Shown here piece by piece: positions 1 to 37,370 of a stretch of DNA of 37,370 bases (position 1 is its first letter; each line of letters starts with the position of its first letter). Origin of the DNA: an uncultured bacterium (GTDB lineage: Bacteria; Spirochaetota; Leptospiria; Turneriellales; Turneriellaceae). A program made the position numbers and the translations under genes. The stretch spans positions 1-37,370 of the forward strand of contig CALHRC010000002.1 of the NCBI GenBank assembly GCA_938038265.1, given 5' to 3'. Below the pieces are notes generated by a model. It made no database searches. It saw only the letters and a program-made list of their open reading frames with translations, and was not told the origin of the DNA.

Positions 1-265
1 CCATGCGCTTCAGGCGTCTGCAGAATAGCCGAGCTATACCATGGCAGAGCCCGGGGGGAGCCGAAACCGCCAAGCCCGGCAGCAGGTTTAAACACTTCAG
101 GCGCGAAAACCGGTGGCCGAGAAGGCCAGCTGCCGGGCGGTACTTGCATGGCGGTTGGGGGGGCTCTCCCCCGTTTCTTCTGATGATATCCTATTGTTTT
201 TAAATTGTCTGAATTGTTGAACAGAAATTAGTTTATAACAGCTGGAATGATTATATTGGCAAAGT
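1..265. other. Gene-free leader region with GC-rich repeat module
   Basis: No credible gene is seen before tldD. Positions 60-140 are GC-rich and contain GCGAAAACCGGTGGCC (103-118), which recurs exactly near 28,273 in the repeat-rich intergenic region; both copies are preceded by a CAGGTTT or CAAGGTTT. Around the motif, TGGCC/GGCCA arms enclose a GAGAA loop, so the module could fold. At 157-172 a G-run and CCCCC with a CTCT loop are followed by a T-rich tract, which could terminate a plus-strand gene lying outside the window. The 200-265 stretch is AT-rich and presumably holds the tldD promoter (a TATAAC-like box at 234-239), but no convincing -35 box was found. Confidence 0.5.
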
Positions 266-1663
266 ATGATAAATGACTTTTCGGGACACCAGAGCGCGTC
301 TGAAATCCGAGAGATGCTCAAACCATTAGGAAAACTTTTCAGCTTTTATCGCGCTTTAGTGCAGGATATTTCAGGCATGACAGTTTCCGCCAATCCGACG
401 CAGACGATGGCAGACCCCTTGCCGCTTACCCGGGGGATTGTCATCACGGGAGTTAAAGATGGCGTTTTCTATGAAGCCGCAACCCCCTTATTAGACAAAA
501 CCAGCATAAAAAAACTCATTGCCGGACTGATAGATTCGGCGGAGAAATACCGTTTGCCTGGCAGCTCTTTTGAACTGGTACCTGAAGAAGAGTATGAGCA
601 GAATTATGAAGGAATTTTAGGGGAGGATTTTTCTCTTGAAGAGAAGATCCGCCGTACGCGTGAAATTGTTAATCGACTTTGCACAGCTGATCCCCTGGTT
701 GCAACCGCATCAGTGCGTTTCAAGAGAACTTTGATTAGGGAAAGCTACCTCAGCGAGAAAAAATTACTGAGCCAGAGACTTTCTCGTTTTGAAGCTTTTT
801 TTTCTATTATTTTGCGCGATACGCAGAATGGAAACAGCGCTTCTGTCTTTGACGGCTTTGCTCTGCAGGGCGGTTGGGAGCAGATGCGCGCGCCAGAAGA
901 TTTACTGGAGAAAATGGTTACTGATGGCAAGAAAATCCTCAACGCAAGACGTATTCCGCCGGGAACTTATGACTGTATTTTTACCCCTTCTCTGGCAGGG
1001 ATTCTCGCGCATGAAGCGTTTGGTCACGGTACCGAAGCAGACACTATGGTAAAAGGCCGGGCGCGCGGCAGCGCTTATCTGGGCAAGCAGGTAGCGGCGG
1101 CTGGAGTTCGTCTGTATGATAGCCCGGCATTGCCCGGTGCGGCAGCTTCCTTTTTTTTCGATCATGAAGGCAATTTGGCTTCAGAAACCCGTATTGTAGA
1201 GGATGGTTTACTCAATGAACCCATGACTGACCATCGCAGTGCAAGTATTCTAAAACTACGTCGTTCGCCCAATGGACGCCGGGAGTCTTACGACCGCAAG
1301 GTATATACGCGCATGACAAATACCTACTTCATGCCCGGTCAAAATTCTGTGGATGAAATGATCGCCTCTATCGACGACGGCTTTTTGGTAGATCGGGCAA
1401 CCAACGGCATGGAAGATCCCAAATCATGGGGGATACAGCTTGAGGCCCTCTATGCCGAGCGCATACAAAATGGCAAACTTACCGGTGAAGTTTTTTCGCC
1501 AGTAATCGTAACTGGTTATGTGCCTGAAATTCTTTCGTCCATTAGCATGATCTCCCACGAGCTCAAAATTAATGGACTCGGCATGTGCGGCAAGGGCTAT
1601 AAGGAATGGGTGAAAGTCACCGATGGCGGTCCATATCTGAAATTACGAGCGCGTCTTGCGTGA
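266..1663 (+). CDS. tldD: TldD/PmbA-family metalloprotease
   Basis: Putative zinc metallopeptidase of the TldD/TldE (PmbA) family, 465 aa. The family typically works as a TldD-TldE heterodimer that degrades unfolded peptides and matures small peptides; TldD is the catalytic partner. The HExxxH zinc site is visible as HEAFGH at residues 249-254, followed by GTEAD, and a C-terminal GMCGKG region typical of the family is present near residue 445. Length is normal for TldD. The start is ATG at 266 without a strong Shine-Dalgarno. No tldE/pmbA partner is adjacent in this window, so it may be encoded elsewhere. The last 21 bases overlap the 3' end of the convergent VWA-STAS gene. Family assignment is firm; substrate is unknown. 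Confidence 0.92.
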   Translation: MINDFSGHQSASEIREMLKPLGKLFSFYRALVQDISGMTVSANPTQTMADPLPLTRGIVITGVKDGVFYEAATPLLDKTSIKKLIAGLIDSAEKYRLPGSSFELVPEEEYEQNYEGILGEDFSLEEKIRRTREIVNRLCTADPLVATASVRFKRTLIRESYLSEKKLLSQRLSRFEAFFSIILRDTQNGNSASVFDGFALQGGWEQMRAPEDLLEKMVTDGKKILNARRIPPGTYDCIFTPSLAGILAHEAFGHGTEADTMVKGRARGSAYLGKQVAAAGVRLYDSPALPGAAASFFFDHEGNLASETRIVEDGLLNEPMTDHRSASILKLRRSPNGRRESYDRKVYTRMTNTYFMPGQNSVDEMIASIDDGFLVDRATNGMEDPKSWGIQLEALYAERIQNGKLTGEVFSPVIVTGYVPEILSSISMISHELKINGLGMCGKGYKEWVKVTDGGPYLKLRARLA

Positions 1664-3220
1664 TTCGATAATCATGCGGGCATCGGTCACCGATTCAGCG
1701 CTGGGGATAAAAGAATTCAGCCGGGTGAGCTGAAAGACTTTTTCTACAGTAGATGTTAGATTTGCCACCACCAGCAACCCACCCCGACGGTTCAGCCAGT
1801 TGGAAACCTGGATCAGGGTGCCGATTGCGGAAGAGTCAATAAATGGCGTTTCAGATAGGTCCAGCACGAAGAAACGATATCCTTCTAGCATTTTAGCGCG
1901 GATTGCCTGGCGAAGTTCTGGGCTGTTGTAGAGATCCAGTTCTCCTTTATGCGACATCTCATGAATGCGGTCATGCATTTCGATATCACGGAACGAAGTG
2001 AGTTCTCCGCGATCTTGGTATAGGGTTGTGCCACCTGCTAACAGAAATTTTCTGCCGATATTGGAATCTTCTTTTAATCGTTTCTGCATTTCTTCTATGC
2101 GAAGGATCAGTGATTGGATGGTATCTGAACCTGACGCCTTTGTCTCAAGCAGACGCTGCAGCATATTGTTAAGCAACTCTATTGCACCGGAAAGATCGCT
2201 CTCGGCCATTGCAGCCGCTTGGATCATCGTTTTGCCAGCCCAGGCAATTGCCATTTCCGTACGCACATCGGGGTCAGGTGTTGATTCGCCGGCGACCTGC
2301 AGAACCGATTGGGCCGAGCTGCTTAGACGAGTCATCTTCTCATCGACACGGTAGTATTCTGCCGTTACCGGAATGACAATATTTTCTTTCCCGGCCTTAA
2401 CTTCCATTTCCATTACAAAAGTACGGGCGTCGTCGGCGCGCAGATCGCCGGCTTGAATCTTTACGGTATTGCCCGAGACTTCATGGCTGACATCGTCGAG
2501 CAACTCCAGGAATTTCACCTCAGGTGGCAGATCAAGTTTCAGCTCTAGAGCCTGGGCATAGAGAGATCCTATTTGCCCGAACTCTTTGAAAAAAACTTCT
2601 GAAGTTTTTTCGGGCGAATCAATAAAGTAGAAATTTCCTTTACCGGCACGGGAAATGGCGCGCAGCGAATTTTCGTTGAAATCCGCCCCAAAGCCAATTG
2701 TAGTTGTTGAAATACCTTTCTCGGCATGGGTCTCGGCAATTTTTAATAACTGCTCTTCTTCTTGTACGCCCATGGTGGCGATGCCATCGGTCAGCAACAG
2801 CACACGCCGCACGCAATTACCGAGCTGCGCCGCTTCTTCTGCCATTTTCAGACCTTGCAGCCAGCCGCCGCTTAAGTTAGTTGCCGTACCCACCTGCAGC
2901 GCCTGGATGCGGTTAATGATGGATTTTTTTTCGTTTACTTTGGTAAAAGGCTGCACCACCTGAACGTCAGAACTGTAAGCGACGATACCGATATAATCAT
3001 GGCGGGTGAGCCAGTTCACGAAAGTCGAGGCCGCTTCAATCGTCGCGGTCATTTTTTCCCCTTTCATCGACCATGACTTGTCGAGGACTAATATGAGCGC
3101 CAGGGGCTGGCGGGTTTTCTGCTCTAATTCAGGGGGGGATATTACCTTTAGTAGCAGGTGATTTAATATATCGGCACTCGCTACAACAGAAGGATATTCC
3201 CAGCGAATTTCAATGTCCAT
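1643..3220 (-). CDS. VWA domain - STAS domain fusion protein
   Basis: A roughly 525-aa cytoplasmic protein joining a von Willebrand factor A domain to a C-terminal STAS domain. The VWA part (about residues 40-215) has the metal-ion-dependent adhesion site: DKSWS gives the DxSxS motif, followed by a TATNLSGG segment and an LLTDGIATMG segment. A middle region resembles that of other bacterial VWA proteins. The last about 95 residues match STAS anti-sigma antagonists, with IDSSAIG placing a candidate phospho-acceptor serine in the canonical position. No signal peptide is seen. I chose ATG at 3220; an in-frame GTG at 3229 is the alternative. Known roles: VWA domains mediate metal-dependent protein binding, and STAS domains are switched by RsbW-type kinases. 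Inference: a protein-interaction scaffold whose output is controlled by phosphorylation, possibly by kinases encoded nearby. Confidence 0.85.
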   Translation of the reverse strand: MDIEIRWEYPSVVASADILNHLLLKVISPPELEQKTRQPLALILVLDKSWSMKGEKMTATIEAASTFVNWLTRHDYIGIVAYSSDVQVVQPFTKVNEKKSIINRIQALQVGTATNLSGGWLQGLKMAEEAAQLGNCVRRVLLLTDGIATMGVQEEEQLLKIAETHAEKGISTTTIGFGADFNENSLRAISRAGKGNFYFIDSPEKTSEVFFKEFGQIGSLYAQALELKLDLPPEVKFLELLDDVSHEVSGNTVKIQAGDLRADDARTFVMEMEVKAGKENIVIPVTAEYYRVDEKMTRLSSSAQSVLQVAGESTPDPDVRTEMAIAWAGKTMIQAAAMAESDLSGAIELLNNMLQRLLETKASGSDTIQSLILRIEEMQKRLKEDSNIGRKFLLAGGTTLYQDRGELTSFRDIEMHDRIHEMSHKGELDLYNSPELRQAIRAKMLEGYRFFVLDLSETPFIDSSAIGTLIQVSNWLNRRGGLLVVANLTSTVEKVFQLTRLNSFIPSAESVTDARMIIESRKTRS

Positions 3221-3296
3221 TGTCCCCACTGTTCATACGCCGCATCAATGACAAGTCTTTTTCTCTATGTTGTTGCAGTGCATTATTGTTGATTTA

Positions 3297-3330
3297 ATGT
3301 TGCGATTGCTTGCAAAAATTTTTGCAACAT
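3297..3330. promoter_or_regulatory. Nested palindrome between spoT and the VWA-STAS gene
   Basis: Positions 3310-3327 form a perfect 18-bp palindrome, TTGCAAAAATTTTTGCAA. It is nested inside a wider inverted repeat, ATGTTGC (3297-3303) and GCAACAT (3324-3330). It lies just downstream of the spoT stop codon and about 80 bp upstream of the VWA-STAS start. It could be an operator for the VWA-STAS gene or an AT-rich terminator for spoT (both on the minus strand). No matching regulator is recognised. Confidence 0.4.
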
Positions 3331-3341
3331 GGCGTCTGTAC

Positions 3342-5420
3342 CTACACAACCGCATTTCTTTCAAGTACCGTAGCCCTTGATACGCTCCTGACCTGCAAGA
3401 GCGCCTGAAGTATATTCAGCAGGTGAGCATCTGAGTCAACCTCAATACGAAAAGAATCGCTAATCTGCCCATCTGGCGTGGTTTGCGCCTGAGCTTCAAG
3501 GATATTTGCTCCTGACTGTGCCAGACAGGTAACGATATCCAAATAAATCTGCGGTCTGTCTTCGCCTTCAACGCGAATCAATACCGTCATGGATGGTTCA
3601 TAACCGCGCCAGCGCACCGGCACCACGCGACCCTCGTTTTCTTTTTGGTGGGTCAGCGATTTAAGCGAAGGACAGCCTTTCTTATGCACTGACAATCCCT
3701 GACCTCGGGTAATAAATCCCAATATGGCATCCCCCGGCTTAGGCGTGCAGCACAGAGCAATTCTCACAGGAACATTTGATTCGCCACCAAATTCAATCAT
3801 TTTGGCGTAATCTTCTAACGCAGTCCCTTCTTTAGTTTGAAACTTTGCTCTGCCCTCTTCGCGGCCACGCACGCTGTCTTCAGAACGGCGCTCGTGCTTT
3901 TCGTCTTTCTCAGCATCTTTATCAGATGCTAATTCATTGCGTCTGAAGTAAGCCCTGAGCTTAGCACGCGCGTGGGCTGTCTTGAGAAATGTAAGCCAGT
4001 TGAGTGAAGGTTTGACTGCCGGGTTGGTAATGATACTCACCTGGTCACCACTCTTCAATGGTGTGCGGATGGATATCAATCGATCACCGATCTTCGCTCC
4101 CGAACATTTAAGCCCCAATTCAGTATGAATGCGAAAAGCGAAGTCGAGTACCGTACTGCCCGCCGGCATGGAAAAAATTTCTCCTTTGGGAGAAAATACA
4201 TACACCTCGTCTTCGACGGAAAGATTTGTCTTCAGCTCTTCCATGAAGTCAGCCGCGTCACCGCCTTCTTCCTGGGTCACGGCAATATTCTGCAAAAGTC
4301 TGAACTGCTCCTGCACTGACACAATCGACTGATCTTTTTCTTTGTATGCCCAATGAGCAGCAATGCCAAACTCAGATACCTGGTGCATTTTGAAAGTACG
4401 AATTTGTACTTCGAGAAATTTGCCGTCAGGTCCCACTACTGTCGTGTGCAGGGACTGGTAACCGTTAGACTTAGGCACCGAGATATAATCCTTGAAACGC
4501 CCCGGTATGGGGTTCCAGATGGTATGCACAATGCCTAAAGCCCCGTAACAGTCCTGAATCGATTCAACCAGAATTCGCACGCCGGTTAAGTCATAAATCT
4601 CATCGAGGTCTTTTTTCTGCTCTTTGATCTTTTTATATATCGAATAAAAATGCTTTGAGCGCCCCTCAACGCGGGCTTTAATTTTACTTTCTTTCATTTT
4701 TTCGTTGAGGATGGCAATTACCGCTCTGACCCTGTCATCGCGGCTGGTTTTTTTTTCGGCAATACCTTTTTTGATTTTTTGGTATTCTTCTCGGTCAAGA
4801 TAATAAAGAGACAAATCTTCAATTTCAGCCTTAATTTTATAAATGCCCAGGCGACCTGCCAGAGGTGCATAGATTTCGAGAGCTTCTTTTGCGATTCGCT
4901 CGGCCTTATGCGGCGGCTGAAAATTTAGGGTGCGCATATTGTGGAGTTTATCTGCCAATTTGATAACCAGCACCCGCACATCTTTTACTGTCGCCAGAAT
5001 AATCTTACGGATGTTATGCGCTTGGCGGTTCTCTGCCCCCTGGGACTTCAAAACCGATATTTTAGTCACGCCATCCACCAGCTGCGTGATAGTCTCACCA
5101 AATTCGCGCACCATATACTCGCGGGATATTTGGGTATCTTCAAGCACATCGTGCAGTAGCGCTGCGCTGATAACTTCATGGTCCATATCGAAATCCGATA
5201 ACAGCAAGGCAACCGCCAGCGGGTGAGTAATATAAGGCTCGCCAGAGAGACGTTTTTGAAATTTATGTGCATCTTCCGCCAGGTGATAGGCTTTTCTGAT
5301 AACCGCACGCTCCGCCCGACTTGTATGTTTCTGAACTTTATCAAGTAAGGTCTCTAAAGTCGGTTCGGCGGCATTTTTTTGGCCGCCTGAGCTACTACCT
5401 GGAACGAACCGAAATTGCAT
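3342..5420 (-). CDS. spoT: Bifunctional (p)ppGpp synthetase/hydrolase (RelA/SpoT homologue)
   Basis: Long RSH enzyme that makes and hydrolyses (p)ppGpp in the stringent response. Domain order is complete. The N-terminal HD hydrolase has ITHP and LLHDVLEDT, so both the HD pair and the following ED are present and hydrolase activity is expected. The synthetase domain has RSKHFYSIYKK, DLTGVRI, a KDYISVPKSNGYQSLHTT segment and EVQIRT. A TGS domain begins near VYVFSPKGEIF, and a C-terminal ACT domain ends the protein. About 690-700 aa is typical for a single bifunctional RSH. I chose ATG at 5420; an in-frame TTG extension to 5447 exists but adds no conserved sequence. The 5' end faces the divergent gene starting near 5553, so the two share a short control region. 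Symbol could equally be rel. Confidence 0.95.
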   Translation of the reverse strand: MQFRFVPGSSSGGQKNAAEPTLETLLDKVQKHTSRAERAVIRKAYHLAEDAHKFQKRLSGEPYITHPLAVALLLSDFDMDHEVISAALLHDVLEDTQISREYMVREFGETITQLVDGVTKISVLKSQGAENRQAHNIRKIILATVKDVRVLVIKLADKLHNMRTLNFQPPHKAERIAKEALEIYAPLAGRLGIYKIKAEIEDLSLYYLDREEYQKIKKGIAEKKTSRDDRVRAVIAILNEKMKESKIKARVEGRSKHFYSIYKKIKEQKKDLDEIYDLTGVRILVESIQDCYGALGIVHTIWNPIPGRFKDYISVPKSNGYQSLHTTVVGPDGKFLEVQIRTFKMHQVSEFGIAAHWAYKEKDQSIVSVQEQFRLLQNIAVTQEEGGDAADFMEELKTNLSVEDEVYVFSPKGEIFSMPAGSTVLDFAFRIHTELGLKCSGAKIGDRLISIRTPLKSGDQVSIITNPAVKPSLNWLTFLKTAHARAKLRAYFRRNELASDKDAEKDEKHERRSEDSVRGREEGRAKFQTKEGTALEDYAKMIEFGGESNVPVRIALCCTPKPGDAILGFITRGQGLSVHKKGCPSLKSLTHQKENEGRVVPVRWRGYEPSMTVLIRVEGEDRPQIYLDIVTCLAQSGANILEAQAQTTPDGQISDSFRIEVDSDAHLLNILQALLQVRSVSRATVLERNAVV

Positions 5421-5552
5421 ATCGGTGGACTTTATTATCTTTCTCAAGTGTCAACACCGATACCAACGTTGCATTTGCTTGACTGGGCGATTCCTTACCA
5501 TATCACTGTCTTTATGGGGGAAGTTTTGTCAGCACAGTGGAAGCCGGTTAGT

Positions 5553-6449
5553 ATGCGCCTCCCACCTATTCTCTCGCAAGAACTCATACGCTTGATCCGA
5601 CTGTTAGCTCTATCGGGCAAAGGAAAATTCCTTCATTATTTACGTAATCCTTTAATTGAAGGTGGCTACCGTAGTGGTCAGATAAAAGATAGCGTACTTA
5701 AACTTACCGAAAGAATTTCCATGGCCATTAAAGATCCCGCAAGCCGGCAGAGTATTGGTTATAAAACCCGTCTTTTGATTTCGCGGGCACTCGAGGAAAC
5801 ACCGGCTGCTTTAGGAGATGCTGTCATTTTTTTACTGGAACAAAGCTCATTACACCCTTTTGTTTCAGCAGATCCTGAAATTATTCGATTAGCCAACACC
5901 ATTGGACCACAGTTGTATGAATTTCAAAAAATCCAAAATGAAGCAAGCACCTGCCAGTTTGAAGAAGCTCTCAGAAACGCGCCCCCTGAAGAGTTGACCC
6001 GGGCCTTTGAACCAGTCAACTTAGGTGGCTCAGTAACCAGAGTTGAACTCGACCACCGCACCAGAGCGCTGTACACGCAAATTATGGTCGCCTCACGTAA
6101 AGACAGCCTTGACTATTGCCGTAAACTGATTGCCGAGTATATGATCCGTTACTCAGATCAAGAATTCTATGACGAAGAGGGAGTCGGTAAAATTATCACA
6201 GCATTGAATAAACGTGAAGAGGGATTTAGCCGCAACCTGCGTGATTTAATTGCGGTTCAACTGTATTACCAAATTACCAAAGGTATTGCCAAAGGTGATC
6301 TAAAGTCAGCAATTGCGGCCATCAGAAAATATGCTTTTATTTTTGGTGGAGATAATACAGTGAAATTCTTTTTTGAAATTGACCGTATGGAACGCATTCT
6401 CTATAAAATAATTAAAGAAAAAAATCTTTGGGATATATTAAAAAAATAA
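5553..6449 (+). CDS. Conserved-looking helical protein of unknown function
   Basis: About 298 aa, predicted cytoplasmic, almost entirely helical and charged, with no signal peptide, membrane segment or motif that I recognise. I chose ATG at 5553 because GGAAG sits 9 bases upstream; ATG at 5514 is possible but lacks a ribosome site, and earlier in-frame codons overlap spoT. A TTGACT hexamer at 5479-5484 with a weak TATCAC 16 bases later could be the promoter. The gene is only 16 bases upstream of a STAS/RsbW/RsbU cassette on the same strand, so it probably belongs to that operon and may be a regulator or effector of the partner switch. That role is inference from position only. Confidence 0.7.
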   Translation: MRLPPILSQELIRLIRLLALSGKGKFLHYLRNPLIEGGYRSGQIKDSVLKLTERISMAIKDPASRQSIGYKTRLLISRALEETPAALGDAVIFLLEQSSLHPFVSADPEIIRLANTIGPQLYEFQKIQNEASTCQFEEALRNAPPEELTRAFEPVNLGGSVTRVELDHRTRALYTQIMVASRKDSLDYCRKLIAEYMIRYSDQEFYDEEGVGKIITALNKREEGFSRNLRDLIAVQLYYQITKGIAKGDLKSAIAAIRKYAFIFGGDNTVKFFFEIDRMERILYKIIKEKNLWDILKK

Positions 6450-6465
6450 AGGGAGTAAGCCGACT

Positions 6466-6819
6466 ATGAGCCAAACCATCCTCAATATAAAATCTGTGAT
6501 AACAAACGGGGTTGCTATTGTAACACTGCAAGGTGAAGCAGATGCTCATACAACCCCTCAACTCAAACGTGAGCTTGATAAACTATTATCACAAAACGTT
6601 CGCTACATCATATATGACTGTAGAGAACTAACGTATTTTTCTTCTGCAGCTATCGGCGCAACAGCACAGACACACAAAACCCTCAAAGCCCGTAATGGGG
6701 ATATTATATTTATTCATGTTTCAGATGACTTAAAAGAGATGTTGCGGCTTCTTATTGCCAGACGAATTGATATCCTGCCGGATCTTAAAGCTGCCATGAA
6801 GCAGATAGCTGCTCAATAA
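6466..6819 (+). CDS. STAS anti-sigma factor antagonist (RsbV/SpoIIAA-like)
   Basis: A 117-aa single STAS domain, the normal size for RsbV/SpoIIAA. It has the N-terminal strand-rich half, LQGEADAHTTPQLKREL, and the phosphorylation loop FSSAAIGA (residues 58-65). By alignment with the DSTGLG loop of RsbV the acceptor serine is S60, and the usual aspartate is replaced by S59. A good ribosome site (AAGGGAG) precedes ATG. The stop codon overlaps the next start by one base (TAATG), implying translational coupling to the kinase. In the known scheme the unphosphorylated form sequesters the RsbW-type kinase and so releases that kinase's target; the downstream RsbU-type phosphatase would reactivate it. 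Confidence 0.93.
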   Translation: MSQTILNIKSVITNGVAIVTLQGEADAHTTPQLKRELDKLLSQNVRYIIYDCRELTYFSSAAIGATAQTHKTLKARNGDIIFIHVSDDLKEMLRLLIARRIDILPDLKAAMKQIAAQ

Positions 6820-7244
6820 TGATAAGCAGTGCCCCCCATTCACAACAAACCTTTTACTTGAAAAATAATCTGGCAAATTTAGTTGAAGCGCGTTTACGAG
6901 TCAAAAGTTTTTTTTCATCTTTATTTTCACCATCCGAAATACTGCAGGTGGTACAAAGTGTCGATGAAGCATTATCCAATATTATAGAACACGGTGGTAA
7001 GCAGGATAATGAAATCAAAATTGAGATGAAAATTTTTGATAAGCAAATTCACATAGTAATTACCGATTATGGCATATCTTTTAATCCACTGAAATACCCT
7101 GAGGTTAAACCGGAACATAATTATGATGCCGGAATTGATGGAGGGATGGGTATTTATATTTTCAGAAATTTTATGAACGCTTCTTACAGACCACTACACC
7201 CTCAAGGGAATGAACTTACTTTAATTAAAGAGATTTCAAAATGA
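6819..7244 (+). CDS. RsbW-like anti-sigma serine kinase (HATPase)
   Basis: A 141-aa GHKL ATPase of the RsbW/SpoIIAB class, which phosphorylates the STAS antagonist and binds its target when free. The N-box is VDEALSNIIEHG (E50 and N54), the G1 box DYGISFNP (D83, G85) and the G2 box DGGMGIYIFRNFM (GGMG at 108-111). Length and order are canonical. It starts one base inside the upstream stop codon and overlaps the RsbU-like gene by ATGA, so the three proteins are likely made in fixed ratio. No sigma factor is encoded next to it, so the target of the switch is not visible here. Confidence 0.92.
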   Translation: MISSAPHSQQTFYLKNNLANLVEARLRVKSFFSSLFSPSEILQVVQSVDEALSNIIEHGGKQDNEIKIEMKIFDKQIHIVITDYGISFNPLKYPEVKPEHNYDAGIDGGMGIYIFRNFMNASYRPLHPQGNELTLIKEISK

Positions 7245-10039
7245 AAACATGGCTAACCAAATTTCTACCTGGAATCAGAATGCAACTAACCTTGCTTATT
7301 TTTCTTGTCATATTGATTTTGCTTATTGTATTAACTTTATGGTTAATTGATCGGCAGAACAGTACCATACGCCGTGAACTCGCTTCGCAAACTGAACCTA
7401 TCTTAGAAGTTTTCAAGAATATTCTTCTTGAACAGAACCAGCTCGAAAGATCTCTTGCCCAAATGGAATCAATGCGGGAAAAAATCCGCAAAGTACCTAA
7501 CAGAAAAAGTTATTACGATCAGTATTTTTCTGAAAAATATCTACAAATAGCAGAAAGAGAAATACGCTCACAGTTGCGTTCAGCAGATGGAACAGCTCTT
7601 TCTGAAGAAGAAGCGGCTGCGTTTATCAATGCCAGAAAAAAAATTATTACCGCCAAAATTAACCGTAGGGAAGAACTCAACTGGAATCCAGCAAGCTGGC
7701 TGTCTGAAGGACTCATTCGGGAAGTGCGGCAAGTAAAATACAGTATCCGCACCACCCGAGGCAGAAATATTGAACAGGAACGCCAGGCCATCCGCAATAA
7801 TATACAGGCTGAAGGCAGGGATAAACTGGGGTTATTTAATTTTGATTCATCTCAATTACGCATGCAGGCTTTTGATCCCAACGGAGAGATTTTATTTGAT
7901 ACGGCTACATTAGAAAAATACAACTTATCTCCCGTCAATCGTCTAAATCTTAACGAAGGGGAACACAAAAAAAATTATGCTAATTTTTTACAGGTAATCC
8001 GTGACATAAGAAAAAAGGTACCCGGCGCTATAGAACGTCTATCAGAAATAGAAAATCTATCCTGGCATAGAAATTCAAAATTTGCTGATTCATTTCATAC
8101 GCTGCACTACGACGAAGAAAGCTCTACGCGAGCAAAAATTTTAATTAATGTATTGACATCTCAAGATAAAGCCATACAAAATTGGCTGCAAGAATACGAG
8201 CAGCAAGAAGAGCAGATAATCTCACAATTGCGCAGTATAACAGAACAACTTCGCTTTCGCCTAGCGGAAATAAAACAACAGCAACCCAAGATGCCACCCT
8301 ATAAAGATAAGCTATTTCGTGATACTTATTTGCAGTATAACAACTTAATAAAACAAAAAAAGCATTTGGCACATAAAATTATTCCAATAGTAAATCCATA
8401 TATTGAAGAGCTACGTAAAAATGAAGCCCAACAGGCACAAAGCAGACAGCGAATTGCTGATCTGAAAAAAAGCCTTGCCAGCTTAAAAAAAGTAAAACAC
8501 CAAGAAAATAATTTTGATAATGAAAAAAACTTGCTGGAGCAAAAACAACGTTCCATCCAAAAAGATATAGAAGATGAAAACGAAAATCTAAACCTTCTTC
8601 AGGAAAAAGCCAAACTGCTAAAATATCGTTCCGAAAACTGGAATTATGCCCGCGAAGAATTTCTCCGTGACTCTTTTGAAAACCTTGCTGATGCGTATCT
8701 TTATAATCAAATTATATTACGCTATCGTTATGATAGTTTGGCATTACGTGATTATCTACATTCCCCCCAAGAGAGAGAAAATAAAAAATTAATTTGGGCG
8801 ACAATACGTAACTGGATATATGCGGCACAAAACGAACTAAATCCTCCTACAAAAACCAGTGGCAAATTTAAAGTACCACTTTTTAAGAATGCTTTGCTGG
8901 CAAAAAATAGATTAGAAGCAGAAGAGCAGATGTGGTTTATTGATACGGCCAGTACGCGTGAACTGGCACATAAAATACTGTATGAAGATAATTATGCCGG
9001 CTTCATACGTTTTACGGCTGATCTTACTGAATACCAAAATATATTTGAAGCCGAACGTAACCGACTTACTTATTTACTCTTAGCCATCGGAAGTTTTGGA
9101 GCTCTGCTTGCGTTTCTACTGTCATCAGTATTTGTTACAAGAATTCGTCGTGTCTCAGAACAAGCTGCCCAGGTTGGCCTTGAGGGCAATCTTGATATCC
9201 GCTTTTCGCAAAAAGGCTGGGATGAAATTTCCTTGTTACAAAAATCACTTAACCAAATGCTCTCCTCACTCAAGGCCGGCGAAGAAGTGCGTAGCCAAAT
9301 GCATGCCGCCAGTGAAGTACAGAAAAGACTCTTACCTGAAAAGCTCTCTGGTCCTTTAGCAACGAAATTAGATACTGCCATGCTGTATCGTGCCATGTCA
9401 AATATCGGTGGCGATTACTATGATATAATCCCTTCAGGCACAGAACGGTTAGCAATTTGTATTGGGGATGTCTCTAATCATGGCATTGGTCCAGCTCTCA
9501 TCATGTCTAACTTAAGCGCCCAAATAAAACTATTGGTTAACCTGGGTATTACATCACCCAGAAAAATTCTTTTAAAATTAAATGAACTACTGGTACACAA
9601 CACCCCAGAAGATATGTTTGTGACTTTTTTTCTATCTTTTTATGATTTTAACAATAAAGTGCTTTATTGGAGTTGTGCCGGTCACAATGATGGCATTCTC
9701 GTACGCACCAATGGTAACCTGGAATTACTACAAGGAGGCGGCCTGCCTCTGGGTATGGATGAAAATGAGTCTTTTTTGCCGGCTCTGTTATCAAACCAAA
9801 CTCAAATACAAAAGGGGGATCTTTTTTTTCTATTCACTGACGGTTTAACCGAAGCTAAAAATGCCGAAAAAAATTTTTATGGTATTGAGCGCCTGAAAAA
9901 TATCCTGAAAACCAACCATCACCTTAACTGTTATGAGATCCTGCAAAATATTGTTCAAGATTTAGCTATTTTTACTAACCAGAACCCCAATGCTTTGAAC
10001 CTCGATGACGATATTGCCATGATTGCCATCAAATTTTAA
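7241..10039 (+). CDS. Membrane RsbU/SpoIIE-type serine phosphatase with long extracytoplasmic sensor
   Basis: A 932-aa PP2C-type (SpoIIE domain) phosphatase. One membrane helix is near residues 12-34 and a second near 609-631; between them lies an unusually long, lysine/glutamine/glutamate-rich region of about 570 residues with strong coiled-coil character, predicted outside the cytoplasmic membrane. A HAMP-like segment follows (about 632-685), then the phosphatase domain with GGDYYD (723-728), IGDVSNHGIGPALIMS, and FTDGLTEAKN carrying the metal-binding aspartates. It overlaps the RsbW-like gene by 4 bp (ATGA). The expected job is to dephosphorylate the STAS protein encoded two genes upstream in response to an envelope signal. 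The size of the sensor region is the odd feature, since most RsbU sensors are much shorter. Phosphatase assignment is firm; the signal is unknown. Confidence 0.92.
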   Translation: MKTWLTKFLPGIRMQLTLLIFLVILILLIVLTLWLIDRQNSTIRRELASQTEPILEVFKNILLEQNQLERSLAQMESMREKIRKVPNRKSYYDQYFSEKYLQIAEREIRSQLRSADGTALSEEEAAAFINARKKIITAKINRREELNWNPASWLSEGLIREVRQVKYSIRTTRGRNIEQERQAIRNNIQAEGRDKLGLFNFDSSQLRMQAFDPNGEILFDTATLEKYNLSPVNRLNLNEGEHKKNYANFLQVIRDIRKKVPGAIERLSEIENLSWHRNSKFADSFHTLHYDEESSTRAKILINVLTSQDKAIQNWLQEYEQQEEQIISQLRSITEQLRFRLAEIKQQQPKMPPYKDKLFRDTYLQYNNLIKQKKHLAHKIIPIVNPYIEELRKNEAQQAQSRQRIADLKKSLASLKKVKHQENNFDNEKNLLEQKQRSIQKDIEDENENLNLLQEKAKLLKYRSENWNYAREEFLRDSFENLADAYLYNQIILRYRYDSLALRDYLHSPQERENKKLIWATIRNWIYAAQNELNPPTKTSGKFKVPLFKNALLAKNRLEAEEQMWFIDTASTRELAHKILYEDNYAGFIRFTADLTEYQNIFEAERNRLTYLLLAIGSFGALLAFLLSSVFVTRIRRVSEQAAQVGLEGNLDIRFSQKGWDEISLLQKSLNQMLSSLKAGEEVRSQMHAASEVQKRLLPEKLSGPLATKLDTAMLYRAMSNIGGDYYDIIPSGTERLAICIGDVSNHGIGPALIMSNLSAQIKLLVNLGITSPRKILLKLNELLVHNTPEDMFVTFFLSFYDFNNKVLYWSCAGHNDGILVRTNGNLELLQGGGLPLGMDENESFLPALLSNQTQIQKGDLFFLFTDGLTEAKNAEKNFYGIERLKNILKTNHHLNCYEILQNIVQDLAIFTNQNPNALNLDDDIAMIAIKF

Positions 10040-10087
10040 CTTTGAAAAGGATTTTACATCACTTCACACTTACTCATTCATGACAAA

Positions 10088-11596
10088 GTGCGTCTCAATG
10101 AATTCCTCACAAAATACCGGCTAATACTTTTCGGCTATGCCTCTTTTATTCTGCACACCATGATCGTGGTGTGGCTGGATAATCATGCCGTCACCGGCGA
10201 AAAATATTTAATTTGTAACTTACCTAAGCAAGTAAATCTCGCCGTCGAAGTAAAACCCGGCGCCCCTGACTTCAAAACGCCTGAAGCACAGGGCGGTAAA
10301 GCGCCGCAGGCACCAGAGCACCCCGGCGAAAGTGAACCACAGCAGGGACAACCCGGGACCCCCAACCAATTAGCAGAAAAACCTAATTTTGGGGATGGTT
10401 GGAAAGATTTAGAAGAGCGCCTTGAAAAAAGTGACAATTTGCGCAGTCAATTTCTGGAAAATTTTGATGGTTTGTTGAAAGACTCTGAAGTTAAAGATTC
10501 TTACATTAAACGCAAGCGCGATTATGAGGATATTATCGTCAAAGATGTTTTTCCTACCCTTGAGACTATTGACAAACCTTTTAGCGAAATTGTCAAAATT
10601 GCCCCCGAGGATTTAGCAAAACATAAAAAACGCAATGAACTTATTGAAGACTACCGCCGCTGGAAAAAAGGCGAACTCTCAGAAAACCGCCGGAAAGTAG
10701 AAATTATTGCCGATGAAACAGAAGGCGAACGCGAAATCCTTAACTTTCCCAAACCGGAGAGAAAAAAATATCTCGATGAAACCCTACCTCTGCCCAAAGA
10801 AGAACAACTGAGTAATTTTATCAAAAAATTTGGCAAATATGATTTTGATAAGGGAGATTTACCGCAAGCCATCCGTGAATTGTACTATGAAAACCTGCAG
10901 CGCTTAGCTTATGTATTCAGTGCTGACCAGAGCTATTTTACCCTTGACTACTACCAGGAAAACCTCAATAAAGAAGATTACCTGAAAAATTCATTAGCCT
11001 TGCTCTCAAAAAACATCGGTACTAAAGGGGCTGCAGAAATTCTTTTTACCTTAGAAAATATTTATGAAATACAGCAACGCGCCTGGAATAATTTTTTTAA
11101 CTTTAAAAATGCCGCACCTTTTTTAACGCCTGAACAAAGAAAAGAAATCCGAATTGAAACTTTACGTCGAGTTATGGAGCGCTACACCCCACTGGCGAAA
11201 AATAAAAAAATAGAAAAATACCGCGACGCTGTCGATCTCTATTCTAAAAAACGTCTGGAAATTATCGACTTTGGGCTAAATACCACGAAAGAAAATTACC
11301 GCCGCAAAGATATGCTTTTTGAAAAAGGTCGTATTCAATGGGAACGTTTTCGCCAGTTAGGCGAAGAAGAAAGCGCGCAAGCCGCCATTGCCACCTGGCA
11401 GCAAATTGACAGCGCACCAAATACAGGTGATTTTCTGAACGAACAGACCTTTGGCCAAATAAAGCCCCTTTTGTCACAAGCGAATGAAGACTACCGCGGA
11501 ATTACAGGTTTTCAGATCAATTCTATTATCGAGCGCCGCCTCAATGACATTTTAGCCAAAAAACGCGACCGCGAAAATGAACTTCTCTGGAAGTAA
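10088..11596 (+). CDS. Membrane-anchored helical protein of unknown function
   Basis: About 502 aa. An N-terminal hydrophobic segment (residues 12-30) looks like an uncleaved anchor. A linker rich in Pro, Gly and Gln (about 55-100) follows, and the rest is a charged, helix-rich region of about 390 residues. The start is GTG at 10,088; no in-frame ATG lies between it and the preceding TGA, and the nearest purine-rich tract (AAAAGGA) is 40 bases upstream, so the exact start is uncertain. It lies 48 bp after the phosphatase gene on the same strand and may be its last operon member. The anchor-linker-helix layout recalls lipase foldases, and a hydrolase gene lies next to it convergently. However, the foldase RxxFDY signature is absent, so I do not assign that role. 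Confidence 0.7.
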   Translation: MRLNEFLTKYRLILFGYASFILHTMIVVWLDNHAVTGEKYLICNLPKQVNLAVEVKPGAPDFKTPEAQGGKAPQAPEHPGESEPQQGQPGTPNQLAEKPNFGDGWKDLEERLEKSDNLRSQFLENFDGLLKDSEVKDSYIKRKRDYEDIIVKDVFPTLETIDKPFSEIVKIAPEDLAKHKKRNELIEDYRRWKKGELSENRRKVEIIADETEGEREILNFPKPERKKYLDETLPLPKEEQLSNFIKKFGKYDFDKGDLPQAIRELYYENLQRLAYVFSADQSYFTLDYYQENLNKEDYLKNSLALLSKNIGTKGAAEILFTLENIYEIQQRAWNNFFNFKNAAPFLTPEQRKEIRIETLRRVMERYTPLAKNKKIEKYRDAVDLYSKKRLEIIDFGLNTTKENYRRKDMLFEKGRIQWERFRQLGEEESAQAAIATWQQIDSAPNTGDFLNEQTFGQIKPLLSQANEDYRGITGFQINSIIERRLNDILAKKRDRENELLWK

Positions 11597-11603
11597 AAAA
11601 TTA

Positions 11604-12590
11604 TTACAGACTTTTGACAAATTCCAATAGGTGCTGGTGGACTTTTTCTTTATCTGTTCTCACCCACTCACTAAATAACACATGGTTTCCATCCACAATT
11701 TCTACTAACCGTTTTTGGTTTTCGGGTGTACTAAAAAGAGCAAAAGCCTTACGCATCGCCAATACAGAAGCTGTTTCATCCTGGTGCTGTTCATCTTGGT
11801 AGTAAACCAACAACAAAACCGGCACTTTTACTTTAGTAAATACCTCCTCACGGGAAGCAAATTCTTTTAGTTGCTGTAGGTTATAAATCGCCGCCAGGTA
11901 CTGTGGCACATACCAATAAGATTCATAGCCCTCTTTTGTCTTAGGGCCACGCGAGCCTGCTTTTACCCGGTACTTACCAATAATGAGCTCACCTAAAGAA
12001 ACACCACCCGGCCACCATAAAATTTTTGCTGTGGGATCTACATAGTCATAAAATGGTGAAGCTAAAATAAGCGCTTGCACTTTGTCAGGATGTTGTGCTG
12101 CTAACCACGTTGCCACCATCCCCCCCATACTGGTACCTATAACAATTACTTTTTTACCCAACAGGGGCATATGGGCCAGGGTTTTTTCAGCAACCGCCAA
12201 ATATTCTTGGAACGGCGTTTGGACATGATCTTCAATATTGGTACCATGCCCCGGTAAGCGGATGTAATAGGTATTGGCCTTAATGGCCGCTGCCAAGCGA
12301 TCTATCGAATATTCTCCTTCTGCCCGACTGGCGCCAAAACCATGGATGTATAAAATTGCATAGTCAGTGAGCCCCTTACTATAGCGCACCAAACGCTCTT
12401 CGTTGTTGGGGCGGGCTTTTGCTTGTTTACTTATTGCAAGCTGCTGTTGGTAAAAAGTGTCAAAGTCAGCAGCGAGCTCAATTTTAGGGGGATGGTAGTG
12501 CGGCAGTGGGCGCAAAACAGCATAGGCAACATAAACAACAGGGATGATAAGAATAGTGATAAAAATTTTTCTTTTCATTATGACAGACAT
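11604..12590 (-). CDS. Membrane-anchored alpha/beta hydrolase
   Basis: A 328-aa serine hydrolase of the alpha/beta-hydrolase fold, in the monoacylglycerol-lipase/esterase group. An N-terminal hydrophobic helix (about 8-26) probably anchors it facing the periplasm. HGFGAS (83-88) forms the oxyanion region, the nucleophile elbow is GTSMG (152-156, S154), the acid is probably in the YYQDEQHQDET segment, and the base is the histidine in DGNHVLF near the C-terminus. The triad therefore looks complete. The gene is convergent with the preceding plus-strand gene, with only 7 bp between stop codons. Substrate cannot be told from sequence. ATG at 12,578 is an alternative start. Confidence 0.87.
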   Translation of the reverse strand: MSVIMKRKIFITILIIPVVYVAYAVLRPLPHYHPPKIELAADFDTFYQQQLAISKQAKARPNNEERLVRYSKGLTDYAILYIHGFGASRAEGEYSIDRLAAAIKANTYYIRLPGHGTNIEDHVQTPFQEYLAVAEKTLAHMPLLGKKVIVIGTSMGGMVATWLAAQHPDKVQALILASPFYDYVDPTAKILWWPGGVSLGELIIGKYRVKAGSRGPKTKEGYESYWYVPQYLAAIYNLQQLKEFASREEVFTKVKVPVLLLVYYQDEQHQDETASVLAMRKAFALFSTPENQKRLVEIVDGNHVLFSEWVRTDKEKVHQHLLEFVKSL

Positions 12591-12635
12591 AAATAGCAGT
12601 TTACGAACTCAAGTAATTTTTTTGTTACCAAATAT

Positions 12636-13054
12636 ATGAAAAAAATTGCCTTGCTTGAATTGAGTACCTCCCATGATGGATGTCTTTATCGCCAGTATTT
12701 TTTTAACAAAAGCAGGCTACACCCAAACACAAATCATTGTACCCCCTACGATAGCAGCCCGCATGCGGACAACCTTACCCGCTTTACCCATTGTAGAGAT
12801 AGATAACCCTAATAGCTATCGCAAACTATGGCATTTAAGAAAGTATCTAATAAATGAAAATTTTGACCTGGTGATAATAAATACTATACAGATACAAGCT
12901 GTAAGCCAGCTATACCCTTTCCCTAAAAAAATCCTTGCGCCTAAAAATAATTGCACGTAAAGTTAAGCATTATTTTGTCTTACATCCCTACCTGATTCGC
13001 AACAATCCAGTACCTAACATCTCTTACAGCTATATTGGCGATCTTTCCACTTAG
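12636..13054 (+). pseudogene. Frameshifted remnant of a glycosyltransferase-like gene
   Basis: A coherent protein can be read across three frames. The N-terminus begins with ATG at 12,636 (MKKIALLELSTSHDGCLYRQ). It continues in the next frame after a run of seven T at 12,698-12,704 (LTKAGYTQTQIIVPP through LINENFDLVIINTIQIQA). It then continues in the third frame after a run of seven A at 12,925-12,931 (LRLKIIARKVKHYFVLHPYL), ending at TAG 13,052-13,054. Both shifts are corrected by removing one base from a homopolymer. The order (Rossmann-like N-terminus, NFDLVIINT, then KVKHYFVL) resembles an N-terminal glycosyltransferase domain, but the reconstructed product is only about 138 aa, so an internal or C-terminal deletion is likely. 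Sequencing error at the homopolymers is an alternative. Confidence 0.65.
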
Positions 13055-13080
13055 TGTAACAAAATAGGCAATTTAGTGCC

Positions 13081-13125
13081 GCTGCCCCCGCAGGGGGCAG
13101 CGAGGGGGGCTTTAAGCCCCCTTTT
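13081..13125. terminator. Double hairpin terminator between convergent units
   Basis: The first hairpin has perfect 9-bp arms, GCTGCCCCC (13,081-13,089) and GGGGGCAGC (13,093-13,101), with a GCA loop. The second has GGGGGC (13,105-13,110) and GCCCCC (13,116-13,121) around a TTTAA loop, followed by TTTT. The second is a good rho-independent terminator for plus-strand transcription. On the minus strand it lies about 50 bp beyond the endonuclease I stop codon, with AAAA on the other side, so the pair could act for both directions. Confidence 0.75.
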
Positions 13126-13166
13126 CGTGCTATGCGGTATGATAGAAGGGATTGCTGGGGAGTATG

Positions 13167-13183
13167 TTTTTAGTAACTAAAAA
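13167..13183. repeat. Isolated P1 palindrome at the endonuclease gene stop
   Basis: TTTTTAGTAACTAAAAA is the P1 module of the composite repeat family found at 25-37 kb. Read on the minus strand, its TTTTTAG supplies the final Phe codon's tail and the TAG stop codon of the endonuclease I gene. No P2, P3 or linker module accompanies it here. Confidence 0.7.
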
Positions 13184-14301
13184 TCCGCAATTTGATTTAT
13201 CCATTCCGGATGATCGACAAAGGGATTGCGGTTGCCCTGGATGCGGTGTATCCAGTCGTTGCGCACCCGCTCGTCGGCAGAGACAGGGTCGGCCGCGTGC
13301 CAATCGCGCAAGACAGTTTCCAGCCACAGGTTAATGCTTGCTTTCGTCACCTGGTAATTGCTTTTCCAGCAGTCATCTTCGGTATAGTAGCGGGTAGCGA
13401 TGTAAAAGTAAATGCGGGCAATGTCGCCTTTGAGCTCAGGCGGTGGCTCTAACACTTTATTGCTGCTGCAGCCGGGAATACTACTAAAGCTATAGTTTGC
13501 CATAGCAGCGGGTGTACCAAATTTAGCCCCACTCTCGCGCGGGAAATGGGTATCATTGGCGGCCACAATACCAAAGGCGCAGGTGCCACGGGTTTCATTA
13601 ACTGATTTCCGGGCAGGTATTAAGTGGTGCAAGTCAGTAAAAGCACGGTAGTCATAATAATCGCTATTGCCGGTAATCTCGGGTTTACTTTGGCAATAGC
13701 CCGAAGCAGAAGAAGCCAGAAAAAAACTTTTGGGCCAGCTATGTTCGCGGTTATAAACCCCTTCATTCCCCCACAGTGGAGTTGGAGCAACTAAGGGATC
13801 GGCACTGCCGGGGTCTTGCTGGCCACCACTCGAGACACTCATAATTTCATTGGGGGTATCATAGCAGCGGTAGTCATACCAATCTAACAGTTTACCAGCA
13901 GCACAATTGACCCCACTATAATAGGGATTGGCCCCTTTGGTGGCAAAGACCACATAGGCATCCCAAACATCAAAGCGATCAGGTACCTCTTCGGCGAAAT
14001 TACCTAATGTTATATAGTGTTTGGTAAAGTAGGAAGGATAAGAGCCGGTATTTCGGGTATAGGGCAATACTTTATGGTCCTTAATACGGTTGTGCAGCGC
14101 TTGCTTTAGCTCATTATTTTGCAAACAACGATTGATACCAAAGTAATACCCCCGGTGCTCGCCAGAGACAATAACACAGCTCTCGTCTAACTGCTGTTGC
14201 CCCAAAATGCCATATTCAATGTCAGCCATTTCCATGCCAGTACAGGCAGTTAAGAGTAGGCTCAACACCATCCCCCCTAAGACTTTAGCAGAACTTGACA
14301 T
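13177..14301 (-). CDS. Endonuclease I family lipoprotein (secreted DNase/RNase)
   Basis: A 374-aa member of the EndA/NucM (endonuclease I) family of non-specific beta-beta-alpha-metal nucleases. A signal peptide ends in LLTAC with the lipidation cysteine at C20, so the enzyme is a lipoprotein facing the periplasm or cell surface. Catalytic features are intact: YNREHSWPKS (EHSWP at 186-190), TDLHHLIPARKSVNETRG (DLHHLIP 223-229, N235), a KGDIARIYFYIATRY segment and a C-terminal NPFVDHPEWI. Several extra cysteines suggest disulfides. A strong ribosome site (AAGGAGG) precedes ATG. It is the last gene of the minus-strand envelope operon; its TAG lies inside a P1 repeat. Expected role: degradation of extracellular nucleic acid for nutrition, or escape from DNA traps. 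Confidence 0.93.
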   Translation of the reverse strand: MSSSAKVLGGMVLSLLLTACTGMEMADIEYGILGQQQLDESCVIVSGEHRGYYFGINRCLQNNELKQALHNRIKDHKVLPYTRNTGSYPSYFTKHYITLGNFAEEVPDRFDVWDAYVVFATKGANPYYSGVNCAAGKLLDWYDYRCYDTPNEIMSVSSGGQQDPGSADPLVAPTPLWGNEGVYNREHSWPKSFFLASSASGYCQSKPEITGNSDYYDYRAFTDLHHLIPARKSVNETRGTCAFGIVAANDTHFPRESGAKFGTPAAMANYSFSSIPGCSSNKVLEPPPELKGDIARIYFYIATRYYTEDDCWKSNYQVTKASINLWLETVLRDWHAADPVSADERVRNDWIHRIQGNRNPFVDHPEWINQIADF

Positions 14302-14311
14302 AAGCGCCTCC

Positions 14312-15310
14312 TTAATTAGCTGGTGGGGTTAACGTTTCCACCTGGTGCTTTTGGTCTAAGAGCAGGGTTAAATCACTGCCAGCGCCATCGTAAGTAGGTA
14401 CAATCACCGGCCCTGTCAAACGCACATAGGCACCAGTAGCTAAGTTGTAGCTAAATTGATTGTCAATATCAAAACCCGTCAAAGTACCCGCCCCTAAATT
14501 GGTACTTAACTTAAAACGATAGGCAATTTTACTGCCCGTACAATTTTGTGCGTCCGTAAAACTCACCGCCCCCACACAGAGCGTGCCCCAATAGGTCTGC
14601 TGGTGATCTATTTGAAAACGGTAAGGGCCACTAGTACAAGTTGTTTCTTTATACGTGGGGGATGTTATCACAAAACCAGTGAGCTGCCGCATTTGGTATA
14701 GGTCAGTGCTGCGATTAAAAGCGCCACTCTGTATTTGGTAAGGCACGGTATTGCGAGAAGAGAGCACCGTTGGGTTAGTAAAATCCGTCACCACAGCTAC
14801 CACATTCGTATTGCCATACTTACGGGCTTTCGTCACCGTAATCTGCAAGATATCCCCAAAAACCGCCATATTGGGATTTTGCGCCTTCGCCCAATACTTC
14901 ATACTGTTACTATTGGCTACATTGGTATCTGCCGGATGTAAACCATAGGCCACCAGTACCCCGCCATTTTGGTCTTGCAGTACAAACGAACGTAAGTAAA
15001 TTTCAGGCGACGTTCCAGTACAAATATTATCATCGATGGTAAAAGCAAAACTTGAGGGGATAGTCACTAAACCACTGATGGTAATAGGCGTACTTAAGGT
15101 ATTTTCGTTGTTATTGGGCAAGGCGTTAATAGCTGCCAATAAACTGTTTATATTACCACTGTGTTCATTGGTGCCCTGTTTATACAAAGGGTAAGCTAAT
15201 TTTTTTGCCTCGCTGAAGATATCGGCATTGCGCTCATCTTGCGCCTCACCCGACACACAGCTTGTGAGCAGTAAGACCAATATAAGGGGGGGGATGGTTG
15301 TGCGTATCAT
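14312..15310 (-). CDS. Lipoprotein with OB-fold-like beta domain
   Basis: A 332-aa predicted lipoprotein with lipobox LLTSC (C18). After a short helical stretch, the body is beta-rich. It has a segment TPITISGLVT...FVLQDQNGGVLVAYG, a GDILQITVTKARKYGNTNVVAV segment, and a later repeat-like section ending KHQVETLT. This resembles the OB-fold-like domains that accompany secreted nucleases of the ExeM/YhcR kind, so nucleic-acid binding is plausible but not shown. The start overlaps the stop of the PLD-LTD gene by 4 bp and the endonuclease I gene begins 10 bp after its end, so the proteins are co-translated. Inference: a substrate-binding or presenting partner of the nuclease. Confidence 0.75.
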   Translation of the reverse strand: MIRTTIPPLILVLLLTSCVSGEAQDERNADIFSEAKKLAYPLYKQGTNEHSGNINSLLAAINALPNNNENTLSTPITISGLVTIPSSFAFTIDDNICTGTSPEIYLRSFVLQDQNGGVLVAYGLHPADTNVANSNSMKYWAKAQNPNMAVFGDILQITVTKARKYGNTNVVAVVTDFTNPTVLSSRNTVPYQIQSGAFNRSTDLYQMRQLTGFVITSPTYKETTCTSGPYRFQIDHQQTYWGTLCVGAVSFTDAQNCTGSKIAYRFKLSTNLGAGTLTGFDIDNQFSYNLATGAYVRLTGPVIVPTYDGAGSDLTLLLDQKHQVETLTPPAN

Positions 15311-17718
15311 GGCAGGCTACTCCAACGCGAATTGATCTTGCCCGGCGTGGCAATGGTATAGTCGCGGTACTCTTCTTTAATATAAGCGCGCTTCTCTTCG
15401 CTAAAACCAGCCGCCGTATCTCTCGTGGAGTGCTGCCAGCTGGCTGCATCAGTACCAGCACCAAAGCTACTGCTGCGCTCCATAGAGACAAAATAACGCC
15501 TCTCACCCGAGGCAATATCGCATACTCGGTTAATAGAGGCTGTCTCATCAGCAGAAGAGCTAGTATTAGCTAAGGGGAATACATCCCCCCCTGTGGGGAT
15601 ATTAGGGAAGGCGGAACCCACTGAATTACGCGTAGTATCAGTGGTATCATCTGTGGGATTTGTTAGGTTATGAAATCCCCCCTTGAAGTAGCGTACTTCA
15701 CTGTGAGCTGTTGGCGCAGCAGGCACCAGACGATTGCCGCCGGCAATATCGATTAAGTTACCGCGCGAATCTCTCAGCTCAACCCACAGCGAAGTGCGGT
15801 GGGGGTAATTGGCCTCATTGCCTGTGTGCATGTGGTAAGGGTTAAAATAACCAGAGCCGCTAAAGCGATCTATTTCGGCTATCCAAGCTGGCCGGCAACG
15901 CCCACCGGGATTTTGGAATTCCGGCCAGGTAAAATCGGGGTAAGAGCCACTGCGGCCAGTATTGCTAGTGCGGCGGTCAAACAACGTAAAGAAATTTGAC
16001 AAGCCATTAAAAGGGTTATAGGCTACTAATTTTTTAGAGGTATCCCCCACGGCCGGGTCAAATAAATCTTCCGAGGGAAAGCGGTAGGCATCGGCGTTAA
16101 TATCCTGCCGCTGGTCAGTTTGCCAGGCCACTAAAAACCCTTTGGGGGGAATTACCGTACCACCGGGAAAGCCTATGACGCCGCGCTTGCGCAGCGACTC
16201 CCAGCTGGGCCAGCCGCTGTGGTACACACCCGGGTCAGTGTAGTTTTCAATTACAGGAAAGTATAAGGTCCAATAAGAGACATCCAACGCTTCATTGTGT
16301 GGATTATAAATTTCAATAAATTCATTGGCATCATAGGCATAGTACTTGTTGTTGAGCTTGCGCATACTGCCGGCATAGTTGACTTCAGAGATAATCGCCC
16401 GCTGGTAGCTTGCCCCGGGGCAGTCACCATTACGTAGGGGTTGTACACTGCGGTCACGGCAAAAACCACGGCGATCCCGATTGAGTGGGATAGCATCTTT
16501 GTAAATGTGCTCCCAGAATTCCATAAAACGGGCCACCAAAGCCGGCGAGTGAATGACAATTAAATTTTCGTCATTATTGTTATTGGCATTAGGTGACCAG
16601 TTAAACGACCCCAACAGCAATTTTGCATCGGGGGTGCCGGCATCAATTACAATGGTTTTAGAATGCAGCCGTCCGCCACCTGCCTGCCAGTCGCCAATAT
16701 TGTTGTTATTTTCATTGCCATCAATGCGAAAATCAATTGGGTATTGGCAGCGGGTATTGCTTGCATTGGGGGCAATCCAGCCGGCAGTAAAGGGATTTTT
16801 ATCGGCACCGGGGGTCTGAAATTCATAGGTATTCCCACAGGCACCCGCTAAGCGATAGATTTCAATATATTGGTTGTGCGTCAGCTGCGAGCGATCCATA
16901 ATACCGCGCACTTGGCGACTGCCCCCATCTTGGCTATTGAGCTGGATAAATTGCTTGTGTTTTTCAATTAATAGCCGACCTAATTGGTCATGGGTAAAAG
17001 CAAAAATGGCAAAGTGGATGGATTGTTTGGCTTCACCAACAGCTTGCAAAAAGCGGCTCATGGCATCTTCATGGGGTGAAAAATAAGCCTCTACCTTAAC
17101 CCCGCCCACGTCAAAGACATTGTTGTAATCCAGCCGCTCTTTGGCATGACCAAAGCGCCCCGACATCATCATTTGGTGGTCATTGATAAAGTCTTCCGCT
17201 AATTCCCGCGATTCAATAATAACCCACGCATTATAGTTACGGTCAATTTCTGAATCGGTAATGTTACCGGTACCCGTCATCACATAGCGGCGGTCCACTA
17301 CCATAAATTTGTTGTGTTGTATCGACTGGGAGTTACCGGCAATCAATTTTGCATTGGGATAGCGCCGCATTAAATCTTCAAAGCGAATATAGCCATTGCC
17401 TCCCGTACTATAGGTGCCAAAGTCGCCCGCTAATTGTACATCCAACCCCCGCTGTACGGCCCTTAATACCGCATCAATAATTACCTGACGAGAAAAACCA
17501 TACATCGCCCAATAGACTTCTTTTTGTGCCGCATCAATAAGCTGGGCAGTGCGCACGTCAAACTCAGGCTTGCGGTGCCTGTCAGGTTGAGTACCGGGGT
17601 AGTTTAGGTATAGTTCTAATAGCCTACCGTTAGGTAACTCTTTTTTATTGGGTACCTTAGAAGAACAGCTACCTAACAACAGCCACAACGCAAACAGTAA
17701 AATAATTCTTTTTACCAT
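15307..17718 (-). CDS. Phospholipase D-like nuclease fused to a lamin-tail domain, lipoprotein
   Basis: An 803-aa lipoprotein (LLGSC, C18) with two intact HKD half-sites of the phospholipase D superfamily: HNKFMVVD (H135, K137, D142) and HSKTIVID (H352, K354, D359), each followed by the usual GTGN or GSFNWS element. The family cleaves phosphodiester bonds in phospholipids or nucleic acids through a phospho-histidine intermediate. From about residue 440 it has a lamin-tail domain, starting AIISEVNYAGS and containing EFIEIYNP, WTLYFP and a late SMERS; such domains are common on secreted or membrane-associated nucleases. A strong ribosome site (GGAGGTGA) precedes ATG. It overlaps its upstream neighbour by 7 bp and the downstream gene by 4 bp. 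The operon context (endonuclease I) favours a nuclease role over a lipase role, but both remain open. Confidence 0.9.
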   Translation of the reverse strand: MVKRIILLFALWLLLGSCSSKVPNKKELPNGRLLELYLNYPGTQPDRHRKPEFDVRTAQLIDAAQKEVYWAMYGFSRQVIIDAVLRAVQRGLDVQLAGDFGTYSTGGNGYIRFEDLMRRYPNAKLIAGNSQSIQHNKFMVVDRRYVMTGTGNITDSEIDRNYNAWVIIESRELAEDFINDHQMMMSGRFGHAKERLDYNNVFDVGGVKVEAYFSPHEDAMSRFLQAVGEAKQSIHFAIFAFTHDQLGRLLIEKHKQFIQLNSQDGGSRQVRGIMDRSQLTHNQYIEIYRLAGACGNTYEFQTPGADKNPFTAGWIAPNASNTRCQYPIDFRIDGNENNNNIGDWQAGGGRLHSKTIVIDAGTPDAKLLLGSFNWSPNANNNNDENLIVIHSPALVARFMEFWEHIYKDAIPLNRDRRGFCRDRSVQPLRNGDCPGASYQRAIISEVNYAGSMRKLNNKYYAYDANEFIEIYNPHNEALDVSYWTLYFPVIENYTDPGVYHSGWPSWESLRKRGVIGFPGGTVIPPKGFLVAWQTDQRQDINADAYRFPSEDLFDPAVGDTSKKLVAYNPFNGLSNFFTLFDRRTSNTGRSGSYPDFTWPEFQNPGGRCRPAWIAEIDRFSGSGYFNPYHMHTGNEANYPHRTSLWVELRDSRGNLIDIAGGNRLVPAAPTAHSEVRYFKGGFHNLTNPTDDTTDTTRNSVGSAFPNIPTGGDVFPLANTSSSADETASINRVCDIASGERRYFVSMERSSSFGAGTDAASWQHSTRDTAAGFSEEKRAYIKEEYRDYTIATPGKINSRWSSLP

Positions 17719-19271
17719 GTGTCACCTCCGCTGCCAGCATCCTCATAAATAAAATCTGCTAAAGCAGCCATATCTGTAAAAATACCATGGGTGGCTTCAG
17801 AAGCCATGGGCTCAATCATCATGACCAGCGAATCGGTTAGCGGAAAAAAATCATTGCGGGTACGCTTAGGCTCCGCATCTTGCGAATTGCCAGCATCATA
17901 GTAATAACGCTTGCGCAAATCAGAAAACATGATAATAATACGAGGGTGGCGCCCCTGGGTATCGATATTAAATAAATTAAAAGGTAACGATTGGCTATGT
18001 TTGCGGATAGCAATGGTCTCTGACTGGCTATTGCCCCCATTGATATTGTTGCGTAAATTTAACAAATCACAGTGGATGGAGGTCTGGTTGCTGGCATTCT
18101 GAAAAACCGCCACTCCATTATCATCAATATAAGGTAAATTGATACTCACCCCGTTTATGGTACTGCAAGTATTACTCATTAAAGCATTGTAGTTAATTGA
18201 GGTATTCGTCCAGGGGGATGAAACACTGGAATCCGCACTACCCACCTCATTGCCAAAGACTCCCTTCAGGCGAAATGGCACGCCAAAGGTCTGTGGCTTT
18301 CTTGCATGATATTCAAAGACATTTAAAATATGGCTGCGGTTGGCACTGTGGGTGGCCACGTCATTGATGATATCCTGCGTTAAAGCACGCGCGGCAAAGG
18401 TAATACTTTTTTCAGCCCGCATTAGCTCGGTAATTGTGGCCACCAAAGGTTTTTCTTGTGGGGCAAACCATAGGTGAAAACGCAAATGGTCTAAAGTAAA
18501 GCGCATATTGGGATCTACTTGTGACTTACTGTGGCGAAAAAGCCCAAACGAGGGCTCGCCTTCATCGGCAAATAAGCCACCCCAAACCAACTGGTGGGCT
18601 TCATTGGCCAAATCATTACAAATATCAAACGAAGAAAAATGAAAAACAATACTGTAAGCCCCGCCATTAAACGTAGCTGTATTGGCCCCACCCGTCGAAA
18701 CCCAACATTCGGTTCGGTCAGCTATTACGATATTGTACTCAACCCGCCCATCATAAGCAGAAGCGTTATATTTGAGGGAACGGTTTTGTCGGTTAAAATT
18801 AAGCCGGGTACGTAACACTCTATCGCGCGCGGCTTTACCAGCTACAGTAGAGGCATCATATTGCAGGGATTTATTGACCGCCGTGCGCTGGTCTAAAAAC
18901 ATATCCTGGGTACGCAGAGCTTTGAGATTAGCAAAACCGGGATTTTTGTCTTCATTGCGTTGGTCACCGGCGACTGCAACTGCTAACCCTTTTTGGGCTT
19001 TGCGGATTAAAGCATTGGTAACCTCAGCATCGTTTAAATCCTGAAAAACAGCTAACACTTCCCGTTGGGCACCGTCAATAACCTTAAGTAACTGTTGCTT
19101 TGCCCACGGATTGCCACCACCGGGAGTCCCAATACCGTAGCGCAGGCGCTGGTTTTTAAGCTTATCGTCGCGCGTCACCGTGGAGCAGGGCCCATTGGCT
19201 AAAGAAGCGATGGCTAACAGGGCGACTAACAGCACGTGTTTCAGAAAGGATGTCTTAGTCTTCTTTTTCAT
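17712..19271 (-). CDS. Exported PLD-fold pseudoenzyme
   Basis: A 519-aa protein with an N-terminal hydrophobic export signal and a cysteine at C29; the residue before it is proline, so lipidation is doubtful. The body follows the PLD layout, with an NPWAKQQLLKVIDGAQREVLAVFQDL start like that of the downstream PLD protein. At the first active site HxKxxxxD is replaced by EYNIVIAD (E178, N180, D185), then VSTGGANTATFN in place of the GTGN element. No second HKD motif is seen; RKHSQSLPFNLFNID is the nearest region. It therefore appears catalytically dead. A strong ribosome site (GGAGG) precedes ATG, and it overlaps the active PLD-LTD gene by 7 bp. Inference: a paralogous, non-catalytic partner that forms a complex with the active enzyme. 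Confidence 0.75.
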   Translation of the reverse strand: MKKKTKTSFLKHVLLVALLAIASLANGPCSTVTRDDKLKNQRLRYGIGTPGGGNPWAKQQLLKVIDGAQREVLAVFQDLNDAEVTNALIRKAQKGLAVAVAGDQRNEDKNPGFANLKALRTQDMFLDQRTAVNKSLQYDASTVAGKAARDRVLRTRLNFNRQNRSLKYNASAYDGRVEYNIVIADRTECWVSTGGANTATFNGGAYSIVFHFSSFDICNDLANEAHQLVWGGLFADEGEPSFGLFRHSKSQVDPNMRFTLDHLRFHLWFAPQEKPLVATITELMRAEKSITFAARALTQDIINDVATHSANRSHILNVFEYHARKPQTFGVPFRLKGVFGNEVGSADSSVSSPWTNTSINYNALMSNTCSTINGVSINLPYIDDNGVAVFQNASNQTSIHCDLLNLRNNINGGNSQSETIAIRKHSQSLPFNLFNIDTQGRHPRIIIMFSDLRKRYYYDAGNSQDAEPKRTRNDFFPLTDSLVMMIEPMASEATHGIFTDMAALADFIYEDAGSGGDTW

Positions 19272-19279
19272 ACATCCTC

Positions 19280-20050
19280 CTACTGGTAATCGGGCGTATT
19301 GACTTCACCCGGTGACGCAAAAGTACGCAATGAGTAATGGGGATGTACATTGCGCCCACTGTAACCCACAAACCCCGGTGAGCAACCCGTACCCAAAAGT
19401 TTGGTTGCCTGCAGCGACGGTGAAGCTTCATTGCAAGGGGTATAACTAAACCAGGAACTAATCGCTCCCCCCTCTTCTTCAAAGTTGTTGTCAGTGCGTT
19501 CCATAGAGCGGGTAGCCACCCCATCAAAACTGCCGGCAAAAGGCCGGCCATGCTCCTGGTTAATGGCATTTTCAATTAAAAAATTTTCGGCGGTTTTGCT
19601 TTCAATGGTCCAATCGCGCTCAGGAATAAATAGTCCCGGCACATGAATGACTTTATAATTGGGATCACAGTTGGGGTTTACACTCGGCTCACAGGCACGA
19701 AAGGCACCGTTTTTCTTGCCCACCAACACTGCCAGGCCGCCAATAGGCACTACATTGTCTTGCCCACCGGGTACCACAAACACCCGATAGTAAGCACCTC
19801 TTAAAATAAACATCCAGCCAGTTAAGTCAATAGGTTTGTTGCAGTCGCGATTGTAAATTTCAATAAAATCATCGTCGGCATCATACTGCCCCATGTTCGT
19901 AATCGACCCTGCCCAATTTACTTCACTCATCGAAGCACAACCCCGCCGGCGGTCAAGGTTCACTGCTGTGGGCCAAGGCTCGCCTACTTCAGTGGTACAA
20001 GAAAGTGTAGCTACCAGCAGAAACAGCAGAGCATACAGGTGGATATACAT
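19280..20050 (-). CDS. Lamin-tail-domain lipoprotein
   Basis: About 256 aa. I chose ATG at 20,050, preceded by AAGG, because it begins a normal lipoprotein signal (MYIHLYALLFLLVATLSC); an in-frame ATG at 20,098 would add 16 polar residues. After the lipidated cysteine the protein is essentially one lamin-tail domain: SEVNWAGSI, DDFIEIYNRDC, LTGWMF, SMERTDNNFEEEG and a closing FASPGEVNTPDY. It is related to the domain fused to the PLD protein two genes downstream. The domain is a surface immunoglobulin-like module often found beside secreted nucleases, with no catalysis of its own. Operon position between the outer-membrane barrel and the PLD pair suggests an adhesive or assembly role. Confidence 0.85.
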   Translation of the reverse strand: MYIHLYALLFLLVATLSCTTEVGEPWPTAVNLDRRRGCASMSEVNWAGSITNMGQYDADDDFIEIYNRDCNKPIDLTGWMFILRGAYYRVFVVPGGQDNVVPIGGLAVLVGKKNGAFRACEPSVNPNCDPNYKVIHVPGLFIPERDWTIESKTAENFLIENAINQEHGRPFAGSFDGVATRSMERTDNNFEEEGGAISSWFSYTPCNEASPSLQATKLLGTGCSPGFVGYSGRNVHPHYSLRTFASPGEVNTPDYQ

Positions 20051-20112
20051 CCTTGCCTTAGCTAGGCCCGTGCGGTCTGTTTGTGTTGTGAATCTCATAT
20101 CACACCGTAAGA

Positions 20113-21945
20113 TCAGAAGGCAATGGTACTGCGCAAAAAAACCCCCCAGAAATCAGCATCGGCCGGGCCGCCTTTAGGCACTCCGTTGCGGCTGACAATA
20201 TCTTCAATGGGATCTTGGTAAAAATCACCGGCAATAAAATAAGAGCCGGTAACCTGAAACATCAACAAGCTATTGGGAAAGTACTGTAATGTTAGGTTAA
20301 ATTCATGACCTAACGGCTTACCTAACTTTTCTTGTGCTTCAATTTGGGCGCGCGACATAAAGGGATTGGTAATTAAGTCTAAATTATTGCCAGAAAAATT
20401 AACCGCGGTAGAACCCGTATCTTGCAAATACCACCAATCTAATTTAGCAACGAGTTGGGCAAATAACTCCGCACCAAGAGCTGCGTGCAATAAAAGCGAG
20501 CCCGCTTTACGGTTGGCATCAAAAGGAGTATCATCAATACCATTATAGTTGACATAACCCGAAGGCCGCACCCCCCAATAGCGCCGCAACAACGTGCCAC
20601 CTACCCGGTCACCCCGCATCGAAATAAAACCATGGGAGATCATATTGCCATTGCTATCATACTGCGGCCCCTCGGCATAGAAAAAATCCAGCTCTACTAA
20701 AGGAGAAAACCAAGCTAAAAAGGTGGGTTTCATCTGGGCAATGGTACCAGCCCCAAAGGCCACAGTGGTATAGTCAGCCATGGGCTCTCCCTGGCGCTTG
20801 AGATCTGAACCGGTAGAGAGGCCGACATCCCCATAGACAATAAATTGGCGAAAGGTGGGCATAATATCGTCAAAACGGTAGGATATACGCGACCCAGCTA
20901 ACGCCGACCAGTCATTGTCAGAGTAGTTACCAATGCGGCCGTTTTCAGAATTATCGGCCCCACCTTTATTACCTCTTACCCGCGCATAAAAACCATACAC
21001 CCGGGGATCTAAGCGACTTTTGAGCATTTTCTTCATCAGAGGCAGGGCACTCACCACTGCACCAGTACGGTAAGTTGACACATCCCCATTTAAGCCGGCC
21101 ATTTTACCGCTTTCATGGCGCGAAAAATACTGGAACTCATCATTCCAGCGGTCGTTTTCCCCGGCGCCAAAACTATTGGCTCCTGAATAGACATCCACCG
21201 CTAAAATTTTAATATCCACCAAGTCTTTAACATGGTTGTTGATGACTAACGCATCGAGTACGTCACGCAACATATAGTCATTCGGCACCCCGCCAATACT
21301 AAAAAATTGCCGCCCGGTCACCAGATCAAAAGAATTACCCCCTTTGTTGTAAAATTCCCAAAAAACATTAGCGCGGGCAATACGGGTACCGGGGTTGCCA
21401 TTGCCCTGCAATTGAAAACTGCCCCAAATACCGTCAAAACCAAAAGAAAGCTCCATCCCCACCTTTTGCTTGGGGAACGTAAACATAGTATCAAACTTAG
21501 CACGGGTAAGGGCTAAACCCTGCTGGTCATCGGTCGTGCGGATTTGGAAGTCATTGGTGGAGTTTAATTTCCGCAAATCGGCATTGTTGTAAGCATGAAA
21601 TTCTTGGAGCATGTTAAGGCCCCAAAAAAAATCAAACTCAGGCTTTTCTTTTCTAATGTTAAATTGCCGCTCAAATTCAAAGATCCACTCACCCTCGCGA
21701 TCAATGGCGCCAACCGAAAGCTGGTTGTCTGCAGCGGCAGAAGGAGTTTTACTCTCTTTTTTCGTATCCCGTTGCTGCGCTTCTACCTGACCAGCTTTCC
21801 CGCTACCCGCTTGACCACTTTCTTCTTCAGGCCGCCGGATGGTACTAAATTCATCTACCTGGGCACTGAGAGGTAGCAAAAAAAGCAAGAAAACAACAGC
21901 GATTGCAATATAAAATAAAACTGTTGGCACATTTTTTTGGCTCAT
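20113..21945 (-). CDS. Outer-membrane beta-barrel protein
   Basis: A 610-aa protein with an N-terminal signal peptide ending PLSAQ. A long series of alternating, aromatic-rich strands follows, and the last residues (FLRSTIAF) end in phenylalanine, as in proteins handled by the BAM machinery. The N-terminal mature region is charged and low-complexity (Glu/Gln/Lys-rich), then the barrel occupies about residues 85-610. It may be related to alginate-export or porin-like barrels, but I cannot name a specific family. A ribosome site (AAGGGTG) precedes ATG. It is the first gene of the minus-strand lipoprotein/nuclease operon and 15 bp precedes the extended form of the next gene. Possible roles are porin, uptake channel for nuclease products, or surface anchor. 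Confidence 0.8.
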   Translation of the reverse strand: MSQKNVPTVLFYIAIAVVFLLFLLPLSAQVDEFSTIRRPEEESGQAGSGKAGQVEAQQRDTKKESKTPSAAADNQLSVGAIDREGEWIFEFERQFNIRKEKPEFDFFWGLNMLQEFHAYNNADLRKLNSTNDFQIRTTDDQQGLALTRAKFDTMFTFPKQKVGMELSFGFDGIWGSFQLQGNGNPGTRIARANVFWEFYNKGGNSFDLVTGRQFFSIGGVPNDYMLRDVLDALVINNHVKDLVDIKILAVDVYSGANSFGAGENDRWNDEFQYFSRHESGKMAGLNGDVSTYRTGAVVSALPLMKKMLKSRLDPRVYGFYARVRGNKGGADNSENGRIGNYSDNDWSALAGSRISYRFDDIMPTFRQFIVYGDVGLSTGSDLKRQGEPMADYTTVAFGAGTIAQMKPTFLAWFSPLVELDFFYAEGPQYDSNGNMISHGFISMRGDRVGGTLLRRYWGVRPSGYVNYNGIDDTPFDANRKAGSLLLHAALGAELFAQLVAKLDWWYLQDTGSTAVNFSGNNLDLITNPFMSRAQIEAQEKLGKPLGHEFNLTLQYFPNSLLMFQVTGSYFIAGDFYQDPIEDIVSRNGVPKGGPADADFWGVFLRSTIAF

Positions 21946-22014
21946 AAAACACCCTTGTAACTACATACTTACTAATTTGAAGGACAGTAGAAAAAATCAC
22001 GCTCAAAAGTAAAT

Positions 22015-22040
22015 ATTATTTCGTCAATCGACAAAATAAT
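22015..22040. terminator. AT-rich hairpin upstream of the barrel/nuclease operon
   Basis: An inverted repeat with ATTATTTCGTC (22,015-22,025) and GACAAAATAAT (22,030-22,040) around an AATC loop, with one mismatch; T-runs lie on the plus-strand 3' side and a T-rich tract on the minus-strand side. It lies between the end of the barrel gene at 22,051 and the start of the next operon at 21,945. It could terminate the ECF operon or act as an operator for the lipoprotein operon. Confidence 0.4.
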
Positions 22041-22050
22041 TTTTTAACGC

Positions 22051-22806
22051 TTAAAAGACATAGTAATGGATGCCACCCCCCCCAAACCAGCCGAAGGAAT
22101 TCTGCAAGATCTCTTTACCCCCATAAACATTTATCTGTCCTTCCCCCACAGGAACTCCACCATGCAAGCCTAAGTGATGGGCTGCAGTTGCCTCAGAAAG
22201 TGAATTCGTGTGATAATCCGCAAAAACCCCAGCATAGAACCAGGAAGCAATATTTCGTGACAGCGAAGCCGCAAAAATCCCTACTTGGTTCTGCATACCA
22301 TCCGGTTTGCCAAAAGGCGCAAGCGCTGTTGCCGACAAGGACACAGTCGCCGGGCGAAATGACTTGGTAAGTAGCAACCGGGTACGGTTAAGCCAAATAC
22401 CAGCAGAAAATTCTTTTTCACCCGTGGGGATGGTCAGCTCACTTTCTAACACCATCCCCGGAATATAATAGTTTTCATAAAATAAATGCCATGCCAAACC
22501 AGCATGTGGATCGCCAAAACCTCTGCTGGTCTGCTTACCTACAGTACCAATCTCTGACTCTGAATAGAGATAACTGACTCCAGCAAAAAAATCCACCTTA
22601 GCTAATTCCAGCCGCAAATTTACCGTACTAAACCAGAGATCATTTTGAAACGGGAAAACCGTATTGCTCTGTATTGTTCCCGCAGCATTGCGAAAACCAC
22701 TTTGCAGAGAAATTGCCGCAGCACTATACAAGGCCGAGGCCGCTTCAGACAAATAGATAGCCCCCAAAATGACAAGCAACAAACAACCACGGACATAAGT
22801 GTACAT
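22051..22806 (-). CDS. Small outer-membrane beta-barrel protein
   Basis: A 251-aa protein with a signal peptide (hydrophobic core about residues 7-24) and an all-beta pattern of alternating hydrophobic residues with aromatic girdles. The C-terminus is GGGIHYYVF, ending in Phe as expected for an outer-membrane barrel. It resembles the generic MtrB/PioB-like or transporter-like small barrels only superficially; I do not assign a family. It lies 8 bp after the preceding gene and is the last member of the ECF sigma operon, which suggests its level is set by an envelope-stress sigma factor. No ribosome site is evident, consistent with coupled translation. Confidence 0.75.
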   Translation of the reverse strand: MYTYVRGCLLLVILGAIYLSEAASALYSAAAISLQSGFRNAAGTIQSNTVFPFQNDLWFSTVNLRLELAKVDFFAGVSYLYSESEIGTVGKQTSRGFGDPHAGLAWHLFYENYYIPGMVLESELTIPTGEKEFSAGIWLNRTRLLLTKSFRPATVSLSATALAPFGKPDGMQNQVGIFAASLSRNIASWFYAGVFADYHTNSLSEATAAHHLGLHGGVPVGEGQINVYGGKEILQNSFGWFGGGGIHYYVF

Positions 22807-22814
22807 GATTATAT

Positions 22815-23465
22815 TTAACGAATCACAATACCCTGCTGACCATGCTCAACTTTAGGTTCGGTTAGTCCGTCACTAGCCGTAGCCTTGGTAGGCAGACGCC
22901 CTGCCTGGTCACGACGAATATTGTGCTGGTATAATAAGCCCTTTTGGGTAACATCTTGCATACCAGCACTACCCGATAAAGCAGTACCAGAACGCATAGC
23001 TTGCTCAAGCGCTTTCTCGCCTGTTATCCCCTTTTGTGCCATTATACCCACCTGGTCAATCGTCTGCAAGATCTGGCGCACCTCACCGCCCTGGCGCAAC
23101 GCTATAGCAAGGTCTTTTTCCTGCGCCCCGCGACGCATAGCCAAAGCAAGAGAATTTACTAACTCTTCCTCTAACTTTAAGCCGGCATCGGTGATCATAC
23201 GACCCGAGCGAATACGCATGCCCACCTCTTGCCGCACGGCTAAGGTAATTTTTTCTCCGGGGATATTTTTAGCTAACCCCTCACGCACCTTAGCTATAAC
23301 CGGTGAAGTATCTAAACCGGCTACAGAGAGTTTTTCAATTTCATACCTGACAGCTTCAGCCTCATTGGATGGCAATCCCGTAAGGTAGCGAAAATGATCT
23401 GCACTTGCCGTCACCCCGCTTAACACTAAAGTAAATAAAAACAAAACTCTCAGTTTAGGGAACAT
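22815..23465 (-). CDS. Exported protein of unknown function
   Basis: About 216 aa. I chose ATG at 23,465, which overlaps the upstream gene by 11 bp, has GGGGTG just before it and starts a clear signal peptide (MFPKLRVLFLFTLVLSGVTASA). The upstream in-frame extension is the antisense-like tail of the neighbouring gene. The mature protein is helical, with repeated short segments around 'VREGLAKNIPGEKI', 'ALAMRRGAQEKDLA' and 'KGITGEKALEQAMRSG', suggesting degenerate helical repeats of about 35-40 residues. No family is recognised. It is encoded between a CBM48-like lipoprotein and an outer-membrane barrel in the ECF operon, so a periplasmic role is likely. Confidence 0.7.
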   Translation of the reverse strand: MFPKLRVLFLFTLVLSGVTASADHFRYLTGLPSNEAEAVRYEIEKLSVAGLDTSPVIAKVREGLAKNIPGEKITLAVRQEVGMRIRSGRMITDAGLKLEEELVNSLALAMRRGAQEKDLAIALRQGGEVRQILQTIDQVGIMAQKGITGEKALEQAMRSGTALSGSAGMQDVTQKGLLYQHNIRRDQAGRLPTKATASDGLTEPKVEHGQQGIVIR

Positions 23466-23790
23466 ACAGCACCCCGTTAAAACCGCCGAAACCATCAGGA
23501 ACCCGCGCTTCAATATGTGGCGGCAGAAAGTGTTCATTTTTCTCGTTAATAAATACATACTCATATGTTCCTCGCGGCAGCTCAATTTCAATATAGTAAT
23601 AGTCTCCTAAATTTACCAGACGATGTTGCCCCCCCTCCCATGAATTCCAACTACCGCGAATTTCAAATACATGACCCGGATCGGCTAACAACTCAAAGCG
23701 GACAACCCCCCGGTGCCGGGCAGGAACAGCTGGCAATCCTGCACACTGAAGCATAAACACAGCCACTAACACCGGCCACAAATACCGCAT
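23455..23790 (-). CDS. Small lipoprotein with AMPK/CBM48-like domain
   Basis: About 111 aa. I chose ATG at 23,790 because it opens a lipoprotein signal (MRYLWPVLVAVFMLQC); an in-frame GTG extension exists at 23,811. The mature part is a single early-set immunoglobulin-like fold of the AMPK glycogen-binding/CBM48 type: HVFEIRGSWNSWEGG, the YYIEIELPRGTYEYVF strand pair and DGFGGFNGVLYV. These domains bind alpha-glucans or mediate protein contacts. It has the same domain as the C-terminal half of the anti-sigma factor encoded immediately upstream. Overlap with the next gene is 11 bp. Confidence 0.8.
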   Translation of the reverse strand: MRYLWPVLVAVFMLQCAGLPAVPARHRGVVRFELLADPGHVFEIRGSWNSWEGGQHRLVNLGDYYYIEIELPRGTYEYVFINEKNEHFLPPHIEARVPDGFGGFNGVLYVP

Positions 23791-23830
23791 TGTGGTCTGT
23801 TCGTAGTACACGTACCATCGTCAAGCACAA

Positions 23831-24376
23831 TCACAGCACCAATAAACTGTTCTGGTTACCAAAACCGTCATCCACCGTCTCTTTACACTGGGGATCTTTC
23901 TGCCAGAGCTCACCATCCACCACAAACTGGTACTGGTACCTACCGCGAGGTAACATTAACTCTAAGGAGTAATTGCCCTCGCCGTCTGGTCGCAAAAAAT
24001 GTACCCCGCGTTGCCAGCCATTAAAGTCACCCACCACTTCAACCTGCACCGGCTTCTTGCTTTTATACGAGAAGACTACCGGCCGGGTTACTATTTTTTC
24101 TTTGGCTAAATTTTGGTCGCCGGTATTTTTTTCGCTATGACTCAAAGTAAACCACAGGCCTAATGTGCCACTCAGGATAACCACTACTAAAGCAGCTGCT
24201 AACTGTACCGGGGTAATCAGAGGACGGAAAAACCACGACAACTGTTTTTTGCGCTGCTGGCGTAATTCATATACCCTGCGGATAACGCGGTTGCTAAACT
24301 CACCAGCAGACAACCGCGGCGTCAACTTTTGTCCCATATCTTTCAGTTTTTCCCGATTGAATATTTCTTGTTCCAT
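23831..24376 (-). CDS. Membrane anti-sigma-like protein with CBM48-like periplasmic domain
   Basis: A 181-aa single-pass protein. Residues 1-50 are charged, cytoplasmic and helical (anti-sigma-like by position); one membrane helix is near 57-77. The C-terminal about 85 residues form an AMPK/CBM48-like domain: VQVEVVGDFNGWQ, NYSLELMLPRGRYQYQFVVDG and DGFGNQNSLLVL. It follows the ECF sigma gene by 9 bp and has a good ribosome site (AAGGTAGGA). No ZAS zinc motif (HxxxCxxC) is seen, so if it is an anti-sigma factor it is of an atypical class. Inference: the periplasmic sugar-binding-type domain senses a glycan or envelope polymer and releases the sigma factor. Confidence 0.8.
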   Translation of the reverse strand: MEQEIFNREKLKDMGQKLTPRLSAGEFSNRVIRRVYELRQQRKKQLSWFFRPLITPVQLAAALVVVILSGTLGLWFTLSHSEKNTGDQNLAKEKIVTRPVVFSYKSKKPVQVEVVGDFNGWQRGVHFLRPDGEGNYSLELMLPRGRYQYQFVVDGELWQKDPQCKETVDDGFGNQNSLLVL

Positions 24377-24385
24377 AAAGAAATC

Positions 24386-24970
24386 CTACCTTTTTAAGTA
24401 TTCGTATAACTGCGGATTGCGTCGCGCAAGCTGTTCTCTCGCCCGAGAGATCTGCACTTTTATCCCCCCCCGAGTGGTTTTAAGTACCTGCGCAATTTCA
24501 TCAAAAGACAGGTTCTCAAAATAATACAAAATAAAACAAGCCCGCAGCTTTTCGGGTAAGCCATGCACAGCAACCTGCAGCTCGCGCAGCATCTCTTTTT
24601 CAATGGTTTCATCGTCAGGTTGGCTGACCCGACCCGAATCGCGCAACTCCATCGCTTCACTGAACTCACCCACCGAATGACTACGACGGTTGTCCGCAGA
24701 TTTCAACACATCTTTAGCCCGGTTAGCACCAATAGCAAACAACCAGGTGGAAAAGCGATTTTTCCCATGGAACTCATCCAAATGGGCAATGGCCCTCGCC
24801 AAAGCTTCCTGGGCGACATCCTTGGCGTCTTCTTCATTACCTAGGTAGTTATAAAGAAATCCCACTAACGGCTCCATATAGGCGGAAACCAACTCCCGCC
24901 AGGCACTTTCATCTCCACGCCTTGCCCTTTCTAGCAAGGCGCGCTCTTCCTCTGCCGATAACTGTTCCAT
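24386..24970 (-). CDS. ECF-type RNA polymerase sigma factor
   Basis: A 194-aa sigma-70-family factor of the extracytoplasmic-function (RpoE-like) group. Region 2 is visible as YLGNEEDAKDVAQEALARAI, then FSTWLFAIGANRAKDVLK; region 4 is GLPEKLRACFILYYFENLSFDEIAQ with the HTH helix TTRGGIKVQISRAREQLA. Regions 1.1 and 3 are absent, as normal for ECF factors. It is the first gene of a minus-strand operon with the CBM48 anti-sigma-like gene directly downstream, and a candidate ECF-type promoter lies upstream of it, which suggests autoregulation. Target genes beyond the operon are not known. Confidence 0.95.
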   Translation of the reverse strand: MEQLSAEEERALLERARRGDESAWRELVSAYMEPLVGFLYNYLGNEEDAKDVAQEALARAIAHLDEFHGKNRFSTWLFAIGANRAKDVLKSADNRRSHSVGEFSEAMELRDSGRVSQPDDETIEKEMLRELQVAVHGLPEKLRACFILYYFENLSFDEIAQVLKTTRGGIKVQISRAREQLARRNPQLYEYLKR

Positions 24971-25012
24971 CTATCGCCAAGCGCCTCGGCGACAACAGCG
25001 CTTTATATAGGA

Positions 25013-25038
25013 TACGCTGAAAACCAGAATTAGTTACA
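25013..25038 (-). promoter_or_regulatory. Candidate ECF-type promoter upstream of the sigma factor gene
   Basis: On the minus strand, TGTAAC (25,038-25,033) and CGTA (25,016-25,013) are separated by exactly 16 bases. This matches the general ECF architecture (an AAC-containing -35 element, N16, CGT -10 element) known from SigW-type factors. The -10 element is about 43 bp before the ATG at 24,970. The motif is short, so chance occurrence is possible, but its location fits autoregulation. Confidence 0.55.
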
Positions 25039-25083
25039 CTTTTTCTCGGCCCACAACCAACCCCTGCCACATAAGGAAAACTC

Positions 25084-25195
25084 TGTTCAGGAATTCTAAG
25101 AACAAGTGGGGAATTCCCTACAAGAAAACCATCCCCCAAGGGACATAATTTAGCTTTTTAGTAACTAATAGGCCCCTGCGGAGGGCTTGTTAGTT
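25084..25195 (-). repeat. Composite palindromic repeat, inverted copy
   Basis: Order on the plus strand is P3-like TGTTCAGGAATTCTAAGAACA minus its last base (25,084-25,103/4), P2 GGGAATTCCC (25,109-25,118), linker with ATCCCCCAAGGGACATAATTTAGC, then P1 TTAGTAACTAA (25,158-25,168), followed by CCCCTGCGGAGGGCTTGTTAG. The reverse complement of the linker and P1 aligns nearly base for base with the unit at 28,014-28,090. It occupies the intergenic gap between the ECF operon and the PDZ gene. Confidence 0.8.
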
Positions 25196-25280
25196 TACCC
25201 TTTGGATACATTGCTTGGGTGGTTACGGATTTCCTGAACACTGGTTTGGAATAGTTGGGGGGAACTTTTGCCGACAAGCC

Positions 25281-25862
25281 TTAAATATCGCTGTTCGTAA
25301 AGGTAAATTTTTTTATCTTCTCATCGCGCTCAAGCGTAACCGTCAACTCTGGTACTTCATGTAAGCGCAATAACAAGGCATAGAGATCTAGATCACTAGA
25401 GAGTTCCACCGGATGATCGGCCTCAATCTTGCGGATGATATCCCCCTTGCGTGCGCCTAAACGATAAAAAAAACTATCCTCAGGCAAACGGACGATCTGG
25501 TAACCATAAAAACCGCGATCGCGAGTCTCAATTTTACCAATCCCTCCCAGCTTTTTTCGGTCAGAAGCCAGTAGCAACTTTTTCACTGCGGCGAAAGAAA
25601 GAGAAATACCAGACTTTTTGGCAGTAGCTGGCTGAGCGGGTGAATTTGGGGAATTGTCAGTCACTTGCTCAAGGTTGCGGCGCAGCACGGCCTCAGCTTC
25701 GCGGGACTCGACCTCCCGATTCACCATCATGGATAAAAGATTTAGGTTACCCTGAATTGTGAGGTAGGCCACAGGCAGCAGCAGAGCGCACACTGACAAT
25801 AAAACGAGTACGTGTCTTTTCCTGCGGTGTTTCAACAGGAACCGAGTCCGTATTTGGGGCAT
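25281..25862 (-). CDS. Membrane-anchored PDZ-like protein (GspC-type C-terminus)
   Basis: About 193 aa from ATG at 25,862. The longer open frame to 26,159 runs through the P3 palindrome and the divergent gene, so it is not used. Residues about 14-40 form one membrane helix (HVLVLLSVCALLLPVAYLTI) after a basic N-terminus. A linker with SPNSPAQPATAKK follows, and the C-terminal half (GISLSFAAVKKLL through KKFTFTNSD) has a PDZ-like pattern with GYQIVRLPEDSFFYRLGARKGDIIRKI and a final beta strand LTVTLERDEKIKKFTF. The layout matches type II secretion GspC C-terminal halves, but no other gsp genes are nearby. A general PDZ adaptor role is the safer call. Confidence 0.75.
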   Translation of the reverse strand: MPQIRTRFLLKHRRKRHVLVLLSVCALLLPVAYLTIQGNLNLLSMMVNREVESREAEAVLRRNLEQVTDNSPNSPAQPATAKKSGISLSFAAVKKLLLASDRKKLGGIGKIETRDRGFYGYQIVRLPEDSFFYRLGARKGDIIRKIEADHPVELSSDLDLYALLLRLHEVPELTVTLERDEKIKKFTFTNSDI

Positions 25863-25887
25863 ACCTGTAAATCCCAATCCTGATTTT

Positions 25888-25907
25888 TGTTCAGGAATTC
25901 CTGAACA
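25888..25907. repeat. Perfect P3 palindrome, left of the RHH-like gene
   Basis: TGTTCAGGAATTCCTGAACA is a perfect 20-bp inverted repeat. It lies in the divergent spacer between the PDZ gene (start 25,862) and the tandem RHH-like gene (start 26,008). An identical copy lies at 26,469-26,488. Confidence 0.9.
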
Positions 25908-26007
25908 GAACAGGCTGCTATGAAAAAAATATCCCTTCTGCCAAAAAAAATCAATAAAAATCTCTGCAAAACGCAAATTTCTGCCCTGTCGTCGGGTATA
26001 TAATAGT

Positions 26008-26562
26008 ATGAGAGTTAAGGAAGGTACAGCGAAAGCAGAAACGGGTATAAGGGATATCTGGGAAATCCGCCTGGATAAAAAAATGATAAAAACAATCCGT
26101 AAAACAGCAGAGATGCGGGGAACAACCATGTCTTGGATTGCGCGTTTCTGTATTTTCAAATTAGTTCATAAGAAATTGATCCATCGCACTACATTTTACG
26201 ATATGGCAATGGAGATTAGGGCGTCTCAACCTCCGTGCCGGGAATTAGGGCGTTTTTATGTGTGTTTTTACGGAAATGATATTCTTTGGGTCAAGATGCA
26301 GGCAGATGCATTGAATGTCACGGTCTCCATGCTGGTCAGGATTGCTTTGGCACGTTACTTACCACTTTTACAAGACAAGAACCGAATTCCCTGGTGGCGG
26401 TTGTTCTGGTATGGGATTAAAATAAATAAATCGGTAGGTGTATATTCCCTACGAGTCAAACGTTGTCTTGTTCAGGAATTCCTGAACAGTAACTCATACC
26501 TACCCTCCGAATACTGGGACACTCCACCCGGTCCCGTGCCATCCTACCTAACCAACCCATAA
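26008..26562 (+). CDS. Putative tandem ribbon-helix-helix-like DNA-binding protein
   Basis: A 184-aa basic protein with no recognised family name. It contains two similar segments: IWEIRLDKKMIKTIRKTAEMRGTT...SWIARFCIFKL (about 18-53) and FYVCFYGNDILWVKMQADALNVT...SMLVRIALARYL (about 82-115). Each looks like a short beta strand followed by two helices, as in ribbon-helix-helix DNA-binding folds, so one chain could mimic an RHH dimer. TATAAT lies at 25,999-26,004, only 3 bases before ATG, and no ribosome site is visible; a leaderless transcript is possible. The 3' end runs through a perfect P3 palindrome (26,469-26,488), which supplies residues in the LVQEFLNS tail, and another P3 lies 100 bp upstream of the start. 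Inference: it may bind the palindromic repeats. Confidence 0.65.
   Translation: MRVKEGTAKAETGIRDIWEIRLDKKMIKTIRKTAEMRGTTMSWIARFCIFKLVHKKLIHRTTFYDMAMEIRASQPPCRELGRFYVCFYGNDILWVKMQADALNVTVSMLVRIALARYLPLLQDKNRIPWWRLFWYGIKINKSVGVYSLRVKRCLVQEFLNSNSYLPSEYWDTPPGPVPSYLTNP
26469..26488. repeat. Perfect P3 palindrome inside the RHH-like gene tail
   Basis: TGTTCAGGAATTCCTGAACA, identical to the copy at 25,888-25,907. Here it is translated as part of the C-terminal tail (VQEFLNS) of the gene ending at 26,562, suggesting that the repeat was inserted near, and perhaps altered, the original 3' end. Confidence 0.9.
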
Positions 26563-26603
26563 TCACTTGACACAGCTCCAGAACCTTTGGAACAGTATTC
26601 CTC

Positions 26604-27236
26604 ATGGAAGATAAATTCCATGCCCAAAGGCTTATCATGGTAGCAGAGCAAATTGAAGCCCGGGGAATTTCTGACGAGCGGGTGCTCAAAGCAATGCGGG
26701 ATATCCCCCGCCACCTGTTCATGCCGCCTGATACCTGGCAATTTGCTTATGACGATTCGCCGGTACCAATCGGCAGAGGGCAGACAATTTCTCAACCCTA
26801 CATTGTCGCTTTCATGACAGCTGCCCTGGATGTACAACGTAAACACAAAGTACTGGAAATCGGCACAGGCTCAGGGTACCAGGCCGCGGTACTCTCCCGC
26901 CTGTGTGACCGACTTGATTCAATTGAAACCATCCCCGAACTTGCGCACCAGGCAGAAAAGAATCTGCGCACCGCTGGCATTGAAAACGTAACAGTACACA
27001 CAGGTGATGGTAATCTCGGCCTGCCACACCTCGCCCCCTTTGACAGAATTATAATTACTGCTGCGGCTGCCCGCACGCCACAGCGCCTGCTCGAACAACT
27101 GGTGGAAGGCGGCCTCTGTGTGGCACCTGTGGGACCGCCAACTTTCCAGTGGCTAAAACGATTCTGCCGCAAGGGTCATACCTGGCAAGAGGAAGATCTG
27201 TTGCCGGTTTCCTTTGTACCTTTAGTTGGCTCCTGA
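26604..27236 (+). CDS. pcm: Protein-L-isoaspartate O-methyltransferase
   Basis: A 210-aa S-adenosylmethionine-dependent enzyme that repairs isoaspartyl residues in aged proteins. Signature elements are the VPIGRGQTISQPYIVAFMT substrate loop (residues 54-72) and the SAM-binding motif VLEIGTGSGYQAAVLS (83-98). Further motifs include ETIPELA, a GDGNLG segment and DRIIITAAA. Length is normal. The start is ATG at 26,604 with no strong ribosome site. It stands alone between the RHH-like gene and the repeat array; no terminator is obvious apart from a weak CCCTTG/CAAGGG repeat near 27,384-27,407. Confidence 0.95.
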   Translation: MEDKFHAQRLIMVAEQIEARGISDERVLKAMRDIPRHLFMPPDTWQFAYDDSPVPIGRGQTISQPYIVAFMTAALDVQRKHKVLEIGTGSGYQAAVLSRLCDRLDSIETIPELAHQAEKNLRTAGIENVTVHTGDGNLGLPHLAPFDRIIITAAAARTPQRLLEQLVEGGLCVAPVGPPTFQWLKRFCRKGHTWQEEDLLPVSFVPLVGS

Positions 27237-27430
27237 ATAAAACCCCCAACACTTCGCATGCTTTCAAAATACCATCCCGCGGATTGACATGCTTTAACTT
27301 GCTTCAGCGTAACCAGCCAACAAATTTCTTTTCAAAGTATGTCTTAGTATCCGAACTTGCCTTCTCTGGCTAAGCTTGTGTTACCCTTGTTTTTTTCAGA
27401 CCAAGGGGCAGGACTTTCTGCATCTTCTGC
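27237..27430. other. Gene-free spacer after pcm
   Basis: No gene or clear RNA is seen. A weak inverted repeat (CCCTTG at 27,384-27,389 and CAAGGG at 27,402-27,407) with a T-run in its loop lies about 150 bp after the pcm stop. The composite repeat array begins just after this stretch. Confidence 0.4.
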
Positions 27431-27691
27431 CTTAGAATTCCTGAACTAAGTAGCAACACTGCTGCTGTGTGAACTATCTCCCGCAGTAAGGATGCTTGGA
27501 TGGTTGAATGCAGGGGGAAACACCTAACAAATCTCGTACCAGCTTAACTGGCCTTAGCACATTAGCTTCACAAATATAATTGCAATAGGCCTTATCCTTA
27601 GAGAAAAGAGTAACCTGCGGCACCTGAAAGTTTGTTAGTTACTAAAACCGACATTATGTCACATGGGGATGGTGTTTGCTATGGAAATCCA

Positions 27692-27719
27692 TACTTGGTG
27701 GGGAATTCCCCACCAAGTA
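27692..27719. repeat. Perfect 28-bp palindrome (extended P2)
   Basis: A perfect inverted repeat whose half-site reads TACTTGGTGGGGAA from the left end, centred on GAATTC. It is the longest P2 copy in the window; other copies keep only the GGGGAATTCCCC core, with arms of variable length. Confidence 0.9.
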
Positions 27720-27722
27720 CCG

Positions 27723-27773
27723 TCCGACAAGAGGTGTCGGATGGTGCCCCTTGTCCGACATGTTGTGTCGGAC
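27723..27773. repeat. TGTCGGA double-hairpin module
   Basis: Two adjacent hairpins: TCCGACA/TGTCGGA (27,723-27,729 and 27,735-27,741, loop AGAGG) and GTCCGACA/TGTCGGAC (27,753-27,760 and 27,766-27,773, loop TGTTG). A degenerate copy, with GTGTCGGATGGCGC and GCGACATTTTGTGTCGG, lies at about 34,268-34,310, again just after a P2 element. Confidence 0.75.
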
Positions 27774-28213
27774 CGGTGTTTTGTCGCGCAGCAAGGTGTC
27801 ATGGATTGGGAATTCCCCCATCTGTTCTTAGAATTCCTGAACAAGGGGATGGTATCACCGCCTTGCAAGGAGCTGTTAGTTACTAAAACAAATATAACGT
27901 TAGATAGATATTATACCTTGCTATAGTTATGGCACCCCCAGTAGGTGGGAAATTCCCCATCTGTTCAGGAATTCCTGAACAAAAATAGAGTTCCATCCCT
28001 GCGTCAGGGCTTGTTAGTTACTAAAAAGCTAAATTATCTCCCTTCGGGGATGGGGAATTCCCCATGTATCCTTAGAATTTCTGAACTAAGTAGCTGTCGC
28101 CTTAGGTAAAGAAAGCCTTGGTTTACCCAAACAGGGGGGTTTTTAGTTACTAAAAGCCACATTATGTCCCATTCATGGTAGGGAATTTCCTATTTGTTCA
28201 GGAATTCCTGAAC

Positions 28214-28320
28214 CAAAGAGCAGCCGGGGGTAGCTAAAGGCCGGGCAGGCTCTGGCAAGGTTTGAGCGGAGAGCGAAAACCGGTGGCCATGCCCCCCTAC
28301 AGGGACAAGCCCGGCTGCAG
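28214..28320. repeat. GC-rich module shared with the left end of the window
   Basis: A GC-rich insert in the repeat region with GCGAAAACCGGTGGCC (28,273-28,288), exactly as at 103-118, and with CAAGGTTT upstream of it and AAGCCCGG nearby in both places. It is followed by CTGCAGCGAGGGGG, similar to the CAGCGAGGGGG beside the terminator at 13.1 kb. It appears to be a second, unrelated repeat family. Confidence 0.6.
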
Positions 28321-28355
28321 CGAGGGGGCGGGCAAGCCCCCTCGTTTACTTTTTT
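28321..28355 (+). terminator. Rho-independent terminator-like hairpin in the repeat region
   Basis: Perfect 9-bp arms CGAGGGGGC (28,321-28,329) and GCCCCCTCG (28,336-28,344) with loop GGGCAA, then TTTACTTTTTT. No gene ends nearby on the plus strand, so it may end a transcript from the repeat array or belong to the GC-rich repeat itself. Confidence 0.6.
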
Positions 28356-28358
28356 GGG

Positions 28359-28397
28359 TGGGGAATTCCCTACCTTAAGTTCAGACATTCTAAGAAC
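28359..28397. repeat. Degenerate P2 and P3 pair
   Basis: P2 as GTGGGGAATTCCCTAC (28,359-28,374) followed by a decayed P3, GTTCAGACATTCTAAGAAC (28,379-28,397). This is the last recognisable piece of the array before glpD. The remaining about 115 bp hold the glpD leader, where no clear promoter was seen. Confidence 0.7.
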
Positions 28398-28514
28398 AGG
28401 GGGAGGCTGCTGCCGTTTAAGTTTGCCTGACATGGGGATTGCCTGGGTCATGGCACAGGGGGAACTTCCTGAAATCGGCTCGACGGGCTGTTTTTACATC
28501 AGAATCTGCTCCAT

Positions 28515-30167
28515 ATGCAGCGCGATATCCATAAATTGTCCACAGACCAGTTTGATATTCTCATTATCGGCGGGGGGATATCGGGGGCGGCCATTGCCTG
28601 GGATGCGGCCCTACGTGGTTACAAAACAGCCTTAATTGAAAAAAAAGATTTCGGCCATGGTACATCTGCTGCGACATCCAAACTAATCCATGGCGGACTG
28701 CGTTATCTAGCGCAATATGATTTTCCCGTCGTACGCGAATCCTTACGCGAGCGTCGTCTGCTGGAACAAAATATCCCCCACCAAGCTTTCCCGCTGCCGT
28801 TTTTGCTGCCCATCTACGACTATTTCAAAACCCCGCGCTGGATGCTGGCGATTGGTCTTACTTTATATGACATCCTTTCTTTTGATAAAAACCGCTTGAA
28901 AGACAAATCAAAACATTTACGCAATAAAAAGTGGTACTCCCGGCAAGAAGCGCTTGCTATGGAGCCTGGGCTTGATCCTAATGGGTTGCAGGGTGCTTAT
29001 CTGTATTATGACGTCATCAACTTGCATCCTGAGCGGAGCAATTTTGATTTTGTGCAATCGGCTGCCGAGCAGGGAGCCACGGTAGCTAATTATGTCAGTT
29101 TCAGAGATTTCATTATTGAAGAGAGCGCAACCGGCAAAAGAGTAAGTGGTGTTATTGCAGCTGATGAAACGACACAGAAAACATTCCCAATCCGAGCCAC
29201 GGTTACGGTAAATGCCGGTGGTCCCTGGGGCGATCTGATTCTCTCGAAACTGCACAAAAATCCGGTGAGGCAGTTGGTACGTTCAAAGGGCATTCACCTG
29301 CTCTTTAGAAAATTCCATGGTGATCATGCCATAACATTTGAAACGAGAGATAATAGGCACTTCTTTATTATTCCTTGGTTGGACTACACACTGGTCGGCA
29401 CGACTGATACTCCCTTCAACGAAGATCCTGATAAAATTCGCGTAACGGAACAGGATGCACAGGAGTTTATTGATCTGATCAATGCTCATTATCCAGCTAA
29501 CCTTACCCTGAAAGATGTTGTGCACAGTTATGCCGGAATTCGTCCTTTAGTTGCCGAAAGCGGAGTTAGCAGCACTTATAAGGCATCCCGCAGGCATGAA
29601 ATTGTAAATCATAAAAAAGCTGAAAACATCGACGGTTTAATTTCTGTTTTTGGTGGCAAGTGGACAACTTCGCGTTCCTTAGCGCAAGAAGCAGTCAATA
29701 CCATTGCTGCTCTTGGAAAATTTCAAAAAAAGAAATGTCTTACCAAAATTACTCCTCTTTCAGCCGGCAGGGTCGGTGATTCCTGGGAACAATTCTGCGC
29801 GGAAGCGCACCGCAAATATGATGCTCTATATGGCGAAAAAACCATAAAGCGTTTACTGGAGATCTACGGCGCTCATTATAGCAGAGTTCTCGAAATAATG
29901 GCAGCTAAAAAAAATATGGCGGATGTACTGGATCCGGCAACTGGCGTCAGCAGAGCCGAAGTTTATCATGCAGTGAAAAATGAAATGGCGCTTACCCTTG
30001 ATGATTTTCTGATGCGTCGCTCCGGCATTGGTAACTATGGAGCGGTGGCAGAGAAGAGTCTTCAAAATATCACTGCTGAAATGGGCAAGCTGTTGAAATG
30101 GAACAGTGCCCGCCAGAGAGCGGAAATTAAATCCTGGAAAGACCGTCAGAAACTTGCTCGCCAATGA
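28515..30167 (+). CDS. glpD: FAD-dependent glycerol-3-phosphate dehydrogenase
   Basis: A 550-aa flavoprotein that oxidises sn-glycerol 3-phosphate to dihydroxyacetone phosphate and feeds electrons to the quinone pool at the inner membrane. The N-terminal FAD site is FDILIIGGGISGAAIAWDAA, followed by the family signature GTSAATSKLIHGGLRYLAQ. Later features are TVNAGGPWGD, the WLDYTLVGTTDTPF segment and FGGKWTTSRSLA. Length is normal for GlpD/GlpA-type enzymes. It leads a plus-strand run in which every junction is a 4-bp overlap. No glpK or glpF is nearby. No strong ribosome site precedes ATG. Confidence 0.95.
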   Translation: MQRDIHKLSTDQFDILIIGGGISGAAIAWDAALRGYKTALIEKKDFGHGTSAATSKLIHGGLRYLAQYDFPVVRESLRERRLLEQNIPHQAFPLPFLLPIYDYFKTPRWMLAIGLTLYDILSFDKNRLKDKSKHLRNKKWYSRQEALAMEPGLDPNGLQGAYLYYDVINLHPERSNFDFVQSAAEQGATVANYVSFRDFIIEESATGKRVSGVIAADETTQKTFPIRATVTVNAGGPWGDLILSKLHKNPVRQLVRSKGIHLLFRKFHGDHAITFETRDNRHFFIIPWLDYTLVGTTDTPFNEDPDKIRVTEQDAQEFIDLINAHYPANLTLKDVVHSYAGIRPLVAESGVSSTYKASRRHEIVNHKKAENIDGLISVFGGKWTTSRSLAQEAVNTIAALGKFQKKKCLTKITPLSAGRVGDSWEQFCAEAHRKYDALYGEKTIKRLLEIYGAHYSRVLEIMAAKKNMADVLDPATGVSRAEVYHAVKNEMALTLDDFLMRRSGIGNYGAVAEKSLQNITAEMGKLLKWNSARQRAEIKSWKDRQKLARQ

Positions 30168-31123
30168 TGACAGGCGCAACTCGTCTTGCGGAAGAGTTAC
30201 ACCGAAAAAACATCCCTTTTGAGAGGGGGGTGCCGTTGGCGCCCTTCACCACCTTTCGTATCGGCGGGCCAGCAGAGTTACTGGTGCGACCACGCAATTA
30301 TACGCAAACCGCACAGGCCTTTGAGCTTACCCAACTTTTAAATGTACCGTATTTTTTTCTTGGTGGTGGCTCTAATTTACTGGTATCGGATTATGGTATA
30401 GACGGAGCTGTGCTGCATCCTGATTTTCCCGAAGAAATTCAAATTCTGGAACAAAACGAACAATACCTGCGCGCCCGTGTGCCAGCTAGTGCGCGAGCAC
30501 CATGGACAGGTAAGCGGTTAAGCGAACTGGGCTACACCGGTCTGGAATTTCTAACTACCATTCCGGGCAATCTCGGGGGATCGGTAATACAAAACGCCGG
30601 CTGCTATGGTTGGGAGATCAAAGACGTGTTAGCATCGATTACCGTACTGGAAAAAGGCGAAATACGCGAAATCCCTACTGCTGAGGCTGGATTTTCTTAC
30701 CGCAACAGCCGCTTCAAAAACGACAGATCTATTATTATTTTAGCAGCAGAATTCAAGCTGCCGGCGGGCAACCCTGCTGAAATAAACTCACGGATCGAAG
30801 AATACAAGCAGCGCAGGCTTAAATCCCAGCCACGTAACCGGCGCTCCGCAGGTTCCATTTTTAAGAATCCCCCGCCTGAGGTTTCGGCAGAAAAGGCCTG
30901 GCAACTTATCGATCGCTCCGGCCTGCGTGGCACTGTGATTGGCGACGCGGAAATTTCTACCGAGCATTGCAATTTCATTGTCAACCGAGGTCGAGCCACT
31001 GCCGCGGATGTTTATGCCCTGATCCGACTGGCCGAAGAAAAGGTATTTGTCGTCACAGGTGTCCGATTGGAACGCGAGGTTGTTCTTGCCGGGCGGTTTG
31101 ACGAACCGGGAAGTGCCGCATGA
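30164..31123 (+). CDS. murB: UDP-N-acetylenolpyruvoylglucosamine reductase
   Basis: A 319-aa FAD enzyme that reduces UDP-GlcNAc-enolpyruvate to UDP-MurNAc in peptidoglycan synthesis. Characteristic elements: TTFRIGGPAELLVRP, GGGSNLLVSDYG, GLEFLTTIPGNLGGSVIQNAG, YRNSRFK, and RRSAGSIFKNP, which carries the catalytic serine loop. The C-terminus has GDAEISTEHCNFIVNRG with the conserved glutamate. It overlaps glpD by ATGA and trpC by ATGA, indicating coupled translation. Confidence 0.96.
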   Translation: MMTGATRLAEELHRKNIPFERGVPLAPFTTFRIGGPAELLVRPRNYTQTAQAFELTQLLNVPYFFLGGGSNLLVSDYGIDGAVLHPDFPEEIQILEQNEQYLRARVPASARAPWTGKRLSELGYTGLEFLTTIPGNLGGSVIQNAGCYGWEIKDVLASITVLEKGEIREIPTAEAGFSYRNSRFKNDRSIIILAAEFKLPAGNPAEINSRIEEYKQRRLKSQPRNRRSAGSIFKNPPPEVSAEKAWQLIDRSGLRGTVIGDAEISTEHCNFIVNRGRATAADVYALIRLAEEKVFVVTGVRLEREVVLAGRFDEPGSAA

Positions 31124-31884
31124 GCGTGCTGAAAAAAATCATCGAATCCCGCAGGCAGAGTTTGCCATCTGCGGCCTTATTCAAAGGTCTGACAATAGAA
31201 AAAAATAACATTGATTTTGCCGCCGCACTGCGCCGCAAAAATGACCGACTGTCATTAGTTGCTGAATTGAAGCGCAAAAGTCCGTCAAAAGGCGATCTCA
31301 ATCCCGGCATGACACCGCAACAGGCCTTAGAGTTATACCGTCCCTACGCTTCAGCCATATCGGTATTGACCGAACCACTGTACTTCGGCGGCAGTATTGA
31401 AGACCTGCGGACGCTACGCAGCCTGACGGATATCCCGCTGTTACGTAAAGATTTTATTATTGATCCGCTGCAAGTAAAAGAAGCTCGACTAGCAGGAGCT
31501 AACAGTTACCTGCTAATTGTAGCCGCGCTATCCCATGCACAATTAGATGAGCTTTTAGCAGCAGGTAGAGAATGGGGGATGGCGGCCCTGGTTGAAGTTC
31601 ACACACCTGCGGAATTAGAAGAGGCGCTGCGCCATGAAATAGAAATCCTCGGAGTAAATAACCGCAACCTAAACGACCTAACCATTGATCCCAGCACGGC
31701 TCCTGCTCTGTTCCAACTTATTCCTTTACCGTTAAGGGAATCGCTGGTTTTAGTGGCCGAATCCGGGTATTCAAAAAAAGAAGATTTGCTCTTGTTACCT
31801 CCTGAGACTGACGCCGTACTGGTTGGCTCTTCCTTCATGGAGTCGCCAAATCCGCAGAACCTGTTGCGGGAGATGTTTGCTTGA
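31120..31884 (+). CDS. trpC: Indole-3-glycerol phosphate synthase
   Basis: A 254-aa TIM-barrel enzyme of tryptophan synthesis that converts 1-(2-carboxyphenylamino)-1-deoxyribulose 5-phosphate to indole-3-glycerol phosphate. Visible elements are the N-terminal ILxxIIESRR-type helix, VAELKRKSPSKG, ISVLTEPLYFGGS, PLLRKDFIIDPLQVKEAR, GVNNRNLNDLTID and VAESGYSKKED. No other trp gene is adjacent; it is wedged between murB and a membrane protein gene with 4-bp overlaps at both ends, so it is not controlled by a local trp operon. Confidence 0.96.
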   Translation: MSVLKKIIESRRQSLPSAALFKGLTIEKNNIDFAAALRRKNDRLSLVAELKRKSPSKGDLNPGMTPQQALELYRPYASAISVLTEPLYFGGSIEDLRTLRSLTDIPLLRKDFIIDPLQVKEARLAGANSYLLIVAALSHAQLDELLAAGREWGMAALVEVHTPAELEEALRHEIEILGVNNRNLNDLTIDPSTAPALFQLIPLPLRESLVLVAESGYSKKEDLLLLPPETDAVLVGSSFMESPNPQNLLREMFA

Positions 31885-33254
31885 GTACCATCGCAAAGCG
31901 TTTTTTCTGGCCGGCGCTTGGGGTGCTGGTTTACGCATTGGGATTGCTCTTCTTTCAGCCGCACAACTGGCAGGATGTCGCCTTACCTTTTATCGCCGAA
32001 GGTAACCTTTCTTTACCTATCGCCTGGTTCTATCATTACCGGGAACCGGCCCTGCTGGATATGAGCGGGGTACTACATCCACAGGTGCCTTTGTTTTCTT
32101 TTCTATGGAAATTCCTGCCTGCTGGTAGCGCCCAGCTTACGCTGCATCTGGCAAATATTCTGCTAATCGGCAGCGCGCTTTTTCGAGGCAAATCTCCAGT
32201 GTTGCTCATACTAACAGCCTTGGCCGGCTTTCAGCATGGCATACCCTTATTCAGCGCTCTGCTATTCAGCACCTTTGCCCTACCTTTGTCAAGCGAGAAA
32301 GCTCGTTACACTGCTCTTCGCTACCTGCTGCTCACAATGTTGGCGCCCTTGGCCTCTCTCGCCGGCCTTCTGTTACTTACCACACGCCTGGATCGCCTTA
32401 GCTGGCGGATTACGGCAGCGGCTTACTGCGGATCGCTCCTTACGGCAGTGGCCTTAATTTTCCTACTGCGCATAGATATTGCCTCTCTAACTAAATTGGT
32501 ATTTGCCCTGTACTGGACGCGACTTGCCGCAAAGATGCAACCACTGTGGCTGGTCATTAAAAATCTGCCTACAGAAGTTTGGGTTATTACGACAACAGGA
32601 GTAATACTATCCTTACTGCGACTTCTGTTGGAGCAGAAAATCCACCATAGCGAGCAGACGCCTTTAACACGTTTACTGGCAGAACTTTCCCTTTTCATGG
32701 CGTTGCCCTGGATTTTTTCGCTGGGTCAATCCTGGTCATTACTTCTTCTGCTGCCGGCTAGAGTGAGCTTAGATGGACGCTTAACTGCGACCCGCGCTTT
32801 TCAGGCCGTAGCAATTTGTTGCACTGGCATCTTACTGCTACTAACTGCCCGACGACAGGAGCCCCCCGTGATCACAACGCGATTACCAGCAGCGTTAGCA
32901 GTGGGTATTGACGACCTGCATGGGCGAGACGACCTGTTACTGGTGCGTAATGCCCGCGCCCGAATTTATCTCATTGATCTTAAAATTATCCCTGAAAACT
33001 ATTTTCTGGCCCAGACCGGCGTTCCCGATGAGTCTGGCAAAAGCCGTTTTCTCTTCTCCCCGGCTGCCCGAAAATTTTTTGTCGCGGAGCAACGGTATGC
33101 TGAGGCCATGCAAGGCATCTTTGCCGCCGAACCCGACCGGGGCATGGTAGTATCCGGCAATGACCCCCTGCGCGAAAGTAAACCATTTACCAGAGCGCGC
33201 TTGCTATTTGACCAATACCGAGGGACTCGTCTTTTTCTGGTCAACGATTGGTAA
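31881..33254 (+). CDS. Polytopic membrane protein of unknown function
   Basis: A 457-aa protein with TTG start overlapping the trpC stop (TTGA). About nine hydrophobic helices span residues 8 to 325 or so (for example WPALGVLVYALGLLFF, LTLHLANILLIGSALF, VWVITTTGVILSLLRLLL, AVAICCTGILLLLTA). A hydrophilic C-terminal domain of about 130 residues follows, with DDLHGRDDLLLVRNARARIYLID and ending RLFLVNDW. The layout resembles glycosyltransferase-C-like or other envelope polyprenyl-linked enzymes, but no catalytic motif is recognised. It is the last gene of the glpD run and overlaps the convergent HATPase gene by 14 bp. Confidence 0.75.
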   Translation: MSTIAKRFFWPALGVLVYALGLLFFQPHNWQDVALPFIAEGNLSLPIAWFYHYREPALLDMSGVLHPQVPLFSFLWKFLPAGSAQLTLHLANILLIGSALFRGKSPVLLILTALAGFQHGIPLFSALLFSTFALPLSSEKARYTALRYLLLTMLAPLASLAGLLLLTTRLDRLSWRITAAAYCGSLLTAVALIFLLRIDIASLTKLVFALYWTRLAAKMQPLWLVIKNLPTEVWVITTTGVILSLLRLLLEQKIHHSEQTPLTRLLAELSLFMALPWIFSLGQSWSLLLLLPARVSLDGRLTATRAFQAVAICCTGILLLLTARRQEPPVITTRLPAALAVGIDDLHGRDDLLLVRNARARIYLIDLKIIPENYFLAQTGVPDESGKSRFLFSPAARKFFVAEQRYAEAMQGIFAAEPDRGMVVSGNDPLRESKPFTRARLLFDQYRGTRLFLVNDW

Positions 33255-33990
33255 TGGCAATTTTTTTGGAACCGACAAATTCAACCCGCCGTTTTTCGCT
33301 ATCACGGATAATATCAAGATGATCAAGTAATTTCGACATCACTAACACGCCGCGCATGAGAGAGACATCCTCCGAAAATTTACCGCGACTAATTTCACTG
33401 TTTAAGTCCAACTCGGGTACCCCATTGTAAACTTTAATGTGGTATGTATCATTGTCGAGCCGCTGCCAAACATAGATCGCGTACTGGTCAGAATACTTCA
33501 CGGCATTTTCAGCTGCTTCCGTGACAGCGATCACGATTTCCTCTTTATGTTCGGGGGCAATCCTATGACATTCGCAAAAACGCGTAACCCGCGATCGGAT
33601 ATACTGCAATGGATTGAAATCGAGATTGTTGCAGGCAAAAAAACCTTCGGTTAAGGGGATGTTCTGACAACGGGCCTTAAAATCCTTAAGGCGGTACTCA
33701 TCATAAGGAGCTACTAATTCTATAATATTGTCTTCATGAAGTTTTCGCAGTATTATTTCAATTTCCTGTTCGTTTACAGGCAATTCCGTACCGGCAGGTA
33801 AACCTCTGAAAAGTTCTTGCACATCAAGGGAAAAATCGTCCTTAAATTCAAGGAAATTAGCAGATAGAGGCTGTTCCCGCAGCGCGAAGTACATCTGGAG
33901 CCAACGGTAGAGTAAGCCTGCATCACCAGTCACTCCCTTGCCCAGCATACGCAGTAACAATTCTCGAGCTGCTATTGTGTTCGCCATCAT
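33241..33990 (-). CDS. RsbW-like HATPase with novel N-terminal domain
   Basis: About 249 aa. The C-terminal half is a GHKL ATPase of the anti-sigma kinase type: the N-box is EEIVIAVTEAAENAVKYSD (E161 and N165 of the extended frame). The G1 region reads YNGVPEL, with asparagine where an aspartate is usual, and the later region is SEDVSLMRGVLVMSKLLD instead of a clear GxGxxxG. Nucleotide binding may therefore be weakened. The first about 120 residues are a separate helical domain that I do not recognise, with repeated leucine-rich helices and NEQEIEIILRKLHEDNIIEL resembling a winged-helix piece. I chose ATG at 33,990; ATG 33,987 and GTG 33,999 are alternatives. No partner STAS gene is adjacent; the VWA-STAS or RsbV-like proteins could be partners. 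Confidence 0.8.
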   Translation of the reverse strand: MMANTIAARELLLRMLGKGVTGDAGLLYRWLQMYFALREQPLSANFLEFKDDFSLDVQELFRGLPAGTELPVNEQEIEIILRKLHEDNIIELVAPYDEYRLKDFKARCQNIPLTEGFFACNNLDFNPLQYIRSRVTRFCECHRIAPEHKEEIVIAVTEAAENAVKYSDQYAIYVWQRLDNDTYHIKVYNGVPELDLNSEISRGKFSEDVSLMRGVLVMSKLLDHLDIIRDSEKRRVEFVGSKKIAITNR

Positions 33991-33999
33991 GACTCTCAC

Positions 34000-34420
34000 T
34001 GAAGTCTTTGCGGGTAAGGCGACCCGTCAAGCGAGAAAAGTTTCTCTTACGGCCTTGCCTTAAGCGGCGCACAGAAACCTACAGCTACCATCTTTATACA
34101 TAGTCTCCTTCACCTGCGGCAGGGGGGCGTCACTCCAGGCCGTTGTCTATTGGTACTTGCATTCCTAAATAAAAGCGGCATTACATCCCCTTGCGGGTTT
34201 TTAGTTACTAAAAAAAGACATTATGTCGCATGAGGGATGTTTTGGGTGAGAAATTCCCCACCAGGCGGCAGGTGTCGGATGGCGCTTTGTGTGCGACATT
34301 TTGTGTCGGATGAGAGTTTGTTGCAGTCTAAAAACAAAAGCGGCATTACATCCCCCCGCAGGGGGCTTGCACGACAAACTCATTTGACAAGCTGTCTCAA
34401 AAACCAGAAATAGCCTGAAT
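34000..34420. repeat. Repeat-bearing intergenic region upstream of lysC
   Basis: Gene-free. P1 with long arms (TTTTTTAGTTACTAAAAAA, about 34,197-34,215) is followed by a linker GACATTATGTCGCATGAGGGATG, a decayed P2 (GAGAAATTCCCCACC, near 34,248-34,262) and the TGTCGGA module (about 34,268-34,314). P3 is missing. GCGGCATTACATCCCC occurs twice, near 34,172 and 34,343, flanking the unit like direct repeats. The left part (34,000-34,150) holds a small GAGAAA/TTTCTC hairpin and nothing else recognised. The lysC promoter must lie here but is not evident. Confidence 0.75.
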
Positions 34421-35662
34421 ATGAGCGCAGCGCTTGACCGCAGCAAAATTTTAGTGCAGAAATTCGGCGGCACTTCAGTAGGCGATGCTGAGCGGATCAA
34501 GCGGGTAGCTGCCCGTATCAAAAGCTACTATGAAAACGGTTACCTACTAGTTGTGGTGGTCTCTGCCATGGGGCATACTACCGATGAGCTGATTAAGTTG
34601 GCTTCCCAGATCAGCGATAACCCCCCAAAGCGCGAAATGGATATGCTGCTCTCGACAGGTGAGCAGGTGTCGGTTGCCATGTTGGCTATGGCTCTGCATG
34701 AAATTGGTGTGCCGGCGGTCAGTTTTAATGCCCAGCAGATTAAGATCCATACCGATGCTAGATACAGCAATGCCCGCATTGAGAAAATTGAGACTGACCG
34801 TCTGGAAAAAGAATTAGCTGCCGGCCGTATCTGTATTGTGGCTGGTTTTCAGGGGATTGATGAACACCAGAACATCACCACTCTGGGGCGGGGGGGATCT
34901 GATACGTCAGCAGTGGCTTTGGCAGCGGCTCTCCATGCCAAAGAATGTGAGATTTTTACTGACGTTGACGGTGTCTATACCGCCGACCCCAATAAGGTGC
35001 AGGGCACCCGCAAGCATGAACGAATTAGCTATGATGAGATGCTCGAACTAGCTTCCTTAGGGGCTGGTGTCTTACATTCCCGCTCGGTGGAATTTGCCAA
35101 AAAATATGGCGTGGTGATTCATGTGCGTTCCAGTTTTAATTTTAATACAGGTACTCTTGTTGTTCCGGAGGAGCAGATTATGGAAAAACTTCTGGTATCG
35201 GGGGTCACTCTCAAGTCAGACGATGCCCGTGTTTCTTTAAACGATATTCCCGATAGGCCCGGGATTGCTGCCGAGGTATTTCACGCTCTTGCCGCGCAGA
35301 ACATCAATGTGGATATCATTGTGCAATCCACTGGCAAAGACAACAAGAATACGATATCTTTTACCATCCCCCATAAAGATCTCAAACAAGCCCGAGAAAT
35401 TCTCGAGCTGCTGTTGAAAAATTGGGGAACCGGTTCAGCCAGCTTTGATGAAAACATCGCAATTGTTTCCGCTGTTGGGGTGGGTATGAAATCACACAGT
35501 GGTGTGGCTGCCAGCATGTTCAAATCATTGGCGGATGCCGGTATCAATATTGAAATGATTTCGACCAGTGAAATAAAAATTTCTTGCGTCATTGCCAAAG
35601 ACCGAGGACGCGAAGCGCTGCAGATTGTTCACGATGTCTTTGGTCTCACGCAGACAGCCTGA
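34421..35662 (+). CDS. lysC: Aspartate kinase
   Basis: A 413-aa monofunctional aspartokinase, first step of lysine, methionine and threonine synthesis. The N-terminus has the signature [17 protein letters not shown], followed by [39 protein letters not shown] and [17 protein letters not shown]. The C-terminal third has two ACT domains (starting near [13 protein letters not shown] and [14 protein letters not shown]), the usual site of feedback control by lysine or threonine. No homoserine dehydrogenase is fused. The 3' end overlaps the following murI reading frame, so the two are probably co-translated. ATG has no strong ribosome site. Confidence 0.96.
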
Positions 35663-36479
35663 AGCGGTGACCTTAGCTGCCACATCCCCCATCGGTGTTT
35701 TTGACAGCGGTCTTGGTGGATTGACTGTTCTGTCAGCAGTACATGAGCGTCTGCCTAACGAAAATTTGATTTATTTTGGCGATACTGCGCGAGTGCCTTA
35801 CGGCAGTAAATCTAAAGAGACAATTATTCATTACTCCCTTGAAATTCTTGAGTTCCTGTTGCAGCAGAAAGTCAAGGCGGTAGTTGTTGCCTGCAATACC
35901 GCATCCTCACATGCCCTCGAAGCTCTGCGGGAAAAAAGCCCGGTGCCGGTCATCGGCGTCGTAGAACCCGGTGTGGCAGCATTAGCCAGACACTATCCCG
36001 AAGTAAAACGTGCTGCAGTAATTGCCACTCGTTCCACCGTAAAGAGCAATGCCTATGCAAAATTGGTCCAGCAGCATCTGGGGGATGTACATCTCTACCA
36101 GAAAGCTTGTCCTCTGTTCGTACCTCTGGTAGAAGAAGGTTTTGCCGAACGCCAGGTGACGGAACTTATTATCCGCGAATACCTGGATGAAATTGTGCGC
36201 GATGGCTATAGTCATGTTATTTTAGGTTGTACTCACTATCCGTTGCTAAAAAAAAGTATAAAGAGGATTTATCCCCAATTAACGTTAATCGATTCGTCCA
36301 GTGAGGTGGCCCACGCTTTGCAAGAACTGCTGCGGCAACATCAATTATTGAATAACGCTCCCACCAAAGGCGAGGTTAAGCTCTATGTCTCTGACATTAC
36401 CGATTCCTTGCTCGATCTGGAAAAAATTTTCTTTGGAAAAACCATTCACTCACTGGAAAAGAAGGTACTCGGTTGGTGA
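35634..36479 (+). CDS. murI: Glutamate racemase
   Basis: About 281 aa. The enzyme makes D-glutamate for peptidoglycan with two cysteine acid-base residues, both visible: [12 protein letters not shown] and LGCTHYPLL. The N-terminal signature [14 protein letters not shown], the [13 protein letters not shown] loop and VIGVVEPGV are also present. The start is uncertain: ATG 35,634 overlaps lysC by 29 bp, while GTG 35,667 lies just after the lysC stop and leaves a shorter, more typical N-terminus. It runs into the methyltransferase gene by a GTGA overlap. Placement between lysC and an RNA methyltransferase is a housekeeping operon rather than a cell-wall cluster. Confidence 0.95.
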
Positions 36480-37210
36480 AAAAAGAGCTGGTTATCTATG
36501 GCGATAAGGCGGTTATTTCTTTTCTCGAACATCGCCTTCCGGAAGTTAAACGGTTTTTCTTTACCGCAAAAGCCGGTAATCGTTACGCGAAAGTCTGTCG
36601 CGAACTGGCCCGGCAGAAAAAAATTTACCGGCAAGTCGATGACAAAGAGCTAAAGAAGATCAGTGGCAGTGAGCACCATGGTGGCGTGGCTTTAGTTGCT
36701 GAAATAGCAGGTGTGCCGATTTTACAGCCTGCCGACCTACGCCCCGCGGGACTCTTTTTTGGAAAGAACATTGTGTTCTTTGATCACGTGGACAATCCCC
36801 ACAATTTGGGAGCTATTGTGCGCAGCGCGGTTTTCTTCGGGGTTAACCACTTCATTGTACCAGCCAATATGTCGCAGGTTCCGGCAGCTGCCTGGCGGGT
36901 AGCTGCCGGAGGAATGACACATGCTGTTTTTCGTCGGGCGAAAGACCTTACCCGTGCCGTTGCAGAATTATCAAACACCCATATATTGGTGGCCGCCGCC
37001 ACCCGCAACGGTAAGTCTCTCGCAGAAGCAAGCGCACACTTCAGACAAGCCCGTCGCCCCTTTGTACTGCTGCTTGGCAATGAAGAACAGGGACTTTCTC
37101 AGGAATTAGAGAAACAGTGTGAATGGGTGGTCACGCTGAAGGGCAGCGGCCAGGTTGAATCGTTGAATGTCTCCCATGCTGCCGCCATTTTCCTTGCTAC
37201 TTTGGCCTGA
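36476..37210 (+). CDS. SpoU/TrmH-family RNA 2'-O-methyltransferase
   Basis: About 244 aa from GTG at 36,476 (GTGA overlap with murI). The C-terminal SPOUT domain has all three motifs: DNPHNLGAIVRSAVFFGV (motif 1), LLLGNEEQGLS (motif 2) and GSGQVESLNVSHAAAIFL (motif 3), which build the knotted SAM site. The N-terminal about 75 residues form the substrate-binding region, with ISGSEHHGGVALVAE, typical of rRNA 2'-O-ribose methyltransferases such as RlmB. Target (tRNA or rRNA position) cannot be fixed from sequence. A P1 palindrome lies 10 bp after the stop codon. Confidence 0.92.
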   Translation: MKKELVIYGDKAVISFLEHRLPEVKRFFFTAKAGNRYAKVCRELARQKKIYRQVDDKELKKISGSEHHGGVALVAEIAGVPILQPADLRPAGLFFGKNIVFFDHVDNPHNLGAIVRSAVFFGVNHFIVPANMSQVPAAAWRVAAGGMTHAVFRRAKDLTRAVAELSNTHILVAAATRNGKSLAEASAHFRQARRPFVLLLGNEEQGLSQELEKQCEWVVTLKGSGQVESLNVSHAAAIFLATLA

Positions 37211-37215
37211 CAGCA

Positions 37216-37370
37216 TTTTTTTAGTTACTAAAAACATAACCCGCAAACTTCACCGCAAGCGGCCAGTTCTTTAGCGACTCCCGGCCTGCTTTTAGTTTAG
37301 GAATTCTAACAACAGGCCAGGGAATTCCCTACCAAGAAAACCATCCTCCTATAGGGATATAATTTAAGCT
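37216..37370. repeat. Composite palindromic repeat cut by window end
   Basis: P1 (TTTTTTAGTTACTAAAAA, core 37,221-37,231) follows the methyltransferase stop. After about 70 bp comes a decayed P3 (TTTAGGAATTCTAACAACA, near 37,296-37,314), P2 AGGGAATTCCCT (37,319-37,330) and the linker CCAAGAAAACCATCC...GGGATATAATTTAAGCT, in the inverted order seen at 25,084-25,168. The expected closing P1 lies beyond the window. Confidence 0.8.

Follow-up and report, generated by a model that had tools for sequence, protein, structure and literature searches.

A tandem ribbon-helix-helix gene family and its bracketing palindromes as a probable cognate pair in Turneriellales

Here, we describe a gene of the Turneriellaceae (Spirochaetota; Leptospiria; Turneriellales) that lies between two identical palindromes, and we propose that gene and palindromes, as members of a co-diversifying family, are probably cognate to each other. 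The pair would work as a selfish or semi-domesticated system of the REP-RAYT kind, with a ribbon-helix-helix (RHH) protein as the trans-acting recognition factor. The known partners of common REP-like repeats are mainly HUH transposases; here the partner would be an unrelated and apparently non-catalytic protein. The gene was found in a window of 37,370 nt, which is the whole stretch of DNA analysed, from the forward strand of contig CALHRC010000002.1 (assembly GCA_938038265.1). The genome of the window, labelled G000, comprises 2.61 Mb in 234 contigs and is 83% complete.

Both palindromes are perfect 20-mers of the CAG type (P3, TGTTCAGGAATTCCTGAACA). The first occupies positions 25888-25907, with exactly 100 bp between its end and the ATG at 26008, and the second occupies positions 26469-26488, in frame within the coding sequence, where its 18-bp core encodes V155-Q-E-F-L-N160. 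The initial annotation had placed one copy 100 bp upstream of the gene and one inside its tail, and both were confirmed. Allowing up to three mismatches, P3 has four matches in the window and none in 100 dinucleotide shuffles, and its 18-bp core has 193 copies in G000 and none in a reversed control. The palindrome itself is therefore a genome-wide repeat, and what goes beyond chance is the bracketing of the gene. An upstream CAG-type site is found in seven of the eight CAG-clade paralogs of G000, the eighth being truncated by a contig end, and the in-gene palindrome is equally placed in all paralogs of the CAG and TAT clades.

The gene (26008-26562, forward strand) encodes P0001, a protein of 184 amino acids in the CAG/Tyr84 clade, delineated from the open reading frame, Pfam, AlphaFold and its paralogs. 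The Pfam entry RHH_1 matches its first half above the gathering score (E 1e-5), and the AlphaFold model, built from an alignment of 55 sequences, reaches a mean pLDDT of 92.4 and a pTM of 0.87; it replaces an earlier model from 15 sequences (pLDDT 79). The model contains the strand-helix-helix fold of the CopG/MetJ/Arc superfamily twice, which bears out the two RHH-like halves proposed from the sequence and gives a fold of a DNA-binding type. Domain 1 covers residues 14-53 (26047-26166, forward strand; strand 14-23, helices 24-37 and 41-53) and domain 2 covers residues 80-122 (26245-26373, forward strand; strand 80-88, helices 91-101 and 106-122), including residue 84 at 26257-26259. A linker helix (60-73) lies between the domains, and a further helix (129-136) precedes a C-terminal beta-hairpin of residues 140-163 (26425-26496, forward strand; strands 140-150 and 153-163), with the code for its second strand running across the palindrome. 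P0001 is thus a single-chain tandem RHH protein, with a fold predicted at high confidence. Immediately 5' of the ATG, at 25975-26004 on the forward strand, is a conserved, promoter-like module, AAATTT ... TATATAAT. Paralogs from several genera have a similar AT-rich, TATA-like module in front of the start codon, and the simple pattern AAATTT-N-TATA occurs in 36 of 75 genes.

Searches of Pfam, NCBIfam, PADLOC and PHROGs identified no catalytic domain in P0001. Pfam returned only RHH_1 and similar families, PHROGs nothing beyond weak CopG-like matches, and the PADLOC defence library no relatives. Among PDB structures, the nearest fold is that of the F-relaxosome protein TraY (Foldseek E 0.03, probability 1.0), which likewise holds a whole RHH dimer fold in one chain, reads the major groove and touches neighbouring TraY molecules (PMC12117103). 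The resemblance is one of fold: the sequences are unrelated (4-10% identity), the family profile has no sequence match in the PDB, and the C-terminal hairpin of P0001 lies outside the matched RHH fold. TraY, moreover, has its conjugative role at oriT and no known association with dispersed palindromes. P0001 shares with autoregulators of the CopG/Arc type the RHH fold and palindromic sites at its own gene, but differs in having two RHH units per chain, bracketing sites and genome-wide repeats.

P3 belongs to a larger superfamily of palindromes. A 354-kb sample of G000, made up of the window and 20 further stretches, contains 147 perfect palindromes of at least 14 bp, of which 115 have the core GGAATTCC, and the superfamily consensus GNTNNGGAWWTCCNNANC occurs 562 times in G000 against none in the reversed control. 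Symmetric half-sites obey the pattern G-N-T-N-N-G-GAA (GTTCAG, GATGGG, GGTGGG, GCTATG, GGTATG, GATATG, GATGTG and GATAGG), and the GAATTC core of G000 is matched in other genera by GGAAATCC/GGATTTCC forms. Besides the two copies of P3, the window contains an imperfect member at 25222-25239 (GTTACGGATTTCCTGAAC), a GGG-type palindrome (P1) at 27697-27714 (GGTGGGGAATTCCCCACC), P3-like palindromes of the CAG type at 27963-27980 and 28196-28213, in an intergenic cluster, and an imperfect GGG-type palindrome at 28357-28374. The CAG type and the GGG type (GNTGGGGAATTCCCCANC, 114 copies in G000), both of them derived, are absent from 17 other genomes. About three quarters of the CAG sites fall outside open reading frames, though these span 88% of the G000 sample.

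Neighbouring sites in G000 are also spaced unevenly. Centre-to-centre distances are commonest at 18-22 bp (22 pairs), with a second peak at 40-44 bp, about two and four helical turns, and none fall at 23-32 bp; as composite blocks are duplicated in this genome, the spaced sites are not all independent. All 22 of the closest pairs join unlike types (e.g. at L088, L091, L093, L096 and L102), like-type pairs not being seen at that distance, and gaps between CAG sites are often 108-233 bp.

The initial annotation had raised the possibility that P0001 also recognises two further repeats, P1 and P2, and neither suggestion holds up well. P1 (GGGGAATTCCCC) is a member of the same superfamily as P3, but it is located at other paralogs, those with Arg84, and is therefore probably not a site of P0001. 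P2 (TTAGTTACTAA) falls outside the palindrome frame, is not a member of the superfamily and is unlinked to the gene family.

G000 has 15 full copies of the gene and one fragment at dispersed loci, the others being 33-59% identical to P0001 over the aligned region. The family is present in 13 of 393 genomes of the phylum, all in one order, at 2 to 17 copies per genome. A scan of a collection of named genomes gave 'Leptospiraceae bacterium SKYG28' as its sole match, and searches of viral contigs and, with a relative from genome G055 as the query, of plasmids gave no relatives. Palindromes follow the gene, in a comparison that the initial annotation had called for: in a set of 18 genomes of the order, the family is encoded by each of the 12 that have at least five palindromes, and the five that lack it (G017, G095, G120, G160 and G220) have none or one. 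Outside G000, counts of GNTNNGGAWWTCCNNANC are 81 in G048, 79 in G156, 72 in G152, 54 in G141, 40 in G115, 35 in G069, 34 in G055, 14 in G193, 13 each in G202 and G129, 5 in G075 and 2 in G110. Genomes rich in the gene and devoid of the repeat would have spoken against the proposal, and the last two come part of the way, G110 having six genes and G075 eight gene matches beside few palindromes. Their genes nevertheless keep the in-gene palindrome, which in G110 is a variant, GCTATGAAAATCCATAGC, within the coding sequence of all six. Assemblies also break at or near family copies (G152 contigs C2, C22, C45, C125 and C203; G048 contigs C5, C6, C34, C41 and C42), which suggests that near-identical copies are more numerous than counted.

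Bracketing was counted with one relaxed site definition applied throughout and with random zones as the background. In G000, a 5' site is found at 13 of 15 genes, an in-gene or 3' site at 14 and both at 13, against 12.6%, 21.2% and 4.3% in random zones. For 62 genes in 12 other genomes, the corresponding numbers are 22, 40 and 14, against 1.4%, 2.9% and 0.06%. As a point against the pairing, G048, despite 17 gene matches and its 81 palindromes, has the arrangement in only one of the eight genes examined.

The in-gene site is always in phase 0 and encodes either A-M-[DE]-x-H-[SN] or V-[QK]-[ED]-F-L-N, at a place in the protein that depends on the lineage. It lies at reference residue 158 in G000, G048, G129, G075 and one G156 gene (L172), at residue 124 in the genus of G055, G069, G115, G141 and G193, at residue 66 in most site-bearing copies of G156 and all of G110, and at residue 146 in one G156 copy. 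A tree from which those columns were left out requires at least four changes of placement. Codons at the in-gene sites are more symmetric than peptide and codon usage would predict (a mean of 7.7 against 5.0 of nine pairs, for sites preselected at seven or more), and in some genes (L020, L021, L024 and copies in G152) a decayed in-gene copy is replaced by a palindrome just past the stop codon. As the place in the protein varies with the lineage, it is simplest to suppose that the DNA site is maintained and not the peptide, which would point in an unusual way to selection acting on DNA inside coding sequence.

Palindrome type and protein clade are paired. In G000, the CAG-clade genes (L009-L016) have CAG palindromes, whereas the other genes have TAT (L017, L018 and L022), GTG (L020) or GGG (L021 and L023) palindromes, and the fragment L024 has AGG. 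The tail palindrome resembles the flank palindrome of its own gene at 110 of 140 variable positions, a value that none of 200,000 permutations reaches; for the seven non-CAG genes alone, 72 of 5040 permutations reach the observed similarity. Six of the 184 protein columns separate the three classes, and residue 84 is the only one with a single residue in the CAG class and a single residue in the GGG/GTG class. It is Tyr with CAG (P3), Arg with GGG/GTG (P1) and Asn, Ile or Met with TAT, a correlation that includes few independent switches because the paralogs are phylogenetically non-independent. Tyr84 and Arg84 are absent from every aligned member in the other genomes. In an alignment to Arc made by eye, residue 84 falls on the second strand, in the middle of its DNA-facing residues, and it is predicted to face the DNA in P0001. 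Its covariation with the palindromes is an indirect sign of sequence-specific DNA binding, which would take place through the beta ribbon. An RHH recognition code could be tested on the natural specificity series that the paralogs provide (Y, R or N/I/M at residue 84 against CAG, GGG/GTG or TAT half-sites).

Several copies support the duplication of the gene unit to new loci as a discrete piece. Three genes of G069 (L152, L153 and L154) are 95-97% identical over about 700-750 bp. The shared stretch starts at about -184/-235, at palindromes, and finishes 3-6 bp beyond the stop codon; outside it the sequences are unrelated. G152 contains five near-identical 3' parts, at or close to contig ends; three continue to a palindrome after the stop codon and their flanks diverge at it or within a few bases, and two diverge at the stop codon. 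Unit ends thus lie at palindromes on the 5' side and at the stop codon or a palindrome on the 3' side, and near-identical copies at unrelated loci with such ends suggest that the unit duplicates like a mobile element. As the 3' ends differ between copies, some of the near-identity may have arisen by gene conversion between paralogs. The gene at one G069 locus is absent from the syntenic interval in G193, although a joined-flank search there found no precise empty-site junction. Neither a target-site duplication nor a transposase was seen at the duplicated copies. In G069 (L150, about 8690-8710), the end of a family gene overlaps the start of uvrA (ATGAATAAAATTCGT...), and the unit there adjoins a DNA repair gene.

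In REP-RAYT systems, the gene always lies between two REPs with which it co-evolves, and REP abundance tracks the gene (Nunvar et al., PMC2817692). Our family largely reproduces these hallmarks, and the likeness that the initial annotation had drawn is apt: genes are bracketed by two family palindromes (13 of 15 in G000, 14 of 62 elsewhere), the short palindromes are also abundant between genes and form mosaic clusters, and they diverge in step with the gene and occur where it is present. The differences lie in the tandem RHH protein, which has no HUH/Tyr motif (Y1_Tnp was not found in G000), in the perfect 18-20-mers with a symmetric consensus and no GTAG/CGTC tag, in the site within the coding sequence, and in the 2-17 gene copies. 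As the defining transposase was sought and not found, we regard the system as REP-RAYT-like in its working and not as a REP-RAYT system.

The proposed mechanism can be outlined as follows. One chain is predicted to fold as a complete RHH 'dimer', and two chains probably occupy the two half-sites of the 18-bp palindrome, GNTNNGGAA|TTCCNNANC. The fixed bases may be read by the conserved strand residues E19, R82 and C86 and the variable bases by residue 84. A gene unit tends to have a site 5' of its promoter and another inside or just after its coding sequence, and protein occupying the two sites could link them and restrain its own expression. In G000, sites have multiplied without the gene as well, giving hundreds of intergenic copies, and the protein may have a part in this spread. 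The chemistry of movement probably comes from another enzyme or from host recombination. A stronger version, which we put forward tentatively and hold to be less likely than the cognate pairing itself, is a self-dispersing unit with no encoded transposase. Its sole product, the tandem RHH protein, would recognise the palindromes at either end of the gene that encodes it, switch specificity essentially via residue 84 and so found new spreading families of palindromes.

Other explanations account for parts of these data. RHH proteins are typically autorepressors, and P0001 could be a pure autoregulator whose two sites are operators for DNA looping, the scattered palindromes being unrelated (a regulon or repeats spread by other means). 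Sites upstream of the promoter and in the gene, 570-670 bp apart, fit looping, as does an in-gene site that shifts along the gene and is still retained, and we give this reading a modest chance; it leaves unexplained the discrete duplication of the unit and the fact that one genome has hundreds of intergenic copies in clusters. A chromosome-organising role seems improbable. MatP-matS also consists of an RHH protein and dispersed palindromic sites, MatP being single copy and its sites confined to Ter, and RHH proteins on dispersed palindromes might similarly shape the chromosome here, given the hundreds of sites in G000, their helically phased spacing and the largely intergenic placement of the CAG type. 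Such a role fits poorly with the multicopy genes and clade-specific sites, the 5-80 sites of most sister genomes, the quick turnover of copy numbers and types between genera, and two near-complete genomes of the same family that have neither palindromes nor gene.

It is very improbable that a standard HUH/Y1 transposase (RAYT or IS200/IS605) moves the palindromes as ordinary REPs and that the RHH link is incidental. Their size, clustering and intergenic placement are REP-like, and nine of the 18 genomes have Y1 transposases; yet there is no Y1_Tnp match in G000, the genome richest in palindromes (562 sites; 83% complete), or in G048, G156, G141 and G202. Y1 presence does not track the palindromes, G095 and G120 having Y1 and no family gene, which makes RAYT unlikely as the mover, and a Y1 mover predicts no pairing between palindrome and RHH protein. 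We attach equally little weight to the idea that a conserved peptide (VQEFLN, AMDFHS) gave rise to the in-gene palindrome incidentally. The constant reading phase and, in the CAG clade, the position in a predicted beta strand agree with it, whereas the lineage-dependent placement, the shift to 3' of the stop codon in some copies, the resemblance to the clade's own flank palindrome and the codon symmetry beyond what the peptide needs do not.

Palindromic DNA maintained in frame inside genes is familiar from the Rickettsia palindromic elements (cf. PMC10969869). Those elements enter unrelated genes, whereas the palindrome described here sits within one paired gene family. DUF1564 (PF07600), with up to 49 matches in sister families within the class, resembles our family in being multicopy and dispersed and in having, by eye, two RHH-like segments. 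We rejected it as the parent family (hhalign probability 0.8%, no matches in G000), and nine DUF1564 loci examined (L186-L194) have no perfect superfamily palindromes. Its amplification in the sister families may be a parallel case or the trace of a very distant relative. Our search of the literature on Leptospira or Turneriella with DUF1564, palindromic repeats or RHH-plus-repeat systems returned nothing relevant.

The intergenic clusters hold other repeats too. A second module, P2 followed by ..ACATTATGTC.CAT, is mingled with the palindromes and occurs in the window at 13167, 25156, 27632, 27873, 28011, 28140, 34199 and 37218. An inverted-repeat module, GTCCGACA...TGTCGGAC, is found in repeat clusters at 27732-27781 and 34270-34319, the two copies being 78% identical. 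G141 has hybrid palindromes with one TAT-type half and one CAG-type half (GCTATGGAATTCCTGAAC; L223, 689-741). Another palindrome family of G000, ATATAACGTTATAT (e.g. at L095 and L102), has six members with its 14-mer core in 354 kb, and palindromes with the core AACGTT number ten in 404 kb of the same genome.

Follow-up and report, generated by a model that had tools for sequence, protein, structure and literature searches.

Palindrome-bounded mosaic repeat arrays, with palindrome copies inside genes, in the genome of an uncultured Turneriellaceae spirochaete

The repeat array at positions 27431-28400 of the window, the whole 37,370-nt stretch of DNA that was analysed, is one of more than 100 such mosaics that lie between genes of this spirochaete. 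Neisseria is the best-known case of mosaic repeat arrays that go together with an uptake word. While the architecture of the present arrays is of this known kind, being like that of the Neisseria NIMEs, the behaviour of their palindromes inside genes is unusual, since a 20-bp palindrome appears to have been substituted, not inserted, into unrelated genes. With slightly less than even confidence, we read the arrays as a mosaic peculiar to this lineage and similar to NIMEs, made of sites that act at the DNA level and are spread by recombination. If this were true, a spirochaete would have come to the same architecture with sequences unrelated to those of Neisseria, from which it would follow that such arrays evolve repeatedly and from a general cause.

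No gene is called from 27237 to 28514, with pcm and glpD on either side, in agreement with the preliminary description of the region, and the array itself is about 0.75 kb long (Table 1). The four copies of P1 (TTAGTTACTAA) are spaced at exactly 241, 138 and 129 bp, and they are accompanied by six copies of P2 (GGGGAATTCCCC type) and by P3 (TTCAGGAATTCCTGAA type), of which two copies are full and several degenerate or hybrid. The preliminary description had given these P1 spacings correctly, and likewise the GAATTC centres that P2 and P3 share between different arms; over all GAATTC sites of the sample, mixing of the two kinds of arm is almost absent, with a single P2-like/P3-like pair. It had further taken the stretch to consist almost entirely of ordered units of three palindromes. 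The order of P1, P2 and P3 was borne out, whereas about 27450-27630 is without any unit and several modules had been overlooked, namely P4 (ATATAACGTTAKAT), P5 (TATGGAAATCCATA), the double hairpin P6 (TCCGACA-N5-TGTCGGA), a GC-rich module and word M (MCATCCCCC). Moreover, P1 turned out not to be a conserved palindrome, many units carrying TTAGTGACTCAA instead. Variable spacing and repeated linkers led us to reject a CRISPR, none being detected, and no transposase lies nearby, both as first described. A search for tRNAs and Rfam RNAs returned none.

Table 1. Repeat elements in the array between pcm and glpD and elsewhere in the window (positions are those of the window).
Position	Strand	Element
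25085..25240	-	Second, smaller array of the same kind (P3 hybrid, P2, P1, P3-like)
25888..25907	.	Lone perfect P3, intergenic
26469..26488	.	Lone perfect P3 within ORF 26008-26562, VQEFLN frame
27430..27450	.	P3 variant (CCTTAGAATTCCTGAACTAAG), outlying copy
27635..27645	+	P1 (TTAGTTACTAA), first unit; followed by GACATTATGTC at 27650-27660
27665..27672	-	Word M (GGGGATGG; MCATCCCCC on the opposite strand)
27680..27693	.	P5 (TATGGAAATCCATA)
27692..27719	.	P2, extended to a 28-bp perfect palindrome (TACTTGGTGGGGAATTCCCCACCAAGTA)
27723..27772	.	P6 double hairpin TCCGACA-N5-TGTCGGA (27723-27741 and 27754-27772)
27804..27821	.	P2
27823..27843	.	P3 hybrid (TGTTCTTAGAATTCCTGAACA), left edge of type-B cassette
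27845..27852	-	Word M (GGGGATGG)
27876..27886	+	P1 of type-B cassette
27892..27905	.	P4 (ATATAACGTTAGAT)
27919..27934	.	TGCTATAGTTATGGCA hairpin of type-B cassette
27944..27961	.	P2
27962..27981	.	P3, perfect (TGTTCAGGAATTCCTGAACA); cassette boundary
28014..28024	+	P1 of first type-A cassette
28049..28066	.	P2; overlaps word M at 28046-28053
28070..28090	.	P3, degenerate hybrid (CCTTAGAATTTCTGAACTAAG)
28143..28153	+	P1 of second type-A cassette, with ATTATGTC
28177..28194	.	P2
28195..28214	.	P3, one mismatch; cassette boundary
28217..28346	.	GC-rich module (GCCGGGGGTAGC...), repeated in other arrays too
28357..28374	.	P2
28378..28398	.	P3 remnant (AGTTCAGACATTCTAAGAACA), right edge
34201..34260	+	P1-ATTATGTC-P2 unit, divergent intergenic region

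Scanning the genome, an 83%-complete draft of 2.6 Mb in 234 contigs, and its relatives revealed a genome-wide repeat family rather than a single occurrence. P3 (TGTTCAGGAATTCCTGAACA) has 290 sites at up to three mismatches and 255 at up to two, against none for the reversed sequence at up to three, and the combination P1-ATTATGTC has 133 matches, with none for its reversed control and none in 60 relatives. Such numbers are far above chance. The repeats are restricted to this lineage: P3 was absent from 12 other genomes of the same taxonomic family, four of the other 48 relatives contained a single chance-like match each, and an exact search across about 85,000 species returned three single matches. 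No P3 was found in viral contigs, and searching plasmids and phages for relatives of the array gave none. Clusters of two or more kinds of word numbered 118 in the 1.36 Mb that were read, a density that is somewhat high because about 0.26 Mb of this sample had been chosen for P3, and only 4/118 were centred in a gene. Their median length was 142 bp, the larger ones reaching 235-400 bp and more, and the median intergenic gap was 438 bp with elements and 35.5 bp without. P1 is at best slightly biased with respect to gene orientation. Many contig ends adjoin P3, indicating that the repeats break the assembly.

Distances between neighbouring P3 copies are quantised at about 115-120, 132-142 and 178-204 bp, and the natural unit is therefore a P3-flanked cassette. 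The three classes match cassette A (M, P1, ATTATGTC, inverted M and P2; about 95-100 bp), cassette B (P1, P4, CTATAGTTATGG and P2; about 115-120 bp), and A plus B. In the array between pcm and glpD, 27823-27962 is one B cassette, and 27962-28195 comprises two A cassettes with a degenerate P3 between them. Homology between cassettes stops at P3 edges 3.6-fold more often than expected from the covered positions (0.115 vs 0.032), an excess whose sign would be the same if P3 were simply conserved between flanks that have diverged. Units are about 0.72 identical within one array and 0.63 between arrays, and simple tandem duplication of one unit can thus account for the arrays only in part. Among the P3 copies, 17 of about 120 are hybrids with CAG/TTA arms, one base longer, in which the dyad is broken.

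The palindromes also occur inside protein genes. In well-scored genes we found 20 matches to P3, of which 17 lie in a single frame, reading VQEFLN; the other open frame (CSGIPE) was seen once, in a fragmentary gene at the edge of a contig. VQEFLN occurs 11 times, where amino-acid frequencies predict 0.014, and since all 11 are encoded by the same 18 bases, with identical codons, it is the DNA and not the peptide that is conserved. P2 and P5 are found within genes as well. Eight copies of these words in six genes align to homologues without a gap: P5 in triosephosphate isomerase (TIM) and the first P3 in SelO against their closest homologues, and, against the closest relative, two P3 and one P2 in a ROK kinase as well as the copies in a pseudouridine synthase, an exonuclease and an M23 peptidase. 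Judged by these alignments, the eight copies are substitutions and not insertions, which points to a site that the cell uses or copies rather than to a simple jumping element. Gaps do appear close by in more distant ROK homologues, and a P-type ATPase gene with a P3-P2-P3 series aligns with gaps in that region, so that a whole cassette may have been inserted there and some intragenic arrays may be insertions. Part-formed P3 copies, with three or more mismatches, are at expectation in genes, and such a lack of excess is odd for a slow point-mutational drive. The half-site TTCCTGAACA is almost never found outside palindromes (217/229 lie within them). Only P2, P3, P5 and the parS-like TGTTTCACGTGAAACA, which served as positive control, are palindromes above expectation in genes; hence a general mutational production of palindromes was rejected.

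Word M emerged from an unbiased search for 9-mers enriched in genes over synonymous-codon shuffles, which returned ACATCCCCC and CCATCCCCC. It is non-palindromic and occurs 882 times in the genome, mostly within genes, the count of its reversed control being 40; in G005, the relative nearest in protein identity, the two counts are 171 and 62, and the other relatives are near background. Known uptake sequences (DUS of Neisseria and USS of Pasteurellaceae) number hundreds to thousands of copies on both strands, within genes and without polarity, and word M resembles them in its length of 9 bp, its copy number, its presence on both strands and mostly in genes, the enrichment of its one-base neighbours, and the lack of strand polarity between contigs (chi2 86.6, df 111), by which a polar Chi- or KOPS-like role was rejected. 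Its spacing is slightly more even than random (CV 0.92). Taken together, word M has the traits of an uptake sequence and would be a candidate for one in a spirochaete, where no report of such a sequence was found in the literature searched. ComEC is present in the genome and also in 10/14 control genomes, and being near-universal it does not demonstrate competence. P3 is unlike DUS/USS in that it is palindromic, 20 bp long, does not occur as half-sites alone and is concentrated outside genes. P3, P2 and P5 nevertheless share with the USS of Haemophilus that their in-gene copies arise without insertion (PMC1626085).

The closest known architecture is that of the Neisseria NIMEs, in which cassettes of 50-160 bp are flanked by the 20-bp inverted repeat dRS3, ATTCCC(N8)GGGAAT, and form intergenic arrays of 200-2700 bp (PMC3898611; PMC9778887). 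In NIMEs the palindrome also acts as an integrase target. The P3 spacings and cluster sizes reported here fall in with these dimensions, and both systems combine intergenic arrays, a 20-bp element in hundreds of copies and several types of cassettes of about 100 bp with an even commoner short word beside the arrays (PMC3898611; PMC9778887). The sequences are unrelated; P3 is a perfect 20-bp palindrome, belongs to another phylum and, unlike dRS3, also occurs as gap-free substitutions in genes. Since TGTTCAGGAATTCCTGAACA is not the dRS3 sequence, the arrays can be said to work like NIMEs but not to be NIMEs. By likeness to the Neisseria elements, P3 would be a putative recombination junction. 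The array would then be a row of A and B cassettes separated by P3, with P5, P6, the GC-rich block and MCATCCCCC mixed among them, and short dyad-symmetric sites would flank exchangeable cassettes and serve as junctions for recombination in intergenic DNA. P3, P2, P5 and, separately, word M could be kept and spread at the DNA level by recombination or conversion, under selection or drive as for uptake sequences and with no transposase involved; for P3, the spread would be through natural transformation or conversion, with recognition by a protein. Of the three options first put forward for the region, a multi-site array fits best, in the sense of palindromes that behave as DNA-level sites. A more far-reaching proposal, which we regard as tentative and rather doubtful, is that this lineage has come to mark itself doubly and in convergence with Neisseria, by an uptake-type MCATCCCCC and by long palindromes written into intergenic cassettes and genes, where DNA-level copying or conversion would substitute them in place without indels and with few half-formed intermediates. 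The in-gene copies of P3 make the spread of iterated sequence words directly testable.

Non-autonomous mobile elements of MITE- or REP-like type, inserted in intergenic DNA, nested and amplified, with a transposase lost or unassembled, would readily produce modular cassettes in a high copy number confined to one genus. A near-identical 190-bp pair of copies (95.8%) on one contig, whose homology stops just past P3, fits such an origin, as do the inverted copies of M on either side of P1 in intergenic DNA (12 vs 2 within 80 bp). Copies of a MITE are insertions, with terminal inverted repeats and target-site duplications. REP and BIME elements are likewise high-copy intergenic palindromes in mosaic clusters, but REPs are defined by a hairpin that carries a GTAG (or CGTC) tag on one side (PMC3733652), and P2, P3 and P5 are without this tag, confirming the earlier view that the units are not REP/BIME by sequence. 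The 83%-complete genome contains no Y1 (RAYT/IS200) transposase (PF01797), which is present in 5/14 control genomes, and no reverse transcriptase of the retron or DGR kind. The in-gene copies replace codons without indels, which is impossible by transposition. The Rickettsia palindromic elements (RPE) also place a palindromic repeat in reading frames with one preferred frame, as P3 does (17/20), but RPEs have been described as insertions (PMC3733652), in contrast to the gap-free alignments and the 20-bp word seen here. The preliminary suggestion of a mobile element amplified in tandem is thus partly compatible with the data, while the slight likeness within arrays, the lack of Y1 and reverse transcriptase genes and the in-gene copies speak against it, and we consider a mobile origin unlikely. 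DNA-level sites spread by recombination are favoured over a transposase because neither enzyme was found, the in-gene copies are gap-free and the cassettes are delimited by P3.

An array of binding sites for a dimeric chromosome protein, acting in nucleoid occlusion, in condensin loading or as a global regulator, with P3, P2 and P5 as different sites and the arrays as strong clusters, would account for the strict dyad symmetry, for half-sites that hardly ever stand alone, for an excess of specific palindromes only and for the sites kept within genes. It would not lead one to expect several unrelated palindrome families in the same arrays or hybrid P3 copies with a broken dyad, and cassettes with a strong intergenic bias are unusual for such sites, making this explanation improbable. 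HIP1 of cyanobacteria is comparable as a palindrome iterated in and between genes, but a HIP1-like iteration of the core GGAATTCC was rejected, since its excess in genes (60 vs 23.8) is explained by full P2, P3 and P5. No EcoRI-type methylase (EcoRI_methylase), as the cognate methyltransferase that a HIP1-like palindrome would have, was found in the genome.

Transcribed units acting as RNA hairpins (terminators, attenuators, processing sites or small RNA) are very improbable as the main role. The array does fold better than its shuffled versions (z -9.7), but palindromes fold well whatever their role, the consensus fold keeps 2 pairs, there is no Rfam match, and copies in coding sequence are not explained. 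Non-Watson-Crick pairs of P2, in the orientation of P1, favour GU over AC by 41 to 20 with duplicates removed (p 0.01; 0.0008 with double counting), whereas distinct P2 sequences give 30 to 19 (p 0.15) and P3 gives 4 to 7. It is this loss of the GU bias on distinct sequences, together with the nearly empty consensus fold, that disfavours structured RNA, an option of the preliminary description that is weakly supported at best.

Several further observations were made on the repeats. Two nearly identical P3-flanked cassettes of 137-138 bp bracket a lipase-like gene (L034:116-272 and 1426-1583), with homology that stops just past the right P3, and the most regular array seen (L168:24-720) holds A+B cassettes in tandem at a spacing of about 190 bp. 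P6 has constant stems (TCCGACA/TGTCGGA) and variable 5-base loops, is intergenic only and also occurs in L032, L035, L054, L113 and L170. Contigs C19 and C30 (start of L034 and end of L038) overlap by about 309 bp at 98%. In the window, word M or its complement lies at 12116, 12487, 14268, 14657, 15289, 15581, 25129, 31574, 34348, 35364, 35682 and 36080, and the weakly scored ORF 26008-26562, which matches ribbon-helix-helix proteins, carries its perfect P3 near the C-terminus. Two parS-like palindromes (TGTTTCACGTGAAACA) lie within genes on contigs of the same genome. In the coding sequence of L031-L170, GGATATCC occurs 66 times against 24.8 expected, GGTATACC 0 times against 15.2 and CGAATTCG once against 18; the scarcity of the latter two may reflect restriction avoidance.
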